DNA from: a virus
Strand: one strand, 5' to 3'
Length of the DNA: 43,562 nt
Virus record (IMG/VR): IMGVR_UViG_3300033149_002340
Coordinates: 1 to 43,562 of that record
The notes under the pieces are model-generated. The model did not search any database, was not told where the DNA came from, and was given only the letters and a program-made list of their open reading frames with translations. This document shows, piece after piece, positions 1 through 43,562 of this stretch (its first letter is position 1; every line of letters starts with the position of its first letter). The position numbers and the translations under genes are program-made.

Positions 1-2142
1 TCCAGTACTAGAATTGAATGTAAGGTTACTTCCTGTCTTTGCGGCTAAAGAACCTGAAGCCGCAGTGAAATATCCTACATAACAACTTGTATCTGCACTT
101 TCATCGGCTACTGTTATTGTAGAAGCTAATGTAGCTGTTGCCGCATTGCCTGTACAACTTCCTGATGAACCACTTACATTTCCTGTTACATTACCAGTTA
201 GATTTCCAGCAAATGAAGTTGCCGTGAGTAATCCAGTGCTTGAATTAAACGTAAGATTGGTTCCTGTTTTAGGAGAAACTGTACCAGTTGCAGCTGTGAA
301 AAAACATGGGAAACAAGTAGTATCAGCACTTTCATCAGCAGCAGTAACAGAAGCTACTGCCGTAATATTAGTTCCTGTAAAAGTTGGTGTTGCTCCAGAA
401 ATAACTGACTGGTCTATAAAACTATGGTCAGAACCATCAGAACCTCTATGAGTAGTGTTGGCCGCTACGTCTGTTGCTATGTCAATTCCATCTACTGTGC
501 CCGTAAGACCAATATTGCCATTAATATACACATTATCGCAAAAATCAAACCTTGCATTTGCAATATCCCAACTCAATGATTTAAGAAAATCTAATGTATC
601 TCCTACGAATGTAACGGATGGATCATTGCTACCATCTTCTATAACTGCTAACATACCCAAAACTCCGATACCAGCACTTAAAACGGTTGGTGCTCCGTGT
701 ATATATGGTGCATACCCTTGATTACCTATGTCTGAACCTGTCCAATCTATTTCATCTATTAATACGGTAGATGAGTTAGTGAGAGTTCTTGCTGACTCTA
801 CTGGCATATACTGTGTATGGTCATCATCTGCGAGACCAGCAAGCTCTCCGTGGTCAGGCGCCGTAGCTGTTGCGAATAAAGTATCAAACGCAGTCCCTAT
901 TTCTACTATTTCAGCATTCCCTTCTTGGACTATAACTCTTGCCACTAAAATAGCAAACTGATTCACCAACGGAGGTAAAGAAGCTGGGACAACAGCATTT
1001 TGTGCTTCTATGAGTTTATAATTTCCTTGTCCGTAGACTACATTACAGTGACTATCTACATCCATAAATACCCAATGAACACCGTATCTATTTGTTCCCA
1101 AATTTGCTAATCCAGTAGCGACATCATTATATTGAACAGCATCTAGTTGAGTATTCCCAGTAGTTTCGACCCAATCAGCACCACCTCCCAAGTCCCCGTC
1201 ATAATACCAAGCATCAAAAGTATCAGTCCCAGAAGTATCTATACCAGTAATACTTAGTTGATTTAATCCGGCGTATACTACTCCATTAGTTATTGAAAAA
1301 TGTAATGTTCCCTCATCTCCAGTTACTAGTCCCGAAGCTCTTTCAAATCCCCTTAATTGCCTTGCTCTGTGATGAGTTCGTCTTGCCAGGTTGTATATCC
1401 TTGTTCCTGCTTCATTTAAAACGTGCATGGTAGTTCCGTCATAAAAGACAGAACCAATCGCAAACTTTGTAGTATGGTCTACATCAGCAGTCGGATTATT
1501 AGTAATCAACACCGCAGGCGAAGCATCATAATCTACATAAACCGTATATCTGTTTCCATCATTTGCAATCGCTATTCCATTTCTCGCGGCAAAATCTACA
1601 AACACAGTAGGACTAATTTCAGTATCAGCAGTCTTTGCCATACCACACCCTGCTGTTACATTTATATTTCCACCACCAGCGTCAGATATTACTCCACCAG
1701 AAATAAGTCCAGATGACTGAGTAGTACCGGCCCAATCGTGGAGTGAGGTATAAGTAGGAGTACCATAGGCCATATCCGACAATGCCGAATCAACAAAAGT
1801 TGGACTATCAGTAGTTTTTAAATTTTGGTCAAAAGCATCATCAAATGTTCCGGCCGTAATAAGCATAGCCACAGTATCTCCTGAGCTATGAGCATTATCA
1901 CCAGTACTTTCTTGGTTTTTTGTAACTGTCAAAGTATTCCCAGCAACACCAGTACACCGAACAATTTCCATATTCGGGTCATCTGCAGGATTCGGATAAC
2001 TATTATCATCCCAGCAAGTCAATAGAAAATCACCAGATGCTGGAAAAACTGAAGCATCCGCAACGTCCCATGCTGTTTCGCCAACCGCAATATCTTCAGA
2101 CAAAGTGGTCTTTGCATTGTTTTTCTTTTGCAGAAAAGCCAT
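1..2142 (-). CDS. Tail-fibre-like repeat-rich virion protein (3' end outside window)
   Basis: An open frame of 714 codons runs from ATG at 2142 to the window edge without a stop, so the C-terminus is missing. The start (MAFLQKKN...) lies 6 nt after the stop of the preceding frame. The protein is rich in Gly, Thr, Ser, Asn and Asp with almost no helix-forming stretches, as expected of trimeric beta-structured fibre or baseplate-decorating proteins. Near the C-terminal end seen here are two tandem repeats of about 78 residues, each containing an ADESADT-C segment followed by KTG-NLTFNSSTG, a pattern common in fibre or appendage proteins of environmental phages. The call of a virion appendage protein is by composition and repeat pattern; the exact role (fibre, spike or tail collar) is not resolved. 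Confidence 0.75.
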   Translation of the reverse strand, partial: MAFLQKKNNAKTTLSEDIAVGETAWDVADASVFPASGDFLLTCWDDNSYPNPADDPNMEIVRCTGVAGNTLTVTKNQESTGDNAHSSGDTVAMLITAGTFDDAFDQNLKTTDSPTFVDSALSDMAYGTPTYTSLHDWAGTTQSSGLISGGVISDAGGGNINVTAGCGMAKTADTEISPTVFVDFAARNGIAIANDGNRYTVYVDYDASPAVLITNNPTADVDHTTKFAIGSVFYDGTTMHVLNEAGTRIYNLARRTHHRARQLRGFERASGLVTGDEGTLHFSITNGVVYAGLNQLSITGIDTSGTDTFDAWYYDGDLGGGADWVETTGNTQLDAVQYNDVATGLANLGTNRYGVHWVFMDVDSHCNVVYGQGNYKLIEAQNAVVPASLPPLVNQFAILVARVIVQEGNAEIVEIGTAFDTLFATATAPDHGELAGLADDDHTQYMPVESARTLTNSSTVLIDEIDWTGSDIGNQGYAPYIHGAPTVLSAGIGVLGMLAVIEDGSNDPSVTFVGDTLDFLKSLSWDIANARFDFCDNVYINGNIGLTGTVDGIDIATDVAANTTHRGSDGSDHSFIDQSVISGATPTFTGTNITAVASVTAADESADTTCFPCFFTAATGTVSPKTGTNLTFNSSTGLLTATSFAGNLTGNVTGNVSGSSGSCTGNAATATLASTITVADESADTSCYVGYFTAASGSLAAKTGSNLTFNSSTG

Positions 2143-2148
2143 GTTAAA

Positions 2149-2337
2149 TTATTTTAATTTTTTTAAATCGTCATCTGTCCAACCCTTCACCGGCCAAAAT
2201 TTCTTTAATACATATGAAAAGCCAAGAAGCTCCCTTTTGCTAATTTTAAATATCTGTCCTAGCGTTGAGTTATGTGAATGCGAAACTGATATGTCTGAAA
2301 GATATAAAAAACTTCTGCCCTTTTTATGCTGATTGAG
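2149..2337 (-). pseudogene. Duplicated C-terminal fragment of the upstream glycosyltransferase
   Basis: A 62-codon open frame without a good start ends with FWPVKGWTDDDLKKLK and a stop, 6 nt before the tail-fibre ATG. The same residues occur inside the fused glycosyltransferase upstream (2324-3664). The simplest reading is that this was the original C-terminus of the enzyme, separated from it when the GIY-YIG segment was inserted and the junction duplicated. Confidence 0.55.
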
Positions 2338-2751
2338 CTAAACTAATCTTATCTTTGGTTTCCTTAGAATGTTTGTGACCCAAACTTGAACCCGCTGTTG
2401 GATTTATGTTAAACATATTATCCCACCCAATCTTTTCTTTGTATACATTAATAAATTCTTGTTCTTTTTTTATTAGATTATTCTCTGTACAAAAATATAA
2501 AATTCCAAACTCTAAATTATCTTCACCATGCTTATCCCAAGTATTCTGTAAATAAGCATTATGATGATTACCACATTTTAAAGATTTAACATGCTCTAAA
2601 AATCTACTTGACAAATCCTTTGCTGAACCAATATATATTTTATTATTTATCAAACTCTTTATATAGTATATCCCAGATTTTTTAACTTTCATCTCCTCTT
2701 TTTTTAATTTTTTTAAATCGTCATCTGTCCAACCCTTCACCGGCCAAAATT
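2152..2751. repeat. 50-bp perfect direct repeat flanking the GIY-YIG insertion
   Basis: Positions 2152-2201 and 2702-2751 are identical over 50 bases and encode the same glycosyltransferase C-terminus (FWPVKGWTDDDLKKLK). They bracket the 500 bp that carry the GIY-YIG reading frame. The perfect identity suggests a recent duplication at the insertion point. Confidence 0.9.
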
Positions 2752-3664
2752 GCTCTACAATTTTTGATAAAGGATAGATTTGCTTTCCCCATTTATTCTC
2801 CCAGAATAAATCTCTAATATATTTCTTTGTTTTTTGTACTACTCTGCCTCTTTGTTCATACGGAAAACTAAAGTCACCACCCTGTGTGCGAAACATATGA
2901 GCATACCAAGTGTCGTAATTAACCAACACTCTGCCACCAGCCAGTCTCGCCTTGGCGGCTACCTCAAGTCCTTGATTCCCCCAACTTCCAGCTTTCTCGT
3001 CACAAAGCTCCCACTCCCAATATTTTTCCCGAGTACTCATAAAACAACTTCCCTGTAAACTCATTGTTTCAGTATAACCATTTTCTTCTAAGCTTTTTTT
3101 AAATGCCGGCCGTTTAGTATAATCGTTGAAATACTGAAAATGCGGTTCAGAATCAAAACAATAAGATTTTGATTGTGGTCGTTCTTTGCCCTTCCAAATC
3201 ATCTTACGCTTTATTTTCTTCGTCTCTCCGCAGTCCGGACATTCTGTTGGTGTTGGACCCTGATATTTTTTCCAACCACATTTATAACATTTCCAGTCAA
3301 AAGCCCAAAGATTCCGCATAACCGGAACTGCCACAACGTCCTCACCAACTTTTTTCATAAAGTCAATCATTTTCCTATCAAATCCTTTGTCAAAGGAGCA
3401 ATGCGCGTCAACCTTCATAACATACTTAGCCTTGCTCATTCTAACTGCCATGTTTGCTGTCGCCCGTTGCCCGATTGATTTTGGCACGTAAATTATATTT
3501 ACCCGTTCGTTTATTGGAATAGGCGGATTCGCCCATTCCCCATCTAAAACTGCGATAATTTCTGTATCAGCTTCTATATTTTTTAAAATGTCCCCTATCG
3601 TCTCACGCAAGAAAATTTCACAGCGACTCGGTATTACGATACTAAGTTCCATTGTTAATTCCAT
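2324..3664 (-). CDS. GT2 glycosyltransferase with zinc ribbon, fused to a GIY-YIG homing endonuclease domain
   Basis: Residues 1-325 are a GT-A fold family 2 glycosyltransferase: LSIVIPSR at the start, EIIAVLDG, and a VDAHCSF metal/donor-binding motif like the DxH motif of GalNAc-transferase-type enzymes. A four-Cys zinc ribbon (CYKCG...CPDCG) interrupts it near residues 128-148. From about residue 330 the frame continues into a GIY-YIG nuclease: SGIYYIKS, then KIYIGSAKDLSSRF with the catalytic Arg, then a short NUMOD-like HSKETKDKIS tail. The junction coincides with a 50-bp direct repeat, so the fusion looks like an insertion that kept the frame open. The gene overlaps the upstream gene by 23 nt; an in-frame ATG at 3652 follows a GGAA and may be the real start. 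Confidence 0.8.
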   Translation of the reverse strand: MELTMELSIVIPSRCEIFLRETIGDILKNIEADTEIIAVLDGEWANPPIPINERVNIIYVPKSIGQRATANMAVRMSKAKYVMKVDAHCSFDKGFDRKMIDFMKKVGEDVVAVPVMRNLWAFDWKCYKCGWKKYQGPTPTECPDCGETKKIKRKMIWKGKERPQSKSYCFDSEPHFQYFNDYTKRPAFKKSLEENGYTETMSLQGSCFMSTREKYWEWELCDEKAGSWGNQGLEVAAKARLAGGRVLVNYDTWYAHMFRTQGGDFSFPYEQRGRVVQKTKKYIRDLFWENKWGKQIYPLSKIVEQFWPVKGWTDDDLKKLKKEEMKVKKSGIYYIKSLINNKIYIGSAKDLSSRFLEHVKSLKCGNHHNAYLQNTWDKHGEDNLEFGILYFCTENNLIKKEQEFINVYKEKIGWDNMFNINPTAGSSLGHKHSKETKDKISLAQSA

Positions 3665-4328
3665 ACTTTAATGCTTGGTTATATTTTTTTTCTAATTTAC
3701 TTTTTTTCCAAGTGTGATGACTCCCCCGTCCAACTCTTTTGTCTTCAGAACTCATATAATCACCCATTCGCAATTTCCGTTCAATAAATTCGTCTGTCCA
3801 AGGACTAAAAACGTATTTGTAAATCCACTCGGAAGATTTTATTACTTTATGTTTTGTGCTATGTCTACCAACACCATAATTCCCATTATAATAATTGTGT
3901 AAAAATCTATACCGGTTAGCACTCTTATCAACAAAACCAAAATGTTTTTGCTCTACCAATGGCCGGTCGTATGTCGGCCTATTTTTTGGCTCAACATCGA
4001 CCATTCTTAACATCGGTATAGCAAAAGCTGTCAGCTTCGTTTTCAATTCTGGCACACCCATCAAAAATTCCGTAGTTGTTAAAACCATTTTATATCCCTT
4101 AAACTCCCTCTCCGCTTCCATCCATTCTCTATCGTTATCCGAAAAATCCCAATTTCTATTTTTTGTATCCCTAATCTCCCAAGTCGGACAAATCTTTTTA
4201 ATAATCTCCACCGACTTGTCTGTTGAAAAATAGTTCACAAGCACTCCGTGTTCAAATATTTTTTTGTGATGTTCAAGCCACCAAGGCAATAAATACTCTT
4301 CGTTATAGAAACTACTAAACAAAATCAT
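3642..4328 (-). CDS. GT-A type glycosyltransferase (GT2/GT92-like)
   Basis: 228 residues beginning with FSSFYNEEYLLPWWLEHH, the opening of glycosyltransferases that act on an acceptor through a GT-A fold (family 2/92-like). A later segment resembles the acceptor-side loop of the same families. No signal peptide or membrane segment is seen, so it should act in the cytoplasm. It sits in a run of glycosyltransferases and SAM methyltransferases and overlaps its downstream neighbour, indicating co-translation. The donor and acceptor sugars cannot be told from the sequence. Confidence 0.6.
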   Translation of the reverse strand: MILFSSFYNEEYLLPWWLEHHKKIFEHGVLVNYFSTDKSVEIIKKICPTWEIRDTKNRNWDFSDNDREWMEAEREFKGYKMVLTTTEFLMGVPELKTKLTAFAIPMLRMVDVEPKNRPTYDRPLVEQKHFGFVDKSANRYRFLHNYYNGNYGVGRHSTKHKVIKSSEWIYKYVFSPWTDEFIERKLRMGDYMSSEDKRVGRGSHHTWKKSKLEKKYNQALKYGINNGT

Positions 4329-4334
4329 ATACTC

Positions 4335-4883
4335 TTATGTTTTTACAAACCACCAACTTGATGTACGCTCATCCGTCAAATACAATGTTTTAATATTATG
4401 AGCTTTCACGTAAGTATTAACCGCCAACACAACATCCGGCCATATCTTAGAGTTATAGTCATGTCCCGAAACAATTCCACCTTTCCTAACTCTTTTCGAC
4501 CATTCAATTATATCCTCCATCACATAATCGAAATGATGTGAAGCGTCAATATAAACGAAATCTATTGAATTATATGGTACTTCCTGAACAGCCTCTAAAC
4601 TGGTTTTATTAATAATTTCACAATTATATTTCTTTAACCTGTACTGTGCTATTTCGTAATTAACTTTATGTGTATCTTTCCCTAATCTTGCTGAAGCTTT
4701 GTCTCCGGGCACAACATCGAAAATATCAACTGTTTTTAATTTCAAATTTCTATTATAGGCACAAAGAACTTTAGCATATCTACCCCTAAGCGTCCCTATT
4801 TCGTAACCATTATTAAATTTTTTTCTAGCAAATTTTATAGCTAAACCTTTTTTTGTCAATCCCTTAATTTTTTCTGTAACCAT
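4335..4883 (-). CDS. Class I SAM-dependent methyltransferase (Methyltransf_24 type)
   Basis: 182 residues. The N-terminal half has YEIGTLRGRYA (SAM-binding motif I) followed by the acidic VDIFDV strand. The second half carries IDFVYIDASHHFDYVMEDI and RKGGIVSGHDY, the signature of small sugar or macrolide O-methyltransferases of the Methyltransf_24 group. It is clearly paralogous to the methyltransferase at 7107-7673: the segments around IDFVYID, KGGI-SGHDY and LTDER align. It overlaps the upstream methyltransferase by 20 nt. It probably methylates a sugar made by the adjacent transferases; that is inferred from context. Confidence 0.75.
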   Translation of the reverse strand: MVTEKIKGLTKKGLAIKFARKKFNNGYEIGTLRGRYAKVLCAYNRNLKLKTVDIFDVVPGDKASARLGKDTHKVNYEIAQYRLKKYNCEIINKTSLEAVQEVPYNSIDFVYIDASHHFDYVMEDIIEWSKRVRKGGIVSGHDYNSKIWPDVVLAVNTYVKAHNIKTLYLTDERTSSWWFVKT

Positions 4884-5421
4884 AATTCCGTAATATTATT
4901 AAAAAGTCATCTGGTTGTTTATATAATTCTCGTAAATCAATAAGTTCAATAGAATAATTTGTATTCTTCCGTATCTTTTCAAACCAATGCTCTGGTGCTT
5001 GACAGTCTTCAATAATCATTACTCCTTCCGGCTTCAGCTTAAAATTTTTAACCGTATACACCACGTCACTCAACCTATGACTCCCATCATCAATAACAAT
5101 GTCATATTCCTTTTCCGGTTTAAAATTTTTAACGTCCGAAATAACATATTTAATATTCTCTCGTTTTTTTTCAACTTTATCTTCAATATCAATACCCGTC
5201 ACATTCGCGTTCGGGAAGAATTCCTTCCAAGCAATTAAACTACCACCAAACTCTGTACCAATTTCTATAAGGTCAAGTTCAGCGTTTTTGTCAAAGTGCT
5301 TAAAAATATTATCATAAGCCAAACCGTAACAATGACCATGTTTTTTACATCTATTCTTGTCTGTTCCATGTTCACAGTCAGACTTATAAGCATATTTTGT
5401 TAAAATTTCTGATATTTTCAT
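4864..5421 (-). CDS. Class I SAM-dependent methyltransferase (CmcI/TylF-like)
   Basis: 185 residues. IEIGTEFGGSL is the SAM-binding glycine-rich loop, VTGIDIEDK the acidic loop, and YDIVIDDGSH the metal/SAM-site motif found in CmcI-, TylF- and MycE-like sugar O-methyltransferases. An N-terminal Cys/His cluster (CEHGTDKNRCKKHGHC) could bind a metal, which is less usual for the family. The ATG lies directly after the inner-to-outer end of a 24-bp inverted repeat that encloses the preceding small gene. It is likely to work in sugar modification with its neighbours. Confidence 0.75.
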   Translation of the reverse strand: MKISEILTKYAYKSDCEHGTDKNRCKKHGHCYGLAYDNIFKHFDKNAELDLIEIGTEFGGSLIAWKEFFPNANVTGIDIEDKVEKKRENIKYVISDVKNFKPEKEYDIVIDDGSHRLSDVVYTVKNFKLKPEGVMIIEDCQAPEHWFEKIRKNTNYSIELIDLRELYKQPDDFLIILRNYGYRKN

Positions 5422-5830
5422 AATTTTTTGTAAAGTGGAGTCAAGGAATTAATTAATTAGCGTTCTCCGTCTCCGAAGTTATATTTTTTCAAGCGGTTGC
5501 GCTGATAATGGCGCAACATTCTGAGCATTCCTATCTTCAATCCAACCAGCCATCTCGGCATGGTAACGCATATTCTCAATCGCATTCCTATACTCATCAT
5601 TAGCGAATCCCTTAATAAGACCTTTTAGTGCTTCTACTTGTTGTTTATCTGATATAGAAGCTTCAATCAGATTGTATAGCTTAGCTTTGAATCGGTTAAA
5701 ATTGCCAGAAACAATATTCTCCAATCCCCAGTAGGAAAAGCTAACTCCTACCTCTACCAAGTTTTCGTTGTCGTTTTTTTTACTTGACATAACGTTGACT
5801 CCTTAACTTGACTCCACTTTACAAAAAATT
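5422..5830. repeat. Perfect 24-bp inverted repeat flanking a single gene (cassette A)
   Basis: The arms 5422-5445 and 5807-5830 are exact reverse complements over 24 bases (core GTAAAGTGGAGTCAAG). They enclose one small gene (5479-5790) together with its AAGGAG ribosome binding site and a TTAATTAATT-rich tail. The layout and the arm ends (AGTG-GGTCAA type) match cassette B at 10088-10582. Confidence 0.85.
5479..5790 (-). CDS. Small phage protein carried in inverted-repeat cassette A
   Basis: 103 residues, acidic N-terminus, then a helical body (LYNLIEASISDKQQVEALKG...FANDEYRNAIENM). The segment resembles small helical proteins often seen in phage structural regions, but I recognise no named family. 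The start ATG at 5790 has AAGGAG seven bases upstream. The gene is enclosed by a perfect 24-bp inverted repeat and separates a GT-like gene from the methyltransferase pair, interrupting an otherwise tightly packed operon. This suggests it was acquired as a unit. Confidence 0.6.
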   Translation of the reverse strand: MSSKKNDNENLVEVGVSFSYWGLENIVSGNFNRFKAKLYNLIEASISDKQQVEALKGLIKGFANDEYRNAIENMRYHAEMAGWIEDRNAQNVAPLSAQPLEKI

Positions 5831-5832
5831 AT

Positions 5833-6567
5833 TTATATTTTTCCCCTTTGTGGTGTATCTTTAAAATCATCACATAAGCTTAATAATAAATTTTTATCCC
5901 AATACGGAACATCGTCCAAGGTAGCTTCTCTCCAATTCTGACAATGTTTCTGATTACGAAATTCATCAGGGTTCATTCTGAAAACACCCGTCCAATTATC
6001 TCCATGTCGAACGTCAACATTCGGTAATTCGCTCCACCATCTTTTAAACGGCATTTTATCTATTTTTCTGCTCTGGCCAGTCCCAGGTTCCCAACCGTAA
6101 GCCCTTTTACCTTCAGCTATCATTTTGAGTCTCTTCTCATAATGCTTTATCAAAAGTTTTCTGTTGGCACATAATTGCGAAAGCCAGTTACAGTCATAGC
6201 CAATAATTTTTTTATCTGATAAACGATATTTATAAACATTACTATTGTAATAATAAGTATCATCTCTCGGCGGTCTAAAATCAAAATGGCTAGGATGATA
6301 AATAACATCATGCTCGCAAAAGAATAAATAATCCTCTTTGGCATTTTTCAAACCTACAAGTATCTGGTTGTAAAGAACTGTATGACTTCGACCTTTCCAT
6401 TTGGTATAAATAATATTATTCCCGAAATCAATCGGCTTCTGCGTAACGCTCGTTATCGGCAAACCTGAAGCCAGAATTGTTTTTCGACAAAGGTCATTAA
6501 GCTTCGTTCCATCAAGCTTATTCTCCGAATAATATAAAATTCCGATTGTTTTCTTTAATTCTCCCAT
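5833..6567 (-). CDS. Glycosyltransferase-like protein (GT-A fold)
   Basis: 244 residues. The N-terminal IGILYYSENKLD and a central LFFCEHDVIYHP, which resembles a DxD-type donor-binding motif followed by a receptor loop, suggest a GT-A nucleotide-sugar transferase. Aromatic-rich loops after it (WNWLSQLC, RWWSELP) are typical of acceptor sites. The first 13 nt lie inside the end of the HNH gene at 6555-7103. It is placed among clear glycosyltransferases and methyltransferases, which supports the call; the family is not certain. Confidence 0.5.
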   Translation of the reverse strand: MGELKKTIGILYYSENKLDGTKLNDLCRKTILASGLPITSVTQKPIDFGNNIIYTKWKGRSHTVLYNQILVGLKNAKEDYLFFCEHDVIYHPSHFDFRPPRDDTYYYNSNVYKYRLSDKKIIGYDCNWLSQLCANRKLLIKHYEKRLKMIAEGKRAYGWEPGTGQSRKIDKMPFKRWWSELPNVDVRHGDNWTGVFRMNPDEFRNQKHCQNWREATLDDVPYWDKNLLLSLCDDFKDTPQRGKI

Positions 6568-7103
6568 ACTTTTTCAAAGAACCTAATCCAATATTCTCTA
6601 TCAAAATTTGTTTTCATATGACACTTCCTACACAAAGATATCAAATTATTTGGGTCTAAATTATTCTTATCATAATCTATATGATGAACATCAAGTTTTG
6701 TGTAGGAATCAACCAATTCATCTTGATGTATCCCACATAATTGACAAATATAATTATCTCTTTTTCTAATACTATCCCTTAAATCATCAGTCCATCCAAA
6801 ACTATATTCTTCGAATGATTTACCACCCTGCCAATTAGGATGATTTTCTTTTGATACACTTTTACTTATCTTTATCTTTGTTTTTTTAGATAATCTAACA
6901 CCTTCACGACCATTTGGTTTACCTTTTTTAGCTATACTCATTCTCTTTTTTGTTTCTTCAGATAGTTTTTTCCCTTTATGTGCCTTACTTAATTTTCTTT
7001 TATGTTCATTTGAAAGTTTAACTCCTTTCCGTGATGGTGGTTTCGTTCCTCTTTTCTTATGAGATTCACTCATTTTTTTTCTAATTTCTTTAGAATATTT
7101 CAT
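6555..7103 (-). CDS. Free-standing HNH homing endonuclease with NUMOD3 repeats
   Basis: 182 residues. The first ~90 residues are Lys/Ser-rich NUMOD3-type DNA-binding repeats (LSNEHKRKLSKAHKGK, LSEETKKRMSIAKKGK). They are followed by a WQGGKSFEEY linker and an HNH nuclease: [22 protein letters not shown] with the catalytic His pair, NLISLCRKCHMK, and a REYWIRFF end. The gene sits between a methyltransferase and a glycosyltransferase-like gene and ends 13 nt inside the latter. No intron core is visible around it, so it looks like a free-standing homing gene. The same REYW-ending family occurs in intron 5, at 23505-23759 and as relics at 32.9 and 40.2 kb. Confidence 0.9.
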   Translation of the reverse strand: MKYSKEIRKKMSESHKKRGTKPPSRKGVKLSNEHKRKLSKAHKGKKLSEETKKRMSIAKKGKPNGREGVRLSKKTKIKISKSVSKENHPNWQGGKSFEEYSFGWTDDLRDSIRKRDNYICQLCGIHQDELVDSYTKLDVHHIDYDKNNLDPNNLISLCRKCHMKTNFDREYWIRFFEKVWEN

Positions 7104-7106
7104 AAT

Positions 7107-7673
7107 TTATTCCCAATCTTTAAAAAACCAGAAGGATTTAACTCTCTCATCAGTCATATAAACAGTCTTAACTCCGTGCATACAAGTATAAGCCTCAACT
7201 GCTTCAACAATACCACCATTAACAAAGTGGTAATAATCATGTCCAGAAATTATCCCGCCTTTTTTAACTCGCTTCCCCCATTCAATTAAATCCGCCATCA
7301 CATAATCAAATCCATGTCCGCCGTCAATATAAACAAAATCTATTGAGTTAAGCGGAAATTCTAATGTAGCGGCCATACTGGTTTTTTTAAGAAGTTTGTA
7401 ATTCGGAAAAGGTTTAGTTCTTTTCAGCGCTCCTTTATAAAACTTATGTTGCGCACTGGCCCCTTTTCTTTCAGCCCTTAATTCAATAATGTCATAATCG
7501 TCAACCCCGTAAAGTTCAACTCCGGACATAGTCTTACAAAGCTGTTCTGAAAATTCCCCTTTATAGACTCCAACTTCAACGCCTTTGGTAAAACCTTTTT
7601 CATGAAACATTTTACCAAAATCATCTCGTTTGAAGTTAGCAACTGTTATGTTTTCAATTTTTTTCATATCCAT
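7107..7673 (-). CDS. Class I SAM-dependent methyltransferase (Methyltransf_24 type)
   Basis: 188 residues. KGVEVGVYKGEF is the SAM-binding loop; IDFVYIDGGHGFDYVMADL and KKGGIISGHDYY are the family signature. The protein aligns along its length with the methyltransferase at 4335-4883, so the two are paralogues in the same island. It overlaps the upstream GT2 gene by 20 nt. It is likely to be a sugar O-methyltransferase; the substrate is unknown. Confidence 0.75.
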   Translation of the reverse strand: MDMKKIENITVANFKRDDFGKMFHEKGFTKGVEVGVYKGEFSEQLCKTMSGVELYGVDDYDIIELRAERKGASAQHKFYKGALKRTKPFPNYKLLKKTSMAATLEFPLNSIDFVYIDGGHGFDYVMADLIEWGKRVKKGGIISGHDYYHFVNGGIVEAVEAYTCMHGVKTVYMTDERVKSFWFFKDWE

Positions 7674-8391
7674 ATTGTTTTGCTAATGTCTTAATATATT
7701 CACGACTCTTAGTCCTATCTGTCGTATAAAATCTGCTCATCCTCGCGTGAGCATACCAAGTCTTTTTATTCCTAACAACTCTACCTCCATCATATTTAAC
7801 TTTCATTGTTATTTCCGAAGCTTCATTACCAGAACCCGCAAAATTAACATCGTCAAGCAATCCAAGCTTTTTGAAATAGTCTTTTTCAATAAAATAGCAA
7901 CTTCCCTGAAAAGTCTCAGTATCGTCAATCAATTTTTTCTTCAAGTCCTTATTTCTATTTTTACCTCCACACTTCACACCAATAAAATCTCTATTAAAAT
8001 ACATATAATCAATATCAGGTAAATCACTATCCTCTAACTGCCAAGTTTTATAATACAACCTTTTTCTTCTTGGTATCTGAATCCAGTTTGGTTGGTGTTC
8101 TGTTTTCAAAATTTCGTCAATACCATCATCTAACATACAATGAGCATCAAGCTTCATTAAATATTTACCTTGTGCTATCTCGACTGCCTGATTAATCGCA
8201 GTCCGCATTCCTTTTGATTTTTCATTGTAAATGTACTTCACCCCTTCAACACGTTCTGCGTCCTTTCCGTCTAAGGTAACTATTATCTCGTAGTCACCCT
8301 TTAATTTATTTTTTACTTCTTCAATAGTTTTGTTTAAATACCTCTCTCTGCGGGCGGGTATAATTACACTTACTTTACTCATATTTTCCAC
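7654..8391 (-). CDS. GT2 glycosyltransferase
   Basis: 245 residues with the family 2 opening KVSVIIPARRERYLNKTI, EIIVTLDG and the metal/donor motif MKLDAHCML, as in polypeptide GalNAc-transferase-like GT2 enzymes. A later ETFQGSCYFIEK and W-H motif (TWYAHARM) are shared with the paralogues at 2324-3664 and 8379-9164. No membrane segment. Overlaps the downstream methyltransferase and the upstream GT2. Substrates unknown. Confidence 0.8.
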   Translation of the reverse strand: MENMSKVSVIIPARRERYLNKTIEEVKNKLKGDYEIIVTLDGKDAERVEGVKYIYNEKSKGMRTAINQAVEIAQGKYLMKLDAHCMLDDGIDEILKTEHQPNWIQIPRRKRLYYKTWQLEDSDLPDIDYMYFNRDFIGVKCGGKNRNKDLKKKLIDDTETFQGSCYFIEKDYFKKLGLLDDVNFAGSGNEASEITMKVKYDGGRVVRNKKTWYAHARMSRFYTTDRTKSREYIKTLAKQYGYEKN

Positions 8392-9164
8392 TTAGGCTTA
8401 ATTTCCTTGAAGTAATAATCTTTCCAAGTATCATAGCAATGCTGTATATTCGGGTCACCATCTTGACTGCCATAACTATGCGCACGAGGAAATGTATAAT
8501 GCTTGTGCGCAAACCAAGTATTCTTATTAATCATCATCTTACCTCCAGCCTTCCAAGTCTTAAAAATCATCTCGTGCGAATCCTGATAATGTGAACCGTA
8601 ACCTTTCGTCTGTAATTCTCCAATAACTTTATCCCACCAACTTTTCTTCATCACCCAGCAACTGCCCTGCATAGCCATTGTTTCGTCAATCATTATATCT
8701 TTACGTTCCCTAGTTCTCGAATTCCATCTCACCCCTTCGAATTTCTTTTTTCCGTTATCAAACACTCTCTCTTTTAGCTTCTCATAATCAACAGGCGGCA
8801 AATTCATCACCTTCCATTTGACAGGGTCAAGGAAAAACCGCCTCGGAGTTACTATCCAGTTGTCTTTGCATGTCTCTGTCAATACTTTATCGTAGCCTTT
8901 GGCGAACATACAATGTTCATCTGTTCGCATTATATACTCACCTCGGCTAATAGAAATCCCAGCGTTAATCGCACCTCGCATTCCTCTATTTTTACCTAAA
9001 TGTAAGTAAACAACTCTATCATCACAAACAATATCTTCCGGTTTCGGCCAATATCCATCCAAAACAGCAATAACCTCTATTTCTCCTTCCGCACCATCAA
9101 GTAAAGATTCTATGGTTTTCTTGAGCAAGGGGTCTTTATAGCTGGGTATAATCACTGAAAGCAT
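8379..9164 (-). CDS. GT2 glycosyltransferase
   Basis: 261 residues: LSVIIPSYKDPLLKKTI, EVIAVLDGYW, then MRTDEHCMF as the divalent-metal motif and MAMQGSCWVM and NTWFAHKHY near the C-terminus. It is the first gene of the second sugar island. The order GT2-GT2-methyltransferase and the shared DxHC motif suggest one biosynthetic task, such as building a short glycan. Start ATG at 9164; weak ribosome binding site. Confidence 0.8.
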   Translation of the reverse strand: MLSVIIPSYKDPLLKKTIESLLDGAEGEIEVIAVLDGYWPKPEDIVCDDRVVYLHLGKNRGMRGAINAGISISRGEYIMRTDEHCMFAKGYDKVLTETCKDNWIVTPRRFFLDPVKWKVMNLPPVDYEKLKERVFDNGKKKFEGVRWNSRTRERKDIMIDETMAMQGSCWVMKKSWWDKVIGELQTKGYGSHYQDSHEMIFKTWKAGGKMMINKNTWFAHKHYTFPRAHSYGSQDGDPNIQHCYDTWKDYYFKEIKPKWKI

Positions 9165-9203
9165 AATAATTTTTCATTACTTTATTAACATCACCTCATT
9201 GTC

Positions 9204-9235
9204 TTCCGTGGGGAACTATAAAGAACCCCACGGAA
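9204..9235 (-). terminator. Stable stem-loop after the Ser/Pro-repeat gene
   Basis: Arms 9204-9213 and 9226-9235 are perfect 10-bp reverse complements (TTCCGTGGGG / CCCCACGGAA) around a 12-nt loop, starting 4 nt beyond the stop codon of 9239-10027. No run of T follows on either strand, so it is not a textbook intrinsic terminator. It may stop transcription with help, or protect the mRNA 3' end. Confidence 0.5.
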
Positions 9236-9238
9236 AAC

Positions 9239-10027
9239 TTATGTAGAAGGACTAATACTTGGACTGATTGAAGGACTTAACGAAGCACTAGGGCTCATTG
9301 ATGAACTCAAAGACGGACTCAATGAAGCACTAGGGCTCACTGATGAACTTAAAGACGGACTCAAAGATGGTGAAAGCGAAGGACTTAACGAAGCACTAGG
9401 GCTAACACTAGAACTCACACTGGCTGAAACTGAAGGCATAATTACATCATTAGTATCAGCATGTTCATACCAAACTAATTCAAGTGAAACTTGAACAGCC
9501 GCATAAGTAGTCACAGAAACAACATAGCTTGTATTCTGTTTCAAAACAAATTCATTAATTCCACGACCCACTCCGGTAGCAATCGTTTTGCTAGCATTTC
9601 CAGTAGAACCAGAACGAATAGTGTACACCGTAGTAGCACCATCGGTTGAACCACCAGTTGCACCTCGAAGAACCCGGGTCTCCGCAGTACCAGTAGAATT
9701 TCGGTTGTGATTAATAGGTGTCAACGCAGTTCCAGTATCTCTATCCGCTCCTTCTGTAACAAGAAGTAACATCTCACCAGTACATTCAACATTAAACACC
9801 ATATGTGACCACTCTGTTGTGTTCGGAGTAATAACTAACCACTTTTGGGTAGTAGTACTAACACTCTGAACATCTGAAACAGTAAACATTTTACCAGCGT
9901 GTACTTCATGATGCTCATATTCAATGGTCTGCAACGTATTTGTTGAAAAGTCAACACCTCCACGATTGGAGTCGTAATTAACACCTACTATTGCTTGTCT
10001 ACCTGTTGGTAAACTTTTAAATTCCAT
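9239..10027 (-). CDS. Putative virion protein with Ser/Pro-repeat C-terminus
   Basis: 262 residues. Residues 1-190 look like a beta-rich globular domain (NTLQTIEYEHHEVHAGKMF, TYAAVQVSLELVWYEH) of a kind common downstream of capsid genes in environmental phages. Residues ~195-262 are an almost pure SPS-type repeat (SASLSPSLSPSLSPSLSS and so on), which should be an extended stalk that could be glycosylated. It stands between head genes and the second glycosyltransferase island, which fits such a role. A TATAAT sits about 15 nt upstream of the ATG, but I see no matching -35. Function is inferred. Confidence 0.55.
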   Translation of the reverse strand: MEFKSLPTGRQAIVGVNYDSNRGGVDFSTNTLQTIEYEHHEVHAGKMFTVSDVQSVSTTTQKWLVITPNTTEWSHMVFNVECTGEMLLLVTEGADRDTGTALTPINHNRNSTGTAETRVLRGATGGSTDGATTVYTIRSGSTGNASKTIATGVGRGINEFVLKQNTSYVVSVTTYAAVQVSLELVWYEHADTNDVIMPSVSASVSSSVSPSASLSPSLSPSLSPSLSSSVSPSASLSPSLSSSMSPSASLSPSISPSISPST

Positions 10028-10087
10028 ACTGTTTATTAATTATAACGATATTTTTGCCTCATTTAATATCTAATTTATTATTTTACT

Positions 10088-10582
10088 TTAGTCTTTACTT
10101 AGTGAGGTCAAAGATTATTAATTAACCAATGTAGAATTCCTTCGTAGTGCCATTTGCACAAGTAACAATATAAGTACCTGCAGTGGCATCAGTAAAGAAA
10201 TTCTCTTGTGAACTTGTTGTTCTCCTATCAACATACGCCCAAGTTACGCCAATACCATTTGAAAAAGTATTGCCTAACTGTTCATCACTTATTGGTGATA
10301 TCTCTCGAACTTTTTGGGACTTTCCATGTCGCTCTCTAATCTTTTCGATTTTACCTTTACGCAAATCTTCCATATCTAATTTAAGTATGCGCATAGCTTC
10401 CTCGGCTGCTGATTTCTTTTCTTTTTCCTCTTGGATTTTTTGAAGAATTAACTTCATTAGGGTTTTAAGTTCTTGAATCTTTTCATTTTCAAGCTCTTCT
10501 TCAGCCTCCCTAAAGGCTTTCTCGTTTTTAGTCATAGTGTTAGTCTCCTATGGACAACTTGACCCCACTAAGTAAAGACCAA
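10088..10582. repeat. 24-bp inverted repeat flanking a single gene (cassette B)
   Basis: The arms 10088-10111 and 10559-10582 are reverse complements at 22 of 24 positions (core CTTTACTTAGTG-GGTCAA). They enclose one small gene (10122-10535), its GGAG ribosome binding site and a TTAATTAAT tail, the same layout as cassette A at 5422-5830. The inner ends of the two cassettes' arms are related. Confidence 0.8.
10122..10535 (-). CDS. Coiled-coil small protein carried in inverted-repeat cassette B
   Basis: 137 residues. Residues 1-85 are a highly charged helix (AEEELENEKIQELKTLMKLI...) predicted as coiled coil. Residues 95-137 form a short beta-like segment (GVTWAYVDRRTTS...GTYIVTCANGTTKEFYIG) typical of small phage head-fibre or tail-associated proteins. 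The ATG at 10535 is preceded by GGAG. It is enclosed by a 24-bp inverted repeat. No named family is recognised. Confidence 0.6.
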   Translation of the reverse strand: MTKNEKAFREAEEELENEKIQELKTLMKLILQKIQEEKEKKSAAEEAMRILKLDMEDLRKGKIEKIRERHGKSQKVREISPISDEQLGNTFSNGIGVTWAYVDRRTTSSQENFFTDATAGTYIVTCANGTTKEFYIG

Positions 10583-10822
10583 CTACTTTGTTCGTACTTT
10601 TCTTCGTTGGCGACGTAATTCACTTCTCGACATTGGTCTTGATGGTGGAGAATCAAATGCTTTAGTCGCCCCAAACTCAGGTCTAACAAGAGAGTCTGCG
10701 CTAGTAGCAAATCTCCCTATGCCCCCTTCAACCAAACCATAAGCGACATTCTGACTAACACTAATAGTTTCACCAGCTTGATGCTCTTGATATGGTTCTA
10801 ATAAAAATACTTTTCTAGACAT
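10583..10822 (-). CDS. Small phage protein downstream of the capsid gene
   Basis: 79 residues. The first half (VFLLEPYQEHQAGETISVSQNVAYGLVEGG) resembles the short 'K-Y-GH-AGD-v-V' proteins often found just after major capsid genes; the second half is Arg-rich and disordered. It lies 60 nt after the last MCP exon and is probably translated from the same message. A head-completion or decoration role is possible but not shown. Confidence 0.55.
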   Translation of the reverse strand: MSRKVFLLEPYQEHQAGETISVSQNVAYGLVEGGIGRFATSADSLVRPEFGATKAFDSPPSRPMSRSELRRQRRKVRTK

Positions 10823-10882
10823 AATTATTTAGATTAAAGGCTGATAGGTGGTGAAAGGCTACCCACCCAACTGCCAAATTAC

Positions 10883-13800
10883 TCAGACTAAGGAATGCTG
10901 TTTAAGCACTTCAAGGCTGTTGCTCTAACAACAGTACCACCGATTCTGTTTACAACTCTACAATTTTGTTATCACAATTTTTTTAATTATTGTTTCACTA
11001 TATTACTATAGTGTTCAGACTATATCATCCCCTGATAAGCAAAAAAGTAATAAACTTTATTGCTTATTACTTCATACATACTTTATTTATTTAATTGCGA
11101 ATCTATTGCTTCATTTTCTGTTTAAAATGTTTCTCCCAATATTCTCTATTATGGTTAGCTTTAAGATTACAAGGATTACACAAAGTTAATAGGTTATCCC
11201 AATTACAATTCTTCTTATCATAATCAATATGGTGGACTGTTAGATAATTTTTTCTTCTTCCTAATCTATCCTTACCTTCTAACTTTAAATCATCATCTGA
11301 CTTCAAACATTCCTGACAAGTATAGTTATCTCTCTCTCTAATCTTTCTTTTCAAACCATTGTTAAATTGAGGACTATAAGGCTCAAATGAACTGCCATTA
11401 TTCCAATATAGTATGTATGAAGTTGTCAATGTTCAGGAGTGCGGCGCTCGTGGCTATATTATCGCCCCATAAGGACTTATAGCTAGTCGTTGCACCTTCC
11501 CAGAAATTGCTCTCTGGGCTTGGCTCAGGATTGTCCTTTGCAGGAGTTTCCCTGAATTCACCGCATTTTTAACTATATGTCGCCATATAGTGCCACTAAA
11601 GTTAATGGCTGTCTGGTCTTGCTCGAAAGCTTTTGATTCGTCTTGACTAATCTTAACGGTCATTCGCTTTCGGTCACCAAGATAATAAGCTAGTTTCAAG
11701 CAACCAAAGTAAATCTCGGCTTCTGGTAAGTTATTGTCTTCAATAACTGGATTAGTTATATTATCGCAGAAGCATTTAACTTCTACATCTCATAGTTTCC
11801 TATGAGCTTGGACTATATCATATTGTTTTTTACAAATAAATAAAAGTAACTTTTATGTTACTTCACATATACTTAATTTAATTTATTTTACTAGAATCGC
11901 TTTGCTATTTTTTTACATAAATCAATAAATTCGTCATGATTTAAAATCCACTTAACACGATTACATACTTCGCAACAAGGAACACAATTTTCTATTGAGT
12001 ATCCTTTACTTGAATCTTTTCTATCAATACCAGAAAATCCATATTTTCCCATTCTACCGCAATAATGACAAGGTTGCTTTGTAATTTCCTCAAATTCATC
12101 AATAGTTAAATTCCAACTGATATTTCTTCTTTTTCTTGTTGCGTCTGCCTTGTAAACAAAATATCTTCCCCTCACTGTCTTCATGTATTCTTTCCGCCAT
12201 TCTTTACACCTAGCCTTATTTTTTCTGTAATATTCTCTAGTATACTCCTTTTCCTTTTCTCTATTTTTCTGATAATACTTTCTTTTTTCAATTCTACTGC
12301 ACTCTTTACAGTAATAACTAAATCCACTATTTCTTTTACCTTTGCTTCTATAAAAATTATCAGCATTAAGGTCTAATACTTTTTTACATCTTTGACATCT
12401 TCTCTTTCCTTGTTTGATTAGGTTTTCTTTTCTTTGTTTATTATCGTATGACATATAGTTATACACAATTATATCTTATAATATTATTGTATATAATACA
12501 ACAAGAAATGTCAAGTATATGTGTTTATTTGTAAAGAACAATGACGGCGCTCGTGGCTACATTACTGTCCACATAAGGACTCGGTAGCTAGTCTCTGAAC
12601 CTTCCCAAAGATTGCTCTCTGGGCTTGGCTGCTGATTGCCCTCGCCTTAAACGTTAGGGTTTTCCAGCAATTCACCGTCTTTTCTATCAATCTCACGACT
12701 GATAGGGGCATCCAGTTTAAATACCCATAAATGGTTGAAGGCTGACCGGGTGATGGACTATCCATCCAAATATATCTGTTATTGCTATCTTTAACTTTTC
12801 GAAGTTCTCTGATGTTATTCTTATGAACAAAGAAAGTACAATCAGGTCTATTTCTATACTTAGAAGGTAGCAAATAAATTAGGTCAATGATGTCATCAAA
12901 ACCTAAATTACCAGCAACAGCTTGACACTGAATACCAAGACCACCTGAAGCGTAACCAGTTGGCTGGCCTACACCAGTACCAACAGTAATTACTCTGTCT
13001 TCTTCTAAACCGATTTCCTCTGCGAATAAACCAATAATGTGCTGTACAATATCAACAGTATCGCAATCTTCAATTAGTTCATCCGTGGCATAAAGACAAT
13101 TTTGTTATCGTAGATTTTTAATTTCTACTTCTCTGCGTTACCGCAGAGTTCAGACTATATCATCCCCTTTTAAAACTCACTTATTTACGCCGATAGCGAT
13201 ATTTTGTATAATATAGAAAATATGCTATAATGACTATATAATTATTAACAGTAAAATTATGAACAAAAACAGTCTGAAGAATCTAACTCATCGATTTCAG
13301 AAAGGACATAAAACTTGGAATAAAGGTTTAACTAAGGAAACCGATAAACGAATCAAGAAATATGCTGAAGCTAAAATGGGAGAAAATCATCCTTTATGGA
13401 AAGGCGGTAGAGCTAAAGTTACTGGAGGTTACATAAAAATTAAAATGCGAAACCATCCTGATGTTACTAGTGAAGGTTATGTCTTAGAACATCGTCTTGT
13501 AATGGAGAAAAAATTGGGACGGCGATTAAAGCCATTCGAAGAAGTCCATCATAAAAACGGTATAAAAGATGATAACCGACCATCTAATCTAGAACTTGTC
13601 ATTAAAACTAAACATTGCGGTGAAATTAAGTGTCCTTACTGTCAAAAATTATTTAAGATTAAGTGAGTTGTAATGTACGGGGAACGGCGCTCGTGGGTCT
13701 ATTATATTCTCCTGTGCGGAGTTTCAAGACCTAGTCGTTGAACCTTCATCTGCCATTTAGACAGAAGCTTGGCTGCTGATTGTCCTACTCTGTAGGAGTT

Positions 13801-16244
13801 CCCAGCAATTCACCGTTTTTTTAATTGCATTTTTCAATACAATGCGACTCTTTTTAAGTGCGTTAATCGCGGCACATTTATAGGCAGTTAGAGTATGTTC
13901 AGTATAGGTAGCAGTAGTACAATTTTGTTATCGCAAGGGCTCTTTATCCCTTGCTTCACCAGTTTTATTTATAGCTGGTGTTCAGACTATATCATCCCCA
14001 GTAAGCAAAAAAAGTAGTTTTGCTTACTACTTCATATATACTATATTTTTAGTTGTCTATTCTATTTCAACTTTTTTTCCAATTCCCTAATTCTCTCTTG
14101 TAATTTTATTTCAAAAGTATGATTCTCGTGATTATGAACATTGAATTCTGAACTCCACCTTTCCATCTACCATTATATTTACCATTCTTTCTTTTACTAT
14201 TACACTTATCATTACAGTAGATTCCTCTACCTCTATTATAATCTCTTGGCAAAATCTCAAAATTTTTACCACAATATAAACATTTCATCACATATCTGAA
14301 TACCCTCTTTCCTTTAGGTTTATACCTTTTAACAATTATTCTTTTGTTTATTGAATTACCCATAATTATAAAGTAAATGGACAGATAAATCAAATGAGTT
14401 ATCCACAACAGTCCATCAAGTAGTATATATGAAGTTGTCAATGTTCAGGGGGACGGCGCTCGTGGAGCCATTACTGTCCCATAGGGACTCGGGCTCTAGT
14501 CGTTGAACCTTCTATCCAGTTGCCTGAATAGCTTGGCTGCTGATTACCCTCGCAAGGGCTTCCCAGCAATTAACCGTCTTTTCTACAAGACTTGAACAAA
14601 TCTTGTAGCCATTATTACTAGTGGATTTCGCGGCTCTCTCATCTGTCCAGTACACTCGTGGACCGTCAACTAATCCCGGAATCTTCATCACATCCCGTTT
14701 CATAGGGATTACGGTAACTCGAGAACGCATGTGTGGCATTTCTTCTAAATCCCGAATAATTTCTGCTCGGAATTCCAATTATGTTATCGTGGTTTTTTTA
14801 ATTACCACTTCTATATGTCTCCATATAGTTCAGACTATATCATCCCCTTACAAGCAAAAAAGTAGCTTTTGCTTGAGCTACTTCATACACGTTAACTAAT
14901 TTTTTATTTTATTTACTCTCTAGTGTTATATTTTTTATGGCACGGAATATCACATAATGTTTTACCATTATCAATATCCCATAACTCTTTACAATTCAAT
15001 GCTTGTTCAAAAGTTTCAATCTTGTTTTCAGTCCAGATTTTCGAGAAAGACTTCTTATGATGCGCTACTAATTTCTTTCCTCTGACTCCACAATCTTGAC
15101 AAGTCCAATTATCTCGCTTAAAAACTGCTTTTATCCAGTCACGATACTTCCAACAATGCCTGACCTTTTTAACAAGCGGGGTTCTCCCATCAACATAACT
15201 CGGATTTTTCTTACCTGTCATCTTGCCTCTATGAGCCTCACTCATATGTTCTCTGTATTTCGGCCTTTGCCAAAGCAGTTTAGTCTTGTTATTTTTTCGC
15301 TGTTTCTCTTTAGTCTCTTCTGTATGTTTTTTGCCAAGCATTCCGACTACACCTATTTTATTATACATTCTAGTCTTTTCAGCAGTTCTTTTAAGGCGGT
15401 CATCTGTCTCCTTAGTTAATCCTTTACTCCAAGGAATCTGACCTTTATGACCTAAACTCACTCTTTTTCTTTGTGTTAATGTCATTTTTGAACCTTTTCT
15501 CATATACCTTAATTATATAGTATACTCAGCAAAAAATCAAGCAATTATTCACACTAGAGCTAACGTGTATGAAGTTGTAATGAACGGGGGTCGGCGCTCT
15601 TGGAGATATTATTGTTGGGACTCAATCTCTAGTCGTTGCACCTTCCTGCGAACCTATGCCCTCGCAGGCTTGGCTCAGGATTACCCTCGGCTTTACGTTA
15701 GGGCTTCCCCTGAATTCACCGACTTTTCTTACAATCATTATGACTGTAAGCGACTAATTCCTTAATCGGGAAATAGATATCCACCTTCGGAAGCAGTACC
15801 TTCAGATAAAGCTTTCAAAGCGGCATGGTCGGCTCGAACCATAGCTTGGAAAAATCCAACAATTTTTTCTTTGACAGTCATTTCTGAAACATCTTTTTTC
15901 ATCAACTTTTCAAGGTCGATTAAACTAGTAACTTTCTTTTCTTTAGTCATTGTATCCTTTCTAAGGGATTTAAGGACTTTTTCCTTAATAACTTCTGGGT
16001 CTAGCTTGGCCATAATCTTCTCAGCAACTTCGTCAACTTTTTCGTCTAGTTTTTCTTCTTCCTCTTCCTTTCCTTCACCAGCTTCTTCTTTGCCGGCTTC
16101 TTCTTCAACTTTTTCTTCCTCTTCTTTTTCCTCTTCTTCCTCAACAGCTTCTTCTTCGTTTTTTTCTTCCTCTTTGTCTACACCTTCTTCCTGTTCCTTT
16201 TTAGAGTAGTAAACTACTCCGTCAGGACCTGTAATTGGGCTCAT
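10883..16244 (-). CDS. Major capsid protein, HK97 fold, split by five group I introns
   Basis: Exons (minus strand): 16244-15765, 14775-14621, 13919-13866, 13096-12723, 11752-11605, 10961-10883, in total 1290 nt or 429 residues. Joined, they give one continuous HK97-type MCP: a Glu/Lys-rich N-terminal scaffold-like (delta) region (residues ~14-65), [94 protein letters not shown] and a [11 protein letters not shown] end. Splice sites were set by the P1 helix (exon end paired to the guide sequence before P2) and by reading-frame continuity. Intron phases are 0, 2, 2, 1 and 2. It forms the capsid shell; the N-terminal region is probably removed by the protease encoded just upstream. Exon 4 to 5 has an alternative junction that deletes two residues (see findings). 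Confidence 0.92.
10962..11604 (-). mobile_element. Group I intron 5 in the MCP gene (643 nt)
   Basis: Starts TAACTTT and ends GATAACAAAATTG. P1: GCCAU / GUGGC. P2: ACTATATG-GCGA-CATATAGT, a perfect 8-bp stem with a GNRA loop. P3: TGCGG / CCGCA. R region CAACGACTAG, S box GATGATATAGTCTGAAC at ~11029-11013, P9 hairpin ACAAT / ATTGT. P8 (ACTTCATAC / GTATGAAGT) carries the HNH gene. Confidence 0.92.
11103..11429 (-). CDS. HNH homing endonuclease in intron 5
   Basis: 108 residues. [18 protein letters not shown] is the standard lead-in to the HNH fold, followed by [28 protein letters not shown] with the His pair, [17 protein letters not shown]. It is the same family as the free-standing nucleases at 6555-7103 and 23505-23759. 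The predicted start at 11429 lies in the P8 strand, so translation would begin inside a core helix. No promoter is evident. Confidence 0.85.
   Translation of the reverse strand: MTTSYILYWNNGSSFEPYSPQFNNGLKRKIRERDNYTCQECLKSDDDLKLEGKDRLGRRKNYLTVHHIDYDKKNCNWDNLLTLCNPCNLKANHNREYWEKHFKQKMKQ
11605..11752 (-). CDS. MCP exon 5
   Basis: 148 nt encoding [30 protein letters not shown] and AFEQDQTA. It ends GCCAT, where GCCAU pairs with GUGGC. The 5' boundary is at 11752 for a full-length product or 11746 if the intron ends at the next G. Confidence 0.85.
11891..12454 (-). CDS. HNH endonuclease in intron 4
   Basis: About 187 residues from the ATG at 12454 (another ATG lies at 12466). An N-terminal zinc finger ([16 protein letters not shown]...YCKEC) is followed by a basic helical linker ([20 protein letters not shown]). 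The HNH domain is then [38 protein letters not shown]. The GIDR and C-CN-K elements are typical of phage HNH nucleases of the endonuclease VII-like type. The zinc finger resembles the small protein at 28556-28861. It has a near-consensus promoter of its own. Confidence 0.88.
   Translation of the reverse strand: MSYDNKQRKENLIKQGKRRCQRCKKVLDLNADNFYRSKGKRNSGFSYYCKECSRIEKRKYYQKNREKEKEYTREYYRKNKARCKEWRKEYMKTVRGRYFVYKADATRKRRNISWNLTIDEFEEITKQPCHYCGRMGKYGFSGIDRKDSSKGYSIENCVPCCEVCNRVKWILNHDEFIDLCKKIAKRF
12486..12514 (-). promoter_or_regulatory. Near-consensus sigma70 promoter for the intron 4 endonuclease
   Basis: TTGACA (12514-12509), exactly 17 nt, then TACAAT (12491-12486): 11 of 12 consensus bases. 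It lies just upstream of the start codons at 12466 and 12454, after the P3 strand of the intron. Confidence 0.75.
12723..13096 (-). CDS. MCP exon 4
   Basis: 374 nt from [12 protein letters not shown] through [13 protein letters not shown] and [10 protein letters not shown]. It ends GGGT, where GGGU pairs with GCCC and U-G is at the cut. Confidence 0.9.
13204..13231 (+). promoter_or_regulatory. Possible promoter for the antisense endonuclease
   Basis: A perfect TATAAT at 13226-13231 lies 27 nt before the ATG at 13259. The best -35 match is only TTGTAT (13204-13209, 16-nt spacer). A second TATAAT at 13207-13212 is also present. Weak, but the gene needs its own plus-strand promoter because everything around it is on the minus strand. 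Confidence 0.4.
13259..13666 (+). CDS. HNH homing endonuclease encoded antisense to intron 3
   Basis: 135 residues. A basic N-terminus with a NUMOD-like linker ([29 protein letters not shown]) precedes an HNH domain: [36 protein letters not shown] with the catalytic His, and a C-terminal zinc pair CPYCQK. This is the HNH_3/AP2-associated subtype common in phage homing genes and different from the other intron nucleases here. It is the only convincing plus-strand gene in the window and cannot be translated from the MCP transcript. Confidence 0.88.
13866..13919 (-). CDS. MCP exon 3 (54 nt micro-exon)
   Basis: Encodes [18 protein letters not shown] across split codons. It ends ...GCGAT, where GCGAU pairs with the guide GUCGC and places U-G at the cut. 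Confidence 0.85.
13920..14620 (-). mobile_element. Group I intron 2 in the MCP gene (701 nt)
   Basis: Starts TAGTAATAATGG and ends GATAACAAAATTG. P1 pairs CCAC with AUGG, putting a C-A pair rather than U-G at the 5' splice site. P2: CTACAAGATTT / AAGTCTTGTAG. P3: GACGG / CCGTC. S box ATGATATAGTCTGAAC at ~13995-13980. P9 hairpin GCAAGGG / CCCTTGC. P8 carries a decayed endonuclease frame. Confidence 0.9.
14062..14363 (-). pseudogene. Decayed HNH-type endonuclease in intron 2
   Basis: From ATG at 14363 the frame encodes a basic N-terminus and a zinc finger ([16 protein letters not shown]...YCNDKC) followed by GRWKGG, the linker that precedes HNH domains in this family. The frame then fails. A +1 shift continues into a coiled-coil tail ([19 protein letters not shown], stop at 14062). 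The HNH catalytic block is missing, so a deletion plus frameshift is the simplest reading. Confidence 0.65.
14621..14775 (-). CDS. MCP exon 2
   Basis: 155 nt, from [12 protein letters not shown] to ...AAKST. It holds the conserved [15 protein letters not shown] block. The 3' end is set after CCAC because that alone keeps the frame into exon 3 and gives the family-like AAKSTTTATY. Confidence 0.85.
14913..15485 (-). CDS. HNH homing endonuclease in intron 1
   Basis: About 190 residues from the ATG at 15485, which has AAAAGG eight bases upstream; an earlier ATG at 15503 would be almost leaderless relative to the promoter. A NUMOD3-like basic N-terminus ([29 protein letters not shown]) precedes an HNH nuclease: [20 protein letters not shown] with the catalytic His pair, then [14 protein letters not shown]. 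It occupies the P8 loop. It should cut the intronless MCP allele near codon 160 to drive homing. It has its own sigma70-like promoter inside the intron. Confidence 0.9.
   Translation of the reverse strand: MTLTQRKRVSLGHKGQIPWSKGLTKETDDRLKRTAEKTRMYNKIGVVGMLGKKHTEETKEKQRKNNKTKLLWQRPKYREHMSEAHRGKMTGKKNPSYVDGRTPLVKKVRHCWKYRDWIKAVFKRDNWTCQDCGVRGKKLVAHHKKSFSKIWTENKIETFEQALNCKELWDIDNGKTLCDIPCHKKYNTRE
15512..15540 (-). promoter_or_regulatory. Sigma70-like promoter for the intron 1 endonuclease
   Basis: TTGATT (15540-15535), a 17-nt spacer and TATAAT (15517-15512). The predicted start is a few bases before the first possible ATG and ~20 nt before the better-supported ATG at 15485. Such internal promoters are known for phage intron endonuclease genes. 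Confidence 0.65.
15765..16244 (-). CDS. MCP exon 1
   Basis: Codons 1-160, from ATG two nt after the protease gene to ...GGYLFPD. It includes the Glu-rich delta-like region. The 5' splice site follows GAT: CGAU pairs with GUCG, placing a U-G wobble at the cut. Confidence 0.9.
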
Positions 16245-16246
16245 GT

Positions 16247-18820
16247 TTATTTTTTCTTCCTGCTAACTTTATTTTTTCTTAGGGTGGCACTTGCATTAGC
16301 AACAAGTACCTTCAAGACTCTCTGCGCGACCTTGTCAACAACGACATCGCTGGTAACAATTTTGCGGGTGCGTCTTGAGGTTCGACTTTTATCATCGTCA
16401 CCGCCTTTCAACCTCTCTGGAGTTTGAACTTTTTTTGGCTCCTTATCTACGTCTGGTTTAGTAGACTCAGTAGCTTCCAAAAGCTTCTCCAGGGCAGTGA
16501 CGGCTTCTTTTGACGCCATAACAGCGTCGGTAATTATTCTTTTATTTTTACCTGATATTACTCTGCCTTCTTTTTGGCTCGCATCTATTGCCTTTTCAAT
16601 CATTCCTTTTATTGTTTTGGTTCTTTCCTTCTCTTTTTCAATTTCTCCAATTAACTCTCTCTGCTTCTGTAATTTCTTGAGGCTTACAGCCAGTGCCTTA
16701 TCCATACTAATTTCTTCGTTCTTGGCAATCATTACGGCGTAGTCTATGAGTTCCCTGATGTAAGCTCCTGAGAATCCTTTCGTCTTCTCCACGGTATCGT
16801 CTAATGTCTTAGTTTCAATCTTGTCTGTCCATTTTGTAATCATCTCCCTGCGGACACTGCTATTCGGTAGTTCGAAGTTAAGCACATCGTGGAATCTTCC
16901 AGGTCGGTCCAACAGGGCCTTGGGAAGATTCTCTGGAAAATTAGTCGTGAGAATCGTGACTATGCCCTTGTTTTCTCTAATCCCATCCATTTCAATCTTG
17001 AGCGTGTCAATCGCACTACCCCTAAGCCAACTATCGATATCCTCAATAAACAATACTGTCGGAGCTAAATCTCTTGCCAATTTGAACGAGAGCCCCAAGA
17101 GAGAACCGCTAGACATCCTCTCAAAGTCCTTAGAGCTAACCCAAATGAAAGTTGAATCAGCTTCTTTCATTATCACTTTCCCCGAATATGTTTTCCCTGT
17201 TCCGGGCTCACCCATAAACAATAAACCTCTACTTCTCAATTCATCTTTTTCTTTATTTAAGACTTTTATCGATTTCATTATCAATCCCTTAGTTTCTTTC
17301 TCAAGAATCACATCATCCCAAGTCTTCTCTGACTTAGGCAAAAATTCACCACTAATCGCGAACTTCTCGCCTCTGAGGAAGTTATACTCCCTCACCCACT
17401 TATGAATATCTCCCAACAGACTCTTATTAACTTCTTTCTTAGCTGAATTATTGATTATCGTCACATCTAATCCTGACCAAGTGGGACTAAACTTTATGAT
17501 TAAAGCATTCTCACCATTACTCTTGTAGAAATTCATCCCGGCGATAAGGAAATCATCAGACTTCTCGGAGTTGAGTTTGATTACCTCGTACACTGGAGGC
17601 ACTTCTCCACCGTCATCAGCAAAACTACGAGTATCAACTAATTCGAATCTATTCATCAACTCCTTAAACCCAGCGAGATAGGTTCCCAATAGTGGGCTAG
17701 GAATTAAGTAATTGTTAAGGAAAACATCCTTAATTTTACAATCAAGAAACTTAGTATAAATCTCATACTCAAAAGTAGCTGGTTTACTCTCAACTTTCTC
17801 AATGTCAAATACTTTAGACAAACTCGGATTCCATCTTTTAGTAACTTGTTCTCCCATTTCACGCCCCTGTCCTGGCCTCTCAACTCGTCTCATTTTACCT
17901 CCACACTTTGGACACTTGATATCTACGCAGTGCTTATCAGAAGTTACCTTATACCTACAATCAAGACATTCACAGCTATAAGTCTGTTTCTCCTCTTCTT
18001 TACCAGTCGCTGGCTCGAACTTTATACCTTTGTGCGCCTTACAATGACTCCTCGCCGAGGATTCAGTCCAGGTATCTTTCGAATAACGATAACCCTGTTC
18101 CTCCCATTTTGAATGGTCATCTTTTCTGCGACAGGTGAGAATACTGTATTTTTTCCCATCACTTGTCCTACTCGTTCTGCGACAAGTATCATATTTGCCT
18201 GGGTCTTTTAACCTACAAGAATGCTCGTTGGGGTAAGGCTTTTCCACTATTTCTTCTTTTTCTGATGTTTTACATTCTTCCCCTTCACATTTTTTAGTCC
18301 AATCCTCAATATCCTTAATCGTCTTGTCTTCCAATTTGTCGGCCTTCTCAATCCCCTTCTCAACCGTAGTCAACGCCTCGGCATTGGCGGGAACGGCGAC
18401 GGCTGAAACCTCCAACAGCTCGTTAAAGGTCTTGACTTTCTTCTTGCCATCTTTCTCCTCCTCGTCCTCCTCATCTTCGGATTTCGGGATATAACCGACG
18501 CTCCACGCCTTAAGCACTCCTCCAAGATACATCTCCTTTAAGTCTCTCGCTAACTGCGTAAACGTATGGAAAACCGGCTCGAAAACAAGCCGCTTCTGTT
18601 TATCTATGTGAATATCCTTCGCAACGCCAATAGTATACTGTGGCTTATAATCATGTCCCGCTTGTAGTACAGGATTCTTCTTGAAGTTTTTTAAGTTCCA
18701 ATCTTCCGCCTTTAGTGAATCGCCAATTCTGTCTTCTGATTCAGTTGAAGCAATAGCAATCAGCTTTCCGCCTTTTTTTTCGGTATGCGCTTGTACGTGT
18801 TTAAGATTTTTCTTCGACAT
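16247..18820 (-). CDS. HK97-type prohead protease fused to zinc ribbon and AAA+ ATPase
   Basis: 857 residues, against roughly 200 for a usual prohead protease. Residues 15-150 are an HK97 gp4-type (U35) maturation protease with the expected triad: His56 in AGHDYKP, Ser107 in KAWSVGYIP, Glu137 in LLEVSAVAVPAN. Residues 195-270 form a Cys-containing version of the PNEH-R-KDP domain often attached to such proteases. A four-Cys zinc ribbon follows (CECLDC...CPKCGGKM, 282-308), then an unrecognised linker domain (330-490). Residues 500-700 are an AAA+ ATPase: Walker A GEPGTGKT (537-544), Walker B VLFIEDID (589-596), sensor TTNFP and Arg finger RPGRF (~639-643). A coiled-coil and basic tail ends it. 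The product may unfold or position scaffold or delta regions for cleavage inside the prohead. It sits directly upstream of the MCP. Confidence 0.88.
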   Translation of the reverse strand: MSKKNLKHVQAHTEKKGGKLIAIASTESEDRIGDSLKAEDWNLKNFKKNPVLQAGHDYKPQYTIGVAKDIHIDKQKRLVFEPVFHTFTQLARDLKEMYLGGVLKAWSVGYIPKSEDEEDEEEKDGKKKVKTFNELLEVSAVAVPANAEALTTVEKGIEKADKLEDKTIKDIEDWTKKCEGEECKTSEKEEIVEKPYPNEHSCRLKDPGKYDTCRRTSRTSDGKKYSILTCRRKDDHSKWEEQGYRYSKDTWTESSARSHCKAHKGIKFEPATGKEEEKQTYSCECLDCRYKVTSDKHCVDIKCPKCGGKMRRVERPGQGREMGEQVTKRWNPSLSKVFDIEKVESKPATFEYEIYTKFLDCKIKDVFLNNYLIPSPLLGTYLAGFKELMNRFELVDTRSFADDGGEVPPVYEVIKLNSEKSDDFLIAGMNFYKSNGENALIIKFSPTWSGLDVTIINNSAKKEVNKSLLGDIHKWVREYNFLRGEKFAISGEFLPKSEKTWDDVILEKETKGLIMKSIKVLNKEKDELRSRGLLFMGEPGTGKTYSGKVIMKEADSTFIWVSSKDFERMSSGSLLGLSFKLARDLAPTVLFIEDIDSWLRGSAIDTLKIEMDGIRENKGIVTILTTNFPENLPKALLDRPGRFHDVLNFELPNSSVRREMITKWTDKIETKTLDDTVEKTKGFSGAYIRELIDYAVMIAKNEEISMDKALAVSLKKLQKQRELIGEIEKEKERTKTIKGMIEKAIDASQKEGRVISGKNKRIITDAVMASKEAVTALEKLLEATESTKPDVDKEPKKVQTPERLKGGDDDKSRTSRRTRKIVTSDVVVDKVAQRVLKVLVANASATLRKNKVSRKKK

Positions 18821-18880
18821 AAATTTTTTATTATTCCTTTCAAGGAGTCGCCTCTGACCCTTGATTAATTTATTTTTTTA

Positions 18881-19690
18881 TTAAATTTCTATGTAAATTG
18901 GTGACAAATCACAACGGCAATTTGGGTGAAGTGGTGCGCCCGGAACATCGTCAAAATCAATGTTCAAAACTGCACCTTCCGCGCTAGTCACCGTGTCTCC
19001 TTTAGTAAAATAAGTATCTCCAAGCGGTGCTACCTTTCCTTCCAGTACGGCACAAAACGGGCAAGCGTCCGGCTCGGTAACCCAAACCTTCGCCTCAACA
19101 ACTCCTGAATCAATGAAAGCCTGTTCTGTCGCCTGAACCGAAGTCCTAATACTCTCTGTCCGGGCAATCATAGTTGCTCTTGTTGTTTTAACATTCTCGA
19201 AAACGTCTTCAACTCTATTTGAAAGTTCGTATATACTTTCGTTAAGTTCAATCCCTTCTGTCAGTTGTTTTCCAATAGCTATATTTGTCGTCTCCGTGGC
19301 TGACTTTGAAAATTTCGTAGTTCTTTTTTCAATAAACCCAACTGCTACCGGCGAAGTCCCATCTCCGTCAATATCAACTCCTAAAAAATCAAATGTTTCA
19401 TTCTCACTCTGCTCGAACAAATCCTGTAAAATCGGCATTACCACCGGTAAAGTTCGGTCAAACTCTTCCTTTTGTTTTAATAATACCGCGTCAATGTTAA
19501 TCGCTTTTATCGCCTTCTGGCTTCTCAGTCTTTTCTTTGTCAGTTTTCTCTGCTCTTCGAACACTTTGTCCACCAGACTTTTCTTTAGTATCTGGTAGTA
19601 ATGTTCCGCCACTCTCACTTTTATCTCCCAAAATCTCCTTTTCATCGCTTCCGTTGGTTGTGTTGTTTTTAATTTCTTCTTTGATGGCAT
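18881..19690 (-). CDS. MuF-like minor head (head morphogenesis) protein
   Basis: 269 residues. A basic helical N-terminus (MKRRFWEIKVRVAEHYYQ...FEEQRKLTKKRL) is typical of phage MuF/SPP1 gp7 proteins. It is followed by the conserved RTTRA-MIARTESIR helix and the metal-binding C-terminal motif: DACPFCAVLEGKV ... PLHPNCRCDLSPI. It should bind the portal on the inner face of the capsid. The first 65 codons overlap the portal gene in another frame; the N-terminal family match supports the long form. Confidence 0.85.
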   Translation of the reverse strand: MPSKKKLKTTQPTEAMKRRFWEIKVRVAEHYYQILKKSLVDKVFEEQRKLTKKRLRSQKAIKAINIDAVLLKQKEEFDRTLPVVMPILQDLFEQSENETFDFLGVDIDGDGTSPVAVGFIEKRTTKFSKSATETTNIAIGKQLTEGIELNESIYELSNRVEDVFENVKTTRATMIARTESIRTSVQATEQAFIDSGVVEAKVWVTEPDACPFCAVLEGKVAPLGDTYFTKGDTVTSAEGAVLNIDFDDVPGAPLHPNCRCDLSPIYIEI

Positions 19691-21083
19691 CTTTAATTCC
19701 CTTTTTTAAATCTTTTTTAACAATTAAACCACGCATAATATCCTTCTTCGTTTTCTCTTTCGTCTTCTTCAAAATTTCTTCAACCTTCTTGTCTGCTAGT
19801 CTCTCAAGTTTAGTTCGAGCCTGTAAATGTCTAACCCTATCCTGATAATTATTAGCACCCTTAATTTTTTGTTCAGGTGTGCTTCCAATCGGTACAACAT
19901 TAAGCGGTAAATAAATACTATCCCCACCAGAAACAAGCGGTGGTAAACCTTCAAGTTTTCTAACTTCATTTCGTGACATCCAGCCTGCTCCAATAGCCTT
20001 TTCGTAATAATTCACCTTTGCTTCCTCGTCTTCTGGAATCGGGTTTTCATAATCTAAAAATAAATTCTCCCCGTCATTAAACATCGGAACCAAAAATTCA
20101 TTAAGCTGTTGAACAATTCTCTCCATCTTAGGCTGAATTGTCCATCGTGCGAATACATATTGCGCAACCTTCGCACTAGCGAAGTTAGTACCTTCTGTTT
20201 GCGAAACAATCGCTTTTGGTACACGGAACATACCTAAAATTTTATCCCGTGTCATTTTTTGTTGTGCCTCGAATCCCATTTCCTGTTGACTAAAGCCGAA
20301 TTTATCCAGCTTCATACCACCAAATAGAACCATAATCTGATGGGCTTTATCTAAGCCCTCAAAGTTTTTCCTAATGCTAGCCTTTAATTTCTTTTTTTGT
20401 TCATCGGTCATCTGCGGGTCTTCCACAGTTAAAACCGAATTAGGCGTAGCGTTCTGCTTAAAAAATCGCCAATTCCACTCTTCCGAATAGTTATCCACAT
20501 CTACTGTTCGTGAAGCGGCCTCCAACGTACCAAGACCTCTAAGCGGTTTAAGTGGGTTTGGATACTTTAAAAATATAACCTCGTCTGGTTTAAGTGTTAC
20601 CTTCTCGTGCTGGCCAACATCATACTTATAGCCTTTAATAATTGTTTTTTTGTCCGGTATAATTTCAAGTCTGTCTGGCCGTAAAAAGTAAATAGCCGTC
20701 ACTTCGCCATTACTCTTCTCCAAAAACCAAGGCGCTTCACCAACCAGCTCTAAATAAGCTGAAGTTAGCCAAAATTGGTCAAATTTTGTAGTATAATCGT
20801 TAACCTTATAAAGTAAATCTAAGATGGCATGCTCCTTAACTTCCTCAACCTTATCCCCCTTCTTCCTGTAAAGCTTAAGGTCAATAGCCGCGATTTCGTC
20901 CGAAATAGCGCTAACACAAGTAAAGACCCACCCCTTCATCTCAGCAAGGTAGTCGGCCTGTTTGTCGGAAGATAATCCTTGATACCCATAAGCCGCAGTT
21001 TCATAACCAGTCGGATTAGACCTGTCTGGTGTAGCCGTTGCCTTTTTGCGGAACGGGCTGATTAAATTTGTAAGAAAACTCAT
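19497..21083 (-). CDS. Portal protein, HK97 family
   Basis: 528 residues. The N-terminus has the family features GWVFTCVSAISDEIA and LKLYRKKGDK. The core includes PDRLEIIPDKK, FLKYPNPLKPLRGLGTLEAA, NWRFFKQNATPNSVL and the crown/stem region FRVPKAIVSQTEG, with W-SRNEVRKLEGLPP near residue 385. A charged C-terminal tail (~410-528) is longer than usual, and its last 65 codons overlap the MuF-like gene. The portal forms the dodecameric DNA gate at one capsid vertex. It is the first gene after the promoter and structured leader at 21.1-21.3 kb. Confidence 0.92.
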   Translation of the reverse strand: MSFLTNLISPFRKKATATPDRSNPTGYETAAYGYQGLSSDKQADYLAEMKGWVFTCVSAISDEIAAIDLKLYRKKGDKVEEVKEHAILDLLYKVNDYTTKFDQFWLTSAYLELVGEAPWFLEKSNGEVTAIYFLRPDRLEIIPDKKTIIKGYKYDVGQHEKVTLKPDEVIFLKYPNPLKPLRGLGTLEAASRTVDVDNYSEEWNWRFFKQNATPNSVLTVEDPQMTDEQKKKLKASIRKNFEGLDKAHQIMVLFGGMKLDKFGFSQQEMGFEAQQKMTRDKILGMFRVPKAIVSQTEGTNFASAKVAQYVFARWTIQPKMERIVQQLNEFLVPMFNDGENLFLDYENPIPEDEEAKVNYYEKAIGAGWMSRNEVRKLEGLPPLVSGGDSIYLPLNVVPIGSTPEQKIKGANNYQDRVRHLQARTKLERLADKKVEEILKKTKEKTKKDIMRGLIVKKDLKKGIKDAIKEEIKNNTTNGSDEKEILGDKSESGGTLLPDTKEKSGGQSVRRAEKTDKEKTEKPEGDKSD

Positions 21084-21113
21084 AATCCCATAAATATATT
21101 TATTTAACTATCG

Positions 21114-21253
21114 AAAAACACCCATCTGCGCGTAGAAAATACAAGCAGGGCTTAGTTTTTAGCCAAGCTGACAGCATTTTCCGCGTACGGATGGGTGCTA
21201 AATTTTTCCAGTAACCTTAGTTACTAATAAATTTTTCGCCCCTTTAAATTGAC
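21114..21253 (-). ncRNA. Structured leader or small RNA ahead of the portal gene
   Basis: About 140 nt between a good promoter and the portal. It contains a perfect 6-bp hairpin (AGTAAC-TAAG-GTTACT). It then has a long imperfect stem closed by CACCCATC (21197-21190) and GATGGGTG (21126-21119), with GAAAAT/ATTTTC and GGCT/AGCC inside it. TTTTT follows directly, so the 3' part looks like an intrinsic terminator. It could be a discrete small RNA or an attenuated leader of the head operon. I recognise no known riboswitch class. Confidence 0.5.
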
Positions 21254-21259
21254 ACCTTT

Positions 21260-21288
21260 GTTATAGCACATACTAGAAGTAAAGTCAA
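21260..21288 (-). promoter_or_regulatory. Sigma70-like promoter of the head operon
   Basis: TTGACT (21288-21283), exactly 17 nt, and TATAAC (21265-21260), 10 of 12 consensus bases, directly after the stop codon of the upstream glycosyltransferase. It would drive the leader, portal, MuF-like, protease and MCP genes. Confidence 0.7.
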
Positions 21289-21299
21289 TCACTTCTAGT
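21272..21299. promoter_or_regulatory. Palindromic operator-like site over the -35 box
   Basis: ACTAGAAGT (21272-21280) and ACTTCTAGT (21291-21299) are a perfect 9-bp inverted repeat with a 10-nt spacer. The spacer contains most of the -35 box. This is the classic layout for a dimeric repressor blocking RNA polymerase. The regulator is not identified. Confidence 0.55.
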
Positions 21300-22413
21300 C
21301 ATGGGTAATAATTTTATCAAGTCCTTCTCGGCTCTGTATATATTTCCTCAAATTCTTAATGTTGTTTTTCAACAATTCGTCCGCATTAAAAGTATGATTG
21401 CAACTCTTACACCGGAATATTCCGTCCATCAAAAATGGTTTTTTCGTCTTAAGTATTATAGCATTACAGGTCGTTCTAGGACAAGACCATATATATTCTT
21501 CCTTTTCAACAATCCCGGTCGCACACTTATTTTCTTTAATTTCATCAATAATTTTTCTAAATTCTTCCACAGATTGTTTAGCGTCCCATTTCTCCTTAAT
21601 TTCCTTCAATCGTTTTTCTGCCTCTTGAACTCTCGCCTCCTCTTCCATATATTTCTTAAGTTCATTAACATTATGCGCAACTGGCATTCCTAACGCCCAA
21701 GCCGTCAAAGTCTTATTATTACTCTTGTATTTCCATTTGCCCTTCTGGGAACGTGGGTTAATAACAAAATCTCCCTTAAGAATATCTGAATTAACAGTTT
21801 CAAGTTTCCACGGCAAATTCGTAACCTCAATATAAAATTTATCTTCTGCTGGTTGACCTGCCGGTGGTAAAAAATAGCTAGGCAAAACAAACCCTGAATC
21901 CGAAATAACAATTAAATTAAGTTCCAGTTTTCTAATCTCTGATAAACAAGCCTTAAGTAAATGAAAACCAGTAGAATATCCAAACCAAACAACTGTCTTG
22001 GCCTTTCCTTGTCCTCGGTGGTCTTTTCTCTCATGGTGATATTCAAGGTCAAGTCGGTCTGGTATATGAACAACCGGCTTCTTAGTAAAAGACTGAACCG
22101 CGTCCCTCAATGTCTCCGTCGAAGTTGTCACCGCGTCAACCTCTTCAATCATCTCCTTCGTCTGATAAATAAAACTCAAAAAGTCCGGGTCGCAAAGGTC
22201 TAAAATTTTAACTCCATCAAAAGCCCGCGCGTGTTCCGGCCAATAAACCTTCTGATAAACAACAGTGTCATACTTTTTTCCTTGTATAAACTCTTCTGCC
22301 TCTGGCCAATTTTTAAGAAGCCAATGCCCCCTAATTCTTGAACTTCCAATATTTCGTCTGCCATGATAACGTTCAAAAGTTAAAAGTCCAATTTTTTTAT
22401 CTTCTTCGGTCAT
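21295..22413 (-). CDS. GT4-like glycosyltransferase with C-terminal zinc ribbon
   Basis: 372 residues with a GT-B layout: VVYQKVYWPEHARAF and the N-terminal Rossmann-like half, then TVVWFGYSTGFH and KTLTAWALGMPVA corresponding to the donor-binding C-terminal half. A coiled segment (~275-310) leads to a zinc ribbon (CPRTTC...CKSC) near residues 320-352, unusual for the family. Overlaps the upstream GT4 gene by 4 nt (ATGA). It is the last gene of the large sugar island; the stop at 21295 lies in the operator-like palindrome. Confidence 0.65.
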   Translation of the reverse strand: MTEEDKKIGLLTFERYHGRRNIGSSRIRGHWLLKNWPEAEEFIQGKKYDTVVYQKVYWPEHARAFDGVKILDLCDPDFLSFIYQTKEMIEEVDAVTTSTETLRDAVQSFTKKPVVHIPDRLDLEYHHERKDHRGQGKAKTVVWFGYSTGFHLLKACLSEIRKLELNLIVISDSGFVLPSYFLPPAGQPAEDKFYIEVTNLPWKLETVNSDILKGDFVINPRSQKGKWKYKSNNKTLTAWALGMPVAHNVNELKKYMEEEARVQEAEKRLKEIKEKWDAKQSVEEFRKIIDEIKENKCATGIVEKEEYIWSCPRTTCNAIILKTKKPFLMDGIFRCKSCNHTFNADELLKNNIKNLRKYIQSREGLDKIITHD

Positions 22414-23444
22414 ATTCTTAACCTCTTCTTGGAGCCGTGCTTCTCCAAAGCTTTATTAATTAAATCCGCCCATTCTCCCTGATACCTTTTTAAATCAAAC
22501 TTTTCAATCGCCGTTTGTTTTCCTCGTTGTCCAACTTCAATCGCTTTATCATAATTTTTAAGCAAAAGTTCAATAAGCTGTACCACGTGTTCTGGATTCC
22601 TTCGACAAAAAAATCCATTCTCACCATCTTTAATAAACATATCCGCGTCCTGATTGTTAGTAGTAATAACACAACACCCACTCAACATGGCCTCGGTTCT
22701 CCCCCGGCTCATCGGCGCTTCCCTCATCGGGTGGAAATAAAGCAAACTTCTACCAACAAACTGACGGTAATCTTCCCATTTCTTAAAAGTAGCGTCCACA
22801 GTAATCTGACAATGAACAATATCCCTCTCATAAAGCGCCTCTCTTACTGCCTTGTGAAAAACCCTATCATAATACTTGTCAAGTCCTCCCGGGCTAAGCA
22901 TAGTCACAACCCTCGGCTCTTTTGGCAAATCAAACCATTCGTCCGCGTCAAGCCCGTGCCAAATCGGAATCCCGTGTCCCCATTGTTTAGCCGCAGTATA
23001 AGAATTAACAACCATAATGTTGTCCCCAATAATCTCTTTACATCTCCTAATCAATTCGCTAGACATTCCCACTTGGTCTTTGGTGAATCCTTTTTCTTCA
23101 TAATTATCGTTAGTAATATCGCAAACAAAATTCTCAGGGTAATAAGGCGTTCCGTGCATAATAACAATCTTTGGTATATCGTCAATAACAGCATTAAGTT
23201 CCCGATACAAACTGCCTTTTCCTCTCTCCCAAATACTATCCTCAAAACATTGCTGGTCTAAATGTAAAATCGCCACGTCGTATTTTCCCGGCTCATAATA
23301 AGGCACTTCTTTAATGTTAAACTTTCCCTTCAAATCCCCTCTCGGACCCTGATTATATCCACGCCGGTGTTGAACCAACCAAGTCCATTGTGTACAAGGA
23401 ATCTTACAAAGTTCATATTGATGAGCAATATGACTTATCACCAC
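22410..23444 (-). CDS. GT4 glycosyltransferase
   Basis: 344 residues, starting at GTG (23444; MVISHIAHQYE). The C-terminal donor domain is clear: VVTMLSPGGLDKYYDRVFH, then MREAPMSRGRTEAMLSGCCVITTNNQDADMFIKDGENGFF, the GT4 E-x7-E-type region. YDVAILHLDQQC and IVIMHGTPYYPENF belong to the N-terminal half. A 26-codon frame just upstream (MTNETNIKENN...), in another register, may be a remnant of an older N-terminus displaced by the HNH gene before it. Confidence 0.78.
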   Translation of the reverse strand: MVISHIAHQYELCKIPCTQWTWLVQHRRGYNQGPRGDLKGKFNIKEVPYYEPGKYDVAILHLDQQCFEDSIWERGKGSLYRELNAVIDDIPKIVIMHGTPYYPENFVCDITNDNYEEKGFTKDQVGMSSELIRRCKEIIGDNIMVVNSYTAAKQWGHGIPIWHGLDADEWFDLPKEPRVVTMLSPGGLDKYYDRVFHKAVREALYERDIVHCQITVDATFKKWEDYRQFVGRSLLYFHPMREAPMSRGRTEAMLSGCCVITTNNQDADMFIKDGENGFFCRRNPEHVVQLIELLLKNYDKAIEVGQRGKQTAIEKFDLKRYQGEWADLINKALEKHGSKKRLRI

Positions 23445-23504
23445 GGGTAGTTAAAGATACGAACTGCACCAAAACCACCCGTGTTATTCTCCTTTATATT
23501 AGTT

Positions 23505-23759
23505 TCATTTGTCATAAACTAATTTAATTATTTTATTAAAATATTTAGTCCAATAACTTCTCTCACTTTTTCTATTAACAGAGGTATTACATTTGTGACA
23601 TAAAGTTATTAAATTTTTTTCATCACAATTTTTCTTATCGTAATCAATATGGTGAACTGTCAACCAATTCTTTGATTTCTTTAAATCTCTTGGTTTTTTA
23701 GTATAAAATCCACATTTCTTACAAGTATAATTATCTCTAACTTTAATCTTATCTTTCAA
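23505..23759 (-). CDS. Free-standing HNH endonuclease
   Basis: About 84 residues starting at [30 protein letters not shown] with the His pair, ITLCHKCNTSVN and a SYWTKYF end, the same family as in intron 5. The TTG overlaps the TGA of the preceding small zinc-finger frame, so the two could be one protein split by a frameshift. No intron core is seen around it. Confidence 0.75.
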   Translation of the reverse strand: MKDKIKVRDNYTCKKCGFYTKKPRDLKKSKNWLTVHHIDYDKKNCDEKNLITLCHKCNTSVNRKSERSYWTKYFNKIIKLVYDK

Positions 23760-23893
23760 TTTTTTACACCAAAAAACTTAATTTCTGCAAATCTTTTTTC
23801 AATTCTTCTGCCACAATTGCAAAAATTATCTGATTGAGCAAAAATATTTTTATTATATTCTTTTCTTAATTTACATTCAAAACATTTTTTCAT
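23756..23893 (-). CDS. Small zinc-finger protein or displaced N-terminus of the HNH gene
   Basis: 45 residues (MKKCFECKLRKEYNK...FCNCGRR) with two Cys pairs that can bind one zinc. It ends in a TGA that overlaps the TTG of the HNH frame. It may be an independent small gene or the DNA-binding N-terminus of that nuclease before a frameshift. Confidence 0.45.
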   Translation of the reverse strand: MKKCFECKLRKEYNKNIFAQSDNFCNCGRRIEKRFAEIKFFGVKN

Positions 23894-23897
23894 ATTT

Positions 23898-24485
23898 TTA
23901 TTTAATTATTTTATCAATTATTCCAAACTTTAATGCTTGTTTAGTAGTTATAAAATCATCAATATTTGAATCCATATAATACTTAATCTGCTCAACTGTC
24001 ATTTTAGTTTTTTCTTTTATTATGTCCATTAAAATTTTATTATAATAATCGGATGATTTTACATAACTTTTAGCTTGTGTATTTTTTTGATATCCTAAAT
24101 CATAAGCAATTTCATGTATTAAAATATCTGAATGCTCAAATGCTTTTCTCTTGTGACCACAAATCAATAATATTGCTCCTGCGCTATATGCTTTACCAAG
24201 AACAATTGTATTAATTTGTTTTTTAGAGTTTTTTATCAAATCAATTAATGGAACTAATGCCATAACTTGACCACCATTACTATTAATATAAATAGTAATT
24301 TCTTTTGTATTATTATCTTTAATCATTCCATCTAATTTGAAAAAAATATTTTCCATCATTTCATCATTAAATTCAGAATTAATAATAACAATTCCCTTTT
24401 TTTCTAGCCCAGTTCTATTTTTGATATTTTCTTCAATTATCTTTTTTTCTAACTCTTCTTTATTTTTATCAATTGATTCTATCAT
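23898..24485 (-). CDS. ClpP-like serine protease
   Basis: 195 residues of the ClpP/crotonase fold: TIYINSNGGQVMALVPLIDLI, GKAYSAGAILLICG with nucleophile Ser101, DILIHEIAYDL with His124, and an acidic segment NIDDFITTKQALKFGIID that matches the usual catalytic Asp and GLID end. No ClpX-like partner is seen nearby. Several phages use ClpP-fold proteases for prohead maturation, but this one lies in the sugar island and a U35 protease is already present. A host-interaction or protein-turnover role is therefore possible. Confidence 0.85.
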   Translation of the reverse strand: MIESIDKNKEELEKKIIEENIKNRTGLEKKGIVIINSEFNDEMMENIFFKLDGMIKDNNTKEITIYINSNGGQVMALVPLIDLIKNSKKQINTIVLGKAYSAGAILLICGHKRKAFEHSDILIHEIAYDLGYQKNTQAKSYVKSSDYYNKILMDIIKEKTKMTVEQIKYYMDSNIDDFITTKQALKFGIIDKIIK

Positions 24486-24505
24486 AAGTTTCTAATATAT
24501 TAGAA

Positions 24506-25270
24506 TTAAATTAAATACCTAGGGTCATTCTCCATTCCGCTTTTAATGCCGTGCTTCTCATTAACATAAGTCCGGTTTTTATTCTTAAGTTCTTCAAGGT
24601 TTTCCAATTTACTAAAACTTGCCCCGTGGTGGTGGTGAATAACAATGCTCTTCTCAACCCCAATATGTAAACCCTCTTTTTTAACCCTAATACAATAATC
24701 CATATCGTCACCCATTCCAATATCAATCTTCTCATCTAAAAATCCAACCTTCTGAACAACATATTTACTCGTTATAGCGCAAACAAATGGAATAAAAGTT
24801 AAATACTGGTTGTCTTTTTCTTTTTGATAATTCTCCCAATAAATATCTTGGTCTTTAGCGTCCACTAACGGTGAAACCAAACCAAGGCTTTTGTCTTTTT
24901 TAATTTTTGTTTTAAGCGCCTTAAGCCAACCCTTCGGAACTTCCGTATCGTTATTCATAATAACGACATAATCCGCATCGCCTTTCAAAAATTCTTTTAA
25001 TCCCTGATTAACCGCCTTCACCCAACCAACATTTTCAGTATTCTGCTTAACCAAAAGATTCTTAGGCCAGATAACTTCTCTCTGGACTTTTTCTAAAACT
25101 TCTATAGCATTATCAGAAGCATTGTTAATTAAAATTACTCGATAAGGCACGGTTGTCATTTGAGAAATACTCTCCAAGCATTTTAAAGTCAACTCATTAT
25201 TATTCCACCAAGGAACTATAATATCTATTGGCTTTCCAACTGGTTGTTTTTCTCTTTTTTCTTCTCCCAT
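24506..25270 (-). CDS. GT2 glycosyltransferase (rhamnosyltransferase-like)
   Basis: 254 residues: PIDIIVPWWNNNELTLKCLESI, RVILINNASDN, QNTENVGWVKAVNQGL, then YVVIMNNDTEVPKGWL with the DxD equivalent (NNDTE), and a C-terminal GMGDDMDYCIRVKKEG acceptor/catalytic motif. These are the hallmarks of GT2 enzymes acting in O-antigen or surface glycan assembly. No membrane segment. Neighbours are a ClpP-like protease and a small protein. Confidence 0.85.
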   Translation of the reverse strand: MGEEKREKQPVGKPIDIIVPWWNNNELTLKCLESISQMTTVPYRVILINNASDNAIEVLEKVQREVIWPKNLLVKQNTENVGWVKAVNQGLKEFLKGDADYVVIMNNDTEVPKGWLKALKTKIKKDKSLGLVSPLVDAKDQDIYWENYQKEKDNQYLTFIPFVCAITSKYVVQKVGFLDEKIDIGMGDDMDYCIRVKKEGLHIGVEKSIVIHHHHGASFSKLENLEELKNKNRTYVNEKHGIKSGMENDPRYLI

Positions 25271-25292
25271 ACATTTTTCGTTAATTTATAAA

Positions 25293-25448
25293 TTATTTTA
25301 AATAATTATCAATCCTTTTAACTACTTGACCAATTTGTTTTTGTGGTTTGTAAATATCGTCACCTTCTACCATCATTTGAAATCTAAATAATAAACTAGA
25401 CAATTCTATCATTTCTTCTCTAGTTAATTCTTTTATTTTTTGAGTCAT
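25293..25448 (-). CDS. Small hypothetical protein
   Basis: 51 residues (MTQKIKELTREEMIEL...VVKRIDNYLK), predicted all-helical. The ATG overlaps the TGA of the upstream GT-like gene (ATGA), a strong sign of translational coupling. No family recognised. Confidence 0.55.
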   Translation of the reverse strand: MTQKIKELTREEMIELSSLLFRFQMMVEGDDIYKPQKQIGQVVKRIDNYLK

Positions 25449-26017
25449 AAATTATTTAATTTATCTATCAATTCGTGGTCATATTTCTGCCATTGTCCTC
25501 TCTTTTTTTTCATCTCATTGACTCTTTTATAATATTCAGGTGTTTGTTTAAAGCCATGTAGACTAGCCACACCCTCAACAACTTGACACCGTCTCGGATT
25601 TTTAAATACCTCTTGATTCCAAAACTCCCTCTCGGGTCTCAGAACTTGTCTAAAAAAGTTTTTCTTGTACTTCTGTCCAGCTTCTATCACTTTATGGTTC
25701 ATAGCTTTAGGACCAGAGTGACTTTGAGAATAGTGCAGAAAATCAAATGGTCTAAAATTCCACCACCAGATTTCTTCATTCGGGTCAGACTTAAACGCTT
25801 CTTCTAATAATTCTTTAAACTTTGGAAGCACAATTAAGTCGGCATCACACCTAATAACCCACTTTTCATCTTTCGCCATCTCTAAAAACTGTTCATACTT
25901 TTGAGATAAAGTAGTCTTTGGGTCATAAAGTAAAACAGTCTCAAAACCCAATCTCTTTAAAGACCATTGGCAGATATCAGTTGTCTTTTCTCCTATTGAG
26001 AATACGAATGCCTTCAT
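25445..26017 (-). CDS. GT-A glycosyltransferase-like protein
   Basis: 190 residues. AFVFSIGEKTTDICQWSLKR followed by KWVIRCDADLIVLPKFKELL gives a GT-A fold with a D-A-D metal motif. The later HSGPKAMNHKVIEAG and VEGVASLHGF resemble acceptor loops. It resembles in layout the protein at 27186-27701. Overlaps the following small gene by ATGA. Substrates unknown. Confidence 0.6.
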   Translation of the reverse strand: MKAFVFSIGEKTTDICQWSLKRLGFETVLLYDPKTTLSQKYEQFLEMAKDEKWVIRCDADLIVLPKFKELLEEAFKSDPNEEIWWWNFRPFDFLHYSQSHSGPKAMNHKVIEAGQKYKKNFFRQVLRPEREFWNQEVFKNPRRCQVVEGVASLHGFKQTPEYYKRVNEMKKKRGQWQKYDHELIDKLNNL

Positions 26018-26235
26018 TGTTTTCTTGGTAATTCAGCTACAAGACTTTCAGATTCATTACCATCTTTATCTTTCACTTTTATCCATATTTCATCAGTATC
26101 ATCTCCACAAACAGTATGAATTATATTCGGACAAATCTGCCTAATAGCAGTAATAAAATCTGGATACTTATTATTAATTAAATCTTTGTCTATAATCTGT
26201 TTTTCGTCAATCTGAAATGCTAAAATTAGTTGCAT
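26014..26235 (-). CDS. Small hypothetical protein
   Basis: 73 residues, acidic, mixed alpha/beta (MQLILAFQIDEKQIIDKDL...VCGDDTDEIWIKVKDKDG). It sits between two glycosyltransferases and overlaps the downstream start by 4 nt. No family recognised; its place in the operon makes it likely to be real. Confidence 0.5.
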   Translation of the reverse strand: MQLILAFQIDEKQIIDKDLINNKYPDFITAIRQICPNIIHTVCGDDTDEIWIKVKDKDGNESESLVAELPRKQ

Positions 26236-26250
26236 AAATTTATTCTTTAA

Positions 26251-27189
26251 TTACAAGATATAAGGATACCCAATAATCTCCTGCTTAAAAATTAATTCGA
26301 GTTTATCACAAACCTTTTCCCAACTATATTTCTGAATCTCCATCCACCCCTCATCAGCTATCGCTCTCATTCTATTTCTATTACTATCAAGTTCCCTTAT
26401 CGCTTCTATAATATTATCAGTAACAACTGCTGTCTTATTATTAACTGCCCAAGGACAAACAGTGCCATTAGTTACTAACAAACAACCACAGGCAGTTGCT
26501 TCAGCCGCAGGGTTCGCCCAACCTCCCCATTTCTCCCAGCTGATAAAGATATGATGGTCATTATATAATTTAACTAATTCATTTTGGTCTGGCTGACACT
26601 GGGTTACTTCTCTTTTATGTATATCATTATCAAAACAAGAAATCTCCAATGGCAAAAACTTAGTCGTTTCTTTTAATTGTCTTAGAATATGGTCAGCTTG
26701 TTTTTGCTCCTTACCGAATCGACCAAAAAATAATACCTTTAAGATTTTAGCGTTCCAATCTTTATCTTTTGTTATTCTGAAATGGTCGGTATTTACTCCA
26801 CCGATAGCTAATTGACTGCCAGGAAAATTTTTAGCACATTCTAAACTATTAACAATAAACTCACAATCCTTAAACTTTTTATATTGCTCTAAATACTCAG
26901 GAAACGTGTTAATAACATAAACATACTTCTTCTTGGCCTGAATTTCGTTAAAGGCTCTCTGTCTTCTCGAATCTCCCGTAATAACAACGTCGGCCTTAAT
27001 CTTCTCACCATAAGGATAAAGTTCTCTCGGAAAATTACACTCAAACCAATTCTTATCGTAATCATGCCGATAATCTGTCTGATAAGCTACTACATCATGA
27101 AATCGGTCAGTTAAAGCATTACCAATCTCAAAAAATCGTCTGACACCGCCGTAAACTCCGAAATGTGGAAGTAATATTACTATTTTCAT
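26251..27189 (-). CDS. GT4 glycosyltransferase
   Basis: 312 residues with the GT-B opening KIVILLPHFGVYGGVRRFFEIG and donor domain VLFFGRFGKEQKQ, HIFISWEKWGGWANPAAEATACGCLLVTN, the GT4 catalytic region. Overlaps the upstream GT-A-like gene by 4 nt. It transfers an activated sugar in the cytoplasm; the specific substrate is not visible. Confidence 0.85.
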   Translation of the reverse strand: MKIVILLPHFGVYGGVRRFFEIGNALTDRFHDVVAYQTDYRHDYDKNWFECNFPRELYPYGEKIKADVVITGDSRRQRAFNEIQAKKKYVYVINTFPEYLEQYKKFKDCEFIVNSLECAKNFPGSQLAIGGVNTDHFRITKDKDWNAKILKVLFFGRFGKEQKQADHILRQLKETTKFLPLEISCFDNDIHKREVTQCQPDQNELVKLYNDHHIFISWEKWGGWANPAAEATACGCLLVTNGTVCPWAVNNKTAVVTDNIIEAIRELDSNRNRMRAIADEGWMEIQKYSWEKVCDKLELIFKQEIIGYPYIL

Positions 27190-27701
27190 TTATTATTCTC
27201 CTCCCAAATATGTTTACCTATAATAAATTGTTTGTGTCCGCTAGTAACTCGTCTTAAACCTTTATACATATGTAACCAATAAACCATCTCGCTCTCGGCT
27301 TTTCTCGGTATCTTCCCGCCAAAAACTTTTTGAATCGCGTAATGCCAAGCCTTGCTACATTTATTCCTCTTGTAAAAATGAACACCCGGAATAACTCCTC
27401 TCTTCGTGTCCTCAACCCAAGTCGTAAAGCAAAATAATTTCTTAAAAACCCGTTCCATATATTTACAATAGTCTTCAATCTCTTTTCTCGAAGCCGTTAA
27501 AATAACGTCCGCGTCAAGCGCTATAACCCAATCATATTCTTCCATCATGCTCCCAACCTCTAAAGTCCGCCGAGCCGCCTTCTCAAGCGGAATACATCCC
27601 TGAGCTATATAATAATCAAAACCCCGCTCCTCAACCGCCTTAATACAATCTGGCAAAGTCTTTTCATCCAGCGTCCTAATTATCACATATACCTTTTTCA
27701 T
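27186..27701 (-). CDS. GT-A glycosyltransferase-like protein
   Basis: 171 residues. KVYVIIRTLDEKTLPDCIKAV and DWVIALDADVILTASRKEI supply a GT-A start and DAD metal motif. A C-terminal SEMVYWLHMYKGLRRVTSGH may be the acceptor site. It is shorter than typical GT2 enzymes. It lies between the radical SAM gene and a GT4 gene. Confidence 0.6.
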   Translation of the reverse strand: MKKVYVIIRTLDEKTLPDCIKAVEERGFDYYIAQGCIPLEKAARRTLEVGSMMEEYDWVIALDADVILTASRKEIEDYCKYMERVFKKLFCFTTWVEDTKRGVIPGVHFYKRNKCSKAWHYAIQKVFGGKIPRKAESEMVYWLHMYKGLRRVTSGHKQFIIGKHIWEENNK

Positions 27702-27762
27702 TCTTAATAAATAAATAATAAACTTCCTGTTCCCTGTTTAAATTGCGCCTCGGTATAATCAT

Positions 27763-28569
27763 CTATTGTTTGCTCAGCATACATTTCTGGCATATCTGTA
27801 ATACGTTTAAATTTCTTAGATATTGTTTTCGTTTACAGCAATACCAAATGTTTCTAATCTCTCTCGCCTGTAAATTCGGAAGCGGATATTCCCCAAACCA
27901 ATCCCTGCAACAAAGATACGGCGTTCCGTCCCAGCCAACAACCAATCTACTTCCAACGTTGTGCCTACATTTTACAGGCTGAAAATCCTTAACCTTAACC
28001 TCGTCATTATAATCCGTCATCTTGTTAACAATAACCTTATCACACTTGTCCTTAAAAAATTCTTTCAGCTTTTCTGCGCTCCCATTAACGTCAACTCCCG
28101 TCACCCAAATCTGCGTCTTGCTTCCTGTCGCGTCCCGTTCTTTAACCAAACTCTCAAAATTCGACATAACCTTATCATAACTTAATCCTCTTCTAATCTT
28201 TTCGTATTCTTCTTTGTCTGGGGAATCAATACTGAACCAAACCTTATCGCAATTCTCCAAAACAAATTTCCTTTTTTTCTCGTCAAGTAAAGAACCATTA
28301 GTCACAAGTAAAATCTCCATTCCCTTATCTTTAGCATACTTGACAATTTTTTCAAATTTTGGTGAAAGTAAAGGCTCACCAAACCATTGCGGTTTCAAAA
28401 GCCTTGCTCCCATCTTGTAAGCTTCATTGATTATCTTCACCGCAATATTATAACTCATAAATCCCGGGCTTCCCTTCCTCATCAATTTGTCCCGTGGACA
28501 CATCAAGCAATTACTATTGCACCGAATACTCAACTCAAGCTGTAACTCTGTCAATTTATTTGTTTGCAT
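27763..28569 (-). CDS. Radical SAM/SPASM enzyme
   Basis: 268 residues. The N-terminal CNSNCLMC is the CxxxCxxC cluster motif that binds the SAM-cleaving 4Fe-4S cluster. KPQWFGEPLLSP (GGEP-type) and EILLVTNGSLL are further radical SAM motifs. The C-terminal SPASM-like region (CRHNVGSRLVVGWDGTPYLCC...CQKC) would bind an additional cluster. In this neighbourhood it may modify a sugar, or a peptide attached to it, by a radical reaction; the substrate is unknown. It overlaps the upstream zinc protein by 14 nt. Confidence 0.88.
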   Translation of the reverse strand: MQTNKLTELQLELSIRCNSNCLMCPRDKLMRKGSPGFMSYNIAVKIINEAYKMGARLLKPQWFGEPLLSPKFEKIVKYAKDKGMEILLVTNGSLLDEKKRKFVLENCDKVWFSIDSPDKEEYEKIRRGLSYDKVMSNFESLVKERDATGSKTQIWVTGVDVNGSAEKLKEFFKDKCDKVIVNKMTDYNDEVKVKDFQPVKCRHNVGSRLVVGWDGTPYLCCRDWFGEYPLPNLQAREIRNIWYCCKRKQYLRNLNVLQICQKCMLSKQ

Positions 28570-28861
28570 AAGGTGAAAACTTACAATTAGAACACTTAAA
28601 CTTCTTCCATTTTTTAAGTTCGTATTTTGGGTAAAAATTCAATCTAACTTTCTTACCACATTTCGGGCAAACAAAATATGGCAGAAACTTAACTCTTCTT
28701 GCGTCGTTATATTTTTTGGCCTGATTGCTCGCACAATCTTTACACCACCAGTGAAAACCGTCTGATGCTTTTTTATTCTGACAAAATTTTTCAATCGGTT
28801 TCCTTATCCTGCAATTCGTGCAGACTTTCGTTTTAAAGCGTTTTTTCTTAGCATATACCAT
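28556..28861 (-). CDS. Small zinc-finger protein (endonuclease VII-like finger)
   Basis: 101 residues with two zinc sites: CTNCRIRKPIEKFCQNKK...CKDC and CPKCGKK...CSNCKF. The first matches the finger of the intron 4 HNH nuclease and of phage endonuclease VII-like proteins, but no nuclease motif is present. Either a stand-alone DNA-binding protein or the remains of a homing nuclease. Overlaps both neighbours by 14 nt. Confidence 0.6.
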   Translation of the reverse strand: MVYAKKKRFKTKVCTNCRIRKPIEKFCQNKKASDGFHWWCKDCASNQAKKYNDARRVKFLPYFVCPKCGKKVRLNFYPKYELKKWKKFKCSNCKFSPYANK

Positions 28862-29807
28862 ATTCTTCCAACTTATCCCTTATATACCCTGTAATAGCCG
28901 TTTTGGAGTCATAAACCATACTGTAATACTCTCCGCTCCTCTTTTCCCAGTATTTATAGTTGTCTACTATGTTTTGTAGGTCATCTTCCCAGCCCTCTTT
29001 GTTAAAATCAATCTCAGGCCAATATTTCTTGTAGCTTATAGCATTATCATAACTATTCTTCCTTAAAACTACCGCCTGACCAAGCGCTGAGTGTTCAAGC
29101 ATCCTCGCTGAATACTCTCCAATGCCAGGTGGATTCAAACAAATCTTCCATTCAAAACTTTTCCTCATATACTCATTAAATCCCATTTTCCCGTGATGGT
29201 AAAAGTTAAATCTACTTTTTACCAATTTGTCATATAAATCTTGCCTCGTTTTAATATAATAATATCCGTTATGTTCACCGCTCCCAATCCCGAAATGCCA
29301 TTTATCTGTCCAAGCCACTAAAGGAAAATCAACTGCCGGCTTCGGGTGTTTATACGGCTCAAGTCCCGCACAAAATCCAATATCATATTTCTTTTTTGTT
29401 GCTTCCTTAAGTTTTATTAAATTCTTTCTATGGTACTGTGTCTCGTCATAAAAATCCTGATAATAACACATAATAAAGAAAGGCAACACGTCTCCACCAT
29501 TCCTCTGAGCAATTTCCCTAGTCGTCTTTGTCTTCTCTGACGAATAAGAAGTTTTAAACATCAAAAATTTCTTACCCCTACATTCCTCAACAATCCGCAT
29601 AATCCGTCCACAATATTCCTCAACCCCTAAATCCTCATTAATCCCGTCCGAACTGTCAATATAAAAGTTTCCCGTTCTCCCATAAAAACTCATCGTTTTC
29701 CTTATCTTCTCGGGACCAACATGCTTCGCGAACCCTGAAGTCCGCCACTCGCTCATTTTCTTTTCAAAAAATTTAAACCTTCTCCTGTTGTAATAAATCC
29801 TGAACAT
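28848..29807 (-). CDS. Glycosyltransferase with exostosin-like C-terminus
   Basis: 319 residues. The C-terminal half (FEWKICLNPPGIGEYSARML, EHSALGQAVVLRK) resembles the donor-binding domain of exostosin/GT47- and GT4-like enzymes. The N-terminal part has aromatic and charged acceptor loops. The ATG at 29807 overlaps the upstream methyltransferase by 35 nt; an in-frame ATG at 29756 (MSEWRTSG) would avoid this. Confidence 0.55.
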   Translation of the reverse strand: MFRIYYNRRRFKFFEKKMSEWRTSGFAKHVGPEKIRKTMSFYGRTGNFYIDSSDGINEDLGVEEYCGRIMRIVEECRGKKFLMFKTSYSSEKTKTTREIAQRNGGDVLPFFIMCYYQDFYDETQYHRKNLIKLKEATKKKYDIGFCAGLEPYKHPKPAVDFPLVAWTDKWHFGIGSGEHNGYYYIKTRQDLYDKLVKSRFNFYHHGKMGFNEYMRKSFEWKICLNPPGIGEYSARMLEHSALGQAVVLRKNSYDNAISYKKYWPEIDFNKEGWEDDLQNIVDNYKYWEKRSGEYYSMVYDSKTAITGYIRDKLEEYGIC

Positions 29808-30384
29808 TTTTTATCTTCTCCCACCAAAGCTCTGGCCTCTTACTAGCAATTAAAAAAAAGTAAATACAATTATTCGCGTCCCTGTTCTGTGACAAATAAA
29901 CTGGTGTTATCTCTCTATTTTCGCACATTTTTCTAATCGCTTCTTCCGAAAACCGCCAATAATCACCATAACTTTTATCAGTCGCAGGGTGATATTCCTG
30001 CATCCACGGCAACACCAATATCAAAATGTCCCGCGTCATATAACATAAATTCTTAAAGGCCGTCTGAAAATCGTAAACATGCTCTAGTGTTGTATGATTA
30101 AACACCGTATCAAAAGCACCATACATCTTAGAGTCCAATGGTTTTTCTAAATCTAGCTCAATCTCGCCTTTCTTGCCTTGAAACCCCCGATAATCTTCCC
30201 TAAAATTGGTTATCGTATAACTCTTGCAACCCCTAAAATAATAACTATAATTACAATTACTTTTGTCATTGTCTTTCCATGCTGACACATTAACAATGTC
30301 ACCTTTAAAAAGACCGACAAATTTTTTTAATTCGTTATTTGACCATTCTCGGTTTAAGATTGGTTTAGTATCGTTCAGAATCAT
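29773..30384 (-). CDS. SAM-dependent methyltransferase-like protein
   Basis: 203 residues. FDTVFNHTTLEHVYDFQTAF is the motif-IV region of class I methyltransferases (usually D-V-NTLEHV). It is followed by LILVLPWMQEYH, the strand and substrate loop. A clear glycine-rich SAM loop is not seen in the N-terminal half (GDIVNVSAWKDNDKS), so the fold is divergent. Lies between two transferases and overlaps both. Confidence 0.6.
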   Translation of the reverse strand: MILNDTKPILNREWSNNELKKFVGLFKGDIVNVSAWKDNDKSNCNYSYYFRGCKSYTITNFREDYRGFQGKKGEIELDLEKPLDSKMYGAFDTVFNHTTLEHVYDFQTAFKNLCYMTRDILILVLPWMQEYHPATDKSYGDYWRFSEEAIRKMCENREITPVYLSQNRDANNCIYFFLIASKRPELWWEKIKNVQDLLQQEKV

Positions 30385-32020
30385 ACATCTTATATAATAA
30401 TAACTTACTTTCTTTTATTTGATTTCGTATTTCGGGGAGGTGCTTAGAACTTTTAATCTCTTTAGCTTTGGCACTCTCAAGAAATGAAAACTTGCCTCCT
30501 TGCTTCTTCCAACGAGTCCTAACTTCTTGAGTCATACCTCCGTATTTTGTAATTCTTTCATTAAAAAGACCGAACGCTATACAGAAATTTCGTCTAACTG
30601 CTGAGAAATTCTCAACAAATGCTACCTTTGTACTACTACCTTTTTTGCCGTTAAACCAAACTCTCTTCTCTCCACCTTCATTAATAGCGCCAGCGTTCTC
30701 AACTGCATTAACAAAATTATAGACCGCATCCTCGTAAGGGCACAGCCTACTATCGTTAAAAACCAAAATCTCACCAGCCGATTCTATTACTCCAAGATTC
30801 CTAGCCATCGCTAAATTGTAACCTTCTTTTCCAGTATATAATTGTTTTATAGGAAGTTCACACTCTGCAAAAGTCCTCTCTTTTTTTTCTACTTCATCCC
30901 AAATAACTACTGCTTCAATATTTGGATAAGTCTGATTATCTAATGATTCTAAAATTTGTTCAACTTGCTCCTTTCTGTCATAAGTCGCAGGAATAATAAC
31001 TGAAGCTAATTTATGCTCAGGGTGAACCACGCTATACCAAACCTTTTCATATTCTCTAGCCATCTTTTCTTCCAACATGTGCTTAACAACCTCAAATCCG
31101 CCCAATCTAAGGCTCTGTCTCAATTTAGCGTCCTTCATAAGCCTATTGAGCGCGAATCTAAGCGCTTTAAAGTCATTACACGGTACTACCAAGCAATTAC
31201 TTTCATTTCGCGCGTATCCTTCCAAAATACCGGCCTGTCCCGTTGGCGTGGTAATAACCGGTACGCCACTCGCCCACGCTTCAAGCACCGGCAAAGGACC
31301 CTCTTCATATCCCGGACCCGAATTATTAACAAAACAAGTCAAACTATTATAAAAATCTTTTCTCTCGTTGTCTTCACACTCAACATAGTCATATCGTATT
31401 TTATGTTTCGGAACATTCGCCCAATATTTGTAGTCAATAACTTTCCCCATCATCATCAATTCATAATCCAATTCCCGGCAAGCCTGCGCTAAATCTTTTA
31501 AATTCTTCCAAGCAACAACCCGCCCAGCATATCCAACAATCCCCCTTTGCGGTTCTTTGTCGTTCCATTTAAATAAATTCTGGTCAATTCCATACCGAAT
31601 AACCTTAACATTTTCTGCCACACCCTTCTCCTCCAACATCGTTTTGGCCTCGTTAGTATGGCACATAATCTGGTTAATCTCATAACAAGGTTTGTCTTTT
31701 ATTCCCTGCCTCTTCTGCCAATTCCCGTGAAGTAATGCTTTATCTCTAACGTTGTGGTGCATTAAACAAGATTTATATGTCTTAAGTTCTGGTAATGCTT
31801 CAATAAGCTGTGAGGCACTTCTAAAGTACTCATACTGTATCAAATCAGGTTTGAATTTATTAACTAACGCAATAAAGGATAACTGAGTCTTTTGTTGTCC
31901 TGCGTCTCTCGGTGGAACATAAGCAAATTGAATTTGATGATGCTTGTTGAATTTTGCGACACTTTGAGCAAGCGTATCGATAGCCCAGCCTTGAATGTCA
32001 CATACAAAAAGTATTTTCAT
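30365..32020 (-). CDS. Bifunctional glycosyltransferase, GT4-GT2 fusion
   Basis: 551 residues. Residues 1-340 are a GT4 enzyme: MKILFVCDIQGWA, GIVGYAGRVVAWKN, EEGPLPVLEAWASGVPVITT with the ExxxxxxxE-type donor site. From ~350 a GT2 domain follows: SVIIPATYDRKEQVEQIL, LYTGKEGYNLAMARNLGV, EILVFNDSRLCP with an NDS motif in place of DxD. Two transferases in one chain often add successive sugars. No membrane segment. Confidence 0.82.
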   Translation of the reverse strand: MKILFVCDIQGWAIDTLAQSVAKFNKHHQIQFAYVPPRDAGQQKTQLSFIALVNKFKPDLIQYEYFRSASQLIEALPELKTYKSCLMHHNVRDKALLHGNWQKRQGIKDKPCYEINQIMCHTNEAKTMLEEKGVAENVKVIRYGIDQNLFKWNDKEPQRGIVGYAGRVVAWKNLKDLAQACRELDYELMMMGKVIDYKYWANVPKHKIRYDYVECEDNERKDFYNSLTCFVNNSGPGYEEGPLPVLEAWASGVPVITTPTGQAGILEGYARNESNCLVVPCNDFKALRFALNRLMKDAKLRQSLRLGGFEVVKHMLEEKMAREYEKVWYSVVHPEHKLASVIIPATYDRKEQVEQILESLDNQTYPNIEAVVIWDEVEKKERTFAECELPIKQLYTGKEGYNLAMARNLGVIESAGEILVFNDSRLCPYEDAVYNFVNAVENAGAINEGGEKRVWFNGKKGSSTKVAFVENFSAVRRNFCIAFGLFNERITKYGGMTQEVRTRWKKQGGKFSFLESAKAKEIKSSKHLPEIRNQIKESKLLLYKMYDSERY

Positions 32021-32208
32021 ATAATTTTTTTATAATTAGCTAAATAACCTTTACCTTTGCCAATTGAATTAACAAGTAATATCTCAAAAAATTTTCGATA
32101 CCACTGTATATAAATCCACCATCTAAAATATTCATCTTTACCAGTCTTAGAATGTTCCGCTGGAGTTTTTTGTCCTCTAGTAAAAGGAATCGGTATATAT
32201 ATTTTCAT
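32017..32208 (-). CDS. Small hypothetical protein
   Basis: 63 residues, basic and aromatic (FRWWIYIQWYRKFFEILLVN). It overlaps the upstream methyltransferase by 1 nt and the downstream GT by 4 nt. No family recognised; could be the remnant of a glycosyltransferase C-terminus. Confidence 0.4.
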   Translation of the reverse strand: MKIYIPIPFTRGQKTPAEHSKTGKDEYFRWWIYIQWYRKFFEILLVNSIGKGKGYLANYKKII

Positions 32209-32861
32209 TACTTATAAACATTAACTCTTAATTTAAAGGGATGGTCTTGCCATTCTGCTTTATTCATATCAAATCCTGCGCCTTTTAAATCTCTCCACAA
32301 AATATTCTTAGTAAATATATTCAAATGCGCGTCGTATTCATGCTTCTGTTGTCCCAAAAAAGTATAAAGCCATCTAGTTGGTCCTATTTTGCCTTTACCT
32401 TTACACTTTGGACAATCTTCTCTTGCTCTAAACGCCATCCAAGGGTCTTTCATGTGAGCTTTATGTGGCACGCAATCACAAATCTCACCATTAGCATAAT
32501 ATTCCATCGCTCTACCAGCATCAGGAACTTGAATATACATCTTGCCTCCTCGCTTTAAAACTCGATGACACTCTTTTAAAACAGCGATAGTTCGATGAAA
32601 ACTAATGTGTTCGAGGCACTCTTCAAAATAAATCTCATCAATCTCATCGTCTTTCAATCGAAATTGAGCATCTAATCCATTCCTATTTGAAGTCAAGATT
32701 GCACACTTCTCTTTATTTGCAACATTAAACTGCCAAGGAGTACTGGATATATCCCCGACCAAGTGAACACGAGGAAGGTCAAGAATATCTACATTTATAT
32801 ATTCTTCACTTATATCTTTATTATGACTACCAAGATTTAATTTAATTTTTTTGTTTTCCAT
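32208..32861 (-). CDS. Class I SAM methyltransferase with DnaJ-like zinc insertion
   Basis: 217 residues. IKLNLGSHNKDISEEYINVD is motif I; IDEIYFEECLEHI and KRGGKMYIQVPD are motifs IV and VI of class I enzymes. Inserted between the core and its end is a Cys-rich segment (CDCVPHK...CPKCKGKGKIGP) with the CxxCxGxG pattern of DnaJ zinc fingers. The start region is nearly duplicated at 33121-33165, with an HNH relic in between. Confidence 0.8.
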   Translation of the reverse strand: MENKKIKLNLGSHNKDISEEYINVDILDLPRVHLVGDISSTPWQFNVANKEKCAILTSNRNGLDAQFRLKDDEIDEIYFEECLEHISFHRTIAVLKECHRVLKRGGKMYIQVPDAGRAMEYYANGEICDCVPHKAHMKDPWMAFRAREDCPKCKGKGKIGPTRWLYTFLGQQKHEYDAHLNIFTKNILWRDLKGAGFDMNKAEWQDHPFKLRVNVYK

Positions 32862-33119
32862 AAAAATATTTAATCCAATATTCTCTGTTAAAATTAGTTT
32901 TAATATGGCAACTTTTACACAATGTAATCAAGTTATTTGGATTACAATTTTTCTTGTCGTAATCAATATGATGAACTGATAATGCTCTATTATTTTGTTT
33001 CTTCCCACATAACTGACAAGTATAATTATCTCTCTGCTATGACAGTTAGGACAAAGTAACAAAATATTTTTTCTAACATTATTCTTAGGATTCAAATCTT
33101 TATGATGTATTTCTAAAAT
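32842..33119 (-). pseudogene. Relics of two HNH endonuclease genes
   Basis: Frame 1 (33116 to ~33038) encodes LEIHHKDLNPKNNV...LLLCPNCHS, one HNH core. Directly after it, frame 2 (33036-32842) encodes [39 protein letters not shown] and a REYWIKYF end, the family of intron 5. Neither has a start codon or N-terminal domain. The second ends 20 nt inside the methyltransferase gene. Confidence 0.8.
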
Positions 33120-33120
33120 T

Positions 33121-33165
33121 TTAGGTCAAATTATTATGACTTCCTAGGTTAAGTTTTATGCTCAT
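33121..33165 (-). pseudogene. Stranded N-terminal copy of the methyltransferase
   Basis: MSIKLNLGSHNNLT then TAA. IKLNLGSHN is identical to residues 6-14 of the intact methyltransferase at 32208-32861, and the DNA is similar though not identical. It overlaps the stop of the upstream GT gene by 4 nt, as a true start would. It is probably the original start of the methyltransferase, cut off when the HNH gene entered. Confidence 0.6.
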
Positions 33166-34169
33166 AAATTTGATTTTAAAATTTTAATTAATTTTCTTAT
33201 CTGCGTCCGCTCGTCAGGTAGACCTTTCTTTGACGGATAGTGCCTCTTAAATGCTTTCTGAATAGCACTAAGGCATTTCTGGTATTGATGGTCACCCAGA
33301 GAGAATGAAATCTCTTTGTTGTAATAAGTGTGAAATGGATGAGCGTCTTGAACTACAACATTTGCTCCCATCTTCAAACCTTCAGCAATTACCATATTCG
33401 CACCAGTGAGCATTGGACAGACCACTACTTTAACTTGCCCCATCAACTTCTTTATATCCTCATTCGGCAAAAAGTCTATCCAGCCCCCACTGTGTCCTAC
33501 CCGCCAAATCTTAAACGTGCCCTCTGCCTGATTCTGCCATGGGTGCTTATTGAAGTGATGGACAAATTTACCATTTTTACTTTTGCGCCCCCACTTTGCC
33601 GCCACTGCTATCGCCTTGTTCTCTCGCTGGTCCCAAGGCAACTTATGGTCGATGTCTTTTATATAAAGTGGGCTATGAGCGATTATATTGGCTTTTTTAA
33701 ATATCTTTTTAGCCAAATCATTCTCCCAACCATCAAAAGTTAAAGTCGCCTTCGCATTCTCAAGCGTGTACTTCTCTCTTAAATAAATACCACCAGAATT
33801 AAGTCTAGAAATAAGATGTCTATTATCCATTTCCATTAACTGCTTGTAATTATCAACATACCCACTCTTCTGTATCATGTACTCTGAGCTGTCAAAACTC
33901 CCAAGGTCAACAACCGTCTTATAGCCATACTTACTGACAAAATTACTGGCCAACCCTGCCCCATGTGACAATATTACGTCAGGCTGAAACTCATCATATG
34001 TCTTCTGAAATAATGTTCTATACCAACCCGTTTTGCCTGTATATTGAACGTCCCTGACAAGTAGTAACCTAACTTCGTGGCCTTCCTCTCTTAGAAGCTC
34101 AACCATCCGTCTCATTCGAGCATTCCAGTCGGTCAATGCTCCAAATGGATTGGTATAAAGTATTTTCAT
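33162..34169 (-). CDS. GT4-like glycosyltransferase
   Basis: 335 residues. MKILYTNPFGALTDWNARMRRMVEL and DVILSHGAGLASNF form the N-terminal GT-B half. AIAVAAKWGRKSK, KVVVCPMLTGANMVIAEGLKMGANVVV are the donor half with the MIAEG-type glutamate. The C-terminus is basic. It overlaps the stranded methyltransferase start by 4 nt. Confidence 0.72.
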   Translation of the reverse strand: MKILYTNPFGALTDWNARMRRMVELLREEGHEVRLLLVRDVQYTGKTGWYRTLFQKTYDEFQPDVILSHGAGLASNFVSKYGYKTVVDLGSFDSSEYMIQKSGYVDNYKQLMEMDNRHLISRLNSGGIYLREKYTLENAKATLTFDGWENDLAKKIFKKANIIAHSPLYIKDIDHKLPWDQRENKAIAVAAKWGRKSKNGKFVHHFNKHPWQNQAEGTFKIWRVGHSGGWIDFLPNEDIKKLMGQVKVVVCPMLTGANMVIAEGLKMGANVVVQDAHPFHTYYNKEISFSLGDHQYQKCLSAIQKAFKRHYPSKKGLPDERTQIRKLIKILKSNL

Positions 34170-34324
34170 ATCAATCCAATATAGGGCGGGAATAAATCAA
34201 TCACAAATGTTCCCCAACTAGTATTCAATCCGTAAATCAAAGCAATGAAAATAAAAATACCAATTAAAAATAAAATACAACTACCGCAACCACAAGTACA
34301 ATTTGTTGAATTATTATCAGATAT
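34166..34324 (-). CDS. Possible small Cys-rich membrane protein, start unclear
   Basis: An open frame encodes DNNSTNCTCGCGSC followed by a hydrophobic segment (ILFLIGIFIFIALIYGL) and a short tail ending in a TGA that overlaps the next ATG. No ATG, GTG or TTG lies in the right place; the frame begins just after the HU stop codon, with ATA near 34309. The membrane segment and tight fit in the operon argue it is expressed. Confidence 0.4.
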   Translation of the reverse strand: MSDNNSTNCTCGCGSCILFLIGIFIFIALIYGLNTSWGTFVIDLFPPYIGLI

Positions 34325-34325
34325 A

Positions 34326-34613
34326 TTATCTATTTTTAATAATCTTCTTTAAATTATGACTCGGTTTAAACTTAACAACTCTCACTTCTGGAATTTCAAT
34401 CTTCTCTTCTGGATTTTGTGGATTGAAACCTTGTCTACCTTTTCGCATTTTTGTGCTGAAAGTTCCCAACTTAGTAAACTTAACATCTTCGCCTTTCTGT
34501 AATGCGTCAGTCATAATAAAAAATAGAGTATCAATAACATTACTAACAGTCTTTTTATTAACTGTCTCAAGCAAAAAAGCTACCCTTATTGCAATCTCGT
34601 CTTTGTTAATCAT
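34326..34613 (-). CDS. HU/IHF-family DNA-binding protein
   Basis: About 95 residues from MINKDEIAIRVAF; this ATG has AAGGAG nine bases upstream and overlaps the dehydrogenase stop. LGTFSTKMRKGRQGFNPQNPEE and VVKFKPSHNLK are the arm and C-terminal helix of the HU family; the Pro of the arm tip (NPQNP) is in place for DNA bending. It may help pack or organise phage DNA or act in recombination. Confidence 0.9.
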   Translation of the reverse strand: MINKDEIAIRVAFLLETVNKKTVSNVIDTLFFIMTDALQKGEDVKFTKLGTFSTKMRKGRQGFNPQNPEEKIEIPEVRVVKFKPSHNLKKIIKNR

Positions 34614-35544
34614 TTTTATTGTCTCCTTCATACTCATACTCGACCTTTACATTATCTGGCAACGTTGAATTAGTATTGTCCCCAACGCCATTACCATAAA
34701 CTCCTTTCAGTAAATCCAAACTCTTACCCGATTCCGTCAAAAGCTGTATATTCTTATCTTCAAGTGCCTCTAAAATCTTCAAGCTAAGTTCGTCCGCCAC
34801 CGAACCATCTCCCATTTTCTTACTAAAAATCTCTCTAAAAGCGGCGAAGTCTTTAATAAAGCAATGCCCGCCTGCTCCTCGGCCTCCCTGATGTTCCACG
34901 TCAAGATGAGTAAACCCAACCCTCGGGTCATAACTCATTCCCTGCTTAACAATCTCATATTCAATATCAAGCTTCTGACATAGTTCATAAAGAATATTAA
35001 TATACATTACCTTAAAGTAAAACCAGCAATTTCCTGTATATTTAATCATTTCCGCTTCTTTTGCTGGTATTATTGATTTATATGGCGCTAAAGGTAAAAC
35101 TTTCATTACCAATTCTGCCGCTACTGCTCCTTTATCATCAACATAACCTATAATATTTCTGTTTGGATAAGCCACATCATACTTAGCAGTTGCTTCTGTT
35201 AAAAATTCAGGCGAATGTAAAACTGTTATATCAGGATAAATATTCTGTAATATTTCAGTAGTTCCAGGCAATATTGTCGATTTAATTACAGCTATTTTAC
35301 CACGACCAATCAATTTAAGCACTTCTTGAACAATACTAAAATCAAATCCTTTGATTGTTGTTGGTGTTGGAACAGCAATAAAAACAATATCACATTCTCC
35401 AATCTTGTCTTTGTTATTTTCATATTCAGGTTCTTTAGCATAACGGACCACTTTATAATCTCGTTCTTCAAAGTTATCAGCATAATGCTTGCCAATCCAA
35501 CCGATTCCAATTTGTCCTATAAGTGGTTTTTTATTGTTTTTCAT
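34606..35544 (-). CDS. UDP-glucose/GDP-mannose dehydrogenase family protein
   Basis: 312 residues, versus about 400 in typical members, so the C-terminal UDP-binding domain is missing or reduced. QIGIGWIGKHYA is the NAD-binding loop; VFIAVPTPT and SPEFLTEATA are family motifs. Lys168 and Asn172 in EMIKYTGNCW and Cys228 in GGHCFIKD correspond to the catalytic residues. It would oxidise C6 of a nucleotide sugar to a uronic acid, supplying donor to the transferases. The C-terminal tail is acidic and low-complexity. Confidence 0.82.
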   Translation of the reverse strand: MKNNKKPLIGQIGIGWIGKHYADNFEERDYKVVRYAKEPEYENNKDKIGECDIVFIAVPTPTTIKGFDFSIVQEVLKLIGRGKIAVIKSTILPGTTEILQNIYPDITVLHSPEFLTEATAKYDVAYPNRNIIGYVDDKGAVAAELVMKVLPLAPYKSIIPAKEAEMIKYTGNCWFYFKVMYINILYELCQKLDIEYEIVKQGMSYDPRVGFTHLDVEHQGGRGAGGHCFIKDFAAFREIFSKKMGDGSVADELSLKILEALEDKNIQLLTESGKSLDLLKGVYGNGVGDNTNSTLPDNVKVEYEYEGDNKND

Positions 35545-35578
35545 AATTGTTTACAATTAAGAATAAAAGGGTTTACAA

Positions 35579-36103
35579 TTAGTTTACAATTCGCTTTGCG
35601 ATAATCAAATGTCCAGTCATATTGTGGAATTTATAATTCCTCGCCGGCCTCATCCCGTCCCTAGTACAAGCCGTAATAAACGGACTAGAATCCCGCCAAA
35701 CTCGTCTGTCATACTCCTCAATCTCAAAACCAAACTCCGGCAACACCTTCTGCCAAAAATACTCCGTATACCTCAAATAATCCATATCCATCGGGTTGTG
35801 CGTCGGATAAATAAACGGCGCCGAAATCCACAGCCTACCTCCGTCCTTCAACAAATCACTAAAAGTCCCAAGCGCCTGCATAGGATTCCAAATATACTCC
35901 CAAAGCTCAAAAGTAAAAATATCGTCAAACTTTTTTTCAAGCTTCTCCTGCTCCAAAACCGAAAGCTGATGTTTTCTCGGTAAATTAACATCCATCACAA
36001 CGTCCGGCTTATACTTCTCATCAACATCAATCGTCACGATTTCTTTAACATCGTGGCTTTTAAAATACTTCAAATCCTCATTCATGCAACCAATACTCAA
36101 CAA
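35579..36103 (-). CDS. SAM-dependent methyltransferase-like protein, start disturbed
   Basis: 174 residues from TTG: LLSIGCMNEDLKYF (motif I-like), IVTIDVDEKYKPDVVMDVN (acidic loop), FDDIFTFELWEYIWNPMQAL and DGGRLWISAPFIYP, a methyltransferase_11-like fold. The reading frame is open for ~30 codons further upstream (SIKRIIISYYKDQLISWLGE), which looks like genuine N-terminal protein, but no standard start codon is found there. An HNH relic ends just upstream, so the original start may have been lost. Confidence 0.65.
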   Translation of the reverse strand: MLSIGCMNEDLKYFKSHDVKEIVTIDVDEKYKPDVVMDVNLPRKHQLSVLEQEKLEKKFDDIFTFELWEYIWNPMQALGTFSDLLKDGGRLWISAPFIYPTHNPMDMDYLRYTEYFWQKVLPEFGFEIEEYDRRVWRDSSPFITACTRDGMRPARNYKFHNMTGHLIIAKRIVN

Positions 36104-36168
36104 CCTATCAGATTTAATGGTCTTTTCTCCAAGCCAACTAATTAATTGGTCTTTGTAGTAAGAAATAA

Positions 36169-36327
36169 TTATTCTTTTGATACTGACACTAATTTCTCAA
36201 ATAGAGGAATTAATCGTTTCTCTTCAGCCATCTTTTTTGGATGATGGACTCGGCATAAAGTTATACCGTTTTTTAATTTATAACGTAATTTTGGATAATC
36301 AGACCATATATCAATATAAAGCTTCGT
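36169..36327 (-). pseudogene. C-terminal relic of an HNH endonuclease
   Basis: A 52-codon frame with no start encodes DIWSDYPKLRYKLKNGITLC-VHH, the characteristic end of an HNH domain (D-P-LR...NGITLC--CH), then a helical tail. The second zinc-binding Cys is changed to Val. It overlaps the end of the coiled-coil gene and runs up to the methyltransferase. Confidence 0.6.
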
Positions 36328-36694
36328 TTAATCTCTTAATGGCTTGCGGGTCTTTAAGCATTGAATTTAAAACCTTAATATAACGTTCAAACTCAACAAT
36401 TTGTAAATCCGTTTTTTCAAGACCTTCATACAAACCAGCAATCAAATTGATATTCTCGTTAAGCTTCTTAATATCCTCCGCCAGCTTCTTATCTTCCTTT
36501 TCGTCTCGTTTCCCTTCGGTTTCCCTCTGTTGCGTTGTCAATTTAGACAATTTACCCCGAAGCTTATCTTCCATCTCTTTACCACCCAGCTCATTTAACT
36601 TGTCATTAATCTGTAATTTGTCACAATAGAGCCGGCAAGTATGCTCCTGTCTATCCTTCAAAAGTTTTTTAAGAAATTTTTTTCCTTTTCCCAT
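36311..36694 (-). CDS. Coiled-coil protein
   Basis: 127 residues, mostly charged helix with heptad-like pattern (DKLNELGGKEMEDKLRGKLS, KKLAEDIKKLNENINLIAGL). No membrane segment or family recognised. It is in line with the operon: 4 nt after the reductase and overlapping an HNH relic at its 3' end. Possibly a small structural or assembly protein. Confidence 0.55.
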   Translation of the reverse strand: MGKGKKFLKKLLKDRQEHTCRLYCDKLQINDKLNELGGKEMEDKLRGKLSKLTTQQRETEGKRDEKEDKKLAEDIKKLNENINLIAGLYEGLEKTDLQIVEFERYIKVLNSMLKDPQAIKRLNEALY

Positions 36695-36698
36695 AATT

Positions 36699-37433
36699 TT
36701 AGTTATTAATTTTTAAGTATTGTTTAATCTGCCTTCGAACGCTAACTTTCGCTGAAGGCATCGTAACGTCTTGCTTAACCTTAAATTCTCGATTATCCTC
36801 CAAAAAAACCTTCTTCAAATCAGTACAATTTTCCTGCTCATACATATCAACAATCTCCCACGGCGATATAGTTCCCTCATTAACAAAGTTTAAAATTCCA
36901 ACTGAATCGTTCTCAATCTCCTGCTTTAAAGAAAAAACAAAATCATCCAAAACTGTCACCGAACTCTTAAGTCCAGTTATCTTCTCGTAACCCAAAAGTT
37001 TGTCAATCAAATTCCTCGGGTGCGGTTTGCTGTCAATCGGCAAATTAATCCGCGCAATCAAAACATTATCATAATCAAGCAAAATGTCCTCGGCCATCTT
37101 CTTAGTTTGGGAATAAAAAGAATTGTCATACTCAACATAACAAGTTGACAAATGAACCAGTTTTATGTTCTTACTTTTACAAACCTGCTTAAGCAAATAC
37201 GGAATATGAACATTACTAAAGTAACTTTCACTTTTGTTATTATCACACCAACTAATGTTAGTTTCTCCACATCTTCCAATCGCGTTAACAACAACCTTAA
37301 TCTCGCTGTCATCAAGTGCCTCTTCAATCTCCTCTCGGCTCAAAAGCCAATTATCGTAAAGCCGACAATCCAAACCCTCGGCAATCTTCCTGCCTATCCA
37401 GCCCCCACCTAAAACTATAATATCTTTTCTCAT
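36699..37433 (-). CDS. NAD(P)-dependent sugar reductase/epimerase (RmlD-like SDR)
   Basis: 244 residues of the extended short-chain dehydrogenase fold: IIVLGGGWIGRKIAEGL (nucleotide-binding glycines), VVVNAIGRCGE, LVHLSTCYVEYD with the catalytic Ser/Thr, and YSQTKKMAED with the YxxxK pair. The layout fits dTDP-4-dehydrorhamnose reductase-like enzymes, although it is short. It would make or tailor a deoxy-sugar donor. Its start overlaps the preceding small gene by 4 nt. Confidence 0.75.
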   Translation of the reverse strand: MRKDIIVLGGGWIGRKIAEGLDCRLYDNWLLSREEIEEALDDSEIKVVVNAIGRCGETNISWCDNNKSESYFSNVHIPYLLKQVCKSKNIKLVHLSTCYVEYDNSFYSQTKKMAEDILLDYDNVLIARINLPIDSKPHPRNLIDKLLGYEKITGLKSSVTVLDDFVFSLKQEIENDSVGILNFVNEGTISPWEIVDMYEQENCTDLKKVFLEDNREFKVKQDVTMPSAKVSVRRQIKQYLKINN

Positions 37434-37570
37434 TCTTTATCTTCTAAAGTTTTAAAACCATCAATTTTACCTATTTCATTTACATACTCCTTAAATTTTT
37501 CCATAGCTTTTAATCTATCATTAAAATCCGTAGATTTATCTTCTAATATCTTTGATATTCCTTTTGGCAT
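37430..37570 (-). CDS. Small hypothetical protein under a structured leader
   Basis: 46 residues (MPKGISKILEDKSTDFNDRL...GFKTLEDKE), acidic and helical. The start codon lies at the 3' foot of a large inverted repeat, with no Shine-Dalgarno sequence outside it, so translation is probably controlled by the structure. The stop overlaps the reductase ATG (ATGA), so the reductase may be coupled to it. Confidence 0.5.
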   Translation of the reverse strand: MPKGISKILEDKSTDFNDRLKAMEKFKEYVNEIGKIDGFKTLEDKE

Positions 37571-37661
37571 ATAATTATAGTAAAGCCCCTCTTAACGGCG
37601 AAGTCTTGAGGGGCATAATCTGTTCTTATAAAAAATGACTTCGCCGTTACTATAATTATAT
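37569..37661. promoter_or_regulatory. Nested inverted repeats with a possible pseudoknot
   Basis: Outer arms 37661-37648 and 37582-37569 (ATATAATTATAGTA / TACTATAATTATAT) and inner arms 37649-37637 and 37605-37593 (TAACGGCGAAGTC / GACTTCGCCGTTA) are perfect complements. GCCCCTC (37614-37608) in the loop pairs with GAGGGGC (37591-37585), which lies between the two right-hand arms. The alternatives are a long stem or a short GC hairpin. In the minus strand it precedes the small gene and reductase. Confidence 0.7.
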
Positions 37662-37677
37662 AATATTTATAAAAAGG

Positions 37678-38535
37678 TCAAATTAAACTTTGAAAAATCT
37701 CTAAATACTTTCTACCCATTTGTTGTATTGTGTATGGATTATTTTTATGAAGTTCTATCATTTCTAAAGTTCCACCTTCCGAGTTTGGATATAGTATTTC
37801 TAAACCACAAGCGAGTGCTTCAATTACCATATTTGGTGCGGCTTCGGCGAAACTCGGATAAAGAATAAAATCACACTGCTTCATTAGCCTGGCTACATCT
37901 TCAGGAGTCTTCATTATGCCTTTATATTCTACTTTTCCATTTGTTGGTAAATCCCAATTAAACTCAGGGTGTTCAAGATAAACTCTCGGCACATTCCCAG
38001 CAATCCACAAATGGTTGCTATTATCATGCCTCCACTCCATATCAAACCAATAAAGAGCTTCATCAAAACGTTTATTAGGATTATCATTGTAGTTTATGTA
38101 AAGATAAGTATGGCCATCACTTTCCCGGCCGTTAATATTGAAAACATCCGGGTCAACTCCGTTCGTAACAATAAACTCATTCTCGTTCTCAATAAAATAC
38201 CCCGCATACTTCCTAGCCCACTCGCTCTGATAAACAACCGCCTCTGCCATAGCCCCAAACTCTGCCAATCTCTCCGCAGGTGACATTCTTTTATTCCGAC
38301 TTCGTCTGGGGATATTGTCGCAACGAAGAATTATTTTTTTTCCCAGCTTGTGTGCTTCGTAAATCTCCGCTTTGTCAATCGCAGTCACTCCAAAAATAAA
38401 CACAATATCGCCCTTGTCCCAACTATCAACAAACTGAACCTCGTGCCTAACCGCCTTCCTGAAATTTCTAAGAAATGTAAAACCACCCCCAATGCTAGTC
38501 TTACTTATGTTCGGTACGTAAACCTTCAACATCAA
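37678..38535 (-). CDS. GT4 glycosyltransferase
   Basis: 285 residues: LKVYVPNISKTSIGGGFTFLRN, VVYQSEWARKYAGYF, then TNGVDPDVFN (nucleotide-binding loop) and DFILYPSFAEAAPNMVIEALACG, the GT4 catalytic ExxxxxxxE region. It overlaps the SpoVG gene by 35 nt. First transferase of the large sugar island. Confidence 0.85.
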   Translation of the reverse strand: MMLKVYVPNISKTSIGGGFTFLRNFRKAVRHEVQFVDSWDKGDIVFIFGVTAIDKAEIYEAHKLGKKIILRCDNIPRRSRNKRMSPAERLAEFGAMAEAVVYQSEWARKYAGYFIENENEFIVTNGVDPDVFNINGRESDGHTYLYINYNDNPNKRFDEALYWFDMEWRHDNSNHLWIAGNVPRVYLEHPEFNWDLPTNGKVEYKGIMKTPEDVARLMKQCDFILYPSFAEAAPNMVIEALACGLEILYPNSEGGTLEMIELHKNNPYTIQQMGRKYLEIFQSLI

Positions 38536-38839
38536 TTTTGTCTGTGAATTTTAAGTCTTTAAGATAATCCTTCATCTCACTTTCATACTTACCAATAACC
38601 GCCTTCTCAATAGCCGTATAAACCTCGCGCTTAATCGGGTGGTATATATTTATCTCTCGCGTTCCAATTTTCTTAGTCGGCCAAAGCAGTCTAAAACTGC
38701 CATATTTACCTGTTAATCTTGTTTGAATCCCGAGAGACCCAATATAAATCTTATTATCGATGACGCAACTAGCAATCGCCACCAACCCATCTTTAGGTTT
38801 AATCGGGATTATTTCGACTTCCGTTACCTTTGTTTCCAT
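38501..38839 (-). CDS. spoVG: SpoVG-family protein
   Basis: 112 residues, close to the family's usual length. The pattern EVEIIPIKPKDGLVAIASCVIDN, then IYIGSLGIQTRL, GKYGSFRLLWPTKK and INIYHPIKREVYTAIEKAV matches SpoVG: the AxAS-V-D strand and the HPI helix. In bacteria SpoVG binds DNA/RNA and regulates; phage copies are common, often near replication genes. Here it overlaps the first glycosyltransferase, which may place it as a regulator of the operon. Confidence 0.85.
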   Translation of the reverse strand: METKVTEVEIIPIKPKDGLVAIASCVIDNKIYIGSLGIQTRLTGKYGSFRLLWPTKKIGTREINIYHPIKREVYTAIEKAVIGKYESEMKDYLKDLKFTDKIDVEGLRTEHK

Positions 38840-38882
38840 AGGTTTATGTTTACTTATTTAGGAAGTCGCTATTTTGTAAGGT

Positions 38883-38999
38883 CTATTTATAAATTAAAAT
38901 TAAAATTAAAAAGAAAATCACGCAAAATTCAAAACCGAATAACCACCAAACGAATGTAGCCAATAAACCAAGTCCAATGTATTCTCCTAATGTATTCAT
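38883..38999 (-). CDS. Small membrane protein
   Basis: 38 residues (MNTLGEYIGLGLLATFVWWLF...IFFLILILIYK) forming two hydrophobic segments. The ATG is 2 nt after the upstream stop. No family recognised; size and position suit a small late-operon membrane protein. Confidence 0.55.
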   Translation of the reverse strand: MNTLGEYIGLGLLATFVWWLFGFEFCVIFFLILILIYK

Positions 39000-39001
39000 A
39001 C

Positions 39002-39214
39002 TTATTTTAATGGTTCTACTTGTGTAATAGCCAATATCACTACACTATCTTTTTTTGCCTCTACTTTTTCTTTTTTTAACTCAAGCGTTATAAGTTCAAC
39101 CAATTTTTCCATCTTAATATCTTTATCAAAAGTATCTATTATATTTCCAAAACCTAAGTTTCCAAATTGATATGATACTAAATATCTCTTCTGTTTCATA
39201 CTAAATTTCGTCAA
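39002..39214 (-). CDS. Small hypothetical protein
   Basis: 70 residues, mixed alpha/beta, with RYLVSYQFGNLGFGNIIDTF and VVILAITQVEPL. It overlaps the membrane-protein gene upstream by 14 nt. No family recognised. Confidence 0.5.
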   Translation of the reverse strand: MTKFSMKQKRYLVSYQFGNLGFGNIIDTFDKDIKMEKLVELITLELKKEKVEAKKDSVVILAITQVEPLK

Positions 39215-39401
39215 AAATGGGCGTTTTTAGAGCGTTTACCTTAGAAGTGGTACTTTGAGCCATAATCGGAGTAATAACACCAATATAGGCAATACTAATT
39301 GCTGACATAGCAATAGTCGTAACTAGCAATAAAGCTAGATACTGTTGTTTTAGTTTTAACATACGTTTTTGTTTTTGTGTTAAGATTTTTGTTTTAGACA
39401 T
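39201..39401 (-). CDS. Small single-span membrane protein
   Basis: 66 residues: basic N-terminus (MSKTKILTQKQKRMLKLKQ), one hydrophobic helix (ALLLVTTIAMSAISIAYIGVI) and a polar C-terminus. Positive-inside rule predicts a cytoplasmic N-terminus. Function unknown; a holin-like role is possible for its size but not supported by other lysis genes here. Confidence 0.5.
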   Translation of the reverse strand: MSKTKILTQKQKRMLKLKQQYLALLLVTTIAMSAISIAYIGVITPIMAQSTTSKVNALKTPIFDEI

Positions 39402-39411
39402 ATATTAATAC

Positions 39412-39471
39412 TTATTTATCTGGTTCTAATTTGTAAATCCTATCAGCTAGGTACTTCAAATCCTCAACCAT
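39412..39471 (-). CDS. Possible 19-residue ORF
   Basis: MVEDLKYLADRIYKLEPDK, a short charged helix between the deacetylase and the membrane protein. It fills the 100-nt gap and ends 11 nt before the next ATG. Too short to be sure. Confidence 0.25.
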   Translation of the reverse strand: MVEDLKYLADRIYKLEPDK

Positions 39472-39505
39472 AACATCTAAATCAGTATAATCTTTTTATT
39501 TTATT

Positions 39506-40144
39506 TCAACCATTATTACTCGCTATATATTTAAAAAGTACATCTAATTCATCAAATAAACCAAATTTTGATACCTCCCAGCTATGCCCCCAAATATGGT
39601 AAATTGCCCCGGTCTTCTTGGCTTCTTCAAATAAATTAATCGCGTATTCCAACCAATGTAATCCCTCATACTCTGGCCGTGCCGGGTGAACATGAACCGC
39701 CGGGTGAATCCGGTACATATTCTCGCCCAAATCTTCATAATTATTATCGTAAAGATGACCAACAAGCGTCGTTCTCGCATACTTAAATCCCGCCCGTTTA
39801 ACCATCTCAATCGTCGTCTCATTATATCTCCCCCTCGGGTAGCAAAACCACCTAATCTTCTGTCCTCCGCTCATAGCCTTCAACCAACCTCGATTGCTCG
39901 CTATCTCGTCCGCCTGTCGGCCTTCGGTTAATCTTTTCAAGTCTTGGTGGTGCGTCCGGGTATGCCCGCCAATCTCAAACCCCATTTTGGCCAGTCTGCC
40001 AATCCCGCTCATTCCAATATTCGTATATGGCGACCAATTCGGTATAAAAAAGATTCCGGGTAAATCGTATTCTTTTAAAAGTTCCGCTATTTTGAAATCA
40101 TATTTATTCCCATCGTCCCAACTCGTTTTCACGCGCACATGCAT
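39506..40144 (-). CDS. Polysaccharide deacetylase, NodB/CE4 type
   Basis: 212 residues with the CE4 motifs in order: TSWDDG (metal-binding Asp pair), GFEIGGHTRTHHQDL (His-x-x-x-His), RWFCYPRGRYN (motif 3) and HIWGHSWE (motif 5). It would remove acetyl groups from N-acetylated sugars using a divalent metal. No signal peptide, so it acts in the cytoplasm, probably on a glycan precursor or is released at lysis. Its first 16 nt lie in the end of an HNH relic. Confidence 0.85.
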   Translation of the reverse strand: MHVRVKTSWDDGNKYDFKIAELLKEYDLPGIFFIPNWSPYTNIGMSGIGRLAKMGFEIGGHTRTHHQDLKRLTEGRQADEIASNRGWLKAMSGGQKIRWFCYPRGRYNETTIEMVKRAGFKYARTTLVGHLYDNNYEDLGENMYRIHPAVHVHPARPEYEGLHWLEYAINLFEEAKKTGAIYHIWGHSWEVSKFGLFDELDVLFKYIASNNG

Positions 40145-40347
40145 AATTTATTTTTAAAATAATTAGTCCAATATTCTCTATTACGATTAACCTTCATATT
40201 ACACCTTAAACAAAGAGTATTTAGATTATCTTCTTTACAATTATTTTTATCAAAATCAATATGATTAACACTAAGAACTCTATTTAATTCTTCTAATTCC
40301 TCTCGTTCTGTTCTACCACATAATTGACATGTAAAATTATCTCGCTC
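40129..40347 (-). pseudogene. HNH endonuclease relic
   Basis: A 72-codon frame without a start: RDNFTCQLCGRTE, LSVNHIDFDKNNC, LNTLCLRCNMKVN and REYWTNYF. It is the family of intron 5, with the first catalytic His of the HH pair changed to Asn. The N-terminal domain is missing and a stop precedes the frame. It ends 16 nt inside the deacetylase gene. Confidence 0.75.
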
Positions 40348-40361
40348 TTATTGTCAAAATC

Positions 40362-40553
40362 CTAACTGTCTTCATAAATATTTTTGCGTATAAATTTAGG
40401 CGACGGGTACATCTTTTCCATCATCTCGGCTCTCTGCTTCGCAATAATCTCATCAAATTTCCTCGCGTTTTCTTTAACTTTTGCTTTACTAAACTCATTC
40501 TTGGCATAAAACGCCGAATTCTCCCTAGTTGTCTCTTCCATGTTTTCTCTCAT
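40362..40553 (-). CDS. Small hypothetical protein
   Basis: 63 residues, highly charged helix (FYAKNEFSKAKVKENARKF...QRAEMMEKMYPSPKFIRK). A second ATG at 40541 follows a GAGAG and may be the true start. It follows a possible terminator hairpin. No family recognised. Confidence 0.45.
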   Translation of the reverse strand: MRENMEETTRENSAFYAKNEFSKAKVKENARKFDEIIAKQRAEMMEKMYPSPKFIRKNIYEDS

Positions 40554-40558
40554 ATACC

Positions 40559-40582
40559 AAAAAAACCAGCACTAAAACTGGT
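40559..40582 (-). terminator. Intrinsic terminator-like hairpin
   Basis: AACCAG (40582-40577) and CTGGTT (40568-40563) form a 6-bp stem with an 8-nt loop, followed by a T-run on the minus strand. It lies between the two small genes 40622-40810 and 40362-40553 and may only attenuate transcription. Confidence 0.5.
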
Positions 40583-40621
40583 TCCCCTTCCCCAAATCAA
40601 CAATTTTGTCCTTAACAAACC

Positions 40622-40810
40622 TCATTTTTTACATCTATCAATTAAATCTTTGAATTCTTGTAGGCTATATTGCCGGCCTCGATACTCAAAAACTGGCTCC
40701 TTGCAATCAATACATGTCCCAATCCAGTACGAGTTCGCTAATGGTGACTCAGTTACGAACTCAATACGCATTGTATTTTTATGTTGGCAAATTTCGCTTT
40801 TTGTAGCCAT
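40622..40810 (-). CDS. Small Cys/His protein
   Basis: 62 residues with a possible zinc site formed by CQHKNT and GTCIDCKEPVFEYRG. Similar small proteins are common in phage late regions. It is preceded by a GC-rich hairpin that would sit just ahead of its start codon. Confidence 0.5.
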   Translation of the reverse strand: MATKSEICQHKNTMRIEFVTESPLANSYWIGTCIDCKEPVFEYRGRQYSLQEFKDLIDRCKK

Positions 40811-40824
40811 ATCTCGGTAGTGAG

Positions 40825-40863
40825 GCGGGGGAAAATGGCCACCTCTGGGTCAAGTTCCCCCGC
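40825..40863. promoter_or_regulatory. GC-rich stem-loop ahead of a small gene
   Basis: Arms 40825-40833 and 40855-40863 (GCGGGGGAA / TTCCCCCGC) are a perfect 9-bp inverted repeat with a 21-nt loop. The surrounding 130 bp (40811-40945), between two small genes, is far more GC-rich than the rest of the window and also contains an ACCGG/CCGGT repeat. Confidence 0.55.
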
Positions 40864-40945
40864 TTGGGGCGTTTTGTACGCTCGTCTAGGTCTGTTCGCC
40901 AACCGAGACAAGTTAATGAGTAACCGGCTCACCGGTAATAACCCG

Positions 40946-41086
40946 CTAACTCGTCACAGTAACCGCTTTTACGGTAATTTCCCTCTTGCAACTGGGGCAA
41001 TGCCCGTTGATTCGAACGAACCACTTATAGATTATCTCGTTGCAGTGAGGGCAGACCATCTCGCCTTCGTGAATCTTCTGTTTCAT
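40946..41086 (-). CDS. Small zinc-ribbon protein
   Basis: 46 residues: MVCPHCNEIIYKWFVRINGHCPSC forms one treble-clef or ribbon site. The ATG at 41086 has a perfect AAAGGAGGT ribosome binding site, the strongest in the window, so high expression is likely. Role unknown; possibly a DNA- or RNA-binding regulator. Confidence 0.75.
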   Translation of the reverse strand: MKQKIHEGEMVCPHCNEIIYKWFVRINGHCPSCKREITVKAVTVTS

Positions 41087-41145
41087 GGCTACCTCCTTTC
41101 AGTTTTCCACAGGCATTTTTAGCTTAGCATACTTGAAAATGTTTG

Positions 41146-41607
41146 TCAAGTATTCTCAATATCGTCCAAGCAATCGTCGTGAACAACCCGCCCATTATTG
41201 ATTAATTTTGACATTTCTAAAGCTTTATCGTATAGTTTTCCACGCCGTATTTTCTTGTCTCGCAAATCTTCCTTAAGCGTGAAAAACATCTCAGTTAAAT
41301 TGTTAATCGCAATGTCCTTTCGGTTCGTATTGTGTAAATAAACGCACCATTCCTGAAGGTTCCCAATAAGCGCGCGCTCCTGCTTAAGCATAACTGCCTG
41401 TGCATTAACATTCCCAAAAAGCAAAAACCCTATCAGAATAAACAAAAAATTCGCTTCTTTAAAGGCAAAAAATAAACAAACAATAATTAATATTGTCACC
41501 GCCAACTTTGAAAAGTCGTAAACCTCCTTATGGTGTTTATACGTTAAGTCCAACTTTTTAATCCTCTCTTCAAGTTGCTTAACACCTTGTATGTATTCTC
41601 TTCTCAT
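41146..41607 (-). CDS. Membrane protein with coiled-coil N-terminus
   Basis: About 153 residues from MRREYIQGVKQLEERIKKL (an in-frame TTG lies 9 nt upstream). The N-terminal helix is coiled-coil-like; two hydrophobic stretches follow (FSKLAVTILIIVCLFFAF, FLFILIGFLLFGN). The C-terminal half is helical and charged. Position after TerL and the layout are compatible with a small membrane-associated phage protein; function unknown. Confidence 0.55.
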   Translation of the reverse strand: MRREYIQGVKQLEERIKKLDLTYKHHKEVYDFSKLAVTILIIVCLFFAFKEANFLFILIGFLLFGNVNAQAVMLKQERALIGNLQEWCVYLHNTNRKDIAINNLTEMFFTLKEDLRDKKIRRGKLYDKALEMSKLINNGRVVHDDCLDDIENT

Positions 41608-41608
41608 T

Positions 41609-41695
41609 TTAATCAATTATCGGTTCGTTAATATCTTTAAAAAGCAACTCGTCAATTTCTAATTTTACCAGTCCACAATTATAAAAACATAACAT
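41609..41695 (-). CDS. Possible 28-residue ORF coupled to TerL
   Basis: MLCFYNCGLVKLEIDELLFKD..., overlapping the end of TerL by 17 nt and ending just before the membrane-protein ATG. It may be a real coupled mini-gene or chance. Confidence 0.3.
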   Translation of the reverse strand: MLCFYNCGLVKLEIDELLFKDINEPIID

Positions 41696-43040
41696 CCGGT
41701 GTCGTAGTCTGGGGAGCAAACGTTAAAATAAGCGCGTCGGCGTCGTCCGGGCTTCTTCCAATTCTCTGTCTTAAGTCCTGTTTAGGCTCAATAAATAATT
41801 TCCGGCTTGAGTCTTCCTTATATCGAATCTCCTGAAGTTGTTTAAATTCGTCAAGCGGTTCTAAAGCGTTGTCTTTATTCTCAATCCAAATCTTCGCGTC
41901 CCAGCTAGCTTCGGCTTTAACATTCTTGAATCTGTCCTTATCTCGCGGTTCACTACCGGCCACAACCGCAGTAACGTTAATATTGTCCTCACGCAGTTTA
42001 TCGGTCACACCGCCCCCAACCCCTATATCATCAATAAAAATGTCTCTATCGGCAATTTTGAAGTCCTCACGGTACTTCTTAACCCGACCTACCTGAAACA
42101 TTAAGTTTGGGTCTTTGTTACTTTCAAGCCGTTTTGCGTAATTGTCATATCGCAAAATATAAACTGTCGGGTCTCCCCCGCGCCCAACGTCAACGCCAAG
42201 TCTCGGGCTTCCTTTCGGCGTAACCTTGCGGTTCATAGCCGAAACAATCGCCTCTTCTGTCAAAAGCGTAGAATATCCCTTCTCATCAATAAGCCCAATA
42301 TTCGGAAATTTACACTCCCACAGTTGCTCAAAAAACGGTTTAGGCCGGGCTTCGTCAATAATTTCCTGCGTCAATCGTCCCTCGTTATACGGCAATATCT
42401 CGCTTTCCTTAAGCCCCTGATAACAGTCAATAATAATTTTATTGTATTTAGAATCGCTAAAAGCCTGCTTAAAATGATTGTTTTCAAAAGCGTTTCCAAT
42501 TTTAACAAAATAGTTATCCGCACTGTCCGCAAGCATTCTAACAATCATAGCTTCTATTTTGTCCGGTATAAGCGGAGCTTCGTCCAAGATAATATTCGGG
42601 GAGCCTTGTCCTAAAATAGCGCCAATTCGCCTGCTATTCCGCGCGTCTGCGGTTAAAACAAACACTCTACCTCCCCGTCTAAATGTCAAATTATCCTTCT
42701 TCCTTTCGCGTCTAAGTCGGTCAAGCGGCATATCTGTATCTAATTGCGACAAAAATCTCTCACTGTCAAATATATGCTGAATAAGATGCCTCATAAGCAC
42801 ATCAGCTTGAAGCTTAGTCGGACCGATAAAGACCCACGACTCTGGATATGTAGTCGCACGGCAGAGAACGGCTTGTGCTATGGTCATGCTTTTACCAAAA
42901 CGAGTATGCGCCAATATAGCATTCCTTGGATGTAGCCTAAGCAGTATCTCCTCAAATATCTCAAGCTGACCCGCCTTCATCACCTGCCTATCACCACTGG
43001 CGTTCCTAAATTGTGAGACCGCGGCCTTTACTATATCCAT
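41679..43040 (-). CDS. terL: Terminase large subunit (packaging ATPase/nuclease)
   Basis: 453 residues. ATPase: variant Walker A HTRFGKS (45-51), Walker B NIILDEA with the catalytic DE at 153-154. RNase H-like nuclease: LGVDVGRGGD (Asp284), DIFIDDIGVGG (~334-343) and PDDADAL near the C-terminus (~435) supply the metal-binding acids. It drives DNA into the prohead and cuts concatemers. It follows the small subunit by 2 nt. Here it is separated from the portal by 20 kb, unlike the usual TerL-portal order. Confidence 0.92.
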   Translation of the reverse strand: MDIVKAAVSQFRNASGDRQVMKAGQLEIFEEILLRLHPRNAILAHTRFGKSMTIAQAVLCRATTYPESWVFIGPTKLQADVLMRHLIQHIFDSERFLSQLDTDMPLDRLRRERKKDNLTFRRGGRVFVLTADARNSRRIGAILGQGSPNIILDEAPLIPDKIEAMIVRMLADSADNYFVKIGNAFENNHFKQAFSDSKYNKIIIDCYQGLKESEILPYNEGRLTQEIIDEARPKPFFEQLWECKFPNIGLIDEKGYSTLLTEEAIVSAMNRKVTPKGSPRLGVDVGRGGDPTVYILRYDNYAKRLESNKDPNLMFQVGRVKKYREDFKIADRDIFIDDIGVGGGVTDKLREDNINVTAVVAGSEPRDKDRFKNVKAEASWDAKIWIENKDNALEPLDEFKQLQEIRYKEDSSRKLFIEPKQDLRQRIGRSPDDADALILTFAPQTTTPDVMFL

Positions 43041-43042
43041 AT

Positions 43043-43561
43043 TTAATCTTTTTTCTCCTCTTTTTTCTGCCCCCCTAGTATCTCCTTCCGCTTCTCGTCG
43101 AGCGACTGCTTAAAGATATCATTGTCCTCGTCGTAGCCTTTCTGGTTTATATTGTAGTTTATGTTCATCGGCTTGCCTAGTATGCGCTCAATCACGGCAA
43201 TAGCCGCGGATACCCGCGGACCATGCTGGTCGCGCTGTCCCATCACGCTAACTAGACATTCAAACGCCGTCTTAAGATGAGCCTTCGCCAAGTCTAAACT
43301 TTCGCTCTCTATCTCCTCAAGCCGTTTCTTTTTGTAAATCTCATAGACATCCTTGAGATGTCCTTCACTATAAAACGCCTTTTTAACCGTGTTCTCACTT
43401 ATATTCTCAAATCCCTGCTTAAGCATTTCTGCCGCTATGTCCCTATATTTTAAACCGAGAATCTTAAGATTCATCATTACTAAATCACGCTCCGATAGTT
43501 CACTTAAGTTCAATTCGGTTCCTTCTTTATTTGACTTTTCGTCTGTTTTTTGGTCTGGCAT
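43043..43561 (-). CDS. terS: Terminase small subunit (DNA-binding)
   Basis: 172 residues from ATG at 43561; the start sits at the window edge, so an earlier start cannot be excluded. LSERDLVMMNLKILGLKYRDIAAEMLKQGF...SENTVKKAF is a helix-turn-helix, followed by helices typical of the oligomerisation domain, then a charged tail. Adjacent to TerL, it should recognise the pac or cos site. Confidence 0.8.
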   Translation of the reverse strand: MPDQKTDEKSNKEGTELNLSELSERDLVMMNLKILGLKYRDIAAEMLKQGFENISENTVKKAFYSEGHLKDVYEIYKKKRLEEIESESLDLAKAHLKTAFECLVSVMGQRDQHGPRVSAAIAVIERILGKPMNINYNINQKGYDEDNDIFKQSLDEKRKEILGGQKKEEKKD

Positions 43562-43562
43562 A

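Follow-up and report, generated by a model that had tools for sequence, protein, structure and literature searches.

Five predicted group IA introns in the major capsid protein gene of an uncultured phage

In 1999 orf142 of phage Twort was reported to contain three introns, which are spliced in experiments, and to show exon skipping (Landthaler and Shub, 1999). For mycobacteriophage LittleE the splicing of an intron in the capsid gene was shown by RT-PCR and protein sequencing (PMC3706429). The major capsid protein (MCP) gene of the crAss-like Zeta phage OLRF01000054 is divided into five fragments by four insertions (Yutin et al., 2021; PMC7886860). In the Bastillevirinae up to three group I introns occur within a polymerase or terminase gene (PMC11878797), and the Jug phages carry many group I introns, the splicing of which is supported by metatranscriptomes (PMC12363816).

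The window analyzed here comprises the 43,562 nt of IMGVR_UViG_3300033149_002340, a metagenome contig of an uncultured phage. On its minus strand (16244-10888) lies an HK97-type MCP gene composed of six exons and five group IA introns (Table 1), the exons having been placed with the help of the P1 pairing, the 3′ motif GATAAC...TTG and the protein. Removal of the five introns leaves a protein of 427 amino acids, of which residues 154-423 match Pfam PF05065 (Phage_capsid; 5e-58) over positions 1-278 of the 280 in the profile; the family match spans the whole domain, from which the product is predicted to be an HK97-fold major capsid protein. The original prediction had given the first five exon lengths exactly; it had assigned 79 nt to the last exon, which is 73 nt long, and therefore 429 rather than 427 residues to the protein. 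We consider it very probable that the five introns are mobile and excise themselves, yielding an mRNA for the complete capsid protein. In favor of this proposal are the ribozyme cores, the junctions, a reading frame that is intact after splicing, the purifying selection to which the exons are subject, the empty sites in relatives and the restriction of the introns to the MCP gene. From the structure of the gene it follows that capsid formation would need five splicing events.

TABLE 1. Exons, introns and intron-borne open reading frames of the MCP gene in the window.
Feature	Position	Strand	Size	Description
MCP exon 1	15765..16244	(-)	480 nt	acidic N-terminal region to ...YLFPD
Intron 1	14776..15764	(-)	989 nt	group IA; P1 CGAU/GUCG with U.G; ends ATAATTG
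ORF in intron 1	14913..15503	(-)	196 aa	NUMOD3/HNH homing endonuclease-like; PF07460 3.5e-4, phrog_8446 1.8e-7
MCP exon 2	14621..14775	(-)	155 nt	
Intron 2	13920..14620	(-)	701 nt	5′ exon C opposite A (CCAC/AUGG); ends AAATTG
ORF in intron 2	14106..14441	(-)	111 aa	putative shortened HNH endonuclease; phrog_1271 0.0065
MCP exon 3	13866..13919	(-)	54 nt	small exon
Intron 3	13097..13865	(-)	769 nt	P1 GCGAU/GUCGC; P10 of 5 bp; ends AAATTG
ORF in intron 3	13259..13666	(+)	135 aa	putative HNH_3 endonuclease; PF13392 6.6e-11, phrog_20891 1.8e-31
MCP exon 4	12723..13096	(-)	374 nt	
Intron 4	11753..12722	(-)	970 nt	P1 GGGU/GCCC; 8-bp P10 AACUGGAU/AUCCAGUU; ends AACTA
ORF in intron 4	11891..12466	(-)	191 aa	endonuclease VII-like; phrog_1035 5.4e-26
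MCP exon 5	11605..11752	(-)	148 nt	
Intron 5	10961..11604	(-)	644 nt	P1 GCCAU/GUGGC; P10 of 8 pairs (G.U counted); ends AAATTG
ORF in intron 5	11103..11429	(-)	108 aa	putative HNH endonuclease; PF01844 3e-5, phrog_119 1.1e-10
MCP exon 6	10888..10960	(-)	73 nt	stop codon included; aligned with DQTAIRVVQRIAGTVV in L024, whose MCP is uninterrupted

That five group I introns lie within one MCP gene, as originally predicted, was borne out by the junctions, by the intact spliced frame and by a search with the Rfam group I covariance model, which found five cores, three above the gathering score (intron 4, 12732-12451, 66.3 bits; intron 3, 13875-13608, 59.8 bits; intron 5, 11614-11283, 59.3 bits) and two just below it (intron 1, 15774-15494, 48.8 bits, E 2.5e-10; intron 2, 14581-14451, 43.4 bits, E 1e-8). 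The ORFs split the matches, and the 3′ P7/P9 part was matched separately at 13133-13221, 14813-14844, 10998-11029 and 11791-11821. In the window the Rfam group I search gave no match outside the capsid gene. A covariance model built from the introns of the phage clade, the window's own included (R1), scored all five with 98-131 bits, intron 1 with 98.5 bits (15589-15725) and intron 2 with 130.9 bits (14451-14580).

In an alignment of 36 cores of the clade (A3; 30 pairs, P7 left out of the model), in which the helices P3, P4, P5 and P6 were found, 23 of the 30 core pairs had both sides changed and 95.7% of the cells were paired; there were 266 double-changed cells versus 78.7 ± 7.1 after shuffling (0 of 500) and 15-56 with the partners slid. 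P7 covaries in all 38 clade introns, in the four combinations A[C]GACUA/UAGUCU (22 introns), G[A]GACUA/UAGUCC (10), G[A]GCAUA/UAUGCC (5) and A[C]GCAUA/UAUGCU (1), the guanosine-binding G-C pair being kept throughout, also in all five introns of the window. Two further covarying helices (helices 6 and 7) lie between P7 and P3, at the position of P7.1/P7.2, and with these extra paired elements the introns are assigned, as judged from their predicted folding, to subgroup IA. Of the 38 clade introns 37 end in G, and in 34 the 5′ exon ends in a U that is opposite G in P1.

The junctions could be tested on L008 (IMG/VR 3300030616_000886), which lacks introns 1 and 3 and in which the DNA is continuous at exactly the predicted bases, TTTCCTGAT|GAATTTCGA at the end of exon 1 and GCAAT|TCTTTATG at the site of intron 3; intron 2 is retained at the same place. 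The uninterrupted MCP of L024, 63% identical over residues 62-427, aligns gap-free at all five junctions, and a dynamic-programming spliced alignment against an MCP profile returned the same boundaries in the window. The latter test is not wholly independent, because the profile contained, besides mostly uninterrupted MCPs (41 loci), four hand-spliced MCPs, the window's among them; its false calls, namely very short N-terminal exons where the sequence is acidic and of low complexity, and those in L048, L092 and L093, were discarded. Between the exons of the window and of L008 78 changed codons are synonymous and 15 non-synonymous; in exon 2 the synonymous ones make up 22 of 23. The originally predicted 54-nt exon stands both in the exon map and in its codons, all seven changed codons being synonymous and none non-synonymous. 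The exons, the 54-nt exon included, are on these counts under purifying selection, and from the junction tests together with the synonymous excess we conclude that they, even the small one, are read as protein. A reading of the insertions as inteins was rejected: they do not stay in the frame of the MCP and contain stop codons, and their ORFs match endonucleases and no intein family.

As judged from the database matches, homing endonucleases are predicted clearly for introns 3, 4 and 5, more weakly for intron 1 and in shortened form for intron 2. The latter intron shares 89% and 86% identity over two parts with that of L008, relative to which its ORF has a deletion of about 200 nt; the L008 copy is longer and retains the HNH part. 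The ORF in intron 3 runs antisense to the MCP and has a TATAAT-like sequence just upstream; expression of its endonuclease could be independent of the late transcript.

Two of the introns depart from the usual splice sites. The terminal G is present in introns 1, 2, 3 and 5, and the U.G pair in P1 in introns 1, 3, 4 and 5. The five junctions of the original prediction are not all canonical; in intron 2 the pair is C.A. Four clade introns have a 5′ exon ending in C, all of them at sites 203.67 and 211.67 (in window residues). The P1 table has this C facing A in intron 2 of the window (CCAC/AUGG), in L008 and in L084; for the intron of L090/L091 it picked a remote helix, and GGAC versus AUCC, again C·A, was read by eye. 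In laboratory tests of group I introns C·A is able to replace U·G. Intron 4, with AACTA at its end, is the sole exception to the terminal G among the 38 introns, the terminal base being most likely A instead of the conserved G; its P1 has the U·G, and its guanosine site is unchanged. A scan for further copies of this end by DNA pattern returned none in collections that may be without close copies of the window, and, the window being a metagenome contig, a base-call error or a rare variant is possible. A natural group I intron with a terminal A, that in the 23S rRNA of Coxiella, was reportedly described by Raghavan and co-workers. Like intron 4 it has A for G at its end; it resides in bacterial rRNA, whereas intron 4 resides in phage mRNA.

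Since the U.G rule is broken in intron 2 and the terminal-G rule in intron 4, these two at least could splice poorly or elsewhere. For intron 4 there is a junction that offers a U.G in P1 (GGGUAUU/GAUGCCC) as well as a terminal G, namely GGGUAUU|UAAA...CCAG|UUAUUG, with which the protein would read ...GYFIEDNN and not ...GYPVIEDNN. We regard its use as unlikely, because it deletes one residue where the MCP alignments are gap-free, lacks a P10 and places the end 19 nt past the GATAA motif rather than the usual 12-14 nt elsewhere. At the junction preferred by us the 3′ exon AUCCAGUU and the segment AACUGGAU of the internal guide sequence form eight Watson-Crick pairs directly adjoining P1, the joined bases restore GYPVIED gap-free, and the intron of L021 at the same site keeps this register, but has a terminal G; exons 4 and 5 joined in this manner would read GGGTATCCAGTT, contrary to the other junction. 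In intron 2 the 5′ cut could come later, after GGCUACAAGAU, in which case the MCP would be longer by seven residues (SNNGYKI), in an unchanged frame, and the hairpin CUACAAGAU/GUCUUGUAG would act as a long P1, its U.G located where cleavage takes place. However, in L008 the same hairpin ends with U-A rather than U.G, which is how a P2 behaves, and the seven additional residues break the gap-free KSTTTA alignment with uninterrupted MCPs, so that we give the later cut very little chance. Introns 2 and 4 would be spliced at a C.A and at a terminal-A site, respectively.

A search with the single MCP had found only two loci; a portal search and then a spliced-MCP alignment search yielded the clade, the relatives being gathered by portal- and MCP-based scans of IMG/VR and genome contigs. 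An uninterrupted full or near-full MCP is present at 51 loci (45 distinct), and 46 of the 62 rows of the MCP tree are without interruption. In the interrupted MCPs of the clade 38 different introns with both boundaries placed were counted; they occupy 15 sites, which in window residues are 149.0, 155.33, 159.0, 160.0, 177.0, 203.67, 211.67, 229.67, 233.33, 295.0, 354.33, 376.33, 396.33, 400.0 and 403.67. Five introns per MCP are, on the predicted exon maps, not the maximum: the gene of L021 has six, with exons of 30 and 54 nt among its exons, that of L091 five and that of L020 four, with an 11-nt exon, CTTATACGCCT, at 13580-13590. The ceiling of about three that had been supposed after the example of orf142 is thus exceeded by L021 and L091 and also by the four insertions of the crAss-like Zeta MCP. 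MCP relatives were also seen in a Ca. Magasanikbacteria MAG (L097/G016) and in a Pacearchaeota bin (L096), a hint at hosts if the binning is right, which it may not be.

In L069 (8690-9840) and L077 (5980-6972) the P1 loop of an intron at site 396.33 repeats the last exon completely and in frame; the contig of L077 stops at the start of the second copy. A script had called the C-terminus of both uninterrupted, a call that was rejected because the P1 loop mimics the last exon. From the sequences, a full MCP would be encoded whether or not the RNA is spliced, the two forms differing slightly at the C-terminus.

To explain which of the 62 rows of the MCP tree carry introns, no fewer than 9 gains or losses have to be assumed; the tree requires 13 changes, versus 14.5 for shuffled labels. 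The insertion sites lie in conserved protein (entropy 0.69 versus 1.04, p = 0.0004). In the tree of intron cores, which with 133 nt are short, nearest neighbors agree by site in 5 cases and by phage in 5, as compared with 2.5 and 2.3 expected. The core tree shows clear grouping neither by site nor by phage and so gives no support to vertical descent at fixed sites; the finding fits movement between sites of the MCP gene.

Six intron-bearing records (43.6, 99.1, 49.5, 63.7, 17.2 and 12.8 kb) were scanned whole. The clade model found 24 introns (5, 6, 2, 3, 5 and 3, respectively), all within the MCP. Because this model was trained on MCP introns, the general Rfam model is the fairer control; it likewise matched only the MCP, in five of the six records, with no match in G002. 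MCP coding sequence makes up about 3% of these records (a rough estimate), so that placement in the MCP by chance is not credible. In other records there were two weak matches outside the MCP, in L037 and in the record of L040, the latter found by Rfam too. Of 287 genomes from the phylum to which a Magasanikbacteria MAG belongs, 72 contain more distant relatives of the core, and of the ten best several are situated among tRNA genes. We lean toward the view that in this clade of phages, perhaps of Patescibacteria, the capsid gene is the only landing ground of one family of group I introns, which spreads between its many sites.

We propose that each intron would excise itself from the late transcript by two transesterifications initiated by guanosine, and that the endonucleases (HNH in introns 1, 3 and 5, endonuclease VII-like in intron 4, shortened HNH in intron 2) would copy the introns into empty MCP alleles during mixed infection. 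Through such homing, and through moves to new sites within the gene, in conserved stretches that the clade has in common, the introns would have built up, being gained and lost quickly. It is conceivable, if rather improbable, that some of them are kept as more than tolerated parasites, their slow splicing serving as a brake or sensor on capsid production. The confinement to the MCP in six whole records, the weakened splice sites of two introns and the spare last exon inside the intron of two relatives, owing to which unspliced RNA also codes for a full MCP, speak for such a role. However, close relatives differ irregularly in whether they have introns, and some three quarters of the MCPs in the clade have none, which is the behavior of selfish homing elements. 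That the gene is the decaying, unspliced wreck of a dead phage we hold to be extremely improbable, since the exons are without frameshift or stop and under purifying selection and the cores are intact with compensatory changes.

Several other genes were noted. The window encodes an 857-aa protein (16247-18820, minus strand) in which a prohead serine protease (Peptidase_S78) is joined to an AAA+ ATPase domain (PF00004, 8e-20); the middle part of this protein has no match in L008, L020 and L024. A protein of 446 aa (2324-3664, minus strand) combines an N-terminal glycosyltransferase family 2 with a C-terminal GIY-YIG endonuclease domain, and further glycosyltransferase genes are located at 22410-23444, 26251-27189 and 30365-32020 (minus strand). 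An insertion in the portal gene of L022 (10903-11882) was rejected as an intron, since by eye only it looks like an intein (CHSEDTEVLTENGFKKY...RNGKITASGN). A MuF-like head gene in L016 contains an interruption (11435-12384) of about 950 nt, which does not match the clade intron model.

Here some 40 introns of related sequence occupy 15 sites in a single essential gene; there are empty sites as well, and both intact and decayed copies and forms with and without ORFs are represented. Such a natural set permits direct tests of moves to new sites, of the repeated targeting of one gene and of the way in which a phage tolerates up to six splicing events for the protein it makes most of. Natural examples of C·A at a 5′ splice site and of a terminal A are included in it. 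For annotation there is a warning: gene callers that see no more than pieces a few dozen bases long can make phages of this clade appear to have no capsid gene.

Like the MCP gene of the window, orf142 of Twort is reported to have several group IA introns in one phage gene; it is a non-capsid gene, whereas the gene in the window is that of the MCP and its splicing is predicted. LittleE shares with intron 3 the location in a capsid gene and the endonuclease ORF on the opposite strand, but has one intron with a LAGLIDADG-like ORF rather than five introns (PMC3706429). The introns of the Jug phages and Bastillevirinae are mostly in terL, polymerase and nrd genes, those of the window in the MCP (PMC12363816; PMC11878797). 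Closest is OLRF01000054, whose MCP gene is also split by several insertions, mostly group I introns with endonuclease domains; it has four, in a large gut phage with many introns and inteins genome-wide, whereas the present phages, a different clade, have five to six, their group I introns being confined to the MCP. Single capsid introns that are spliced, and one MCP with four insertions, are thus already known (PMC3706429; PMC7886860); new, as far as we could find, are five and six introns per MCP, an 11-nt exon, the confinement of an entire intron family to a single gene and the unorthodox splice sites of two introns.
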